Below are positions 1-64,000 of a stretch of DNA of 64,000 nucleotides, in pieces. Source of the DNA: Ctena decussata (Eukaryota > Mollusca > Bivalvia > Lucinida > Lucinidae); contig OZ022499.1 in NCBI GenBank assembly GCA_963989385.1, positions 79,349,903-79,413,902 on the forward strand. The letters are read 5' to 3'. Below the pieces are notes generated by a model. That model ran no database searches. It saw nothing but the letters and a program-made list of their open reading frames with translations, and had not been told where the DNA came from. The stretch's first letter is position 1. Every line of letters starts with the position of its first letter. Both the position numbers and the translations under genes were made by a program.

Positions 1-287
1 AAGTATGTGCTCAAAGGTAGCTACCCTGACTTACCTTTTGAGCACAATTATGAAGCATCATTGGATTTAAATCAGCATGGTGAGATCTGAGGACTCTGGG
101 TAAAACATTTTTATTAATTCACAGTTTTATGAAATACAAAACATGCTTTTGCATTCTAATGCTCTAATAGATACAAATTATATGAATGTTTACAACTGCA
201 ACCATTTAGTCTAGAACTGACAGTGACACCCTATACAAGGTAAAAAGAAAAGGTGAAAAAAAGGAGGTGAAAAGATATTAAACTACT

Positions 288-473
288 GTACAGTCAACCC
301 TCTTTATAACGGCACTCATGACAACAGCAAAATTCTTTACAATGTCATTTTGATATGCAGGAAATGGCTTTATTGTTCAGAAGATGTATTCTTTTTACAG
401 CAAATTCAGATTACCGTCAAAATGTTTGGGAACAAATGGCGTCCTTGTAAAGAGGGTTCACTGTACTTAATTT
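288..473. mobile_element. MITE in the SNAP 3' UTR
   Basis: The inverted ends TACAGTCAACCCTCTTTA and TACAGTGAACCCTCTTTA (reverse complement of the right end) bracket about 185 bp. It sits downstream of the SNAP stop codon and is probably transcribed. Confidence 0.6.
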
Positions 474-722
474 TATTATTTTGACAGGAATGCTTGGGAA
501 CATGATGCAGATCCATACCAAGCAGTCTGATCAGAGTCTGCACCATTTGCCAACATTTTATAAAACAGCCCCATTCACCTTAAATGAACTTCGCTAAATC
601 TGTTGACATTTAAGAATAGATGAGGTGTTTGAAACATTTATGACAACTGTGGTAGATTGGGCTTCAATGTCATGACATCAATTATTAAAGCAATATTGCA
701 GCTAATTGGTAAAAAGAAGGAA

Positions 723-869
723 CTATTTCAAGTCGTCTTGGTTTATCCGTTTCTTTACTCTCAGCAACATTGTGGTGGCCCACTGGTCCAGTCTTGATAT
801 ACAGTCGTATTCTTTAATAGCATCTGTGTAAGCGTCCGCATCTTCATCTTCACAGGCTTGTATAAGTGC
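723..869 (-). CDS. NAPA: Alpha-SNAP exon 8 (stop codon)
   Basis: 147 nt encoding residues 244-291 ([20 protein letters not shown], then [20 protein letters not shown], then RINQDDLK) and TAG. The acceptor is ATTTAG. The 3' UTR runs to lower coordinates and includes a MITE at 288-473; a minus-strand AATAAA lies at 115-110, and others are possible. Confidence 0.93.
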
Positions 870-3800
870 CTAAATATAGAACAAGAATTCCATGGAACGA
901 GGTGTCTTGCCTGTCTGCTCATTGTCTCAAAGCAGAGAAAAATGTGAAAACTTGCCACAAAGTTTGTGCCCCTGACACCAGAGAGGTAATACTAATGTCT
1001 CGTGTCTGCTAGTTGCAGGGGAGACAAAAAGTATATGAGCCGCGACACGACAAAACCAACAAAGTGGTTGTGCGCCCAGCGCAGACTCAGATCAGCCTGG
1101 GCATCCCCCCAGTCTGATCAGCCTGGGCATCCGCCCAGTCTGATCAGAGTCTTCGCTGTCCGCCTGGAAGTAGCTTAGACCCTTCGCTACTCTTTAAGCG
1201 CTTAGCGAAGATTCTGGTCAGACTGTGCGGATGCCCAGGCTGATCTGAGTCTGCGCTGGGCTGCCACCACTTTGTTGATTTTCTCGTGTCGCTGCTCATA
1301 TAAAAAACACTTAAGGTGACTGAGTATACTTTCAGGCAAAACAAATTTTCATTTTTGCCTCTCTTCTCAATTGGGGTCAACTCTTAAAGGAACGAATTTG
1401 CTCCACTTGGAGCAAATTCTTTCCTTTGGGAATAGACCCCTTTTGGACTGGCTAAATCATCCAGGAAAGTTAACAGGAAGTCCAATAAGTTATCTCCCTC
1501 TGAAAATATGGTAGAAAAACATGGAGGCATACCCATACATTTTACAATCTGCAATATCAGATTTTGGCAATTTCAAATCAATGGCAAATTGACATTTTAA
1601 TTTTAGCACTTTAACAGACTTAGACATATTTCTAGATATGTAAATAATACTGAAAACATTGGCATACTTTTCATCTCTATCACCAAAGGGGCCACTATTT
1701 GACTGCCAAATATAAAGCGTTTTACAGAATGTGGAAATATGTCTCTGGGACATTGTATGATCAACTTTCCACGTACAGTGCTTGCAGGTTTGTATAAGAT
1801 TCATAAAAAGTACACATATCTATACAGAAAAGAAATAAGTACCCAAACACTTGCCCAAGTAGAGAACGGACATATAAGCTTATATAGAAAAGTTATACAT
1901 ACATGTAAAGTCAAACCTGTCTCAAGAGGTCCTCAAAATACTGGCTGCTCAAGACAGGTTATCCCTTCATACAGGGTTATTTACACTATATTTTCATTAA
2001 AGAGCCTCTGAAAAGGGGGCTGTCATTTAATAGAGCTGGCTTTGTAAGCATACCAGACTTAAGTGCCTCATGCAGAAAAAAACTCAGTTGGGGAGCTCCC
2101 ATTTTATAGTGCTTGCAGGTTTGTTCAAATGCATAAATACAGAGACCATCCAAACAGACAAGAAAATATCAGTCTCAGTTGAGGAGGGTCAAGTTCATGT
2201 TTGCACATGTAGAGCAAACCTAAACCTGTTACAAGCCCATGTTTTTGCATGGGCTACAGCATTACTTCTCCTATTTGTTAAGTAAAGTATGTTTCATTAG
2301 AAGAAAACTAAACTGTCATACCTTTAATAATTTACATTCTCTGGAATCAGTGAACGCTGGGAAATGTTCTTCATATTTTTGTAAAGCATGCTGAGCATTA
2401 AGAGTATCCACACAGAGATGACAAACTGCTCCTCGGAAGAAATGCTCTTTAGCACTATACTTTAACAAGGAGCTGTCTATACATGACATCGCCACCTACA
2501 ACACAGATATGTTACAAATGATTATGCTAATAATTCACCTATATGACAGAAATTTTTCCACCCTCTACAATGACTCCTAATATTTAAATCAGTCTTGTGT
2601 AATTCTACTATAAGATGGGTTTTCCCTCCTTAAACAATCCTACAAATCTGGGGCCGTATTTATAAAATGACTTAAGTGGTTGCTATGCTGTTGCTAAAGG
2701 AGATTCCCTACAACTATGAAATTTGCTCTGGAGGAGCAGTCTTTTAGACTGTTCCACCAGAGCAAATTTCATAGTTGTAAGGAATCTCCTTCAAAGAAAT
2801 TTAGCCTTAGCAACAGCATAGAACCACTTAAGTTGTTTTATAAATATGGCCCCTGGATCCATCTGATAAGAAGGAACCTGAATTTTTAAGTTGTTTTGGA
2901 AACTAAAAAATACTCAGTCTCACAACCTAATGAATTCACTACTTCATTTCATAACGCTTTGGGCTACACTTATTTTAACTAGCCCAATTAATTTCCATGA
3001 TCAAACGAAATGTCATAAGAATGACAATGGGGAAAAATTTGTTAATTTTTATGCGAAACACTGTTATTGTTTAGGTATGAAATATAAATTACATTGTATC
3101 TTAGAATAAAATGTTATTAATCATGAAGGTGAAAGGGCAGAAGCTGGGTACCTTAACAAGCTTCAAATATTTTGGAGCAGTTGTCTCAGATGATGGCTCA
3201 AAACAGGAGGTTCTCTCAAGGATTGGACAAGCTACTTCAGCTCTTACCAAGTTGAAACCAATTTGGGAAGATAACAACATATCTCTTGGATCAAAGGTGA
3301 AACTTATGCCCTCCCTTGTCATTTCCATATTTCTGTATGCCTGTGAATCGTGGACCGTGACAGCAGAGTTAGAGAAAAGAACGCAGGCCTTTGAGATGAG
3401 ATGCTACCGAAGGTTACTGAACATTTCATACAAGGACCATATAACCGATGAGGAGGTTCGCAGGAAGATCCAAGCAGCCATTGGAGAATATGATGAACTC
3501 CTGATGCTGGTCAAGAAATGGAAACTAAGGCGATTTGGCCACCTCACAAGGTCTTCTAGTTTAGCAAAGACGATTCTACAGGGCACAGTGAAAGGGAAAA
3601 AAAGAAGAGGCAGACAGAAGAAGAGGTGGGAAGACAATATTAAAGAGTGGACAGGGATGGATTTTGCCAGCTCAACTAGGGCAGCTGAAGACTTTCGAAG
3701 TCAAATGTGGTGCCCCAATGACCTAGTCAGGTTATGGGATAGAATAGAATAGAATAGAATAATTATGAAATTTTGTACTGGCCCAGTTACAGGTCTGGGG

Positions 3801-6800
3801 TCTACTGTATTGGCCTGAGGCCAAAGGCCTCTGGTCAATACAGCAAACCTAGGACCTCTAACATGGCAAATACCAAATTTCTTGATTGATGACAATTTTA
3901 TTGATTTATGTCATTGATATTGGCCAAGTTTGACATAATTGATATTGGCCGTGTTGTATTGGCCAAGTTTTGCCTGTATTAGCAGAGTTTGGCTTGTATT
4001 GGCCGAGTTGGCCTGTATTGGCCAAGTTTGTCAAAATAAGCTCAGTTTATGACAGGTATGATGTGGACTGCTTTTGCCATATAAGTGTTGTATTACTATC
4101 AGTTAATAGAAATTTCATATATAGCCTGGCTACTTGGATGTATCAAGATCACTAGCCTGGCTACGATCACTTGTCGTAGAAGAGGGAGTAAACATGCTAT
4201 GTAATTTTTGGCATTGTGGTGTCCTACTTATTTTACATCAAGATTGGCCAAAGACCTGCTGAGCATGCAGCATGTGTAGGCTGTTTTATTATTGTTTCAC
4301 TCTTGTTTGTTCCAGCTATCCTTTCTCTCTTCCCCTTTTTGGGAGATGGCTCAATACAGCCTAAAAGACTGCCTGAAAGAGTCATTAAACCCAATTCATC
4401 CATCCAAAATGTTTCTCAGAAGTAATGTTAACAAACTCTTACCTCTTCATATATTTCCACTGCTCTATCATATTTTTCCAGCTGTGCGGCAAACTGTGCA
4501 CATTTTAGTAAGCATTTATTGGCCGAACTGAAATACAACGTTAGATAATGTAACTTGTAAGAGAAAGGTACACACAGAAAATATCATGAACTTGTAAGTT
4601 CTGATCCTGATGACTTTGGCAATAGAAAAAAAGCATTTTGAGAGAATCACATTCTTCTTTTAAAATTATGTAGTAAAAGGAAAAAAAAAGTTACCAGTTA
4701 CATCAACTTCATACAGATTTTTCTTTGAACGACAACCAAATTTATACCCCTATCAACACTTCTAGTAAGAGGAGTTCAAATAAATATAAAGTGTTATTAA
4801 ATCAAACTGTGGCAACATCCTCCATATAAGCAGGTGTATCGATGAAAATTCTGAGGAGCAAATTCTTATCTTTAAGGGTTGACAGACATTGAGAAGGGAG
4901 GCAAAACTGAAAATGGCAGAGTTGCTTCCCATGAAAGGGTCTCCATTCACCTTTATTAACCTTAACATTATCTTGATATTTTATTTGTGATTCTCTTTCT
5001 CCTTGTGATAGCTCACCTGTTTGATTCTTCCCCTTTGTAATAATCTGCAGCCTGTTCATAGCTGGTGATAGCTTTTTCAATATCTGACAGCTCTGTCTCA
5101 TAGATCTCGGCTATTGAAACATGGTGTTTGGCTGCTATCGAAAATCGACCCTGCAAGAATAAATGCACCGTAAAGTAAATTTTACAGCTAAATGTACAAC
5201 AGCAATAACCTGAAAAAGGCCAGTAATTTTACCAAAACGTCTCAACCATAATAAAATGTCAACCTGATCTATTGGTCCTTAAATTTGGTATCTTCTTAAT
5301 TTGAGTAATAACTTTCATGACCTAAAAAGTATAGTTTATGTCATCTGACACTCTGAATTGTATAATAATTTATAACAAATATGTTACTATTAAAGAATGT
5401 ATTACATGAAAAGTATTGGCTAATACAGACTTAATTCTATCAACTGATGTTGGAACTACAGACTTCATGATGCAACTGTGCATTAAGCTGGGTAAGATAT
5501 GAGAATGTAGAATTGACAAGCTGACCTATTGCATTCCACTTTGCTACACTAAATAGCATTTCCTGAATGAGGATAATGATAACTATGACAACAATACTGA
5601 AATGTAATCCTTATACTTCTCTTGAGGTTGGGACTTAAAAATGCTTCACTTATCATGTGGCTCATCATACAGAGAAGACCACAGGTTTTTGATTACTGGC
5701 CATCGACCGGCATCACAGTTAAAGGTGAAACAGTGCTCCAGATAAGAAATAGTAGCAGGAATAGTTAAGGGACAATTTGCCATATTTCCTCCATAAAAAC
5801 ATAAATTGTGACCCCTCATTAGAACTATCTTGCCAAGACAGTTCAAATGAGGGGTCACAACATATGTTTTTATTGAGAAATAAAAAAAAATATCTTTGAA
5901 CTATCCTCAATACCCCACCTTATCTGGAGCTTATATTAGCGATAAAAATCGATTGGCTATTTTTGGAAATCGTATCTGTCACAGTGTAAATGTAGGTCAC
6001 GTTTGCAGCATAATAATTTAGATAATATACAGAAAAATAATGCAAACTACATGAAATTGCAGAGAAAAATTATCATTCTGTCTTTCACATGCATTATATA
6101 TCCTGCTTCCACTCATAAATCAACCCCAGTTGATTGATAAACAGACCGTAATTTCATCATCCGCCATTTTCCGGACACACGTTTTTGCGCAGGCGTGACT
6201 TGGGTCATTGAATAAAATTATGATAATTTTGTAGCTATTTAGAGCAGGTGGTTTGATAATACGTCATTGGAAAGGCCAAAAAGCAAGGATTTCATTGGTT
6301 ATTTTTTTGCATAATTTGATCCAATGGATCATTCGGAATTCCTCCGCGATTATGGTGTATTTTAAGAGTCCAAAATTAGCGTCTAGAGCCGTTGTTACGA
6401 AAATGTACTATCAGATTCTGGAAAAGCAATCTTTTTACTATCCGATGAAACTGTCAAGTTTTCAAATAAGTCTAGCGCATTTTAGCACAAAGCATTTTAA
6501 ATGAGGTACCCTCCCAAAGTCCCAGACCAAATGAATTGAGCGTATCGGGAAAATGGCTGACTCGCGACGATGTGTATTGGCTCAGTACACATTACAGGTG
6601 AAACAGCTGATCGATTTTTGACAGATGAATTTCATGACCCTCTTGATTTAAAACTAATGTAACTTTTTTATTCTTTGATGGATTTTAATAATTCAAACAC
6701 TGTTTTCTTTGTCTCGAATTCAGTTTTTGCCTATTTTATCAGATTAAAATAAATTCCAAATATTTCAAAAAACCTTTGTTATCGTTACTTTTATAAATAT

Positions 6801-9800
6801 TTCACAATTTCTAACAGGCTCTGTATGGAATAATCCTAAGTCAGTGCATGCAAACAACAAAGGCCAAGGTCGGCCTGTGACACAGCATATTCAAAGACAG
6901 TCAACTTAATATGTCTGCTCAAAATGACCCATTACATTTATTATTTAAAATGACTGTTAAATTATTTTTTGCCAACAGAAAGCTTAAACACTTTTAGGCG
7001 AATGGACACCTGCTCATTCAGTGTGTAAACTGAGTTTTGAGTAATGTAGAGAATATGCATGCTCCTGTGTGAACTGATTTTTTACCAGGTCACAAAAAAT
7101 AAAACAGGCTAATACGGAAGCCAAAAGTATCAATGCTGCTTGTAAATGAGACCTGAAGTGAATGGAAATCAGAGTTATAATGGGTTTACTTGTATAAAAA
7201 CTCTATACTAAGATTTTGAGAAAATATGAAATCTGGACAGAAATACTGCTTTAACAAAACACTGGCTGATCTGAGTCTACACTGCTAATGGGTATACAAA
7301 AGTTCACATATTTTTCCACACTGAGCCACATTTTAATATTTCTTACCATATCTGTATATATTTCTACAGCTTTACTCAAACAGTTCACCGCCTCTGCAAT
7401 AATAAAATACATCATATATGATAATACACCCACAACCAAAACCTTTTTATGAAAATTTAGCTTCACGTGAATGGGCTTGCATAAAAATAGACCTTAAGCA
7501 ATAAGCCTGAAGTAAATGCTAAAATTAGCCTATGCATCTGAGCAAACATATCTGTCTTCACATTTCAAATTGTAGATTCCACATTATTCAGTGTGTAGAC
7601 ATGCTAAGAAGGAAGACTATGATCAGACTGCACAGATGTGCAGGCTGATCTGATTCTTTCCTGTTGCATGTCAAATAGTATCTTTTCTCATCACTCAAAT
7701 CATGTATTGTGCTATCTGATCAGACTTGGTGTCCCACATGGAGTCTTTGGTTGGATCTGGAATTGAAGTGTGTCAGTTCCTGAGAATTTTCCTCCTTACT
7801 TTTGTATTGGTGAAGCATTTTTAAAGAGCGATCACCCCATATATTTTCTAGAGAAACAAGACAACTAAGAACAACTTTGCCAATATGCGTTTATGGTATA
7901 AAATACCTCCAGGCTAAATATCAAATTGATTATTTCAGTATGCTGACTTTCCCCACAAATCCAGTACTGAAAGCCCTTAAGCTAGGCTTCCTCTAGAAGT
8001 ACTCAGCTGTTACAATGAAACTAGCCAGGCTACATATGAATACATTCCCATGGGAGATCACTCTGGTATGGAAAATTTTGCATTCTTTCTCTAGACTTCT
8101 ACCTGGAGTCTACTATTAAACAAAAGAATTTGCTCCTACAGGAGCAGATTCTTTCATTTAAGAATTGACCCCTAATGAAAAGGGAGGCAAAAATGAAAAT
8201 GGCTGTACTGCTTGCCCTGAAAGTATACCGTTTACCTAAAGGCAAATTTTCTAACAATTTGGCTCAAAAGCCATTTAGTGCCTTTGAGACGTGTCACCTA
8301 CCCAGAGCTCTAGATAAGAGGGGTATCTGATGATAACTGAGAGATAATTTTTTTTTTTATTTTTCATTCAACCATATGTTGTGACCCCTAATCTGAACTG
8401 TCTCGTTGAGACGGTTCAGATGAGGGGTCACAACATAGGGTTTTATATAGAAATTATCCATAATTATCACTAAATACTCCCTCTTATCTAGAGCTCACCT
8501 ACCTTGTGGGTCAGCCTTCTTATAAGCATTTCCAGCATCAACATAGTGTGTAGCTGCCTCATGGCGACTTCCTAGCTCTAGCTGCAGCCGTGCTGATCGA
8601 CAGAAACACTCGCCAGCAGCTGAAAATGGTATAATTAAACATCATGTTATCATATTACTGCTAAATATTGGGACAGAATAGTCTGTGTAAACAGTGAGAA
8701 CTCAGGGCAGACTAGCCCCAAGGCTATACACTCCAATTAAGGAAAATATTTTGAGAGTGAAAATTCAGTCTTTCTGTATGTGCCTTACCCTAATGAGCTT
8801 AAGTTTTGGGACACTTAAAAACCATTGATTTTCCATTTGGTACAAATGGAAAATTAATGGTTTTTAGGTGTCCCAAAACTTAAGCACACTATGGTATTTG
8901 GAATTGACCTATCCATAGACTGACTGTTAAAAACAAGTTCTGCTTACTAATCAAGATGGTTTGAATAGTAAAACATAAGTGTACAACATCAGGCTTCAAC
9001 AACATTTCTATTTTGCACCCGACCTACTAGGTATGTAGTCTGTGTATTTTGATTTTGGTTGTCTAAGGTGTTTTAAGGTAGGCGTGGATAAATCATCACA
9101 CAGATAAATCAATTCTTATTCTTGACCTTCACATAGTTCTAGATAAGAGCGCGTATTTTGTGATAATTAGGGATAATTTTAGTTAATTCTGCATAAAAAC
9201 ATATGTTGTGACCCCTCATCTGAACCGTCTCGATGAGACGGTTCAGATGAGGGGTCACAACATATGGTTTCGATGAGAAATAAGAAAAATTATCCTTAAT
9301 TATCATCAAATACGCCGTCTTATCTAGAGCTCTGCTTCAGCTCCTACTTACATGTAATTGCAAACTCAACAGTTTCCAAATATAAACTAGCACATTTAAG
9401 CCAGTAAAGTGATAAAACATAATTTAATATTCTTTGTATAGTAAAGTAGATGTCCTTTGATAGTTCTTAATTATAATAATTTAAAATAAATGTTGTGGTC
9501 CCCCAACAGAGCTGTCATAATGAAGGGCCACATCATATGCTGTATTATGATCTCTAATGAAAGGTCATAGCCTATGTTTTATTCAGTAAATAAGAAATAT
9601 AATTCCTGAATCATCATCTAACTGTCATGTCATCTGGAGCCATGATCATTACCTGGCCATTTCTTAGCCATTTTGAAAGCATTTGCAGCTCTTATAAACA
9701 GTTCAGCTGCTTCCTCTGTCTTGTTGGAGCCTCTGAAACAAAGAAGAGATAACTGAACAGTGACACGACAAAGCCAACAAAGTAGTTGTTGGCCCAGCAC

Positions 9801-12800
9801 AGACCCAGATCAGCCTGGACATCTGCCCAGTCCGACCAGACTCTTCACAAAGCACTGATAGGGTAGCTAAGGGTCAAAGCTACTGCCATGTGGACAGCGA
9901 AGACTCTGTCTGATCAGACTGGGTGGATGCCCAGGCTGATCTGAGTCTGCGCTGGGCACACAACCACTTTGTTGACTTTCTCGTGTCATGGCTCACATAT
10001 ACAGTTGACTTTCATTATCTCCAACACTGATATCTCAATGTACCCTCTTCTGTCAAAGTAACTTTATGTAAAGTTTCATCACAACATGTAATTCTTTACA
10101 TTCAAGCTCCTGTTACCTCAAACTACTGAAATCTCAAAGTACTTGTACCATCCTATGTCAAAGTAAATTTATGTAAAGTTTCATTTTGATCATACTTCCG
10201 ACTTCCCATAACTCTGTACACTGAAACTTATCCTAGCTTACTGCCAGTTACTGGTATCTCAAAATAGAAGTTGTTGTTGCTTTACGTCCACGGTAAACAG
10301 CTATGATCAAGTAAGTGGCAGGACCTGGTATCAAACTCAGAACCTCTGGTTCTTGAGTCACATGTCTTTTCGACTTTGCAAAGGCATTTGATAAAGTTCC
10401 TCACCAACGCCTTCTGCATAAGCTGGACTACTATGGGGTGCGCAACTCGACACTCAGTTGGATAGAATCATTTCTCAACCATAGGAAACAGTCAGTCCTG
10501 CTGGATGGAACAAGATCCTCAGAAGCGGACATACTCTTTGGAGTGCCTCAAGGGACAGGCCTTGGGCCACAACTCTTTCTGCATTTATTAATGACCACCC
10601 TGAGACGACAATACACTCAGATGCCAGGCTCTCTGCCGATGATTGTCTCCTTTTTAGACATATCATAACAGAAGACTCAGCCCTCCTACAACAGGACTTG
10701 TCAGCATTGGAGAGACAGGAAACAACCTGGCAAATGCAGTTTCATCCAGAGAAATGCACCGTCATCAGGATCAACCCAAACAGGCGTCAAATTATTCATA
10801 CTAGTTACCAGATCCATGGCCACACCCTGGAAGTGGAAGACAGCAGCAAATATTTGGGAGTTACCATCACACATACAAACTTCCTTGGGTAATTTAGATC
10901 CGCCATTTTGTTGCGCAATCAGCTTGTGTTGCCTCCCTTGACATTTTGTGGGTAGTGTATGCCCATTGCATCCTGAAAATCTTAGAAATTACCTACATGT
11001 GCGCATTAGCCAAATACCTTTTGCGTACATAATATATTACGTTTCAAACAAAGAAAAGATACATTTTGGGTAAATGTTTACCTTAAAATGCACTTTATAT
11101 CTCTCTGCTTCGTTATCCACAAAAACACATCTACTTGGTTTAATGAAAAAATAAGTCTTTTCCGAATTTCCCCTGGTTCACAAATATTTTTCCCTATTTC
11201 TCCGATGAATATACAATATAAAAATATATTGTTGCTATGGTAAACATACTAGTTTTAAAGGTAAACATTAGCCCTGAAGTCACAGCAGGGGCTAAACTGC
11301 CACGCGCTTCGACTGTGATGTTTAAATTTCAACCTGTCAGCTTTGTGATAAAGGATATCTAAATTGTCTTTGGTACAAAAACACTTTCCTCCGAGGTTTC
11401 TTTTTTGGGGGGACATAAATTTTCAATGTTCCTGATATCACATCATGATCACTAAGTTTGTCTGGGGAATGTAGTTCTTGAAACTGGCCAGGAAGCGAAG
11501 TGAGAATTAAATCCAATGTGTTTTTCTCCCGAGTCGGGAAATTCACCAGTTGTTCTAACCCATGGTCATTCATGACATCAATCAACATTTTTCTTCCATT
11601 TACGCCTTAATCCCAGAAGGGGACACAGACGGTGTACTTTTGTACACTCCGGTGTTGCAGGATGAAAGCCTACATATAGCCATGTAGCTATAGTAAGGAT
11701 CTTTAACCTGCACAGGGGATGACTCTCCCTCCACAGGGGGCCTCCAGTTAACGTCCCGATCCGAAGGACGGCACACTTGTTAGCATCATCCCTGCAAATG
11801 ATGCTAGAAAAACGCGTTCGGACATAGGAAGATACACCTCTGGTGAGGCTCGAACCCACAACCTCTGACTTCAGAGTCAAGTGCACTAACCACTGAGCCA
11901 CCGCGCTTATTTGTCCCTCTGACTGACTTAACACTGATCCTGACTTATTAAGTCGGTCTGGCCAAGCAATATCTTTGAAGTTGAAATCCCCAGGATGTCC
12001 TATTCACACCAGTTTAATAAGTTGATATGCTGTCAGAGGTTTATTTGCAGCTTTCAAAAGCAAAATTAGTTTACCAGTTCCTAAATTTTTCACAAAAGCT
12101 GCCAAATTATAACAAGGGGCACGAATCGACGGGAAAATGATCAAAATGCTATGGTAACAGGTACTCGAGGATAACAGAAACTGGGTACCCGACTACCCGG
12201 GTACAAAATCTCGGTACTCGGACAAAACGGACCATGGACAAAACGGACCGGACAAAACAGACCATGGTAAGGACAAAACGGACTATGTTTCAGGACCAAA
12301 CGGACCATGCTATTTGACAAACCAGACCATTAATTGATGCCAATTAAAAGATGAAAGAGTATTTAATTTCCAAAGACAGTGTTATATGGTCACATTTACT
12401 TGACTTCTGTTCATGATCTCAACTATCTTTGATTCTCAAAACAATCTAACCATAGCTCATGACTTTAGGTAAAATAGTTAATCTAATTTTAATTCAAATA
12501 TATTCATTATTAGATGCTTAGGTAACCCGTATGTCTAAAAACATGGTCGTATTGTCTTGAAACGTGGTCCGTTTTGTCCGATTTGTTGTTGATTTTATGC
12601 TTAACGTCCACGGTAAACAACTAAGGTCATGTCGGGATGGTCAGTTAACCTAACCACACTATTCCTGGGCAGGCTTAGACCTCCTAAGCGGTTAACCAGT
12701 ACTAAGTGCACATACTTTCGCCAGTAACTGACAACTGCCCTTCTTGAATCAGTGGAAGGAGAAACGAAAGTATGTGGCCAGACCAGGATGCGAACCACGG

Positions 12801-13203
12801 ACCTCCGACTTACGAGTCGGGTGCCCTACCGATTGCGCTACCCGGCCCGGCCCGTTTTGTCCGAAATACGTGGTCCGAAAAACGTGGTCTGTTTTGTCCT
12901 GAATGTGGTCCGTTTCGTCCTGAACGTGGTCCGTTTTGTCCTAGGCGTGGTCCGTTATGTCCGTGGTCCGTTTTGTCCGTGGTCCGTTATGTCCCTAATT
13001 CCAAAATCTCTACTCAACCCAGCCCTATTCTGTACTACAAAAGACAAATGGTCAGATGGTGTTTAGTCACAGGTTCACAAACCAGCCATCCCCAACACCA
13101 ATTAAACCTACCCAAACAAGGAACCAAAGAATCCTTTTGAGGATTTTAGCTTCTTTTCAGCTTCTTCTATAAACTGTTGCCCCTTCTGCTCGTTGTCGGC
13201 CAT
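723..13203 (-). CDS. NAPA: Alpha-SNAP (soluble NSF attachment protein), 8 exons, complete
   Basis: Adaptor that binds SNARE complexes and recruits and activates the NSF ATPase to take them apart after membrane fusion; cytosolic and peripheral on membranes. Joining minus-strand exons 13112-13203, 9653-9732, 8503-8619, 7347-7393, 5017-5150, 4443-4527, 2322-2495 and 723-869 gives 876 nt, 291 residues plus stop; vertebrate alpha-SNAP is about 295. All junctions are GT-AG and all phases agree. Recognisable stretches in order are MADNEQK at the start, the membrane-contact loop FFGSLFG (residues 25-31), [18 protein letters not shown] (about 87-102), [13 protein letters not shown] (121-133), [20 protein letters not shown] (155-174), [18 protein letters not shown] (195-212) and [16 protein letters not shown]. 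The penultimate Leu290 matches the C-terminal Leu needed to stimulate NSF. Bivalves may have a single alpha/beta form, so the alpha versus beta name is not certain. Introns hold many mobile elements. Confidence 0.95.
1035..1298. mobile_element. Palindromic MITE family C, copy 1
   Basis: It starts TGAGCCGCGACACGACAAAA and ends with the reverse complement, with internal inverted AGACTCAGATCAGCCTGGGC blocks. The same family recurs at 9761, 57969, 61187 and 63078. Nonautonomous; no coding capacity. Confidence 0.75.
1383..1440. repeat. Small foldback repeat
   Basis: Short inverted repeat built on AATTTGCTCC / GGAGCAAATT. Similar foldbacks lie at 8115-8165 and 30014-30078. Confidence 0.5.
1905..2035. 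repeat. Dispersed repeat, AACCTGTCT family
   Basis: Begins TCAAACCTGTCTCAAGAGG and runs through a TTTACACTATATTTT segment. It matches 14648-14800 with the same order of motifs, so it is an interspersed repeat of unknown class. Confidence 0.5.
2322..2495 (-). CDS. NAPA: Alpha-SNAP exon 7
   Basis: 174 nt encoding residues 186-243, including [20 protein letters not shown] and [19 protein letters not shown]. The acceptor is TTGTAG and the donor GTATGA. It is in phase at both ends. Confidence 0.93.
2650..2853. repeat. Near-perfect 200-bp palindrome
   Basis: The left half (GGGGCCGTATTTATAAAATG ... AAATTTGCTCTGG) is mirrored by the right half ending TTATAAATATGGCCCC. A long hairpin-forming MITE inside SNAP intron 6. 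Confidence 0.75.
3111..3765 (+). mobile_element. 5'-truncated RTE-like LINE, 3' end of the reverse transcriptase ORF
   Basis: An open reading frame to 3752 reads [60 protein letters not shown] and [20 protein letters not shown]. This is the C-terminal region of RTE-type retrotransposon polymerases, beyond the catalytic core. The 5' end is missing, so it cannot be active. It ends in a (GAATA)n microsatellite tail at 3741-3765. Tail-end fragments of the same family are at 33534-33620 and 62680-62735. Confidence 0.8.
4160..4405 (+). mobile_element. SINE-like repeat, family 4
   Basis: Its 3' part, GGAGATGGCTCAATACAGCC through GTCATTAAACCCA with an ATCCATCC tail, matches 54510-54745 and the reverse complement of 40690-40845. 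Probably a tRNA-derived SINE; the head is too degraded to fold. Confidence 0.5.
4443..4527 (-). CDS. NAPA: Alpha-SNAP exon 6
   Basis: 85 nt encoding residues 157-185 ([20 protein letters not shown] then DRAVEIYEE). The acceptor is TTTCAG and the donor GTAAGA. Confidence 0.92.
5017..5150 (-). CDS. NAPA: Alpha-SNAP exon 5
   Basis: 134 nt encoding residues 113-157: [20 protein letters not shown], then [20 protein letters not shown], then EESN. The acceptor is TTGCAG and the donor GTGAGC. Confidence 0.93.
5735..5930. mobile_element. Palindromic MITE family A, copy 1
   Basis: Central stem GACCCCTCATTAGAACT / AGTTCAAATGAGGGGTC, with outer ends CTCCAGATAAGA and TTATCTGGAGC. Diverged copy of the 203-bp family described at 30646. 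Confidence 0.75.
6130..6597 (+). promoter_or_regulatory. Possible internal promoter and first coding exon inside SNAP intron 4
   Basis: Non-repetitive plus-strand stretch with TTTTCCGG (about 6167-6174), TGCGCAGGCGT (NRF-1-like, about 6186), a CRE/CCAAT pair TACGTCATTGG (about 6260), then ATG at 6553 in context AAAATGG reading [15 protein letters not shown], followed by CAG and donor GTGAAA at 6598. No downstream exon was recognised, so the gene, if real, is unnamed. Confidence 0.25.
6600..7340. other. Intronic sequence, nothing recognised
   Basis: AT-rich SNAP intron sequence. I found no coding, RNA or clear repeat feature. Confidence 0.4.
7347..7393 (-). CDS. NAPA: Alpha-SNAP exon 4 (47 nt)
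   Basis: Small exon encoding residues 97-112, [16 protein letters not shown], which corresponds to EAINCLNAAIDIYTDM in vertebrates. The acceptor is TTGCAG and the donor GTAAGA directly after the ATG of Met112. Confidence 0.92.
7394..8302. other. Intronic sequence with a minor foldback
   Basis: SNAP intron 3. A short inverted repeat lies near 8115-8165 (GAATTTGCTCC / GGAGCAGATTC); otherwise nothing recognised. Confidence 0.4.
8303..8495. mobile_element. Palindromic MITE family A, copy 2, at the SNAP exon 3 donor
   Basis: The left end CAGAGCTCTAGATAAG and right end CTTATCTAGAGCT are flanked by the direct repeat CACCTACC (8295-8302 and 8496-8503). The right-hand copy contains the exon 3 splice donor, read on the minus strand as GGTAGGTG. 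The central stem is GACCCCTAATCTGAACYGTC and its complement. Confidence 0.85.
8503..8619 (-). CDS. NAPA: Alpha-SNAP exon 3
   Basis: 117 nt encoding residues 58-97 ([20 protein letters not shown] then [19 protein letters not shown]). The donor is CAAG then GTAGGT. That donor lies inside the target-site duplication of a MITE that occupies 8303-8495, so the intron runs straight into the element. Confidence 0.93.
8793..8890. mobile_element. Palindromic MITE family B, copy 1
   Basis: Inverted TAAGTTTTGGGACACTTAAA ... AATTTTCCATTTG and its complement, about 95 bp. Other copies are at 32742-32846, 41045-41101 (partial) and 58735-58822. Confidence 0.7.
9132..9334. mobile_element. Palindromic MITE family A, copy 3
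   Basis: 203 bp, flanked by the 5-bp direct repeat CTTCA (9127-9131, 9335-9339). The central stem GAACCGTCTCGATGAGACGG lies in an almost perfect palindrome. Confidence 0.85.
9653..9732 (-). CDS. NAPA: Alpha-SNAP exon 2
   Basis: 80 nt. The acceptor is TTTCAG and the donor GTAATG. It completes Gly31 and encodes [20 protein letters not shown] and onward to residue 57, the first TPR-like helix pair. It sits about 30 bp from a palindromic MITE starting at 9761. Confidence 0.93.
9761..9995. mobile_element. Palindromic MITE family C, copy 2
   Basis: TGACACGACAAAGCCAACAA at the left, TTGTTGACTTTCTCGTGTCA and GGCTCA at the right; AGATCAGCCTGG inverted blocks inside. Confidence 0.7.
10262..10366 (-). 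mobile_element. SINE family 1 fragment
   Basis: TTTACGTCCACGGTAAACAGC matches the 3' part and GGTATCAAACTCAGAACCTC the tRNA-like head of the SINE at 24529-24803, with the middle missing. Confidence 0.5.
10369..10892 (+). mobile_element. CR1/Jockey-like LINE reverse transcriptase fragment, frameshifted
   Basis: Reads [20 protein letters not shown], then [17 protein letters not shown] and [10 protein letters not shown], typical of reverse transcriptase motifs. A frame change near 10580 is needed to reach [20 protein letters not shown], which carries the catalytic ADD, and then YLGVTI. Lacks both ends; dead. Confidence 0.8.
11337..12003 (-). mobile_element. LINE endonuclease fragment split by a SINE
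   Basis: Minus strand from 12003: [20 protein letters not shown] (GDFN is the endonuclease motif), then a SINE at 11600-11907, then [34 protein letters not shown] and LSDHDVISG (SDH motif) to about 11337. This is the C-terminal half of an exonuclease-endonuclease-phosphatase domain of a CR1/Jockey-like element. Confidence 0.8.
11600..11907 (-). mobile_element. tRNA-derived SINE, family 2
   Basis: Minus strand begins GCGCGGTGGCTCAGTGGTTA, with box A and a box B-like GGTTCGAGCCT, followed by a long body containing GTTAACTGGAGGCCCCCTG. Inserted in the LINE endonuclease above. Confidence 0.7.
12212..12995. mobile_element. Foldback minisatellite element D, copy 1, with nested SINE
   Basis: The left end has tandem GGACAAAACGGACCATG units (about 12226-12310); the right end has the inverted units GTGGTCCGTTTTGTCC (12555-12590 and 12850-12990). 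The second copy at 18242-18803 is the same element in reverse, with matching ends GGTACTCGGACAAAACGG and TTAGGGACATAACGGACC. A SINE splits this copy at 12598-12850. Confidence 0.75.
12598..12850 (-). mobile_element. tRNA-derived SINE, family 1
   Basis: The minus-strand head GCCGGGTAGCGCAATCGGTA is followed by a CCGAC/GTCGG anticodon-like stem and GGTTCGCATCC box B. The body (TGGTTAACCGCTTAGGAGG) and 3' end (TTTACCGTGGACGTTAAGC) match the plus-strand copy at 24529-24803. Confidence 0.8.
13112..13203 (-). CDS. NAPA: Alpha-SNAP exon 1 (start codon)
   Basis: Encodes residues 1-30 plus two bases of Gly31. The ATG is at 13203-13201, and [11 protein letters not shown] matches the family N-terminus, which fixes the start. 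It ends in TTTGG before donor GTAGGT. The sequence upstream (13204-13372) is the likely 5' UTR and promoter; I see no TATA box. Confidence 0.93.
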
Positions 13204-13369
13204 TATCAAGCTTGAATTTGAGTGTCTTCAGTTGTCAAATTTATCTATAACCATCAGGTACTTCCACCTCATTATTTACAAATCAGTGTACATGCGCACT
13301 AAAATTTCGATCAACTTCCGCATTTTGCGAATTATACGGGTGCAGCGGATAGCCGAAAACGATTAGTGA

Positions 13370-13372
<3 letters not shown>

Positions 13373-13408
<36 letters not shown>

Positions 13409-13438
13409 AGCGGATGGATGGATGGATGGATGGATGGA
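13373..13438. repeat. (GA)n and (GGAT)n microsatellites
   Basis: AGAGAG tract about 13373-13406, directly followed by GGATGGAT repeats to about 13438, about 170 bp upstream of the SNAP start codon. Confidence 0.9.
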
Positions 13439-14640
13439 GGATAGACACACAGACAGGTGTCAGACAGACACAAACAGACAAAGTAGGTGTATGGTTCGAT
13501 GGATAGGTGGATGTAAGGATGGGTACACAACAATATATTATTTTGATTGGCTACTGTATCCATTTTGATTGACAGATCCCGAGTGATATTAGACTGTTCT
13601 GTTTTCACACCTAGATAATCTCTAGCACACGTCAGATAATTACCTGTACAAACAAGCTATTTAAAGTATTGTTTCAAGAACAACATGTACACTGAGATAC
13701 ATTAAGAATCATTATTGAGCTCCCACATGTACAGTCGAACCTGTCTTAAAGGCAGGGTTTCTGAACCTCCCGGTAAAGGATTAGCTACCTGTATGAGGCA
13801 GTAAGTGGGCGTGGCTTAGCTACTGTGCAAATTATGCCCCTGTCCTGTTTTAGCCAATAACAGCTGTCAATACTTTCACAGGTAAATACCCCAGCAAATC
13901 AACAGCCAGTCAAATTTGAGATAAATCTACAGGAGCTACTGTAGATGTTTACCTTTTGGTGGCTATTGGAAAACTGAGAATAGTTCAGTTCAGATCAGTT
14001 CATTTCGCTAATCGACGTTACCCAAGTGGCTCAACGGTACGTAACCAAAGTTGCCCACACTTGGCGCCGTGTGTCCGTCCAAGAAACTGAGAATAGGTAG
14101 CTAATTTTGCCTTTTATAGTCCACTCCTGCCTTTAACTATAATATTATAATTACTTTTGCTAAAAATGTTAAGATCAATTACCATATTATCAATAATTAT
14201 ACATGTATGTAAATGTTGCTTACCAAGTTATGTCAATGGAACAGTGTGTATTAATGAAAAGTGATCAGTTCACCAATGATAACCAACAAAATAAATAAAA
14301 TAATTATGATGTCCCTCTCTGGATGACAAAGTGGCCAGATAAGGTTCCGAAAGAGCTAGTCGACCTGTGTATTCTCCGCCCGAATTAATCATTTTGTTGG
14401 AAATATAAAGATATGATAAACAGATGGTTTATAATATTTGAATAAGAAATGGCAACAATATATGCCGTAATAAACATTAGAACAATGGGCAGTTGTTAAA
14501 TATTTTGTTATTATTTGGTGTTTTTTTTATATTTCATTTCGCAATATAGAAAATGTATTTCTCTTAGGATCATTTGACAGTAATTCTAAATTGTATTGGT
14601 AATTCTTCTTCAGAACAGAGAAGCTATCATTTTCATGCGA
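13439..14640. other. Intergenic sequence, nothing recognised
   Basis: AT-rich non-coding DNA upstream of SNAP. A short AACCTGTCTTAAAG repeat piece lies near 13738. Confidence 0.4.
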
Positions 14641-14647
14641 AATGAAT

Positions 14648-14796
14648 ACAGCCAACCCTGTCTTATAAGGACCCACAAAAGTTGGCGGCTTAAGACAGGT
14701 GTCCCCTTATTACAGGTTCATTTGCACTATATTTTGGTCTTAGGGACCCCAAAAAGTGGTTGCTAAAGACAGATTACCTCTTAATACAGTGACCCC

Positions 14797-14828
<32 letters not shown>
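14648..14828. repeat. AACCTGTCT-family repeat plus (TAA)n
   Basis: Shares CCCTGTCTTATAAGG, AAGACAGGTGTCCC and TTTGCACTATATTTT with 1905-2035. It ends in (TAA)n at about 14799-14826. Confidence 0.5.
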
Positions 14829-14829
<1 letters not shown>

Positions 14830-15534
14830 GAAAATGAATTTAACAATTATCAAAGATATGATAAAGGCTATTACCAGAGGAAAGCAGTTTAGTATTTCTT
14901 TACAAACTCTGATTTCAGGCTGATTAAGTGTTGTTTTAAACTTAACATAAAATGTCTAGTTTAACTTCTCAATAACTCAGACTCGACATTTTTATATGCA
15001 GAAAATAAGAAAATAAGAATAGTATTTTACACGGAAAAGTCAGCCCGCCAAAAATCTTCAACCTGATAAATTGGGATAAATGCCAAAAAGCATATGCTTA
15101 AGTATTCCATCTTTCCAAAATCAATAAATTAAATCATTAATAATTTATTCGTTTGCAAAATTTCTGCAGAATTTGTAACAAAGGACCTACAGTCAAATTT
15201 AAAAAGTAATACACTTCAGGAACTAACTGAATCAGATCCCGAACCCTATCCCCAACATCAAAGCGCATCAAAGGGAAAGATTGACAAAGACATCCCAACA
15301 AACAATAAGTTACAAGTGATAAGCCGAGTCAGCAGCTCTTTCCCCAATAGGTGGCAACTCAGCTATCTTTATTGAACTAAATAACTTAGACCAACAGAAG
15401 GGTTACAACGGACCAAGCAAATTATACGAAAAACATTTAACAACTATATTTACCTATTTTCTATATTTATTATAGAACGGTTGAAATAAGAACACAATAA
15501 ATTAAACAGCACCGAACATAAAACAAATGCAATC

Positions 15535-16150
15535 GCAACGAAAGGACCGCCTTGGGACGGTCAGTAATAACTACTGGGGGGTTTAAACCGGTTTTACTGG
15601 GCCCAAACCTTCACCCTCACCCTCCGCCGCAGTGCACACAATTTGTTGGTAGTTCGGTTCGTATAGAGGTCCCCTTACTCATCAGAGAGTCATCACGGGC
15701 AACAATAAAAATCAAGAAAAGACTGTGATGAAGCAAGGATGAGGACTCGACAGCCAAAACGTGTTGAGACACCTGGAGATTCCTGGGGCGTCAGCAACAC
15801 CACTGGAACACTGGAGCAAAAGAAGACCACCAGTTGAGCCCCGGTGGGCCAAGAAACAGACAAACATCCGGCCCCAACAAACTTATATATAGAGCTTCAT
15901 GTAGGGCTATCATAGAGTCTGAACCCCGACCCACCGGCGTGCAATTAAAGAGGACAGCAAAGTTGTCAACCGTGATTGAGTTAACCACTAAGCATGCAGA
16001 CTGTCGCATTACATCTATGTTATAGCCAATGCGTTTAAATCGCATGATAATTTTCTTAAATTGATCAGAAAATTCTGTTTTCCCTACGATTTTTCGTAAT
16101 TTATATACTAAGTCACCATAAAATTCAGATTCCGATAGGCCTTGTTGCAA
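15535..16150 (-). mobile_element. Transposable element 3' region with ORF fragment
   Basis: A minus-strand ORF, 16150-15791, reads QQGLSESEFYGDLVYKLRKI, then VGKTEFSDQFKKIIMRFKRI, NIDVMRQSACLVVNSITVDN and CTPVGRGSDSM. I have the impression that similar ORFs recur in bivalve genomes, but I cannot name the transposon class. Its 3' part (15535-15790, with GGGCCCAAACC and GTGTTGAGACACC) is matched in reverse at 30390-30640, so this is a dispersed element. What lies between the two shared parts is unclear. Confidence 0.6.
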
Positions 16151-17025
16151 AAGTGACCTTCATAAGCCAACTTTATTTTCCCCTCAGGAAACTACACTTT
16201 TTGACTACGTATATCTGCAGTCATTTCACACTTGATTTACAATCAACAAAAGGCCTACATGTATTTTACACCTTTTCCTACTATGTCCATATTGGCTGCA
16301 TTGCCTACCATTTCTATAGTGGCTGCATTTTTCCTATATATTTTATATAGCTGCATAAAAAGCTGCATTTTATACAGACCCGAAAAGAGATGAGTTTCAC
16401 TTTTTATATGCTGTGCTCAAGATATAGGGGACCTTTAACCCCCACTGACTTACCGGCCCCTGCCTTACAGCCTCTGCGCTGTGGGAGCCCATTTCTTTTT
16501 TTTGTATTAACTATATTTTTCAGCTTAAATGAAAACAGTGGTGTAACACATCGTAAATGAAAACAGTGGTGCAATAAATCTGCCAATTAACTAATTAATC
16601 TGCAAATTATCTAATAGCATCATATTAAAACATACCTGTCATAACTGTGTCAAAAAAAAACACACACAAAAAACAAACAAACAAAAAACTGTCAGTATAT
16701 AGCCACTTAGCGCCGTAACTTACTAGATCTATGTATATATAGATCAAATGTGCCATCTCCACTATTACCTGAAGTTGCCTCTATTAGCGGAAAATTAGAT
16801 TTAATATTAAAAAATTGCCATACACGTAACATTTATCACTAACATATGCAGTCTATAGCTATTTCAAACAATATAAACACGATTATAATATTTTAAAGAT
16901 TATGTTGTAATCGAAGAAGACTCTCAAGATTGTTCGAGTAAACTTGGAATTCCAAGATGGACCGTGAGCAATCTCGAGATTTTTCAAATTCCAAGTTTGA
17001 CGACAACAGTTGATAATCATCACCA
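16151..17025. other. Intergenic, nothing recognised
   Basis: Low-complexity A/T-rich sequence. An imperfect inverted AACTTGGAATT repeat lies at about 16935-17000. Confidence 0.4.
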
Positions 17026-17138
17026 AGGGTTCCATGGTACCAAGGTAAATTGGATCTGGCTATGTTATGAAACTTAAAACATTTGCTGGGCCTTGTTGGT
17101 TATCCCCTCGGGGATAACCTGTCCTCGTACTAAGTTAG

Positions 17139-17490
17139 GAATTCGTACTCGATTCTTACGCCGTTTCCTTTTGGTGAAACAGGGTCCAACTATTTCCCGG
17201 TACTTCTACATATGGCGCACCCGATTGAAAGATTCTCGCCAGCATCGCAAATGCATGATCTTTATAGCTTATCTTGAACACGTTATCTCGCCCTATACAA
17301 GCAATTACCCGAGAGTTCAGTACAGCTTCCAAGAGTTGTCACTTAAGGGTACAGATCAATAACAAGTTTGCTCGATAATGCGCCGTTTCGGTTCGCTAAA
17401 TGCGGGTCCCACTATTTCCCGGTATGCGTTCCCACATTTTTGCGCACCCAACTGCAGGGTCCCTCCCAGCATCGCTGAGGCATGAGCTGT
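17139..17490. repeat. Diverged direct duplication
   Basis: About 110 bp starting GCCGTTTCC (17159) recurs at about 17381 as GCCGTTTCGG; both contain ACTATTTCCCGGTA, GCGCACCC and CCAGCATCGC in order. Confidence 0.5.
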
Positions 17491-17499
17491 GAAACCTGT

Positions 17500-18240
17500 G
17501 CAGACACTTCGTCTCACATAATACATGCATCTCACCTAATACAAGCAATTACCAGAGAGTACAGGCCACTTAGGAAGAGCTGTCACTAAACAGTACAGGT
17601 CACCTAACAAAAGTTAATAGCACTGAAGCTCATCTGTTACAAGCAAACACTAGACATTAGGAAAAGGCTGTCAAACTCGCCCCGTACCTACAGCTTCAAC
17701 AAAGTCCAAGAATAAAATATAATCAGCTTGTATTGCTGCCAATTTCTACTGTACCACTTGCATCCTATAGATTCATTGCTAAGGGATAACCTCTCAAGCT
17801 TTTTGAAAAGCTAAACTTGATATTACTATACTGATCAAGTAGGGTGATGTTACTTTGTACTACAAAATAAAATAATTCGCTGGGCCTTGATATTACTATA
17901 CTGCAAAATGAAATAATTTGCTGGGCCTTGGTATTACTATATAGTAACTGATAAAGTAGGGGGATGCTACTTTGTACTACAAATTAATTTATACGACAAT
18001 TAGGATAAATATCTGAACAAATATCAAATAAAGTAAAAAGTAGGAAAATGTGGTTTCTCAACTTTTCCAGCCACCTCCAGTACTATACACTTGTTGATAT
18101 TTAATGTCAGCAATAATTCAATTCAACCCATTGCTATTGAATGGTTCAACATACCATTCCCTTATAAATGCAAATAGAAACTATAAGGGACCGACCATTT
18201 TATATTCTTGGGGAGGGGGTGGGGGATGGTATTCTTGATG
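17500..18240. other. Intergenic, minor internal duplication
   Basis: TTCGCTGGGCCTTGATATTAC and similar short phrases repeat near 17875-17960. No genes seen. Confidence 0.35.
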
Positions 18241-18241
18241 A

Positions 18242-18803
18242 ATTAGGGACATAACGGACCACGGACAAAACGGACCACGCTTGGGACAAAACGGACCACG
18301 CTTGGGACAAAACGGACCACGTTCGGGACGAAACGGACCACGTTCAGGACAAAACGGACCACGTATAAGGACAAAACGGACCACGTTCAGACCTTCCGTT
18401 AACGTGAGAAAGTATGTTTCATTGTAGTTGCAACACTAACAAAGCAATTTGCATGCTTAAAAGATAAAAATATTACCCCTTTATCAACGTATTAAATCAA
18501 TTAGATAGTTGGACAATCAAAGGTACTGAGTAGAGTTGAGGTCATGAACAGTAGTCAAATGATTGTCACTTAAAATTGTCTTTGGTAATTATATACTCTT
18601 TAATCTTTTAATGGGCACCAATGATCTGGATTGTCTTCTAGCGAAGTCTGTCTGGTCCTGAAACGTGGTCCGTTGTGTCCTAAAACGTGGTCCGTTTTGT
18701 CCTGAAACGTGGTCCGTTTTGTCCTGAAACGTGGTCCGTTTTGTCCTAACCATGGTCCGTTTTGTCTGGTCCGTTTTGTCCATGGTCCGTTTTGTCCGAG
18801 TAC
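18242..18803. mobile_element. Foldback minisatellite element D, copy 2
   Basis: Tandem GGACAAAACGGACCACG units at 18250-18390 and inverted units GTGGTCCGTTTTGTCC at 18660-18800 flank about 270 bp of unique core. The core matches copy 1 in reverse complement. Confidence 0.75.
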
Positions 18804-18809
18804 CTTCTT

Positions 18810-20395
18810 GATGGAGACAGGACATTTTATTTCACCTGCCTCTGGAAACACTTTCTTTTTTTTCACCTTGAGGGAGCTAATTTCTTTTTATTACAAACTA
18901 ACTCGAACTGGTTATTTTTTCAGTTTTATAGGCTGACCTATCAGATCCTTGTTTACTTGCCCTTAACCTCCTCTTATTTTACCTACATCAATAATTTTTA
19001 CACCTTTTTTTCTCACAAAAAGAACATGGTGCTGTCTTTAACCAGGCTAAGGGCATGACTTGGCTTGCCTTTGCAAACCAGGGCCTGGAGCATGTTACTC
19101 TCTTCATCTAAGGTACGGATATAAACATCCCTGTATGAGTTTAGCAAAAAATTAGGCCTTAAATTAGGGATAGTTTGGCCAAAAATAAGGGCTATTTTGG
19201 CAAAGTTTTAGGGCTAACATTAGGAATTTAAGGGTTTTTTCTAGCCCAATCATATGCCCAAACATGCTTTATTCGAACTTTAGAAAGTTTGATAAATTCT
19301 TACTGATAGAGTCACATTATACATGAATGCCAATTAATAAAATGGCTGAAAGTTTTGTGCTAAGAAGTTAACACAGAGGGTCTGGGGCAACGCCCCCCAG
19401 AAGCCAAAGCAATTTCCCAATTTAATGGCAATTTTAGGACTGGAAACAATAGAGAAAAACTAGGGATGATGATAAAAATAGTTTTTTGGGGGGGACTTTT
19501 GCCTTTTAGAGTGTTTATTTTGCCAAAATGGCTTGTCTCCCATAAGCTAGTGACTCTTTTGCAATTCAGTTTTAGTGGAAAGATTTACTTAGTAATGAGG
19601 CAGATCAATATTACATGTATGTGAATGCTGTGTAGGATTTTTTTTGTAAACGTATGCACATGCGGGCTCGCTGGTGCAAAACAACTGTAGATAATATTAA
19701 AATATTATTATAAATATGGGGGTCTGGGGGACAAAGCCCCCCAGAGGCCAGAGTCATTATAAAAGCTCAATTCAAATGGAATCATCTGCAGACAATATAT
19801 TTTTTTTTTGGGTGGAGCCAGGTTATTTTTTTCACTTACTTTTAAGGCCAGATTATTTTTTAAACCCCCTTATGAGCCAGGTTATTTTTTTCTTGCATAT
19901 CCAAAGACAAGGAATTTTTTGATAGATTACCAGCCCCCCCCCCCCCACCCCCCCCCCAAAAAAAAAATATCAAATGATCGGTCCCTAACTTGATTGTATG
20001 CTTATTTATTTTTGGAGTGATTGATATATGGGCTGCCATTAAGCCTTAAAACTGAAAATAGCACAAATTTACACAGTCATTTTGATAGGAAATCAGCAAA
20101 CTGGACACAAACTGTTCCAACATTCCTTTCTCATCCAAATACCTTTAATTTTGATAGCTTTCTGTTTGCCTGGGTTTCATGAGAATTTATTCTGACAGGA
20201 AAAAAGTTAGCATGACTTTCTTCGAGTCCTACTTGTAAATAAGAACAGGATTTATATGAACGTTAAACTTTATTATAACTTAGAACATGGTTTGCTGAAA
20301 ATACTATTGTGCACCAATCAATGCAGTGTTGCACACAGCATGTGTTGTCTCACTTTAAATATTAAGTACCTTGGTACCACGGAATCCCTGGCTAT
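18810..20395. other. Repeat-derived intergenic DNA
   Basis: Contains two related blocks around GGTCTGGGGG..GCCCCCCAGA (19378-19405, 19721-19750), a C-rich tract at 19934-19960 and AGGTTATTTTTT motifs at 19820-19900. No coding potential recognised. Confidence 0.4.
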
Positions 20396-20399
20396 AATC

Positions 20400-20552
20400 T
20401 ATCCACGGCTGATATAACAATAGCAATTGGTTCCGGTTTGAAGTTTGGCGGGACACGTACATGCAATGTCACATTGACTAATAATCTACCAAATAATAAA
20501 CAATAAACATTCGTTTAAAACCTGGAAACTAGAAATCGACTGTCTGCAGACC
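20400..20552 (+). promoter_or_regulatory. Probable COX20 promoter and 5' UTR
   Basis: No TATA box. It contains ATTGG (inverted CCAAT, near 20426), TTCCGG (ETS/NRF-2-like, 20431-20436) and TTTGGCGGGA (E2F-like, about 20444-20453), within 130 bp of the proposed start codon. These motifs are common in promoters of nuclear genes for respiratory proteins. Assignment by motif only. Confidence 0.4.
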
Positions 20553-20570
20553 ATGTCCGAAAACACAAAG
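20553..20570 (+). CDS. COX20: Candidate COX20 exon 1 (MSENTK)
   Basis: ATG in a good context (GACCATGTCC), six codons, then donor GTATAG in phase 0, matching the phase of the next proposed exon. It sits in non-repetitive sequence 100 bp downstream of an inverted CCAAT box and ETS and E2F-like motifs, as expected for a nuclear gene for a mitochondrial protein. The assignment rests only on phase, position and promoter context. Confidence 0.45.
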
Positions 20571-23500
20571 GTATAGGTCAGGTCTGGCGTTTGTGACGTA
20601 GGATCACAGATATCTGAAATATTTCTTCAGTGAAAAAGTTGCATAAGCTAATGTATACAATGGTACCATTGTCACTGAACTAGTTACCGGTGAATAGCAG
20701 TAACCGTAGCTTTCGCTAAAATCAATAGCCCCTCCCCCTCGAAGGCTATAAAAGTAATCTCTGATATTGGACTGAGAGGATCTAAATTTGATCATTACCT
20801 CATTAAAAGTTAGCATGTAGACAGACCCGACCAGTTTTCGGAGACAACCAGTACGCAGACACTTTTGTGTTTGGCGTCAAATAAACACTCAGAATCAGAT
20901 CAGAATTGTTTACTGGTGATATGTCCAAGGACAATCATTCACCAGGACCTGTGAATCAGGGAAGCTAGTCCCTAGCCCGTATAAGAGAAGTAAACTTAGT
21001 AACTGAATCTTCTGCACACTCAGCAGCAGAAATAAGTGAATCTTCCAGGGAATTCCAATCTCTAATAGTCTGGGGGAAGAAACTGGACTTGTAAATGTCA
21101 GTCCCAGCCAATGGGGTTTGCAATGCTAGGGAATGATGATTCCTAGTACGCCTACTTGGGGAAACAAGGTCATTTATGGGTATACTGGCTGCACCCCTCA
21201 GACCTATGTACAGCATTATGAGTCTACTATCTTTCCTTCTCTTTTTTTAGGGATTCCCACTTAAGTTTCTCCAGAATGCCAGTCATACTCCCAGTTTCAT
21301 ATGTGTAATTTCCCGTTACAAATCTAGCTGCCCTTTTCTAGTTCATCTTGAAGAAGTATACTTTGAGGGTCCCAAACTGAACTGCCATACTCCAGGACTG
21401 GACGCACCAGTCCCTTGTATGCTGACTCTTTAACATCTTGTGGACCTGCTGCCAAGTTACGTCTGAGGATGCCGAGGGTCCTATTAGCCTTTGTGCAAAT
21501 ATTGCTGGCGTGTGTTCCATTTCAAATCTTTGGTAATGGTTATGCCGAGGTACTTGATGGTTTCTACATTATTGAGGACCGTTCCCTCTAAGTTGTAGGA
21601 AGCATTGATTTTCTTGATCCCAGATACTTTCCGAATTCTACTGACTGTGTAACATATTTTCAATGCACCATTTCTTTATCTTTTTGTCATTTGCTTTTAC
21701 ACTTACACAACACAGTTTCGAATTTGCCTTATTTTGCGCAACTTGTAGTTTACTTCTAAGTTTTTTTTGTTCAAACCAGCGTACCAGGCAGAACATGCAG
21801 AATCAAAGTGACAGAATAAGTGCAGAACACAAAGTTTGCCTAGTTTTTGAATTTAAACATTTACTCTGTCTATACAGAAACAGTGTTCATTCTAGGCCGC
21901 GCCCTTGCGCCATTGGCGTGCATTTTCTAGTGTGGACGCAAAGAAAATTCCATACCCGGGTCTGCCGGGCGCATACTTGTCGCCGTACGAATTTTGAACG
22001 GCGTGCGCTGGAATTTTGAATGACGTACGCCCCTTGTCATAAACAAGTGCACCGGATGTTAATCAAACAGCAATATAAAACAGCCGTTTTCATTGGTCAA
22101 ATATGGTGCCTAAACCAATCAGATTTCTTCTTAGAAATTAGTTTACTCTCTCAAAATGTCGGACATAGAGGATCTTACATGAGTGCCCATGTATTATTGA
22201 ATTTATTAAACGAGTTGGGGAAAAAGATAAGATGCGAGGCTGTGCCGAGCATCTTATCGTGTTCACCAACGAGTTTAATAAATTCAATAATACAGGAGCA
22301 CGAATGCAAGATTCTATTTATCATATGACACTAAAATCGCATTTTATAACCTAATTTTGCACTAAAACGTCACGAATTCGCCATTAGAAAACGCGACGTT
22401 TAAATGGACCTCAGCGTATAACGTTACGACGTAATTTGCATATTTAATCCACTAGTGGATTATCGTTTTTAATGCATGGTTTTAATACACTCTCAGACGC
22501 GACGTCATATGATAAAAGAAAGTCATTGACGGCGTAAAACACAAAACAGATAGAACAATTCTGAGCTTTTTTCGGAAGCGTCAGCATATTTCTACCGATG
22601 AAAACAACAATAATAGCACAGCTCCTATTGAGATCAGTAATCAATCGGAGGCCAATGCCTCGGAAAGTGGTCAGTCGCAGGGGGGTGGGGGCTCTGAAAA
22701 GTTGAAAACAAACATGACAAACGATCTTTCCAGTCTGCGTGGCTCTACACAAGATACAAGAATACAAGATACATGAGACTTTTCATTCAGTTTTAATGAA
22801 GTTCAAGTTGTATGAATGTTAATCAGAGTTTAGTTTGAAATTTTCAACTTTTGATGTTCTGTTGGAAGTTTAGTGTTTGATTGTTATGTTGACTTGAGCT
22901 AGTGATTCCTGTACTTGAGAGAGACATTATTATCTACCAAAGCAGGCCCAACAAGGGAAAGGCAAAACATTGAGGTGAGTCGTAAATTTAGGGCCCACAA
23001 TTTTTCGTAATGTCCCCACTTTTTTACCTGACACGGGCCCTTTGGCCCCAGTTTTGAAATTTCTAGAATGAACACTGCAGAAACTTTAACCTTGAGTTTA
23101 CTTTCTGAATAATTCCGTGCACAATATCTTCCCCAGATAGAACATTGTCTATTGTTACGCCCAAATATTTGACTTTTCCTTGAGAAGGTATACAATGTTC
23201 CCCACAGTTGACACTAAAAGAATTAATGGGGTTGATTTTCTTTTTGAGCCAAATAACATGCATTCAGTTTTACCTAAATGTAAGGAAAGTTTATTATCAA
23301 TTAGCCAGGATGCACAAGATTCCATTACCTCTCCAAGTTTCTGAGAAACAACATCTGGATCCTTATGTACAAAAAAATCTTAACTGTAGTGAATTTATCA
23401 ACTTATTTTAAAGAAGATTTTATGAGACCTGTATTTTAATATGTGATTATATGTTGTATGTTTGTTCACAAATAAACAAAAAAAAATTGCAGGGCTGATG

Positions 23501-26500
23501 CAGACGGGTATCACGATCAACTCTTCTTTTTGGTTACCGCAAACACGCAACCAGGCAAAGCAAACAGCCATGTGGCTGTATGAAATCAGAATAACCCTTG
23601 AATAATGTATAATGATGTTTATACATTTTCGTTTTAACTACATGTATCAATAATTGAATTAGTATTGCAGCGTATAAATGTCATCTGAGTTTACTCAGAT
23701 GCTAAGATGTCTGCGTACTGGTATGATAAGCCTGTTTGATACAGCAAATAGCATGGCCTCAACAGTGTTACTCTGCGTAGCGCAGATGATTTTTTTCACG
23801 TGTAGCTTTTGTCTATATTTAGAACAAGGATATTCCTAAAATTGCATGCCCATCTGGTTGTATGAAACATGTTTGAGTCTTAAACATTAGGTGAAACACC
23901 CTTAAAAGTATCCGCATACTGGTCGGGCCTGTCTATATCACCAGATAAGACCAAGTTCATGCAGTTTTTGTGTGTGTGGAGGGGGCGGGGGGAGGGTGGA
24001 GGGGTGTGCAAGGATGTTGGTCTTTAGACTAGCTAATACATATGACATGATACTTGGCACATGCAAAGAAAATTTTGCAGGGAAATCTTCAGTTCTATGC
24101 ATAGATTTTCCCGCATACCATATAAGGATTTCTGCCTTATCCATATGGGTTAGAAATTCATATAAATACTCTTATTATAGAGTAGGGTAGGAGACAATAA
24201 AAAAGCAAAAAAAATGCTAAGAGTCCATTGGTCATATAGGACAAGGATCTGTGTTGTAAAGACATTGGTTGTCAGTACCTTAGATGAGATTTTGACCCAA
24301 TTGGGTATTTACCTACCGTATTTCTTCAGCTATAAGGCAATTTGGCTATAAGACGGGTGTTTTTTTTTGTTGACTGTCTGAGGGTGTCTTAAACTGTTTT
24401 TGTGCGTAGCCTTGCCTATTAGACAGGTTTACTTTTCTGAAATTCTCCTGGGCTATGATCAGCCACCGATGTCTCAAATGTTAACTCATCGATAAGGTTC
24501 ATCGCTCATTAGTTCGCAAACAAGACGTGCCGGGCCGCGTAACGCAATCAGTAGGGCACCTGACTTATAAGTCAGAGGTACTGGGTTCGATACCCAGTCT
24601 GGCCACATACTTTCGTTTCTCCTTCCACTGATTCAAGAAGGGCAGTTGTCAGTTACTAGCGAAAGTATGTGCAGTTAGTACTGGTTAACCGCTTAGGAGG
24701 TCTAAGCCTGTCCAGGAATAGTGTGGTTAGGCTAATTGACCGCCCGACATGACCATAGCTGTTTACCGTGGACATTAAGCAATAAATCCATCAATCAATC
24801 AAGAAGTCACCTTACCCAGCTTACATGCATGAGTGATCAAGTCTTTGTCCTCTCTTGTTTGCAAACTGTCTGATACATGTTTTCTCAAGCAGTATCGGTT
24901 TGTATTCCTAGCACATGGCCTTTGTTGATAATTGTTGCCATTTTGTCAAGTAAAGATTCTAAAATGTGTTCGTATATTAAGTATAGTTTGAGTTGTCTTT
25001 CTTTGGTTGGCGTATTTAGCATACTCACCCAATAACACCGCACCTGATAGATACTGTGTATTGATGTAATGGGAATGCTGATATTATTTTCGTAAGCTTT
25101 ACATTATGAGCGGACAAAAAGTATGGCGTACCGAGGTCGGGAGAAGCGTTGCATGAAAAGAGGTCCTAAGCCTTGGGCAAGACTGCGCATTTACCCAAAG
25201 TGATGAGACTGATTCGTTGTCATTATTCCCGTATGCCCCGCAGTGCAATATACAGGAGTCTTCCCTGTTTGCATAATTATGCAAACCACGCCTATGACAA
25301 TCATGTGTCAGTCACAGTCACTGAGCGTCTTTCCAGAACGGGTTTATGTAGATAGCAGCAGACTTCAAGGAAAACCTGTTAAGACAGACCTTTTATTTCG
25401 CTCTCCTCTGATCATGTTCCCTTAATGAGGATTACCTGATTAAATTAATGACTGCTTAGGTAATCTTACGATTTACACCAGGTGAGATAAAATAATTAAA
25501 ACTTGTTTTTGTTACTCAATTTATAATAGTTCCCAATTAGGATTCACATGTTACTTTAACACGCATTGGTGTTATTGATCAAAGGCTAATATACCAATGG
25601 TGTAATCTTACCGTTGCGATGCTCATGTCTCGCCTGCCGATTTGAACTTCTATAGACCCATGAAACTAGTCAGTAACTTCACTTTTACAAAAACATTGGT
25701 CATCGGGATTTTCCGTGATCAGCTGCACTCACGGACAGTGCCGAAAACAACCATGATTTCCACAGCCTGGGCTATAAGATGAGTGCATTTTTCGAGGTCA
25801 TTTCAGGGGAAAAAAACCCGTCTTATAGCCAAAGAAATACCGTACTCACCACTCATCCAATTGGGTATTTCAGTTTTGAATTGGGTATATGAAATTTTGA
25901 AGGGATAGTGAATTGGGTATCCAAACTTTTCAGATTGGGTATTTTTAGTGATACTGCTGCAAGCCTTTAAGAAAGTACTTTTATCGTACTGCATTCCATG
26001 TACTCAGTATATGTTTTTTGTCGCACCTGCTTAAGCAAGGTGCGATATAGGCGTCCGGTTTTCCGACCAACTGTCAGTCCGTCCGTCATTCCGTTCACAC
26101 ATTGATTTTACATTAACCCTGGTGTTAAATTCTATTAAATTAAAAAACCACTGTACCCATTGTTCTTAAATTTCATATGGAGCATAACCAGGCTACAAGA
26201 CTTCAGAATGAAAAAAATCAGCTAGGTTGAGAATCCAAGATGGCCGCCATTGCAACAAATTTCCGTTCACATTAATTTTACGTTAACCCTGGCGTTAAAT
26301 TCTATTTAATTACAAACCACTGCACCCATTGTTTTCAAATTTCATATGGAGCATGACCAGACTGCAAGACTTCAGAATGGTAAAAATTAGCCAGGGCGAG
26401 AATCCAAGATGGCCGCCGTTGCAACAAATTTCTGTTCACATTAATTTTACGTTAGCCCTGGCGTTAAATTCTATTTAATTAAAAACTACTGCACCCATTG

Positions 26501-29500
26501 TTCTCAAATTTCATATGGAGCATGACCAGACTGCAAGACTTCAGAATGGTAAAATTCAGCCAGGTCAAGAATCCAAGATGGCCGCCATTGCAACAAAATA
26601 GCGCTCACATTTAAGTTAACCCTGGCGTTAAAGTCTATATTTAATTAATTTTTCCAGAACCACTGCACCCATGGTTCTTAAATTTCATATGGAGCATGAC
26701 AAGACTGCAATGCTTCAGAAAGATAAAATTCAGCCAGGTCGAGAATCTAAGATGTTTGCCATTGCAACAAATAACATTCACATTTACGTTAACCCTGGTG
26801 TTAAAGTCTGTTCAATTAATTTCACCAAAACCATTGCACCCATAGTTTTCAAATTTCATATAAAGCATGAACAGACTGCATGACTTCAGAACTTGGTATA
26901 TTTGGTTGAAATATTGCATGGAACATCGATGGGCCATGACCTCTCCTACTGTGGAAGTGCAATGCAGGTGCGACATAGCATTCCGCGGAATTCGTGTGTA
27001 AACATAGGCATTATTCATGACTTTCACTGGGATTCAGTTTTGGACATTTCACTGCCCTTTCAACAGTATTTTGGTCATAAGGACATGCAAGACCTGAATT
27101 TGGTGACATTTCGTTGTCAGGGTCCACAAAGGAACAGATAAGGAGAGTATTTATGACAATACCTTTTCCCTTGAATGAACGCTACTTTCCAGGGCTTCCA
27201 CTAACTTTCAAAATTTGGAAGTCTAGACTTCCATTCTGTCAGTTTTGGACGTATTGACAGATTTTTTAGGAAGTCTGAAGTTTTTAGGAATGACTTTAAT
27301 TGACTAATGCATGATTATTTTTATCCCCCCCCTCACACACACGCGCGCACACATCTCTAATACTGTAGTGAACTTTTTGATTTTACGCAGGGGAAGCCTG
27401 CGCATTTGCGCAGTCTAATCAGAGTCATTCCTGTTTGTGACCAATACGTAAGTCCTGAGCATTCAAAAACTGAGAACTCGCCCAAGCTATGATGGTTGCA
27501 CTGTCTGTATAACATACCTAAATTGCATAATTTTCCCTTCACTGCCGCCGAATGGGCCGCGTTGGAAATACGGTGACTTACGGAATGTGTGAAGAGCGTA
27601 TATTGACTAGCTTCCACCAAAGTATTCGGTTGTCGCTAGGTCGATGTTCATTATTATTTATGTTAGATGCGAACAAGAAAGACCTGTCTGTCTGCTTAGT
27701 TGCGCAGGCTGAAACAATTGTTAGTCATGTGTGTGTTTACTGAGGTACCGTTAGCCGTCACGCAGTTACAATGACATTGCGTACGGCATGTATATACTCA
27801 CAGCGGCGTCTTTTATCTTTACATCGGAGACAAAACGTGCTTGACCTATAAAGGAGCAGGTAATTGCATATCAACGCTACCGTTAGCATTATACCTAATA
27901 TATAATCACATAGACCCTGATCAGAATGTGCTATTTTTGTGCACTGTTCGGCATTATTTTCGCACTGGTTTGCATGACGATATGACAATACAACTAGGAA
28001 GTGGGTGAAATGAGCGTTTCCATTTTCGCATTTTAATAGTTCCATTATTCAAAACATTGTATATTATTACCATAGCGTCGACAATAATGCATCGGAAATA
28101 GTGACTATCAAAATTATCAGTGTATCTTAGCTTTGAATCTACACTTTTTGCGGAAGAGGTTCATATTCCTGAAAACTCCATTGCTGACAGTATGGATCAT
28201 GACAAGACTATCCGTTGTAAGGGAAAATGCGAATATGAATGATCTGTTTGTAAAAACTTTGGACAGACTTTGTCAATACATTCTTCAGTATTCATCTGTT
28301 ATAGATACGTTCACAAACTTTTGAAGTCGGCATACGCCCTACACATACAGGTCAGTTACATTCTCGCGATCGTAAAATAAGATGGACACCTTTCATTCCA
28401 AAGCCCAGTCATCGTGATTTGATCAGTTGTTTTGCAGACTGCTGTAAGAGGCTGAATATACTAGTGCGCGTTATTTTGACACTCGTTATTGACAGGTAGG
28501 CAGTCGGACATGTGGTTCATTGCTCCATACAGACAATCCCGATTAGGCGGTCTTTTCGTCTGGCTAACACCTGCGTTAATCCGATTAGTTATGACACGTG
28601 TTAGAATTTTAAAGACAGTGGCGATATTTTATACATCGGGACAATATCAAACGGCCATATGTAACAATTATCGGATGTATGCCAGACGCCAGAGGTCCAA
28701 TTTTTCAACGTACGAGAGCAAATCCTGGGCGTAATATAAGGCCATACGTCCGTTTACGTAAGCCCTGACTTTCACTTTCAATTTCGATGTTTCCAAGAGG
28801 ACCTTGTCGACTGATGATACCACACAGAAATGCCACTTCACATGGATAGATAACATCCAGCATGAAGCCATTCACTATGGATGTGGGATTGCTTAGATAG
28901 CCACTTATTTTGATGTACTGAGCTTCGTGATTCGCTTTTTTTTCTGCGTGGTTTTCTTGTGTTGATGCTTATGCCATCGTCTAATGCCTTATTCCACCAA
29001 CTGTTTTCATAAGATATCACAGACAAAATTCATTGCAATATCCACGGAGAACCAGTGCTAAGTCGTAGTAATTTCACATTGTGTAATCAGTTCCAGTCTT
29101 GCACTATAAAAACTGATACGCTCCGACGAATCACTGTATTGCGTACCGGAGATTTTGTTTGTGTTTCTGTACACTACAGATTGATTTTGATTTTTTCAGA
29201 CATTTTAGTTGCATAAATACCCAGATACGCACCTTATATAAGGTGCTGGTTGTACAGATGGATGGTGACTTGAGACTTTACTTCCTTTCTATGAACAGTA
29301 TTTTAGTCATATCAGGATGATGGGTTGATGATAATGAAAGGCTGTGCAATGGAGCCGCATTTATGATTGAAATGATTCCCCCTTACACCAGGGCTTGAAC
29401 CTGGGACCAGTAGATCAGCAGGCCAGCACTTAACCCACTGAGCTAGCGCGGCTCCCCATGGTTTTGCAGAAGATGGTGTCCCAGAGGTATCACAAATGAT

Positions 29501-32500
29501 GTCAGTTTGTGGTATATCAGACATCAATGTAAAGAACATAATCACAGGGTATAATTGATTCCGCCAATTTTCGCTTCCTGCAGCGACTGTCCGTCATATT
29601 TGGCTTCCGCCGAGACTGTCCGCGAACTCTTGCTTCCTGCAGAGACTACTGTCCTCAAGAAATGGCTTCCTGCCGAGACTGTCCGCGTGTTTCTGCTTCC
29701 TGCCGAGAGCCTTGGCAGGAAGCAGAATCACACGGAAGTCTCTGCAGGAAGCCATTTATTATGTACAGAAGTCTCGGCAGGAAGCAAGAGTTTGCGGACA
29801 GTCTTGATGGAAGCCAAATATGATGTACAGTCTCTGCAGGAAGCAAAAATTAGCGGAATCGATTGTACCCTGTGATAATATTCAGTCACTGATACCTGCT
29901 GCTTCTTTCACAGTTAAGGTACACCACCATGATTTTTGCCATTTATACAAAGGGAACAAACTTTTGTAACTTCCTGTTGGCTTCCTTGACAAGGAAGCCC
30001 TTCCAAAATGGGGGCTTCTCTTAAAGGAAAGAGTTTGCTCCTAAGGGAGCAAATTCTTTCCTTTAAGAGTTGACCCCAATTGAGAAGGGAGGTAATATGC
30101 ATATGGTAGAGTTGCTTCTCTAGAAGGTATGTCCATTCACCTTAAAAGACACTATTATGAAAACTCTGAAACTAGGCATTTAATCAAGTTTCTGCATGTA
30201 AGATAAAATGTTAACAATTTTAACTTTGCTTCCCTCTTTAATTGCACCCTGGTTGGTCAGGCATCAGACTCAATGATGGGCCCGACATAAAGCTATTTAA
30301 TTTTGTTGGTTTGGGCCTGAGTTTGCATTGTCTGTTGCTTGGTTATTCGGGGCTCAACTGATAGTTTTCTTTTGCTCTGGTATTTCAGTGGTGTTGTCTG
30401 ACTTCCAAGGGGTCTCCTGGTGTCGCAATATGTTCTTTCTGTTGAGTCCTCATCTCTGGTTCATCATAGGCCTTATCTGTGATTTGTTTGTTTCCGGTGA
30501 TGATTCATTGATGAGTTAGGAAACCGTCATGCTGACCAAACAACTAAATGTTTCAAACCACTGCAGAAGAAGAGGGCGAGGTTTGGGCCCAGTAAAACTA
30601 GTTAGCCCCCCAGTAATCTTTTGCTGACAGTTCCAAGGCGGTACTCAGAGCTCTAGATAAGAGGGAGTATTTGGTGATAATTAGGGATAATTTTAGTTAA
30701 TTCTGCATAAAAACATATGTTGTGACCCATCATCTGAACCGTCTCGACGAGACGGTTCAGATGAGGGGTCACAACATATGGTTTCGATGAGAAATAAAAA
30801 AAATTATCCTTAATTATCATCAAATACGCCCTCTTATCTAGAGCTCTGGGTACTGTGTCCGCTTGTCTATGATATTTGGCGGTTTGGTCACCTGTATTGC
30901 TGTCCAATCTGCCTTCTGTTTTGTTTTGTTTTGTAATTCAAATAAAAAATAAGTAAAAATAGATGTTGATGCTGTTTTGGGGGTAGCTGAATGACCATCT
31001 GCTTGGGAAAGAGCTGCTCATTTGGTTTACTGTGCCTGTCTTTCATACTTTCGTGTCAATTTCTGTGTGTATGTGCTTCTTTCCCTATTGGTTTTGAGAG
31101 CTGAATGTGGGATTTGATTGTGTTAATTCCTGATCATTGCCCATCATTTTACTTTAAGGTATGCAAGATTAAGAATCTGTGTTGATGTGTGAGGTGCAGA
31201 TTGAAACATCCATCTTTTTGATCACTATTTGGCATCACTCTGCCGATTTAGACTCACAGGACCTCAGCCCCAGGAAAGATTTGTCATCTCATATTTCAGA
31301 ATGGAAGAAAAGCCTGTCTATAGTTTCCCATTTTCTTTATTTGCAGGAAAAAGGCACCACAAAGCTCGAACACCAGAGTTTATTGTGGAGATCTCCATCC
31401 AATGAGGTAAATATTAAGTTATGAAAATGTATTGAGAATAAATTATTTGTTAGAGAATATTTCTTTTTGATTTGTTAATGCAAGACAGGTGTAAAAAATA
31501 GTGTTTTGTGATTTTTGTTGTTGTTGTTTTGTTTTTGTAAAGAGCTTGTCTATGTATTCTATGTATTATTGTCAACCATCCCTTAAATTCAAGCCATTCC
31601 TGCGCTTTTCAACAGTTTGGGGTATATACTTTATTTTGGTTATAAGACAGGCATCCGTAAGTCATGTCGGTCAATATGAAAGTTTACTTTCAATAACACT
31701 TCATCACAGGGTATAATCGATTCCGCCAATTTTCGCTTCCTGAAGAGACTGTACATCATATTTGGCTTCCGCTGAGACTGTCCGCGATCTTTTGCTTCCT
31801 GCCGAGACTTCTGTACATGATAAATGGCTTCCTGCCGAGACTGTCCGCGTGATTCTGCTTCCTGTCGAGGCTCTCGGCAGGAAGCAGATTCACGCGGACA
31901 GTCTCTGCAGGAAGCCATTTTACGAGGACAATAGTCTCTGCAGGAAGCAAGAGTTCGCAGACAGTCTCGGCGGAAGCCAATATGACGGACAGTCTCTGCA
32001 GGAAGCAAAAATTGGTGGAATCGATTATACCCTGTGTTCATTTGCGCCTCAACAGAAGTCAGTAATTGTATAATGTCACTGAGTATTAAATAGAATAACA
32101 ATTCATGTCATCCAGTATTCTGGATGGATGGATGGATGGATGACTTGCAATTTTACATCCTTTTCAACAGTATTTCAGTTATACCAGGATGATGGGACAG
32201 TGATAATGAAAGGCTGTGTGCAGTGGAACCCTGTTTACGGTAGGAAATATTCTCGCCTCAAGTGGGGTTCGAATCGGGTCTGCTAGATCAGTAGGCCAGT
32301 GCTTAACCCACTGAGATATCGGGGCTCCTTCAGTATTCTGGAGGTTTATAAAACAAAGTTTTACAGTGAAATAAAAGATATTAAACTCATGATAATTTGA
32401 TATAAAATTTGACAAACGAGCCTGTGGCAAGTTTCATATATTACATAATGATTTTATATAAAATTAACAAACGAGCCTGTGGCGAGTTTCATATATTACA

Positions 32501-35500
32501 GAATGATGATATCAATTGGCCAAGAGTTTAAAACTCTGTTTATCATATGACCAATTTCAGGGATGTTTATAAGCATAGAAAGTTGTCTCACGCATCATAG
32601 AATTGTCATGGACGGCGACATAGTGTTACACACATAAATTGTTTGATAAGAAGTGCGTAATCATATCAGAATTTACATATTGACATTTCGTTGATGCATA
32701 AATGTGCTTTTACATGATCATGATTGAATTTCACATTGTTTACCCTAATGTGCTTAAGTATTGGGACACCTAAAGCCAATAATTTTCCATTTGTCCCAAA
32801 TGGAAAATTATTGGTTTTTAGGCGTCCCAATATTTAAGCACACAGTTTATATCATTACAGATCTCCATGTTTCTTCCAGAGTGTGGTTGTTTTTCTGTGG
32901 AAACTGATGACTTTGATATCAGTTACAAACCCAGACCACGGGCATCATGGGTTTGTTATTTTGTCTATAATAATAGTAATTATCTGAAATAATAGAGCTT
33001 GTTAACCAATTAGTGTAACTTGCATACATGTGATGTCTCCCGGAAATGAAACCCAGCTCCCACACTCCCGGAAAGTTCAGAATCTCCCAGATGCTGAGCT
33101 TTCCTATCATAGTTTTTTCTGATACCCCTTTTCCAGTGTCATGCCCTTATTGCCCAAGACTTCAGTCGCCAGTTAGGAGAAATCCACATGTGTATTCACA
33201 GCATCAAATATTGTTTTGACTGTGCAATAAACAAACACACCATGTCTGTTGACATTAATCCCGTTATTCAGGTCACTAATAAACTCACTGACCCGTGAAA
33301 ACACCTGGCTGTGTTCAACGAATTACTGACAAAATGTGTGAAGATTGTCACGTGAAAAGGAGCCATTGATTGTTCTGCAAGACTACCGGTACTCTTATCT
33401 TGATGACTTATCTATATACAGTTGAAATGTGAAAAAAAAATTGGTTTAAGAATGTGCTGTGACTGAGACATGTGGTGTAATCAAGTAGATTCTGTTGCCA
33501 AGTTTGCCAAATGCAAACTCCTGCACTTTCGTGTAACAAGGTGGCAGGGGATTGTTTTGAAGTCATCTGTGGTGCCCCAAGGACCTAGTAAGGTTATGGG
33601 ATAGAATAGAATAGCTATGTTATCAAAAGAATATACAAATTCAACACAAAATTTCAACATAAGTTTACATAAACTTCTACGTCTGTGACCTTGACCTAAA
33701 GTTAGCAGTAGCATCCAAATGATGTCAACTAATCAGTTTTAACCGAGATGTAAGCCTAAAAACATAGCAATCTGAGAACTCTTTGACATGAATTTTCCAT
33801 TTATTACATTGGAGTGAGAGATTGGAAAAAGAAAAAAAAGAAAGAAAAAGAAGGCCACAAAGAAACCTTAGCATCTTGATTTTCTTGCCCACAATATGTT
33901 TGGCGTTTCACAAGATGTATACAAAATTTGAAGACTTTGGCTCTTATAGGTTTACAGAAAATACACCAAGAATGTCAATATTACAAATTGGGACAAAAGA
34001 GCCTGAGCATAAAGTGTACACTAAGATGAAGCTGTTCCTCAGGCAGCAGTTTAATCAGGTGCTTTATTTACCCGTACTGCTATTTCACTCTTTGGCAGGC
34101 AGAGCAAGAGCTCCCCTGAGCGGGGCAATATACGCCCGTTGATGCTTGAAGTTGGAAAGACAACAAGAGATGACAGAACTTTGTCAGTAGCTTAAATCTT
34201 CACTGATGATGCTTCATATTTGTATAAATTTTTATAAACTTTTATGAAGAAATCTACAAGGTTTTCGAGATATGGAGCAGACAAATAATGTTTCCTTTTG
34301 AACTTTGACCTCTAATTGTGACCTTGACCTTTGTCAGCCATTGTTGAAATACGAGTTCTGCACATTGCCTCAATAAGGTGAACATTTGACTCAAAATTCA
34401 AAAAAAAATTTTCAAAGGGCTAAGTGATATGGAGCGGACACGAATTAAACACAAAATTACAATAGGAAAATTACATAGGGGCGTAAATTTGTTTAAAGTG
34501 AAAGTAGGGTTATAGTTCTTTTTCTGTGCACATCCTCTGATGGTGCTTTATATTTATACAAACTTTCATGAAGAAATCTTATATGAAATTACTATTATAC
34601 CCTGCCACACATTAGTGGCGGGGTATTATGTCAGGGCCTGACAAATCCATTGTCCAGTTGCCCAGGACAAGTCAAAATAAAACTGTATAAGCTATAGAGG
34701 GAAAACCCAAGAATTTCAGCATTTTGTAAGGGAAGCTCCGTACTGGACAAGTAGATAAAATTTTGATTTGTCAGGCCCAGATTATGTTTTCATGTTGGCT
34801 GTCTGTGTGTCTGTCTGCCCATCCATAGTATTATACCCTGCCACACGTTAGTGGCGGGGTATTATGTTTTCATGTTGGCTGTCTGTGTATCTGTCCGTAG
34901 TACATACGTCCTTCTGTTCTTCCGTCCGCACTTTGTTTCTGTGCAATAACTTAAGTACTTAACAGATTTCATTCAAATTTTGCCCATGCATTTGTACTAA
35001 GAATGTCTTGCTTGGGATTGTTAATGGGCAAATTTTGATAATTTTTGACAGAATTGTGGCACTTGTCAATGTATAAAAAATGTTTTTTGGCCTCTAGTTC
35101 CTTTACTATTTTGAGTTTGATGATGAAACTTTACAGAAATGATCGAAGTAACAAAAGCTTAACATCGCCATAGAAATTTGTTCTCAAGGGTTATCTGACC
35201 TTGCCCAGGGGCTATATACATGTATAAAACCATGAAAAATCTGTATAAAATCTGAGTTCAAAGCAGTTCTTCTGAAACTTTCAGCAAATGATCAGCATAA
35301 TAAAAGCACCCCCCCCCCCTCCATGATGTTCAAAATTTACCCAGTTAGGGGTTATCTGCCCCTGCCTCTGCATGTACAAAATCATGAAAAAAAAATCTAC
35401 ATAAAATTGTTCAGAGAAATGTTTCTGAAACTTACAGCAAATGATCAGAATAATAAAGGTTTCCTGTGTTGCAATAAATTGATGCCATGGGGATTAACTG

Positions 35501-37395
35501 CCCCATGGGCTATATGCATGCAGTTGATGTTGATAAAATCTATATAGAACCATAAGCTAAATAGATTTTTATGCCCCCGAAGGAACTTCGGGTGGCATAT
35601 TAAAATCGCACCGTCCGTCCAACCGTCCGTCAGTCCGTCCGTCCGTTACAAATCGTGTCTCAGTGATAACTTTAAAAGTACTGAAGCAAATTTGATGAAA
35701 CTTCACAGAAAGATAAAGCATAATGAGAAGGTGTGTCGCGCGCAAGACTCAGGTTCCTACGCCCAAGGTCAAGGCCACAACTGGGTCAAAGGTCAAATTG
35801 TGTCTCAAAATCGTGTCTCAGCGATAATTTTAAAACTACTGAAGCAAATTTGATGAAACTTCACAGAAAGATAAAGCATAATGAGAAGGTGTGTCGCGCA
35901 CAAGACTTAGGTCCGCACGCCCAAGGTCAAGGCCACAGTTGGGTCAAAAGTCAAATTGTATCTCAAAATTGGGTCTCATTGATTACTTATAAACTACTGA
36001 AGCAAATTTAATAAAACTTCACAGAAAGATGAAACATAATGAGAAGGTATGTTGCACTTAAGATTTGGGTTGCCAAGTTCAAGGTCAAGGTCACAATTAG
36101 GGGTCAAAGGTCAAATCTCCCCCTGTGATAACTTGAAAGCTGCTGAAGTGAATGTCATCAAACTTCACAGAAAGGTAAATCATTATGAGAAGGTATGTTA
36201 CACACAATATTTATGATCCTAGATCTAAGGTCAAGGTCACAATCTGGGGCCAGAGGTCAAATTATGTCTCGGCAATTATTCAGAAAAGTACCATAGCAAA
36301 CTGTAAAGAAAGATAAAGCCTAATGAGAAGATTTGCCATGCACAAGACATAGGTTCCCATACTCAAGGTCAAGGACGCAACACAGTTTGGTTAGTGGTTG
36401 AATTAAGTCCCCTCGAATCCTCTTAAACTTCCAAAGTGCATTTAAACGTTACAGAAAAGTAAAATGAAATGAGAACGTATATCATGTGCAAGACCCAGGT
36501 TCTGTGCCCAAGGTCAAGGTCACAGCTAGGGTCAAAGGTCAGTTGAAGGGGCCTTCGGGGGCATTTGTTACACACTGTAACATTTCTTGTTTAAAACCTA
36601 CAACTGCCCTGCCCTGAGGTTATACAGAGAAACAAAAATAGATCAGGAAAAAAAATGGATCTGTGAAAGAGGTATGGTGGCAAGGTATCACGCAGTCGTT
36701 AGCGATGCTTTTTTTCTGAAAAAAAACAAAGGGATGTAATTCCATCCAAACTGAAAGTAGGGTTATGGTTTTTCCGCACATTGTCTGAGGGTGCTTTATA
36801 TTTATACAAACTTCCATGAAGAAATCTTAAATGGTTTTCGAGATATGGGGGGGACACGAAGCTTATCTGAAATCACTATATGAAAGATACAAAGGGGCGT
36901 AATTTTGTTAAAAAAGAGGAAGTAGGGTTATGGTTCTTTTTCTCTGCACCTCGTCTGATAGTGCTTTATATTTATACAAACAATCATGAAGAAATCTTAA
37001 ACCGTTTTTAGCTCGCCTGAACGAAAGTTCAGGAAGAGCTATTGTTGTCACCACGGCGTCGGCGTCCGCGTCCGCGTCAGCGTCAGCGTCCGCGTCAGCG
37101 TCGGCGTCCGGATTGGATGTTTTGGTTAAAGTTTTTAGCTCACCTGAGCCATAGGCTCAGGGTGAGCTATTGTGATCACCCAGTGTCCGTTGTCCGTCGT
37201 GCGTCGTCCTTCGTCCGTCGTGCGTCGTCAACAATTTGCTTTAAATGACATCTTCTCTGAAACCACTAGGCCTAGGGCTTTGATATTTGGTATGAAGCTA
37301 TGCCTAGTGGTCCTCTACCAAGTTTGTTCAAATGGTTGCCCCAGGGTCCAAAATGGCCCTGGGGCAGGGGTCTTGGGTTCGAAACTAAAAAATAC

Positions 37396-37426
<31 letters not shown>

Positions 37427-40400
37427 TCAGATGCTTGAAACTTGGTATGTAACATTGCCTAGTGGTCCTCTACCAAGTTTGTTCAAATGGTGGCCACAGG
37501 GTCCAAAATGGCCCTGGGGCAGGGGTCTTGGGTTTGAAACTAAAAGATACTTAAAAATCTTCTTCTCCAGAACTGCTTGGCTCAGAGGCTTGAAATTTGG
37601 TATGAAGCATTGTCTAGTGGTCCTCTACCAAGTTTGTTCAAATGGTGGCCCCAGGGTCCAAAATGGCCCTGGGGCGGGGGGTCTTGGGTTCGAAACTAAA
37701 AAATACTTAAAAATCTTCTTCTCCAGAACTGCTTGGCTCAGATGCTTGAAACTTGGTATGTAACATTGCCTTGTGGTCCTCTACCAAGTTTGTTCAAATG
37801 GTGGCCCCAGGGTCAAAAATGGCCCTGGGGCAGGGGGTCTTGGGTTTGAAACTAAAAGATACTTAAAAATCTTCTTCTCCAGAACTGCTTGGCTCAGAGG
37901 TTTGAAATTTGGTATGTAGCATTGTCTTGTGGTCCTCTACCAAGTTTGTTCAAATGGTGGCCCCAGGGTCCAAAATGGCCCTGGGGCAGGGGGTCTTGGG
38001 TTCGAAACTTAAAAATACTTAAAAATCTTCTTCTCCAGAACTGCTTGGCTCAGATGCTTGAAATTTGGTTTGGAACATTGCCTTGTGGTCCTCTACCAAG
38101 TTTGTTTAAATGGTGGCGGCCCCAGGGTCCAAATTGGCCCTGGGGCAGGGGGTCTTGGGTTTCAGAACTAAAAAATACTTAAAAATCTTCTTCTTCAGAA
38201 CCGCAAGGCTCAGCTGCTTGAAATTTGGTATGTAGCATTCTCTAGTGGTCCTCTACCAAATTTGTTCAAATGGTGGCCCCAGGGTCCAAAATGGCCCTGG
38301 GGCAGGGGTTCTTTGATTCGAAACTAAAAAATACTTAAAAATGTTCTTCACCAGAACTGGTTGCCTCAGATGCTTGAAATTAGGTTTGTTACATTGCCTA
38401 GTGGCCCTCTACCAAGTTTGTTCAAATGGTGGCCCCAGGGTCCAAAATGGCCCCGGGGCAGGGAGTCCCAGGTGTGAACCATAGAAATACATAGAAAAAT
38501 TCTTCTTCTTCAGAACCTCAAGGCTCAGATGCTTGAAATTTGGTATGTAGCTTTGCCTAGTAGTCTTTTACCAAGTTTGTTCAAATGATGGCCCCAGGGT
38601 CTAAAATGGCCCAACCCAAGGGGGTCCTGGGTTTGAACCATAGAAAAATATTAAAAAATCTTCTTCTTCAGAACCACTTGGCTTAGATGCTTGAAATTTA
38701 GTATGTAGCATTGCCTAGTGGTCCTTTACCAAAATTATTCAAATGATGGCCACAGGGTCCAAAATGGCCCTGCCCCAGGGGGTCCAGGGTTCGAACCATA
38801 GCAATACATAGAAAATATTCAAAAATCTTCTTCAAAACCATTTGGAAGTGGTTGCAAACTATCAGGTTTGTTAAATGATGACCCTTGTTTGACCTTTAAC
38901 CTTTTTGGTCAGGTGAGCGATTCAGGGCCTCTTGTCCCTCTTGTTTAAAGACCTATATCTCCCTAACCCATGGATGGATTCTTTTGATACTTGCACTGTA
39001 GTTAGATATTGGTCCAAAGTTTAACATGGTACCACCCCCACCCCCTCCTTGACCTTGATGTCAAGGTCATGGACTTATAAAATTGGGAGTTTTTTGGGAC
39101 TGGATGTTTTGGTTAAAGTTTTCTAAAGCCCAGTAGCTCCTTAACCCATGGATGGATTCCTTTGATACTTGCACTGTAGTTAGATATTGGTCCGAAGTTT
39201 TCCAAGGTACTACCCCCACCCCCCTCAGTGACCTTGATGTCAAGGTCATGGACTTAGAAAATTGTCTTTTTATTGATTGGATGTTTTGGTTAAAGTTTTT
39301 TAATGACACATATCTCCTGAACCCATAGATGAGTTCTTTTTATATTTGCACTGTAGTTAGATATTAGTCCAAAGTTTTACAGAGTACTACCCCAGCCCTG
39401 CTCGGTGACCTTGATGTCAAGGGTAGGGACTTAGGAAATTTGGTCTTTATTAAAGTTTTCTAATTGCGTACTGATTCATAATGCTTGGCAGAGATTTAGT
39501 TTACACTTGAACTGATGTTAGGCACTTTTTTGAGTTTTTACAAAACACTATATACTTACTCGACTGGATGACCTTGATGTCAAGGTCATGGACTTTGAGT
39601 TTTGTCTAAAGATTTTGATTAGTTTTATATTAATGAAGACATAATTTCACAGTGCCACGATGGACTCAGTTGATACTAATACTTGGACTGATGTTAGATA
39701 ACGGTTAAAGGCTTTGATACATCCTAGCCCTGCCCTCCTCCCCCCCTACCCCTTAGTTCTTTGACCTCAAGCTCATGGACTTTGAAATTTCATGTGGATT
39801 TTTTTTATTTATTTTAAGACATTTCTGAGATAGCTTTTGTTCATAAATGTGTTGTCATAATGGAATGCTTGCCTGAAGTTTTATACATAGCAGTCAACAC
39901 CACCATAGCGACAGTGTGATGGGCAAGCACCTATTCAGGCGAGCTATGCTGTCGGGCGACAGCTCTTGTTGAGATATGGAGCGGACACAAAGCATAAATG
40001 AAATTACTGTATGAAAAATGCAGTTGATTGCGATGCTTTTATATTTAAAATACTAAGGGACTTAATTCCGTCAAAACTGAAAGTAGGATTATGGTTCTTT
40101 TTCACTGCAAATCATCTGATAGTGTTTTATATTTGTACAAACTTTCATGTAGAAATCTTAAACATTTTTCGAGATATAGAGCGGACACGAAATTTTACCG
40201 TTTGCCCTTTGACCTCTAAGTGTGACCTTGACCTTTGTCACACATTGTTTAAACATGAGTTCTGCACATTGTTTCCATAAGGCAAACATTTGACCCAAGT
40301 TTCAAAAAAATCTTTCAAGAGTTTAAGGAGATATGGAGTTGACACGAAAAGTTAACAGACTGATGGACAGACTGACAGACGGACGGAGGCCACAACATAA

Positions 40401-43400
40401 TACGACCCATCTTCAACAGGCATATAAAAATTGTCTACCATAAATATTGTAAGTCTTGAGACAAACAGGGCTGAGCAAACAGTGCAGACCCAGATCAGAC
40501 TGCTCCCGCAGGAGCAGTCTGATCTGGGTGAACACAGTTTGCTATTCTATTTGCATATATTGGACACATGAAGGTAATGTAAAACCAAACTGTTCTATTT
40601 TTAGAACATTTCAGTACTTGTTTTAGGTGTCCCAATTTTTATGGTAATTCAAATTTAAGAATAATCACGATTGGTTGTTTTGAGTTTAACAGCTCTTTGA
40701 GACAGTATTTCAGTCTATCTTGAGTCGTCCCCAGTGGGAAAGAAAAGAGATCTGATAAGTGAGAGAAAAAATATCCAAACAAACCCCACCCACACCTACT
40801 GAGAGCACAGTAGGCCCTTGCACTATATTATCCAAATTAGTAGAATGCCCCATCTCTGAAAGTTGATAATCACACAAGCAGGTTACACTGATTGGTTAAC
40901 ATGCTCTATTATTTCAGATAGCTACTATTAGTATAGACAAAATAACAAACTCATGATGTCCATGGTCTGGATTTGTATCATATCAAAGTCATCCGTTTCC
41001 AAAGAAAAACAACTACACTCTGGAAGGAACATGGAGATATAAACAGTGTGCTTAAATATTGGGACACCCAAAAACCAGTAATTTTCCATTTGGGACAATG
41101 GACACCTAAAATAAGTACTGAAATTTTCTAAAAATAGAACAGTTTGGTTTTACATTACCTTAATGTGTCCAATATATGCAAATGGAATAGCAAACTGTGT
41201 TCACCCAGATCACAGGAGCAGTCTGATCTGGGTCTGCACTGTTTGCTCAGCCCTGTTTGTCTCAAGACTTACAATATTTATGGTAGACAATTTTTATATG
41301 CCCGTCGAAGATGGGTTATATTATGTTGTGGCCTCTGTCAGTCTGTCTATCAGTCTGTCCATCCGTCTGTCTGTCCAATAACTTTTCGTGTCCACTCCAT
41401 ATCTCCTTAACCTCTTGAAAATTTTTTTGAAACTTCGGTCCAATGTTTGCCTTATCGAGACGATGTGCAGAACTCATATTTCAACAATGTGACACAAAGG
41501 TCAAGGTCTAAATTAGAGGTCAAAGGGCAAATGGTAAAATTTTGTGTCCTCTCCATATCTCGAAAACTGTTTTTCTACACAACCCTACTTTCAGTTTTGA
41601 TGGAATTATGTCCCTTTGTATTTTACATACAGTAATTTCATAGATGCTTCGTGTCCGCTCCATATCTCAAAAACCGTTTAAGATTTCTTCATGAAATTAA
41701 AATTAAAAGTTCCTTAAAGAGCAGAGAATACATACAGAAGTAGGAACATGGGCCAGACTACGTAGTTTCGGCTAATAAAGCCTTGTCAGTGACCCTGACA
41801 ATATCTGGTGACGAAACCAGAGAGAAAAAAAAAAGCATACTGTAAATTCTTAATTTTAATTGGGCAGTCGATTCAAAGACTGATTAGTTTCAGAATGATC
41901 CAAATAATATAAAAGACGATGATCTAGAACAATAGTCTAATCGATCTCAAATTTAAGATTTCTCAGAATCTATCCTCTGATCTCAAAGGATGTAAATAAA
42001 ATATAACCTGCACTATGGATGATGTAGGGGGAGACGTTTTAGGGCCCCCATACGGCACAACACCAGCGGCAGTGAGGTAAAATTAAAATCTTATAAAGTT
42101 CCTTCAAGAGCAGAGAATACATACAGAAGTAGGAACATGGGCCAGACTACGTAGTTTCGGCTAATAAAGCCTCGTCAGTGACCCTGACAATATCTGGTGA
42201 TGAAACCAGAAAAAAAAAAAGCATACTATAATTTCTTAATTCTAATTGGGCAGTCATTTCAAAGACTGATTAGTTTCAGAATGATCCAAATAATATAAAA
42301 GACAATGATCTAGAATAATAGTCTAATCAATCTCAAATTTTAGATTTCTCAGAATCTATCTTCTGATCTCAAAGGATGTAAATAAAATTGGAGTTTGTAG
42401 AAACATAAAGCACCATCAGAGGATGTGCAAAGAAAAAGAACCATAACCCTACTTCCTTTTTAGCTCACCTGAGCCAAAGGCTCAGGGTGAGCTATTGTGA
42501 TCACCCAGTGTACGTCGTCCGTTGTGCGCCGTGCGTCGTCCGTCGTCAACAATTTGCTTTAAATGACATCTTCTCTGAAACCGCTAGGCCTAGGGCTTTG
42601 ATATTTGGTATGAAGCATTACCTAGTGGACCTCTACCAAGTTTGTTCAAATGGTGGCCCCAGGGTCCAAAGTGGCCCTGGGGCTGGGGGTCGGGTTCGAA
42701 ACTAAAATATACTTAAAAATCTTCTCCTCCAGAACTGCTTGGCTCAGATGCTTGAAATTTTGTATGTAGCATTGCCTAATGGTACTTTACCAAGTTTGTT
42801 CAAATGGTGGTCCCAGGGTCCAAAATGGCCCAGGGGTAGGGAGTCCCAGGTTTGAACCATAGAAATACATATAGAAAAATATTAAAAAATCTTTTTCTTC
42901 AGAACCACAAGGCTCAGATGTTTGAAATTTGGTATGAAGCATTGCCTAATAGTCCTTTACCAATTTTGTTCAAATGATGGCCCCAAGGTCCAAAATAGCC
43001 CCGTCCCTGAGGTCCTGGGTTTGAACCTGAGAAATACATTGAAAAATATTTCAAAATCTTCTACATCAGAACCGCAAGGCTCAGGTGCTTGAAATTTGGT
43101 ATGTAGCATTGCCTTATAGTCCTTTACCAAGTTTGTTCAAACAAGGGCCCAAGGATCCAAAATGGCCTCTTGGCATGGAGTCCAAGGTTTGAACCATAGA
43201 AATCCAGAGAATAATATTCAAAAAATTTCTCCTTCAGAACCACAAGGCTTAGATGCTTGAAATTTGGTATGTAGCATGGCCTAGGAATCCTTTACCAAAT
43301 TTGTTCAAATGGTGGCCCCAGGGTCCAAAATGGCCTTGTGGCAGGGAGTCCTAGGTTTGAACCATAGAAATACATAGAAAAATATTCAAAAAGCTTCTTC

Positions 43401-46400
43401 TTCAGAACCACTTGGCTCAGATGCTTGATATTTGGTATGTAGCATTGCCTAATGGTCTTTTACCAAGTTTGTTGAAAGGATGACCCCAGGGTCTAAAATG
43501 GCCCCGCCCCGGGGGTCCTGGGTTAGAACCATAGAAATACATAGAAAAATATTAAAAATTCTTCTTCTTTAGAACCACTTTGCTCAGATGCTTGAAATTT
43601 GGTATGTAGCATTGCCATGTAATCCTTTATCAAGTTTGTTCAAATGATGGCCCCAGGGTTGAAAATGGCCCTGTGACAGGGAGTCCTGAGTTTGAACCAT
43701 AGAAATACATAGAAAAATATTCAAAAATCTTCTTCTTCAGCACCAATTGGCTCATATGCTTGAAATTTGGTATGATGCATTGCCTGGTGGACTCCTACAA
43801 AGTTTGTATAAATGGTGGCCCTGGGATCCAAAATGGCCCTGGGGCAGGGGGTCTTGGGTTCGAAACTATAATATACTTAAAAATCTTCTTCTCCAGAACT
43901 GCTTCGCTCAGATGCTTGAAATTTGGTATGTAGCATTGCCTAGTGGTCTTCTACCAAGTTTGTTCAAATGGTGGCCCCAGGGTCCAAAATGGCCCTGGTG
44001 CAGGGAGTCCCAGGTTTGAACCATAGAAATACATAGAAAAATTCTTCTTCTTCAGAACCGCAAGGCTCAGATGCTTGAAATTTGGTATGTAGCTTTGCCT
44101 AGTAGTCTTTTACCAAGTTTGTTCAAATGATGGCCCCAGGGTCTAAAATGGCCCAACCCAAGGGGGTCCTGGGTTTGAACCATAGAAAAATCTTCTTCTT
44201 CACAACTGCAAGGCTCAGATGCTTGAAATTTAGAATGTATTATTGCCTAGTGGTCCTTTACCAAGATTATTTAAATGATGGCCCCAGGGTCCAAAATGGC
44301 TCCGCCTCAGGGGGACTAGGGTTTGAACCATAGCAGTGCGTAGAAAAATATTAAAAAATCCTTTTCTTCAGAACCATTTGGAAATGGTTGCAAACTATCA
44401 GGTTTGTTCAAATGATGACCCTAGTTTTACTTTTAACCTTTTTGTTCAGGTGAGCGATTCAGGGCCACTTGGCCCTCTTGTTTAACAAAACTACGCCCCT
44501 TTGTATTTTTCATATAGTAATTTCATATAAACTTCATGTCTGCTCCATATCTTGAAAACAGTTTAAGATTTCTTAATGAAAGTTTGTATAAATATAAAGC
44601 ACCGTCAGACAATGTGTAGAGAAAAAGAACCATAACCCCACTTTCAGTTTTGATGGAATTACGTCCCTTTGTATTTTTCATATACATGTAGTAATTTCAT
44701 ACAAGCTTCATGTCAGCTCCATATCACGAAAAGCATTTAAGATTTCTTCATGAAAGTTTGTATAAATATAAAGCACCATCAGAGGATGTGCACAGAAAAA
44801 GAACCATAACCCTACTTTTACTTTTAACAAAATTACGCCCTTTTGTATTTTTCCTATTGTAATTTTGTATTTAATTCGTGTCTGCTCCATATCTCTTAAC
44901 CCTTTGAAAGATTTATTTTTGAATTTTGAGTCAAATGGTCACCTTATTGAGGCAAGGTGCAGAGCTGATATTTCAACAATGTTTGACAAAGGTCAAGGTC
45001 ACAGAGGTCAAACTTCAAAAGGTCACATTATTTGTCCGCTCCATATCTCGAAAACCGTATTTGATTTCTTCATAGAAGTTTATACAAATATGAAGCATCA
45101 TCAGACAATGTGCAGAGAAAAAGAACCATTACCCTACTTTCAGTTTTGATGGCACTATGCACTTTTGTATTTTTATATAGTAATTTCATACTAGCTTTGT
45201 ATCTGCTCCATATCTTGAAAACTGTTTAAGATTTCTTCATGAAAGTTTGTACAAATATCAAACGATATGCAGAGAAAAAGAACCATAACCCTACTTTCAG
45301 GTCTGGTGGAATTATGCCCCTTTGTAATTTTTGTCTAGGAATTTCATATTAGCTTTGTTTGTTTTTAGCTCACCTGAGCATGAAGTGCTCAAGGTGAGGT
45401 ATTGTGATCGGTCTTTGTCCGTCGTCCGTTGTCCGTCGTTCGTTGTCCGGCGTCAACTTTTACTTTAAACGACTTCTTCTCCAAAACTGCTGGACGGATT
45501 TCGAAATAATTACATGGAAATGTTCCTTGGGGGACTCTCTACCAAAATTGCTCAAATGGTTCCGCCCCGCTGAACAATATGGCCACCAGAGCTAAAAATA
45601 GAAAAACCTTTAAACGACTTCTCCTCCAAAACTGCTGGGCCGATTTTGAAATAATTTCACAGAAATGTTCCTTAGAAGACCCTCTACCAAAATTGCTCAA
45701 ATGGTTCCACTCGGCTGAACAATATGGCCGCCAGAGCTAAAAATAGAAAAACCTTTAAACAACTTCTCCTCCAAAACTGCTGGGCAGATTTTGAAATAAT
45801 TACACAGAAATGTTCCTTAGGGGACCCTCTACCAAAATTGCTCAAACGGTTCCGCTCCGCTGAACAATATGGCCGCCGGAGCTAAAAATAGAAAAACCTT
45901 TAAACAACTTCTCCTCCAAAACTGCTGGGCCGATTTTGAAATAATTTAATACAAATGTTCCTTAGGAGACCCTCTACCAAAATTGCTCAAACGGTTCTGC
46001 TCCGCTGAACAATATGGCCGCCGGAGCTAAAAATAGAAAAACCTTTAAACGACTTCTCCTCCAAAACTGCTTGGCCGATTTTGAAATAATTTAACACAAA
46101 TGTTCCTTAGGAGACCCTCTACCAAAATTGCTCAAACGGTTCCGCTCCGCTGAACAATATGGCCGCCAGAGCTAAAAATAGAAAAACCTTTAAATGACTT
46201 CTCCTCCAAAACTGCTGGGTCAATTTTGAAATAATTTCACAGAAATGTTCCTTAGGAGACCCTCTGCCAAAATTGCTCAAACAGTTCCGCTCCGCTGAAC
46301 AATATGGCCACCAGAGCTAAAAATAGAAAAAAGCTTAAAACATCAACGCCTCTGAAGCCAATGGCTCGATTTCAAAAAAATTTCACAGAAATGTTTTTCT

Positions 46401-49400
46401 CATGGCCCTGAACAAAAAGTGCTAAAACGGTTCCACCCGCTGAACAAAATGGCCGCCAGAGCTAAAAATAGAAATAAATCTTAGAATGGCACGGAGGGCA
46501 CAGTTATGATCCAATCATCATGAAACTTTTTCAGAATGTTGTATCTAAATGAAATCTAGACCATCTTTGAAACTGGGTCATGTGGGGTCAAAAACTAGGT
46601 CACTGGGTCAAATCTTAGAAAAACGTTGTGCACACTCTAGAGGGCACAGTTATGATCCAATCTTCATGAAACTTTGTCAGAATGTTTATTTATGTAAAAT
46701 CTAGGCCAAATATGAATCTGAGTCTTGTGGGGTAAAAAACTAGGTCACTATGTCAAATCTTAGAAAAACCTTGTGTACACTCTAGAGGGCACAGTTATGA
46801 TCCAATCTACGTGAAACATTGTCAGAATGTTTATTTTCATGAAATCTATACCAGGTTTGAAACTGGGCCATGTAAGGTCAAAAACTAGGTCACTAGGTCA
46901 GTTCTTAGAAAAACAGTGTGAACGCTTTAGAGGACACAGTTTTGTTCTAATCTTCTTGAGACTTTGTCAGAATGTTTGTCTCCAACAAATCTGGACCAAG
47001 GGTGCAACGTGGTCATGTTGGGTTAAAAAGTAGGTCACTAGGTTAAACCTTAGAAAAACATTTTGTACACTCTAGAGGGCACAGTTTTGATAACTTTGTC
47101 AGAATGTTCATATCAAAGAAATCTATACCAGGTTTGAAACTGGGTCATGTGGGGTCAAAATCTAGGTCATTTGGTTAAATCTTATAAAAACCTTAGGTAC
47201 ACAATAAAGGGTTCATTTTCCATTTAATCTTTGTGAAACTCTGTCTGTCGGTCATATTGATGTCTCTGAGGTTAAGTTCACAGGATACTCAGGTGAGCGA
47301 TCCAGGGCCATCATGGCCCTCTTGTTTAGTTTTATATCTGCCTTATTATTATCCCCTCACACCACGAAGTGGTGAGGGGATATAGGTTTTGTCCCGTACG
47401 TAAGTACGTACGTAAGTTCGTACGTACGTACGTACGTACGTACGTATGTACGTATGTTCACCTTTTGTCAGCGCTCTAGCACCTTCATTTCTCAATGGAT
47501 TTTGAAATAACTTCACACAAGTGTAGGGCATGACAATATCTCGAGCAAGTTCGACTTTCAGGGTGCTGCGCCCAAGGTCAAGGTCACTGTGGCTATTTTT
47601 AGAAAAACTTTGTCAGCCCTCTAGCGCCTTCATTTCTCAATGGATTTTGAAATAACTTCACACAAGTGTAGGGCATGACAATATCTCAAGCAAGTTCGAC
47701 TTTCAGGGTGCTGCGCCCAAGGTCAAGGTCACTGTGGCTATTTTTAGAAAAACTTTGTCAGCGCTCTAGCGCCTTCATTTCTCAATGGATTTTGAAATTA
47801 ATTCACACAAGTGTAGGGCATGACAATATCTCGAGCAAGTTCGACTTTCAGGGTGCTGCGCCCAAGGTCAAGGTCACTGTGGCTATTTTTAGAAAAACTT
47901 TGTCAGCGCTCTAGCGCCTTCATTTCTCAATGGATTTTGAAATAACTTCACACAAGTGTAGGGCATGACAATATCTCGAGCAAGTTCGACTTTCAGGGTG
48001 CTGCGCCCAAGGTCAAGGTCTCTGTGGCTATTTTTAGAAAAACTTTGTCAGCGCTCTAGCGCCTTCATTTCTCAATGGATTTTGAAATAACTTCACACAA
48101 GTGTAGGGCATGACAATATCTCGAGCAAGTTTGACTTTCAGGGTACTGAGCCCAAGGTCAAGGTCACTGTGGGTATTTTTAGAAAAACTTTGTCAGCATT
48201 CTAGCCCCTACATTTCTCAATGGATTTTGAAATAACTTCACACAAGTGTAGGGCATGACAATATCTCGAGCGAGTTCGACTTTCAGGGTGCTGCGCCCAA
48301 GGTCAAGGTCACTGTGGCTATTTTTAGAAAAACTTTGTCAGCGCTCTAGTGCCAATATTTCTCAATGGATTTTGAAATAACTTCACACAAATGTAGGGCA
48401 TGACAATATCTCGAGCAAGTTAGCCTTTCAGGGTGCTGCGCCCAAGGTCAAGGTCACTGTGGCTATTTTTAGAAAAACTTTCTCAGCACTCTAGCGCCTA
48501 CATTTCTGAACGGATTTTGAAATAACTTCACACAAATGTAGGGCATGACAATATCTCGAGCAAGTTCGACTTTCAGGGTGCTGCACCCAAGGTCAAGGTC
48601 ACTGTAGCTATTTTTAGAAAAACTTTGTCAGTCCTCTAGCGCCTACATTTCTCAACGGATTTTGAAATTACTTCACACAAGTGTAGGGCATGACAATATT
48701 TCGAGCAAGTTCGACTTTCAGGGTGCTGCGCCCAAGGTCAAGGTCACTGTAGCTATTTTTAGAAAAACTTTGTCAGCCCTCTAGCGCCTTCATTTCTCAA
48801 TGGATTTTGAAATAACTTCACACAAGTGTAGGGCATGACAATATCTCGAGCAAGTTCGACTTTCAGGGTGCTGCGCCCAAGGTCAAGGTCACTGTAGCTA
48901 TTTTTAGAAAAACTTTGTCAGCCCTCTAGCGCCTTCATTTCTCAATGGATTTTGAAATAACTTCACACAAGTGTAGGGCATGACAATATCTCGAGCAATA
49001 GCTTTCAGGGTGCTGCGCCCAAGGTCAAGGTCACTATGGCTATTTTAAGAAAAACTTTGTCAGGGCTCTAGTGCCTATATTTCTCTACGGATTTTGAAAT
49101 AACTTCACACAAATGTAGGGCATGACAATATCTTGAGCAAGTTCGACTTTCAAGGTGCTGTGCCCAAGGTCAAGGTCACTGTGGCTATTTTTAGAAATAC
49201 TTTGTCATCGCTCTAAGGCCTACATTTCTCAGCGGATTTTGACATAACTTCACAGAAATGTAGGGTATGACAATATCTCGAGCAAGTAGTCTTGTGTGAG
49301 GGGATTTGTATCGCCTGCGATGCCTTGTTGAAGATTTAAGCTACTGACAAAATTCTGTCATCTCTTGTTGTCTTTCCAACTTTAAACCCCAACGGGCGTA

Positions 49401-52400
49401 TATTTCCCCTCTCAGCGGAGCTCTTTTTCTGCCTGCCAAAGAGTAGAACAGCAGTAAATAAAGCACCTGATTAAAATGCTGCCTGAGGAACAGCTTTGTC
49501 TTAGTATACATTTTATGCTCAGGCACTTTTGTCCCAATTTGTAATATTTACTTTCTTGGTGTATTTACTGTAAACCCCATAGTAAACCATTGGAACGTAA
49601 TGAAGTTTACATTCCAATAATTATAAATTACATTGAGCAACGGGATGTAACAGGGCTTTAAATGAAGTCAAAATAAACTATGGCTCTCTTCAATCTGATT
49701 TGACATCGGCCATGTCATGAAGTCTCTGACGCTGTATTGCTGTTAGCAGAAAAATGAGTGTAAATGTTTTTTTGCTTCAATTTTATTGCTTATAAAAGAT
49801 TTTTCAGGAAGGTTTTGATTGAAGAGAATGTAAAATTTAATATAAGCAATAAACTTAATTTAATTTTTCTGATGTTTATTAAAGTTCAAGCTACATCGGG
49901 TCACTGGCAAAGTTTACATGAATCCCTTTTGGGTGCATTCACTTTGCACACAACCTAGTGTAGTTTACACTTCGATAAACCTAAAAAAAAATGGAAGTCA
50001 TTCCTTAAACATGCTTAACATATTTCTGGTACCTCTGATAGTCCAGCTAAACTCAATTTTATTTGTACATTACATTATGTAGCTTAAACTTTTTGATAAA
50101 ACTTCAGAGGTGTAAAATTAATTTTGACACACCAACCCTTCAGGGTGTTTTAAACAGTTACTTATATCTTACAATACCGTATACGCGGTAATTTTCGCGG
50201 GTTTAAATTTTCATGGTTTAGGGTCAAAACATACACATGAATTTTCGGGATGTTTTATTTTTGCAGTTAGCAACATGCGCAAAAAGTAAAATTGCATCTT
50301 TTTCACTTGAGCCAGTGCAGGCCGCAGGTTAATGAACGAACTGGCTCAAGTGAAAAGTAAACAGAAACAAAATATATTGATACTGTGTTTGCTGAAGATG
50401 CTTTGTAGGAAACCTGAAATGATTTCGCGGTTTCTGAGTAAACGTGAAATACCACGAAAAATGGAACACCGCAAAAATTACCGTGTATAAGGTACTAATA
50501 CTAAGGACTAACTACTAGCTGTTTAGAAAAAGGACTTACTGCTTGCTGTTAGAAAATCGAGAAATATGGGAAATTAATATAGAATTATCATAGAATAGCA
50601 TATTATATCCTCAGATGTAACTATTTTTTGCTAACTCTTTTTCAGCCAGGTTTTTCCCTGTATAATCAGATTCAGAACAGTCCTTGTATGCCGGAAGCAT
50701 TGAGGACATCTATATATATTGGGTTGGGAACAGCACTTGTCACTTTTCTTTGTACAAGTAAGTCGGAGGAAAATTATGAGATACTTATCCTATTTTTATT
50801 GAAACGTTGTGACCCCTCATTAGAATTGTCTTGCCAAGACAATTCTAATGAGGGGTTACAACATATGTTTGTATAAAAGAATATATTAAATTTACACTAA
50901 TTCATTTGTTGAAAGAGCTCCATATAATGGGAGAATACAAGATAATATTTTGTTGTATGTTAGAATGGAGGTTATTGCCCCTCAGAACTGCTCCAGTGAG
51001 GGACCACAAATAAATGTATGTTTATTTAAACCACATACAGGAGGACTTTATTGCCTTAAACTCCGGTGGCTTGAATGACATGGATTGTTCAAATGAAAGG
51101 GCACAACTTTTATGACTTCATGTTTTCTTCCTGGATAAAGAAGCCCTTTTAACCCTTAATGCGCCCAAAAGCAGACGACAGAATTTACGTCTGCAGAATT
51201 CCAAAAAATGTTTCATCCAAGTGATATCATATTGAGAATTCTAACACTAGGGGCAAACAGTGTAGATTCAGATGAGGTGGCTCATTATGAGCGATGGCCT
51301 TGAGACTTTGTAAGTAGCATTGGGTACTTGAGTACTATCAAGATTGTTCGAATTATGACCTTGTGTTGACCTTGACCTTTTGCAGCAAGGTCAAATATGG
51401 GAAAATGGTAGAACATAAGATTTCATGGAAAGTTTTGAAGATTTTGACCTAAAAAATTGGTATATACAGTTGTCTTAATGAGTTCATGAAGAATTATGAG
51501 TACAAGACTTAGAGGTCAAGGTCATTTTTTTACCTTTGATCCAGATTGCTCATATTTTGACATTTTCAACCATTTCCTCAAAAGCCAAAGGGCCAGTTGT
51601 GAACACATTTCATATAGAGCCTCCAGGTGTTGATTGAATGAAAATTTGTTCAAACGGTCCAGGTCACATGACCAACTTGGCCGCCATTACCGCTTACGGG
51701 ATAAATTTTTAATATTTTTCTTCCCCAGAACCAATACACCTATGTTCCTGAAACTTGGTAAATAGCATGGAGTACTAGAGTACCACCAAGACTGTTCAAA
51801 TGGTGACCTTGGGTTTACCTTTACCTTTTTTTCGGCATGGTCAAATATGGGAAAATGCTAGGACATAAGATTTCATGGAAAGTTTTGGAGATTTTGGCCT
51901 AAAAATGGTATATATGGTTGTCTAATGAGTACATGAAGATTTATGAGTACAAGTGGTCATGGTCATTCTTTGACTTTTGACCCAAAACTCATATTTTGAC
52001 AATTTCAGACATGATAAGTATAAGCCACCTTGCCAATTGTTCAGGTGAGCGATTCAGGGCCTCATGGCCCTCTTGTTTAATTTTCATTGAAAAGGGTCAC
52101 AATGAGTTGGCTAAAGTAGAATTTTAAACATCCTCATACCATTATCGGGAACTGTGTGACACATTTCCACCGAGGAAACGGAATTGGAGGCACAGTCACT
52201 AAAAATTGAAAGTAACGCCTGATAAAATGGTATCAGTTTCTTTTGAAACTGCTTATATTTTTCCATTAGACAAATAAATGTGTATACAATCAGCACATCT
52301 TTATAGTCTGGTCACTCATCCCTGCTCGCATGAAAAATCTTCGAATCCTAGTGAGAGGCGAAGATAGATCTGTGCTGATGGATGGATGAATTGATGTATG

Positions 52401-55400
52401 AATTATTTGGGGGATTTACGGTCTTTTATCATATCGGGTCAATAGGGTTACTAAGTAAAGCAGGGGCGCAAAGGCTAGAGAAGAACAGAATTGAATCCTA
52501 GTTTGGAGGAAATTTAAATCAAAGGTGTTAACCCGTTGTCCAAAACGACCCAGACCTGGGGCTGATTACATGCCAATGTAATCGATTACAATTACAATTA
52601 CTTTTTAAAATCATGATTACAGATTACATTACAATTACATTTTTTCTCAATGTAATTGATTACAATTACAATTACTTTGCAAAGTAATCATGATTACTTT
52701 ATGATTACATGTGATTACATTATACAAGTGTACAGAATGATCATGACTGTGAAAGTGCAAAAACTCAATATTCAATAAGACTTAATTTATACCTTAATCA
52801 GCAAATAATTGGTAGCCTACATGTGTGCTAATAGCTAGGTAAGACTGAAACAATTTCTGAAGAACTTGACTTACTTTTTAATCTGAACGAAATTTATTTA
52901 GCAATCTGCAGTTACATGTAATGTACATGCAATGACAGTATGCTATTTAAATGAAGTGTGAGAAATTCAATAAATGCTATGTGTCGGGTCCTAAATATAA
53001 AGCACATGCTTCAATATTTTTTTCTCTATCACTTATTTTACTTATTATTTCAAACATCAGAAATATGATTCTACACTGTTTCCAATGTCATAAAATTGCT
53101 TGTGAAAGACTAGTTCAACGTCTTCAAAGCAAGCGGCTACACACTTCCTGTAAATTTATTTATTTCAGCACATTTTAACTATCTATATATTTCATTTTCA
53201 TCTTTTCCTTGCCCACCCTCAGTCTGGCAAAACATTCAAAGTTAATAAGTTGGCCCATAAATGGGAAAGAAAGGAATTAAAGTATTGGCTTTTTGTTGTA
53301 TGCAATACACAGGTGTCATAAAGTAGACAGATCTTACAACTGGCTCAATCCACAAAGGAGGTGTGAAAATCAGAGTTGAGTTGTACTGCTCAACTCTGCA
53401 CCAATAAACACAAAACAGTCAGTATGTTTGAAAAACATCTTTAACACTTGAACCTGCCTGTCCAAAGTAAAGATGATAAATCATGTAAATCAGTCATAAA
53501 ATTATAAGTCAACCAAGGCAGCTACCAGTCTTAACCTGAAATACCTTGCATTCAAGAGTACCAAAATCACACAGTTTTTACATAATAACAAATTTATCCT
53601 AAATATTAACCCATTAATGCCTAGCATCTTATAAAAAGAGACAGGTAGACATTGCAGACCCAGATCAGATGCTCAGATGCAGCATTCTGATCAGGATCTT
53701 CACTGTTGGCATAAAATTTTTAACTGTTTGTATAAAAAGATGTAAAAAAAGACCTATCCAATTTGTGAGGATAGAAGAGTCTGCCAGTCATAAATGGGTA
53801 AAAGAGTGCATATTTACAACTATGATACTGCTTAAATTTTACTCCCCAAAAGAGTATAAAGGGAATTCTGTCAGTTTCTGAATTTGGTCTGCTGCCTTTT
53901 GTACACAAATTTGATCAATTTTTCTCTGTCTTATTCAGTTTGAAGACACTTTGAATAATCAACTGCTTTCTGTTATTATCTTTCACAAGTCTTTTCTTTT
54001 AACTATTAAAAAGAAGAGCAAGTTTCCTTTTTTTCTTCTTTTCTCATTTCTGAAAATGAATCGAAAGTAATCAAAATGTAATCATAGAGTAATCATGATT
54101 ACAACCCATTTTGTAATGTAATTGATTACATTATGATTACTTGTAATCATAAAAATGCACGATTACAGATTACTTCATGATTACTCAGAAATTGTAATCG
54201 ATTACAAGTAATCACAATTACAGATTACAATTACCCCAGGTCTGAAACGACCTGACCCTGAAAATGCAGATGTGCATATGTTGTAAGACCTATTGTTTCG
54301 TGACAAGGCATCTAATGACAAAGCCAAATGGGTCATGGATGCTATCCACGGCACCACCAACTGATACTATTCGAAAATAGTCCCACTAATAAAAAAAAAC
54401 AATCAATGTGGTGACGTTGAATCAACGTTGAATCAGTGCTGATCATGTTCAACGATGTATTCTGCTAGGGTGAAATATATCCATTCACAAATGCGTATAT
54501 ATTGTGTAGGGGGTGATTGGGTGGCGCGAAGTTGCTGTGTTTAACTTCCAGTGCCGGGGCGTCCTACTAATTTGGATAATTGTAGGGCAAGGGCCTACTG
54601 TGCTTGCAGTAGGTGCCGTGGGAGTTGTTTGGACATTTTTTCTCTCGTCTATCATTTCTTTTCTTTCTCCCTCTCTCTAGGAGACGGCACGATATAGGCT
54701 GAAATACTGTCTCAAAGGGCCGTTAAACCCAAAACAACCAACCAACCAAAATATATTGTGTATGAAGGAAAAAAACTCAAGTAAACAAACTTTATTCATA
54801 ACGTCCTTTATCCTAAATATTGGGATAATATCCGGGAACCAATTATTTTATTTAATATGTATTTACCTAAATACTGGGACACCAACTGGGCACAAAACGT
54901 TAAATCAACATTGAACTGGCGTCATGACTGACCCAGCGTTGTTTTAATGTTTCAATGTTCTGTGCCTGCTGGGACACATAAATTCAGTATCCTAAAATTT
55001 GAACAAATTAGATTTTACCATCAACAAAACGGTGTAGATCCTGATCAAGCTAATGCTTTGATATTGGTCGTCACTGTTTGCTCGGCTACTTCTGTCGTCA
55101 TGACGTTGATTCGATATTGATTTAACGTTGTTTCGCTTTTCTGTGCCTAGTGGGAATACTTTGCGTCAAAAGGCAACACCAAGAAACCCCTGACACAGCA
55201 GTCTAATCGAAAATGAAACAAACACGACTTACCTATATAACCGTTACTACACATCCGTATCCTTGCGATTTGAAAAAAAGGCATACAGTTAGGTTATATA
55301 CATGTATATATGAATATTGAATAGATTTACAAATAACAAAATAACATGTAAATTAATGCATAAATTTATAAAAATGAGAAAGCAACTATGTGTACGTGGC

Positions 55401-58400
55401 TAGGATCCAATGAAAATGAAAGTATACCAGCACATAAGCAGCGGGCTCCAGTTAGGCAGCCTACTAATTCTGGGCTCCAGAAACATAGTGACACAAGGGC
55501 CAACTCGTACAGCTCAAATAGTATAACAGCAAAATATAGCAGCATCATCTTATTCTTACAAGGGAAATTGTTCTTACATTGTGTCCCATGTCACAGATGG
55601 CTACAAATTTGTACCGAGAAATTTGCATTTGCTGTCTGTTAGAAAAGTAGTCATTCTCTTACCAAGTTTAGTTTTATAGACCACCGTTAAGACATTTTGC
55701 TTGCATTATTGATAATAAGCATTCAGAATCGAACATAGCATCAAATTTAATAATGACAACTTTTGATTTGGCGTTCATTTTTCACAATTTTATAGGCAGG
55801 TTTACAGACTTAGAGCAGCAGCTACTAAAATGGTCTGAGGAACGTCAATACTACTACATCTTACACCTGGAAATATGCTGATTGTGTACTTATTTATTTG
55901 TCTGATGGAAAAAATAAGCACTTTCCAAAGAAACTGATACCAGTTTATCCGGCGTTACTTTTGATTTTAAAGACTGTGCTTTCAGTTCAGTTTCCTCGGT
56001 GGAAAATGCATCATCGGTTCCCGATAATGGTATGAGGATGTTTAAAATTCTACTTTAGCCAACTCATTGTGACCCTTTTCAATGAAAATTCAAAAAGTAC
56101 GAAACTTGAGGACGTGAATAAGGTCTAAGCAAAAGGCCGAACATATAAGACAAAATCACTTTGAATGTTATGACAAACAAATGTAGTTTCTAAACTAAAT
56201 GAAGTCTCGACAGTTAGTATATTCTATGTAGATCCAGATAGGCTAATTCGTTATACTCACTTACCGTTTTTAACTATTAATTCATCCGACTTTTTGTAAC
56301 CCGCTGTCAAATTTAATGGCGGCGATTCTGACAAAAAGACCACAATTCGGCGTGAAAATACCGCATATCCGGCGTTGTACCATTTTTCCGGCGTTTCGAT
56401 TGGACGGGGTGTTTAAGGGCTGACTTTAGTTCTTGTTAAAATTAAGGGAAACAACTATTGTGAATTCCTGTTTGCCTCCCTGGATAACGCAGCCATTTTA
56501 AATGGAGTTTACTCATTCTTGATCAGTCTTAGAAGTTGGATCTAGATTTTTGAGATTGTTATTGAGGAGAAAAATCCATCATTTACTAGAATTACTCAAG
56601 ACTGGGTCCGCGGTTATAAAATTTGGAGTTTAATCTCAAACTCAAATTAAAGCATGCTGATTGGCTGCTTCCGAGCATGTGCTCGGAAGCAGCCAATCAA
56701 TGTGCTTTATTTTGAGTTGGAGAATACCAGAATTACTCAAGACTGATTTAAAATATTTTGGGTCATTTCACAGAAGGTATTTATTTGCCTTAGCTGAATA
56801 CTGTTTACAATTGAAAAGTTTTCCTATTTTTACCCTTAAAGCACCAAAAATTAAAATGGTTGAATTGGCAAACAGTGTAGATCCAGATGAGGTGGCTCAT
56901 AATGAGCCACCTCATCTGAATCTACACTGTTTGCCCTCTACCGTTCGAATTCTCAAGATGATATCACTTAGAAGAAGCATTTTTTGAAATTCTGCTGACG
57001 TAAATTTTGTCGTCTGCTTTTTGGCGCATTAAGGGTTAAGAGTTGATTCCAATTCTTTTAAGAGTTGGCTCCTATTGAGTAGAGAGACGTAAAAGAAATG
57101 GTAGTTACTTCCCCTGCAAGGGTACTCATTCATCTCGACATGGTTACATCAACATTGTTCAGAGCTGTAGATAAGAGGGGTACTTGATGATAATTGAAGG
57201 ATAATTTTTCTTATTTCTCATTGAAACCATATATTGTGACCCCTCATCTGAACCGTCTTGATGAGACTGTTCAGATGAGGGGTCACAACATATGTTTTTA
57301 TGCAGATTAAGAAAAATTATCCCAAATTATCACCAAATACTCCCTCTTATCTAGAGCTCTGATTGTGTTACCAATGCTCACGATAAGAAGGGGTAACACA
57401 GATAATATAGGGATAATTTTCCTTATTTTTCCATAAAACATATAATGTGACCTGTCCTTAGAACCGTCTGGTCTAGATGGGTCTAATGAGGGGTCACAAT
57501 GCATGGTTTTGATTTGAAATAAGAAAAATTATCTCTGAAATATCCTCAAAATCCCAATTTAACTGAATTTAATAGTATTTGCCCATTGGTGATTAAAATA
57601 ATTAGACTGTAGCATTTAGTCATTGCTACGTACATACCAGGCATGACTCAGGGTACATTTATTTCTTGTTTCAGGTAATATGCGTAGGGCTAGTTTTTGG
57701 GCATATGCTTCATTTAGTGTATCTATTCTTCCTACATTGTAAGTATTGTATACACCATATTTAGCCATTAATAAGACAGGTGTTTTCTGTTTCAAAACAG
57801 TCCCAAATCCTTGATCCATCTTAGAAGAAGGACCTAGATTTTTGAGATTGTTTATGAGGAGAAAACTCCATCTTATACCAGAATTACTCAGGACTGTTTT
57901 AGATATTTTGGGTCATTTCACAGAAGGTATTTATTTGCCTTAGCTGAATACTGTTTACAATCAATAAATGAGCCACGACACGACAAAACCAACAAAGAGG
58001 TTGTGCTCATAGCGAAGACTCAGATCAGCCTGGTCATCTGCCCAGCCTGAAAGACTCTTCGCTAAGCATGTAAAGGGCAGCTTAGGGTCTAAGCTACCTC
58101 CATGCGGACAGCAAAGACTCTGATCAGACTGGGCGGATGCCCAGGCTGATCTGAGTCTGCGTTGGGTGCACAACCACTTTGTTGGTTTTGTCGTGTCGCG
58201 GCTCAGTTGTATTTATGATAGTAAATCTAATCTTTAAGTAGAAGCATTGAGCAGGGGATCACTTATACATAGCCACTGCCTCAGCCTAATCAATACAAAC
58301 ACTTTAATGCAAATCCTATACAAATTTCCATGCATGTGTCCTTGATCTTAGGGCAGCAGTAATGATGATGTCAACTAATTTATTTCAACTTTCAGAAGCA

Positions 58401-59637
58401 AATTTTGCTCTAAATGTATATCAAAAGGCTCCATTCCAGATACTGACACTATAAGCAAACATTAACAACAGATGCCTAAGTCCTAATTACTGATCACTGG
58501 CCCCGTCCAAGGGCCCAATCCTGTCTTTCACCAATTTCCTTATCAGTTTCATTTAGCACAGTTATAACTCAGCTTTTATTCATACCAATATGAGACACTT
58601 TGGTTGGGGGCCAGTTTTGGGCCTGAATGGACGTAGTCCTTTGGAGGCAAGGTATTGACATGACTGCAGTATTGTTTACTCAGTACTGGGATGTTAACAA
58701 CAACTCAACAATATCATCAACCAGTTGGATACCATAATTTTGGGACACCTAAAAATAATTAATTTTCCACTTGGGACAAATGGAAAATTAATTATTTTAG
58801 GTGTCTGAATACTTTCGCACATTACGGTAGTTATCAGTTAAATTTGCTAACCCACAGTCAAGCTTCATATTTCAAATAATGCTGTCTGTAAGGCAAACAG
58901 TGTATACCCAGACCAGAACTGCTCCTTGAAAGCAGTCAGATCTGTGACTATACTGTTTGCCCAGACCAGACTGCTCCTTAGTGTCAGTCTGATCTACATC
59001 TACTGTTGGCCCAGGTCCTTTAATCCCTATATTCAGGGTTATTAGGGTAATCTACTGTAGAAAATAAAAATTGGGACACCTAAATTAATTGACGTAATTG
59101 TCCGAAAGTGTGTCCAAAATATGCAAGTGGTAGGGATGGATAGATGACTCTAGATTTTACATCATTTTTAAGTGTTTCAGTCATATCAGGACTATAATGA
59201 AAGGCTGTGTGCAGGGGAAACTTGTTTATGATTTGAAAGATTTCCGCCTACAGCGTGGCTTGAACCTAGGACCACTAGATCAGTAGGCCAGCGCTTAACA
59301 AGGCTCCCATTTGGAAGTGCAAACAATGAAGACCCTGATCAGACTGTTTCTTAAAGAAACAGTCTGATTAGGGTCTGCATTGTTTCCTTTGACCTAGCTG
59401 TCACAGTATTTAGATTTTTTATGGTATTAATCTTTCAGGATGGTTTACCGCTACCGTCTTTTAGTAAAACACGAAGAAGCTCAACGGACACAATCGGCTT
59501 TGCAGAGCCATATCCTGTATGAAGGAACTGAGTACGAGAAAGAACTGGACCGTTTACTGGGAAAGAAAAGTGGGAACTCAGATAGTGATAAAACACAAAA
59601 TAGAGATTGGGACTTGGATTCAGACAAAAGAGTATGA
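20553..59637 (+). CDS. COX20: COX20, cytochrome c oxidase assembly factor (5-exon model)
   Basis: Inner-membrane chaperone that stabilises newly made COX2 during complex IV assembly. Exons 50646-50757, 57675-57738 and 59439-59637 join in phase and read NSPCMPEALRTSIYIGLGTA, LVTFLCTSNMRRASFWAYAS, FSVSILPTLMVYRYRLLVKH and later HILYEGTEYEKELDRLLGKK. This follows human COX20 feature by feature: the NTPC motif, a first membrane span, TSxxRRS, a second span, the RYxxxK basic stretch and the ILYEG motif. Two upstream pieces, 31347-31406 and 20553-20570, are proposed from splice signals and phase (6 + 20 codons). The full model is 453 nt, 150 residues; human COX20 is 118, and the excess is mainly an acidic C-terminal tail (SDSDKTQNRDWDLDSDKR). 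Introns of 10.8, 19.2, 6.9 and 1.7 kb are packed with repeats. Confidence 0.85.
20962..21665 (-). mobile_element. CR1/Jockey-like LINE, reverse transcriptase C-terminus
   Basis: Minus strand, in broken frames: NVETIKYLGITITKDLKWN, ILRRNLAAGPQDVKESAYKG, LVRPVLEYGSSVWDPQS, and then the ORF 21216-20965 with SPSRRTRNHHSLALQTPLAG and FFPQTIRDWNSLEDSLISAA. This is the region after the catalytic core, up to the ORF end; frameshifted and truncated. Confidence 0.8.
22020..22460. repeat. Palindromic repeat
   Basis: ATTATTGAATTTATTAAACGAG (22192-) is mirrored by CGAGTTTAATAAATTCAATAAT (22270-22292) around a GATAAGATGC/GCATCTTATC inner stem. Short MITE-like hairpin; the rest is unassigned. Confidence 0.55.
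23060..23360 (-). mobile_element. LINE reverse transcriptase fragment
   Basis: Minus-strand peptides KLGEVMESCASWLIDNKLSL, HLGKTECMLFGSK, then GKVKYLGVTIDNVLSGEDIV and NSRLKFL are typical of non-LTR reverse transcriptases just after the catalytic palm. A frameshift lies near 23230. Confidence 0.75.
23970..24006 (+). other. G-quadruplex-prone tract
   Basis: Runs GGGGG, GGGGGG, GGG and GGGG separated by one to four bases on the plus strand at about 23978-24005. Confidence 0.6.
24314..25853. mobile_element. Long nonautonomous element with inverted ends, carrying a SINE
   Basis: The left end CCGTATTTCTTCAGC ... GGCTATAAGACGGG and right end CCCGTCTTATAGCC ... GAAATACCG are inverted and flanked by TA. 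The interior has no transposase and contains the SINE at 24529-24803. Probably a Tc1/mariner-type derivative; a related end occurs at about 61448-61482. Confidence 0.55.
24529..24803 (+). mobile_element. tRNA-derived SINE, family 1 (full length)
   Basis: The tRNA-like head has CGCAATCAGTAGGGCACC, a CTGAC/GTCAG stem and GGTTCGATACCC box B, then a body with GGTTAACCGCTTAGGAGG and an (ATCA)n tail. The anticodon loop is short, so it is not a functional tRNA. Confidence 0.8.
26017..26998 (+). mobile_element. Helitron-like hairpin element H1 with 170-bp tandem array
   Basis: The 5' hairpin starts GTCGCACCTGC (26020-26030) and folds with GCAAGGTGCGAT. The matching subterminal repeat GCAGGTGCGAC is at 26964-26974, followed by a 3' hairpin ATTCC-GCGGAAT. 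Between them are five units of about 169-174 bp, each with TTTCATATGGAGCATGACC and most with CCAAGATGGCCGCC. No coding sequence. Confidence 0.75.
27000..29250. other. COX20 intron, mostly unique sequence
   Basis: A CA/CG-rich tract at 27335-27355; otherwise no recognised repeat or gene. It is less repetitive and locally less AT-rich than its neighbours, so an unrecognised exon or enhancer is possible. Confidence 0.3.
29255..29456 (-). mobile_element. tRNA-derived SINE, family 3
   Basis: The minus-strand head GGAGCCGCGCTAGCTCAGTG has box A and GGTTCAAGCCC box B; the tail is near ATGGATGG at 29258. Related copies are at 32118-32328, 59125-59310 and 62740-62935. Confidence 0.75.
29543..29874. 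mobile_element. 332-bp palindromic element T, copy 1
   Basis: Ends CACAGGGTATAATTGATTCC and GGAATCGATTGTACCCTGTG; exact 5-bp target duplication ATAAT at 29538-29542 and 29875-29879. The arms are built from repeated GCTTCCTGCCGAGACTGTCC units facing each other. Confidence 0.85.
30014..30078. repeat. Foldback repeat
   Basis: TTAAAGGAAAGAGTTTGCTCC is mirrored by GGAGCAAATTCTTTCCTTTAA, a tight hairpin. Confidence 0.65.
30240..30640 (+). mobile_element. Fragment of the 15.5-kb transposable element
   Basis: GGTCTCCTGGTGTCGCAATAT, GTTGAGTCCTCATC and GGTTTGGGCCCAGTAAAACT match the reverse complement of 15535-15790 in order. Confidence 0.55.
30646..30848. mobile_element. Palindromic MITE family A, best copy
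   Basis: 203 bp with ends CAGAGCTCTAGATAAGAGGG and CCCTCTTATCTAGAGCTCTG, flanked by GGTACT at 30640-30645 and 30849-30854. The central stem GAACCGTCTCG/CGAGACGGTTC is perfectly paired. Copies at 9132 and 59673 have the same length. Confidence 0.88.
31347..31406 (+). CDS. COX20: Candidate COX20 exon 2
   Basis: 60 nt between the strong acceptor TTTATTTGCAG and donor GAGGTAAAT, phase 0 at both ends. It encodes EKGTTKLEHQSLLWRSPSNE, placed directly before PGFSLYNQIQNSPC. The COX20 N-terminus is poorly conserved, so homology cannot confirm it; length and phase fit. Confidence 0.5.
31705..32036. mobile_element. 332-bp palindromic element T, copy 2
   Basis: Same ends and length as the copy at 29543; exact target duplication TTCAT at 31700-31704 and 32037-32041. 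Confidence 0.85.
32118..32328 (-). mobile_element. tRNA-derived SINE, family 3
   Basis: The minus-strand head is GGAGCCCCGATATCTCAGTG; the (GGAT)n tail is at 32122-32142. Confidence 0.7.
32393..32507. repeat. Two-copy direct repeat
   Basis: ACAAACGAGCCTGTGGC, a following AGTTTCATATATTACA and a preceding TTTTATATAAAATT occur twice, about 58 bp apart. Confidence 0.65.
32742..32846. mobile_element. Palindromic MITE family B, copy 2
   Basis: AATGTGCTTAAGTATTGGGAC through CCAATAATTTTCCATTTG, mirrored to TTTAAGCACAC. The next 180 bp (32850-33030) recurs inverted at 40870-41050. Confidence 0.75.
32850..33030 (+). repeat. Block X, inverted copy at 40870-41050
   Basis: CTTCCAGAGTGTGGTTGTTTT, GATGACTTTGATAT and TTTGTTATTTTGTCTATA occur in the same order on the opposite strand at 41050-40870, roughly 85% identical by eye. 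Confidence 0.6.
33534..33620 (+). mobile_element. RTE-like LINE 3' end fragment
   Basis: GTGGTGCCCCAAGGACCTAG then GTTATGGGATAGAATAGAATAG matches the 3' end of the element at 3111-3765. Confidence 0.65.
34632..34780. mobile_element. 149-bp hAT-like MITE
   Basis: Ends CAGGGCCTGACAAATC and GATTTGTCAGGCCCAG, flanked by ATTATGT at 34625-34631 and 34781-34787 (7 exact bases of a likely 8-bp duplication). Confidence 0.75.
35566..36592 (+). mobile_element. Helitron-like element H2 with 158-bp tandem array
   Basis: The 5' hairpin ATGCCCCCGAAG (35571-35582) pairs with CTTCGGGTGGCAT; the subterminal partner CTTCGGGGGCAT is at 36553-36564; the 3' hairpin TGTTACA-CAC-TGTAACA is followed by TTTCTTGTT. 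Units of about 158 bp contain CTTCACAGAAAGATAAAGC and CCAAGGTCAAGG. Confidence 0.85.
37006..39970 (+). mobile_element. Helitron-like element H3, hosting H4
   Basis: The 5' hairpin AGCTCGCCTGAA (37010-37021) pairs with TTCAGGAAGAGCT; the subterminal partner TTCAGGCGAGCT is at 39934-39945; the 3' hairpin GCTGTCG-GG-CGACAGC is followed by TCTTGTT. Its own array (units about 178 bp with TTGCACTGTAGTTAGATATT and GACCTTGATGTCAAGGTCAT) lies at 38947-39620. It is inserted in a T-run of H5. Confidence 0.85.
37132..38946 (+). mobile_element. Helitron-like element H4 with 155-bp tandem array
   Basis: The 5' hairpin AGCTCACCTGAGCC / GGCTCAGGGTGAGCT and the 3' part TCAGGTGAGCGATTCAGGG end in CTCTTGTTT. 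About ten units of 155-156 bp carry CTTCTTCTCCAGAACTGCTT and CTACCAAGTTTGTTCAAATG. Nested within H3 at a T-run. Long apparent ORFs here are a by-product of the repeat period. Confidence 0.88.
40431..40632. repeat. Inner flank Z of the inverted duplication (left)
   Basis: Contains a palindromic core CCCAGATCAGACTGCTCC / GGAGCAGTCTGATCTGGG and is matched inverted at 41103-41290. It ends within family B MITE sequence. Confidence 0.75.
40690..40845 (-). mobile_element. SINE-like repeat, family 4
   Basis: The reverse complement of CTCTTTGAGACAGTATTTCA and CAGTAGGCCCTTGCACTAT matches the plus-strand copy at 54510-54745. Confidence 0.6.
41750..41795 (-). ncRNA. Type I hammerhead ribozyme, copy 1 (G8 mutated)
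   Basis: Minus strand, 5' to 3': stem I GGGTCA, core CTGACAA, stem II GGC with loop TTTATTA and GCC, GAAA, stem III CTAC/GTAG, TC, then stem I partner TGGCCC. The canonical core is CUGANGA; here the conserved G8 is A (plus-strand T at 41784), which should abolish or strongly reduce cleavage. Confidence 0.85.
42139..42184 (-). ncRNA. Type I hammerhead ribozyme, copy 2 (intact core)
   Basis: Same layout with core CTGACGA, a full match to CUGANGA. Stem I GGGTCA pairs with TGGCCC (six pairs, one G-U); stem II GGC/GCC; GAAA; stem III CTAC/GTAG closes with A15.1-U16.1 and has no loop; the cleavage triplet is GTC, with predicted cut after the base opposite plus-strand 42145. A loopless short stem III is typical of metazoan retrozyme ribozymes that act better as dimers. 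Confidence 0.9.
42457..44483 (+). mobile_element. Helitron-like element, H4 family, right arm
   Basis: The 5' hairpin AGCTCACCTGAGCC / GGCTCAGGGTGAGCT and 3' TCAGGTGAGCGATTCAGGGCC end in CTCTTG. About twelve diverged 155-bp units. The empty site survives in the left arm near 36915 as a T-run. Confidence 0.85.
45362..47327 (+). mobile_element. Helitron-like element H7 with two tandem arrays
   Basis: The 5' hairpin is AGCTCACCTGAGCA / TGCTCAAGGTGAGGT; the 3' hairpin AGGGCCATCATGGCCCT is followed by CTTGTTT. Array 1 (45445-46480): units with an exact 145-bp period containing ACCAAAATTGCTCAAA and GAACAATATGGCCGCC. Array 2 (46480-47260): about five units with GGGCACAGTTATGATCCAAT. Confidence 0.85.
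47347..49330 (+). mobile_element. Helitron-like element H8 with 145-bp array
   Basis: The 5' hairpin ATCCCCTCACAC / GTGGTGAGGGGAT and the subterminal partner GTGTGAGGGGAT (49294-49305) precede a 3' hairpin ATCGC-GCGAT and CTTGTT. Inside are a (TACG)n tract (47395-47455) and about 12 units with a 145-bp period (one 142). Confidence 0.88.
47465..49285 (+). repeat. 145-bp tandem array with repeated AGGTCA direct repeats
   Basis: Each unit carries CCCAAGGTCAAGGTCACTG; starts at 47571, 47716, 47861, 48006, 48151, 48296, 48441, 48586, 48731, 48876, 49018 and 49163. Eleven of the twelve keep the intact AGGTCAAGGTCA. Confidence 0.9.
49580..50165. other. COX20 intron, nothing recognised
   Basis: AT-rich; no repeat or gene recognised. 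Confidence 0.35.
50172..50490. mobile_element. Palindromic MITE
   Basis: The outer ends ATACCGTATACGCGGTAATT and AATTACCGTGTATAAGGTA and a central stem TTCACTTGAGCCAGT / ACTGGCTCAAGTGAA form a long hairpin, about 150 bp before COX20 exon 3. Confidence 0.65.
50646..50757 (+). CDS. COX20: COX20 exon 3 (first membrane span)
   Basis: The acceptor is CTTTTTCAG and the donor ACAA then GTAAGT. It encodes PGFSLYNQIQNSPCMPEALR then TSIYIGLGTALVTFLCT. The Pro-Cys motif before the first transmembrane segment aligns with ENTPC of human COX20. A palindromic MITE begins within about 50 bp of the donor. Confidence 0.85.
50775..50890. mobile_element. Palindromic MITE family A, partial copy near the COX20 exon 3 donor
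   Basis: The central stem GACCCCTCATTAGAATTGTC is mirrored, with ACAACATATGTTT on the right; the outer ends are degraded. Confidence 0.65.
51270..52078 (+). mobile_element. 3' end of a Helitron-like element (H4/H7 type)
   Basis: The terminal part TTCAGGTGAGCGATTCAGGGC, hairpin AGGGC..GGCCCT and CTCTTGTTT (52042-52078) are preceded by two diverged units with TCAAATATGGGAAAATG and GATTTCATGGAAAGTTTTG. The 5' hairpin is missing. Confidence 0.7.
52079..52294 (+). repeat. 216-bp inverted repeat, left copy
   Basis: AATTTTCATTGAAAAGGGTC through GACAAATAAATG and ACAATCAGCA is the reverse complement, at about 80%, of 55875-56090. It abuts the Helitron 3' end exactly. Confidence 0.75.
52551..54244. 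mobile_element. 1.7-kb nonautonomous hAT-like element
   Basis: Ends CAGACCTGGGG and CCCCAGGTCTG with an exact 8-bp target duplication AAACGACC (52543-52550, 54245-54252). Both ends carry many TGTAATCGATTACA-like subterminal repeats. The interior has no transposase ORF. Confidence 0.85.
54510..54745 (+). mobile_element. SINE-like repeat, family 4
   Basis: The body GGGCGTCCTACTAATTTGG and GGAGACGGCACGATATAGGC ends in GGCCGTTAAACCC and a (CCAA)n tail. Confidence 0.65.
55366..55642. other. Overlapping short ORFs of unknown status
   Basis: Plus-strand 84-codon ORF (55388-55642) and minus-strand 60-codon hydrophobic ORF (55548-55366). No recognised family on either strand; noted only because the sequence is not an obvious repeat. 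Confidence 0.15.
55875..56090 (-). repeat. 216-bp inverted repeat, right copy
   Basis: Partner of 52079-52294; same length, opposite orientation, 3.6 kb apart. Confidence 0.75.
56235..56420 (-). promoter_or_regulatory. Possible minus-strand promoter and 5' UTR exon
   Basis: On the minus strand CCAATCGAAACGCCGG, then GAATCGCCGCCATTAAATTT and about 45 bases later a strong donor GGTAAGTGAG at about 56268. A second possible minus-strand exon ending at GGTAAGTCG lies near 55235. No coding exon found. Confidence 0.25.
56528..56815. repeat. Segment duplicated at 57821-57961, interrupted by a palindrome
   Basis: GATCTAGATTTTTGAGATTGT through TTTGCCTTAGCTGAATACTG matches 57821-57961. A palindromic MITE (GCTGATTGGCTGCTTCCGAG core) sits inside this copy, flanked by AGAATTACTCAAGACTG on both sides. 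Confidence 0.7.
56826..57037. mobile_element. Palindromic MITE with GCAAACAGTGTAGAT core
   Basis: The stem CAGATGAGGTGGCTCATAAT is mirrored by ATTATGAGCCACCTCATCTG; the outer ends are ACCCTTAA and TTAAGGGTTA. A half copy, inverted, is at 51152-51290. Confidence 0.65.
57160..57361. mobile_element. Palindromic MITE family A, copy 5
   Basis: CAGAGCTGTAGATAAGAGGG and its complement; flanked by ATTGT on both sides (57154-57158, 57362-57366), with one extra base at the left. Confidence 0.8.
57385..57560. mobile_element. Palindromic MITE family A, degraded copy
   Basis: GATAAGAAGGGGTAACAC through ATGAGGGGTCACAATGCATG; the stem is imperfect. Confidence 0.6.
57675..57738 (+). CDS. COX20: COX20 exon 4 (64 nt, second membrane span)
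   Basis: The acceptor is TTGTTTCAG and the donor CATT then GTAAGT. In the frame forced by the flanking exons it reads S-NMRRASFWAYASFSVSILPT-L, matching TSRIRRSCDVGVGGF and the following hydrophobic stretch of human COX20. Its length (1 mod 3) is exactly what the neighbouring phases require. Confidence 0.85.
57969..58205. mobile_element. Palindromic MITE family C, copy 3
   Basis: Starts TGAGCCACGACACGACAAAA and ends TTTTGTCGTGTCGCGGCTCA. Confidence 0.8.
58735..58822. mobile_element. Palindromic MITE family B, copy 3
   Basis: TTTTGGGACACCTAAAAATA and AATTTTCCACTTGGG mirrored. Confidence 0.7.
58882..59010. repeat. GCAAACAGTGTA palindrome
   Basis: Family with stems like CAGACCAGAACTGCTCC; related hairpins are at 53649-53705, 59321-59388 and 60110-60178. 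Confidence 0.55.
59125..59310 (-). mobile_element. tRNA-derived SINE, family 3
   Basis: AGGTTCAAGCCACGC box B and the TAATGAAAGGCTGTGTGCA region match copies at 29255 and 32118; the head is truncated. Confidence 0.65.
59439..59637 (+). CDS. COX20: COX20 exon 5 (C-terminus and stop)
   Basis: The acceptor is AATCTTTCAG. After completing Leu85 it reads MVYRYRLLVKHEEAQRTQSA then LQSHILYEGTEYEKELDRLL, ending at TGA 59635-59637. RYRLLVKHEEAQ and ILYEG correspond to RYNYAKQRIQE and ILYEG in human. The 3' UTR begins with a 203-bp palindromic MITE 35 bp after the stop. Confidence 0.88.
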
Positions 59638-59672
59638 CAGAGGAATTATTGGAGTGTTCCAGCAGTCACAGT

Positions 59673-59875
59673 CAGAGCTCCAGATAAGAGGGGGTATTGA
59701 GGATAATTCAAAGATAATTTTTCTTATTCCCCAACGAAAACATATGTTGTGACCCCTTATTAGAACCGTCTCGACGAGACGGTTCTAATGATGGGTCACA
59801 AAATATGTTTTTGTCGAGAAATATGTATAATTATCCCTAAATTATCACTGTTACCCCTTCTTATCTGGAGCACTG
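59673..59875. mobile_element. Palindromic MITE family A in the COX20 3' UTR
   Basis: 203 bp, flanked by ACAGT (59668-59672, 59876-59880). It begins 35 bp after the COX20 stop, so the mRNA would contain its long hairpin unless polyadenylated first. Confidence 0.85.
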
Positions 59876-60109
59876 ACAGTTGCATGTCATTATCTCAACC
59901 GCTGATATCTCAAAAATAGTGAATTAATCTTTGTTGACTAGAAATATGATAACACATTCACTTTGGTTACCAGAGCTAGTGCACCAGTCACTTGTACCGT
60001 AATGATCCTGAAATTTCGGACACCCGAAAGTCGGATAGTTATTGTTTAAAATTTTTTAGAAAGTGGATTTACCACAGGTCAGTGCATCTAAATTGATGCT
60101 TAGTGAATG

Positions 60110-60178
60110 GCAAACATTGTAGACCCCGATCAAACTGCTCCTACAGGAGCAGTTTGATCTTGGTCTACAGTGTTTGCT
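60110..60178. repeat. Short palindrome
   Basis: GGCAAACATTGTAGACCCCG and CAAACTGCTCC mirrored to CAGTGTTTGC. Confidence 0.6.
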
Positions 60179-60547
60179 CAGACTTGTCTGTCCGAATATT
60201 TAGGGTTTCTACAGTAATCATGGGCCCACCAGCTCTTGGAATACTGGGGACTATGACTTTTCATCTATGATATCCCTACTAAAATGTCCCCATTATTTTC
60301 ACCATACTGCAGGGACAATTGAAAAGTCATTACTCTGCACCTTTTACCTGCTATTCCTTGCTCATCCCTGCAGGTGTTCGTGTGTTTAAGAAGGTGAGGG
60401 TTAGGGGGGTGGGTTACACAAATAACTGGAGCATAAACTCTGACTCCCTTGGAATTGTTCAGAGCAAATTTTAGCTGTTACACTGGTTAGAGGACACAGG
60501 ATTTTATTCTGACAGTGTTAAAAGACATTGGTCTGAGGTACATAAGC

Positions 60548-60743
60548 CAGAGCTCCAGATAAGAAGGGGTTTAGAAGTTAATTTTAAGATTATTTTTCTT
60601 ATTTCCAAACAAAATCATACGTTGTGACCCCTCATTAGAAACGTTTTGGTTAGATGGTTCTGATGAGAGGTCACAACATTTGTTCTTATTATGAAAAATT
60701 ACCCCTGAAGTATCCCTACTACCCCTTCTTATCTGGAGCACTG
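60548..60743. mobile_element. Palindromic MITE family A, copy 8
   Basis: CAGAGCTCCAGATAAGAAGG to TTATCTGGAGCACTG, flanked by ATAAG within one base on each side. Confidence 0.8.
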
Positions 60744-60749
60744 AATAAG

Positions 60750-61180
60750 GCCATGTCTGGGCGCAGTAAATACACGTGAAAATGAAGTCAAGATGCAAAT
60801 AGCTGGTATTCATTTGAAATTTAGCATGCTGTTATAAAGGAATCATTTCCAAATAACAAGGTACTCAGGTGAAAGGGTGCGGATATCACTCTAATTTGGC
60901 AGCCTCTCATCTTATAGGGTTTTTTCTCTGGAGACCAGTTCTGTTTGTTCTTAGGGTAGCCTTTGCTTCAGATAGATACATGGAAGCAACTTCTTTCTGC
61001 TACAGTTGTATTCCTTTCAAGAGGGACAGCAAATTTTTAAGTGTCTATTGCTTATATGGAACAAATCCCTTGTCCAATTTCTAGGAATTATTGTAGAAAA
61101 AAATCTAGGTAAATCTAGGTTCTTGGTATTCTTTTGGAAGACGAAAACTCATCTAAAACCAAAATTAAACAAAACTGATT
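60750..61180. other. Nothing recognised
   Basis: AT-rich sequence downstream of COX20; short unsupported ORFs only. Confidence 0.35.
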
Positions 61181-61186
61181 TACAAA

Positions 61187-61428
61187 TGAGTCGCAAAACA
61201 GCAAAACCAACAAAGTGACATGTGTGCTCAGCAAAGACTCAGGTCAGCATTGGCATTTGCCCAGTCTGATCAGAGTCGTTGCTATGCACTTAAAAGGTAG
61301 CCAAGGGTCTAAGTAGCCTCCGTGCAGACAGCAAAGACCCTGATCAAACTCAGCAGCTGCCCAGGTTAATCTGAGTCTTCACTGTGCACACATGCCACTT
61401 TGTTGGTTTTTATTGTGTTGCTGCTCAT
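61187..61428. mobile_element. Palindromic MITE family C, copy 4
   Basis: TGAGTCGCAAAACAGCAAAA to TTTTTATTGTGTTGCTGCTCA; diverged. Confidence 0.7.
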
Positions 61429-61567
61429 AGTTTGGGTCAATTTGGAGGAAAGGGCCCACGTCTTATAGCCAAGTAAATATGGTAGCACTGTAAACATAAA
61501 TAAATTGCCCAAGGAGGACAATTTGTGCAGTGATTGTAGATATTCTGAAATTTAAATAAGTTCAGGC

Positions 61568-61710
61568 CCAGAGGTTATAAAACTTGAGTACATTCTCAAA
61601 CTCAAAATAAAGCACACTTATTGGCTGCTTCCGAGCACATGCTTGGAAGCGGCCAGTCAGTGTGCTTTATTTTGAGTTTGAGATTATACTCAAGTTTAAT
61701 TACCTCAGAC
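61568..61710. mobile_element. Palindromic MITE
   Basis: GAGGTTATAAAACTTGAGT and AATAAAGCACACTTATTGGC mirrored around a GCTTCCGAGCACATGCTTGG loop; same family as 56600-56745. Confidence 0.7.
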
Positions 61711-61914
61711 CCAGGTCTAGATTGTTCAAAACTAACAACATTGTTAGCTAATGAGACGTTACATTTTCAAACATAATTTGCGTAAAAATGCTGCCAGTTT
61801 TGCCGAAAAATTGTGAAAAGCTTTTGCAGTTCAAAAACCTCTCACAATTTTACGGCAAAAAAATATTTCTGCAATTTTTTTTTGTGATTTTGAAAGACAT
61901 AAAGAAGCCACAAC

Positions 61915-62376
61915 TAGAGGTGCAACGATTCACTTCGATGCATCGAAAATCCGGTTCACAAGGGCCGATTCGATTCCGATAACAACTCCACTAATTTCGA
62001 TTCGATTCACAATCCCCCACATGGGCCCTCAATTAAAATGGAAGTCCGTGTTTTAGACCCGCTCTTAATATTATAACCCTGTTTATAACGTAACGTACGA
62101 TTGGTCAGTAATAATTAGGTCATCCAATCAATACGGGTGTTTCGTTTCCTTATCGGTAGGGTTATCAAAATGGCGTCTAACAATGACTCGCAGAAACCTG
62201 TGCTAAAAGATGTACCCAAAGATAAATAGAAGTGTAAATATAACAAAATAAAGTGATAAACATGATGAATTAAGGTAGCATAAAATCAATCATGAATCGA
62301 ATCGAATTAATCGAATCGAGGTGTCTGAAATCGAAATCGAATCGAATCGGTCGTTGGGTGAATCGTTGCAGCTCTA
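61915..62376. mobile_element. 462-bp nonautonomous hAT element
   Basis: Ends TAGAGGTGCAACGATTCAC and GTGAATCGTTGCAGCTCTA; exact 8-bp target duplication GCCACAAC at 61907-61914 and 62377-62384. Subterminal CGATTCGATT repeats. Confidence 0.9.
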
Positions 62377-62679
62377 GCCACAACTCACAACTTTGTTAAG
62401 CTAATGATGTTTTGAATGCAAAAGCTCCTCACAATTTTACTGCAAAAATTATTACTGGGGTTGTTTTTGTGAGTTCTGTAAGACGCAACGTATCCATGAC
62501 TAACAACTTCGTTAAGCTAATGATGCTTTGAACAACCGGGCCCAGGTGTATAGGTACATACCACATACCATGTTTTTCCTGCTATTTTGGCCAAGGGAGA
62601 CAGCCCTTGTTACTTGCCGTTCACTTCTTTAGATGGACAAACCCTTTCAAAAAGCTCTACTCATAAAGCAAAGAATTGA

Positions 62680-62935
62680 TTACTCTATTGAAGAGTGGAC
62701 AGAGATGGACTTAGCCAGCACAACTAGGGCAGCTGAAAACAGAATGGATGATGGATGGATGACATATGGTTTTATGGTCCTTTCTAGTGTATTTCAATAA
62801 TTTTGAGCTGATGGAAGCTTGGTGATGAAAGTCTGTGTACAATGGAGCCCTGTTTACATTTGGAAAGAATTCCACCTCCAATGGGATTCAATCTGGGCTT
62901 TGGCTAGCTTAGCAGGCTTCCTAGCTAAAAGCAGG
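62680..62935. mobile_element. RTE 3' fragment (plus) next to a family 3 SINE (minus)
   Basis: GAAGAGTGGACAGAGATGGA and CAACTAGGGCAGCTGAA match the RTE ORF end at about 3645-3685; from 62740 a GGATGGATGGATGA tail and SINE body follow. Confidence 0.6.
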
Positions 62936-63077
62936 ACCAAATGTAGATGTATTTTTGCAAGGTCATCTATGATGCTCCAACAACCTTGCAAGGTTATAGG
63001 ATAGAAAAAAATATTGACCCCCACAGAAAGGAAACGACAGAGTTGATTCCCCTGAAACTGTACCAATTCCCATTAAC

Positions 63078-63317
63078 TGAGCCATGACATGACAAATCCA
63101 ACAAAGTGGCATGTGCAGCCAGCGAAGACTCAGATCAGCCTGGGCATCCACTCAGTCTGATCCGAGTCTACACTGTTCTTTTAAAGGGTAGCTAAGGGTC
63201 TACGCTTGCTCCATGTGGACAGCTAAGATTTTGATCAGACTGGGCAAATGCCCAGGCTGATCTGAGTTTTCCCAGGTCGCACATGCCACATGGTTGGTTT
63301 TGTCATGTCATGGCTCA
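63078..63317. mobile_element. Palindromic MITE family C, copy 5
   Basis: TGAGCCATGACATGACAAAT to TTTTGTCATGTCATGGCTCA. Confidence 0.75.
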
Positions 63318-64000
63318 TTTTTAGCTCACCTGGCCCGAAGGGCCATAGTGAGCTATTGTCATACCAATGCGTCCGGCGTGCATCGTGCGTCGTCACGGAA
63401 TTTGTCCGTCAACACCTAAAAACAAATATTCAAACATCTTCTTCTGTAAAACTACTGGTCCCATGGTTCTCAAATTTCACATGGAGCATGACCTGACTCC
63501 AGGGTCTTAGAATTGTAAAATTGGGTCAGGTTGAAAATCCAAGATGGCCGCCGTTACTAAAAATAGCAAAAACAACAAAATAAACTTCTTCTCCAGAACC
63601 ACTGGGTCCAGAACCAGTGGGTATATTTGTCTGAATTTTGGCATGGAACATCAGTGAAACCTTGGTATTCAAAATTATAAAAATGAAAAAAATCTGTAGC
63701 GGAGTTTTGTCATAGTGACCTACTTTCTGTTTACGTGTGTAATTTTGCTCAAATGCCAATGTCAAAAAATGACCTATTTAAACAACTTCAAACAACTTCT
63801 TCTCTAAAACCACTGAGCCCATGGATCTCAAATTTCACATGGAGCATGACCAGACTGCAGGGTTTCAAAATTGTAAAATTGGGTCAGGTCAAGAATCCAA
63901 GATGGCTGCTGTTACTAAAAATAGCAAAAACAACAAAATCAACTTCTTCTCCAGAACCAGTTGGTATATTTGGTTGAAAGTTTGCATGGAACATAAGTGG
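63318..64000 (+). mobile_element. 5' part of a Helitron-like element, cut by the window end
   Basis: The 5' hairpin AGCTCACCTGGCCC / GGGCCATAGTGAGCT is followed by units with CTCAAATTTCACATGGAGCA and CCAAGATGGCCGCCGTTAC, related to the units of H1 at 26 kb. Confidence 0.75.

Follow-up and report, generated by a model that had tools for sequence, protein, structure and literature searches.

According to the published accounts, retrozyme repeats are 150–450 bp long with a GC content below 45%, and the units of mussels measure ~350–390 bp (PMC7229834). It was reported that the mussel ribozymes are devoid of most of the nucleotides making the loop 1–loop 2 contact in the canonical type I hammerhead, that the mussel ribozyme is slow (~0.1 per min) and that some mussel circles are predicted to contain a blocked ribozyme (PMC7229834). 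As far as a review of 2020 extends, the repeats of metazoan retrozymes show no conserved motif revealing an autonomous helper (PMC7761336). For repeats of Nematostella, LINE-like target duplications of 15 bp were described (PMC4918200).

Penelope-like elements are among the closest described systems as well. In the published account of the Penelope-like enzyme from Anolis, the enzyme cuts both strands and prefers AT-rich DNA, its start site is not homologous to the target and uncut RNA is its main substrate (PMC11167929). Moreover, the single changes C3G and G8C were described to abolish the activity of the Anolis Penelope hammerhead (PMC11167929).

Here, a 64-kb stretch of DNA from the bivalve Ctena decussata, in the following called the window, was analyzed, for which a retrozyme-like insertion with paired hammerhead ribozymes had been predicted. 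We conclude that this insertion is probably an old and partly decayed metazoan non-LTR retrozyme, i.e., a member of an already known group. The confidence in this assignment is lowered by Rfam scores below threshold and by the missing target duplication.

Structure of the insertion

The insertion spans 695 bp and was resolved into tandem copies of one unit by copy alignment and repeat search:

41697–42391, no strand assigned: whole insertion, ~1.79 units of 389 bp
41697–42082, minus strand: unit copy 1, full length, 386 bp owing to small indels
42083–42388, minus strand: unit copy 2, partial, 306 bp, without a counterpart of 42003–42082

As the second copy ends at 42388, ~80 bp of the unit (42003–42082) are present only once. 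The two copies differ by 13 substitutions in 294 aligned sites (nine transitions and four transversions, five of the 13 being CpG-type changes) and by one 3-base gap. Both analyses confirmed that the copies have the same orientation, with the hammerhead motifs 389 bp apart on the minus strand. The prediction that the insertion is non-coding and hence nonautonomous was also borne out, the longest stop-to-stop frame across it encompassing 43 aa. The unit at 41756–42144 is AT-rich (GC 0.373; window ~0.34–0.44). The insertion thus shows what is used to define retrozymes, i.e., tandem repeats of ~150–450 bp as dimer or more, a GC content below 45% and no coding region.

The best reading is a nonautonomous, retrozyme-like insertion whose minus strand is the sense strand, and it is in agreement with the published molluscan retrozymes in size, composition and tandem layout. 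Self-cutting RNA motifs of this sort are known from mussels and corals. As described for the non-LTR retrozymes of Mytilus galloprovincialis, it combines a type I hammerhead with low-GC non-coding repeats, and its 389-bp unit is at the top of the mussel range of ~350–390 bp; unlike in the mussel, one core is mutated here, and the likeness refers to the published description and not to the sequence (Cervera and de la Pena, 2020, PMC7229834). Plant LTR retrozymes are reported as non-coding dimers with hammerheads as well, but their hammerheads are of type III, they have LTRs and 4-bp target duplications, and their units measure close to 700 bp (PMC4918200). A plant-type LTR retrozyme was rejected for this locus, as stem I is the open stem and the target duplication is 0–1 bp.

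The main rival explanation is a piece of a non-autonomous Penelope-like element, i.e., a pseudo-LTR repeat with a small hammerhead that moved as uncut tandem RNA and without a circle, which we regard as unlikely. Penelope-like elements were described to form tandems or partial tandems with small type I hammerheads (PMC11167929, PMC7761336), and the insertion resembles the published examples in its partial tandem layout, an end beyond the hammerhead cut, a short unpaired-looking hammerhead and an AT-rich target, whereas it differs from them in having no ORF (PMC11167929, PMC7761336). Neither a reverse transcriptase nor a GIY-YIG frame, which together characterize Penelope-like ORFs, was found in the insertion, whose longest frame has 43 aa. 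Furthermore, the non-coding unit is complete and bordered only by its own next copy, and size and composition match the retrozymes as published (PMC7229834); these points speak against the Penelope-like piece.

The integration site

The sequence around the insertion is a host repeat, for which inverted arms were found in the repeat search. It covers 40042–41696 and has related stretches near 34.2–34.6, 36.7–37.0 and 44.5–45.3 kb; its arms 40160–40632 and 41100–41572 differ at 31 of 461 sites, and with these long inverted arms it is probably a foldback-type element. Directly beside the insertion, at 42531–44424, ~11–12 diverged tandem copies with a spacing of mostly 137–170 bp were observed.

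The empty site is uninterrupted in all seven paralogous host repeats that were aligned within the window. These were picked from the BLAST list as a non-exhaustive set and comprise the reversed arm at 40074–40200 and six repeats near 34.5, 36.7, 36.9, 44.6, 44.8, and 45.3 kb. The sequence CATGAAAGTTTGTA is present in four of the seven, and the other three differ by one or two bases. The following features define the junctions:

40074–40191, minus strand: inverted host-repeat arm with the empty site at 40143 (repeat search, alignments)
41694–41696, no strand assigned: AAA common to target flank and unit, with the unit counterpart at 42080–42082 (junction comparison)
42389–42391, no strand assigned: TGG at the right junction (empty-site comparison)

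The left flank ends with CATGAAA and the right flank resumes with AGTTTGTA after the TGG. Comparison of these flanks with the empty sites shows that the target is intact, nothing having been lost, and that the duplication is at most 1 bp; the predicted boundaries 41697 and 42391 agree with the empty-site copies. An expansion of the host repeat or of a satellite was rejected, as the insertion interrupts a repeat that is uninterrupted at seven out of seven places and as BLAST of the insertion against the 64-kb window yielded no further copy but only the insertion itself and its own two copies.

The TGG may have been added as filler, or TGGA could derive from a TGAAA duplicate that has decayed. 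A target duplication in a retrozyme is expected to exceed 4 bp when present; by empty-site comparison it is 0–1 bp here, with a decayed TGAAA/TGGA pair being possible. This differs from the 15-bp duplications reported for the Nematostella repeats, as no clear duplication is present (PMC4918200).

One end of the insertion lies 247 nt ahead of the first cut site and the other 59 nt past the second. As the ends are off the cut sites and the length exceeds one unit, the insertion was not copied from a linear monomer released by ribozyme cleavage, and the template was therefore a circle or an uncut multimer. The layout is compatible with both alike, which counts for the Penelope-like piece. Moreover, it was reported that the purified Anolis enzyme starts internally, that hammerhead mutants are without effect on insertion and that unprocessed RNA is the dominant substrate (PMC11167929), all of which would suit a Penelope-like piece. 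The published data place the Anolis start 85–92 nt beyond the hammerhead cut (by subtraction), compared to 59 nt here, and no AC-rich start site was seen at the insertion (PMC11167929). The 3-base overlap is located at the end where the first strand would start on a minus-strand RNA, which fits target priming inside the RNA. As far as the Anolis account applies, the non-homologous start site speaks against a microhomology primer, and uncut RNA as main substrate speaks against the need for a circle (PMC11167929).

The hammerhead motifs

A metazoan non-LTR retrozyme should have a type I hammerhead with a conserved core, and this is present in copy 2 but deviates at G8 in copy 1:

42139–42184, minus strand: copy 2, type I hammerhead motif with the intact core CTGACGA and a cut predicted at 42145/42144
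41750–41795, minus strand: copy 1, hammerhead motif with A in place of G8 in its core (CTGACAA), not found by the descriptor
42146–42155 (copy 1: 41757–41766), minus strand: palindromic stem III ACTACGTAGT, a perfect 10-nt palindrome

On the minus strand, copy 2 reads from stem I (GGGTCA) through the core CTGACGA and stem II (GGCT-TTATT-AGCC) to GAA, stem III (ACTACGTAGT), the cleavage C and stem I (TGGCCC). Stem I GGGTCA/TGGCCC, the GAAA and the GTC cleavage site were confirmed for each motif. Stem II was recognized correctly as GGC/GCC but can be extended to 4 bp (GGCT/AGCC, loop TTATT). The loopless stem III CTAC/GTAG had to be revised, as the sequence is in fact ACTACGTAGT, which in the monomer closes only as 2–3 bp with a loop of 4–6 nt. 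This stem III may thus form a short hairpin, or it may connect two copies into a double hammerhead. The newt and axolotl retrozymes are described with a weak stem III and a palindromic loop as well, better cutting being expected for them as dimer, whereas their units are 330 and 350 bp long and of other sequence (PMC7229834). Compared to these published examples, the stem III sequences of two copies could form a 10-bp duplex in the insertion (PMC7229834).

The motif of copy 1 is identical to that of copy 2 apart from the change of G8 to A (plus strand: T at 41784 compared to C at 42173), which is a CpG change and for which decay after insertion is a simple account. The presence of two intact hammerheads was therefore rejected: copy 2 has the full core, whereas copy 1 with CTGACAA does not. 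The CTGANGA core was missing from the elements named in the original prediction. Like the exchange of G8 for C, that of G8 for A is severely damaging to a hammerhead. As copy 1 has no G8, this locus should not yield a 389-nt RNA through simple cis-cleavage at both motifs. The retrozyme-like reading still is the best one for the insertion, but the locus does not represent an intact tandem unit.

Next, chance occurrence has to be considered. The descriptor requires an exact CTGANGA core, stem I of at least 4 bp, stem II of at least 3 bp, stem III of at least 2 bp and, at the cleavage position, TH; the one motif it finds in the 64-kb window, searched on both strands, is that of copy 2. In dinucleotide shuffles of the window, at least one motif occurred in 8 of 200 (mean 0.04), and stem I of at least 6 bp in 4 of 200. 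A tighter pattern matched once in the window and in none of 100 shuffles, but this test is circular, as the stem III letters of the copy 2 site are built into the pattern.

No Rfam hammerhead reached its gathering score in the 64-kb window, the sole match being a tRNA, so that at Rfam thresholds the computational check largely speaks against the original prediction. A relaxed scan of 901 bases gave seven matches up to an E-value of 10, the majority clearly unrelated, such as a Listeria sRNA with 22.1 bits. Hammerhead_3 matched copy 2 with the best E-value (20.0 bits, E 0.22, gathering 48.5); since it aligns in the type III permutation, it supports only the core and stem II. RAGATH-1-hammerhead matched copy 2 with 16.2 bits (E 9.1, gathering 56.3) in the right permutation, which is a further point for the Penelope-like piece. 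Copy 1 is absent from these relaxed matches (901 bases, E up to 10). The absence of Hammerhead_1 says little, because overlapping weaker members of a clan are not displayed in the relaxed scan. Altogether, the support from Rfam is weak.

These data bear on the possibility that a tandem-duplicated non-coding insertion contains a hammerhead-like motif by coincidence. The motifs in 8 of 200 shuffled windows, the Rfam scores far below threshold and a bacterial contig matching a similar exact pattern without stem I pairing are in line with it, but a 6-bp stem I and a full core occur here inside an insertion of published size and layout, and scaling the shuffle mean of 0.04 to 695 bp yields an expectation of ~0.0004. 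We consider such a coincidence highly improbable.

Searches in sequence collections and neighboring features

No match was found in phage or plasmid records, and the two hammerhead patterns of the element had none in viral contigs; animal genomes are not expected in these collections. A single match of one pattern to a prokaryote contig (L001) was without stem I pairing and was taken as chance. A wider hammerhead pattern found four viral contigs, three with a stem I of 4–6 bp and one with none. The hammerhead-like motifs of the three (L003, 7991–8026; L004, 3091–3124; L005, 1346–1379; stem I of 4, 6, and 6 bp, respectively) are probably phage hammerheads. A search for relatives with a 40-aa frame of the unit, which is not a gene, gave no candidate.

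Elsewhere in the window, the Rfam tRNA match is located at 12775–12847 on the minus strand (34.9 bits, above gathering); it was not reported by ARAGORN and is perhaps a tRNA-derived repeat. A scan for reverse transcriptase outside the insertion covered five of the 12 window frames of at least 110 aa, the sole match being a weak one in the frame 10485–10889 (19.4 bits compared to a cut-off of 29.6). The frame 15791–16159 on the minus strand has 4270 relatives in the protein collection and is probably part of an abundant transposable element.

Predicted folding and cleavage

All folds were modeled without tertiary contacts or co-transcriptional folding. The minus-strand 389-mer is predicted to fold better than 100 of 100 shuffles (z −2.67), in line with what was published on the RNAs of retrozymes. 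The plus strand likewise folds fairly well, its level being reached by 3 of 100 shuffles. For the 46-mer, the hammerhead fold has −10.9 kcal/mol compared to best folds of −14.2 (copy 2) and −13.2 (copy 1), and in longer context it is 3.9–4.6 above the best fold. The competitor is the following structure:

42172–42190 (copy 1: 41783–41801), minus strand: 7-bp hairpin over the catalytic core, weakly significant

Its coordinates are all that was taken from a bacterial-type promoter/terminator scan, which is not meaningful for an animal genome. In the predicted fold of the whole minus-strand insertion this core hairpin dominates (inner pairs ~0.99), the palindromes pair between the copies (0.70–0.83) and the probability of the hammerhead stem I is at most 0.004. 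Shuffling of the flanks showed that an off-switch hairpin is weak as a significant feature: with both flanks shuffled, all seven core bases were blocked in 26 of 1000 cases, and with only the upstream flank shuffled in 41 of 1000, and the cost of 3.8 kcal/mol for forming the hammerhead was matched in 396 and 139 of 1000, respectively, which is not unusual. Counting against the retrozyme are this hiding of the core in the best folds, the fair folding of the plus strand, the broken core of copy 1 and the absence of a second insertion from the window. The hidden core in the predicted folds agrees with the slow ribozyme and the blocked circles reported for mussels (PMC7229834).

For two 46-mers, the unconstrained best fold is exactly the double hammerhead (−37.7), while in longer context the two-strand fold retains the palindrome duplex but no longer contains the hammerhead. 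The idea that stem III is specially fit for dimers was rejected, the effect being modest with 19 of 300 random inner hexamers reaching at least the same gain when tested in the 46-mer. Within the double hammerhead, the cut site of copy 1 would come to lie opposite the intact core of copy 2, making a two-step release of the 389-nt RNA conceivable.

Proposed life cycle and significance

For the favored retrozyme, tandem source copies would give rise to minus-strand read-through RNA, and the type I hammerheads would cut it either in cis or as pairs linked via the palindromic stem III. A ligase of the host would circularize the resulting ~389-nt monomers. The reverse transcriptase would be borrowed, perhaps from a Penelope-like element; it would initiate within the RNA, with the nicked target and presumably its AAA serving as primer, and would copy ~1.8 times round the circle or along an uncut multimer. 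The hammerhead of copy 1 would still have been intact at the time of insertion. Cleavage, the circle and the identity of the enzyme are steps that we infer.

A joint reading that combines an internally primed circle, Penelope-like copying and a gate formed by hairpin and stem III is tentative and rather unlikely. For its first part, three target bases would prime the circular RNA 59 nt beyond the hammerhead cut, and a Penelope-like enzyme would copy it 1.8 times and cut both strands nearly flush. For its second part, the core hairpin may, together with the palindromic stem III, serve as a gate by which the circle stays closed and cutting is mainly confined to tandem RNA. The Anolis work, as far as published in PMC11167929, weakens this reading as it favors uncut RNA. 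If true, it would tie non-LTR retrozymes to Penelope-like helpers, and the junctions would supply a record of the integration chemistry, so far lacking for animal retrozymes.

If the insertion is only an ordinary decayed copy, it still adds one more locus to a known family. In a literature search of partial coverage, no junction analysis of a bivalve retrozyme was found. The main value of the locus is that a retrozyme insertion and its empty site are preserved in the same window, providing an exact pair of junctions. The identity of the helper is beyond the reach of one locus, but a genome-wide set of such junctions could test whether the helper is Penelope-like or a LINE and whether a circle or a multimer serves as template.
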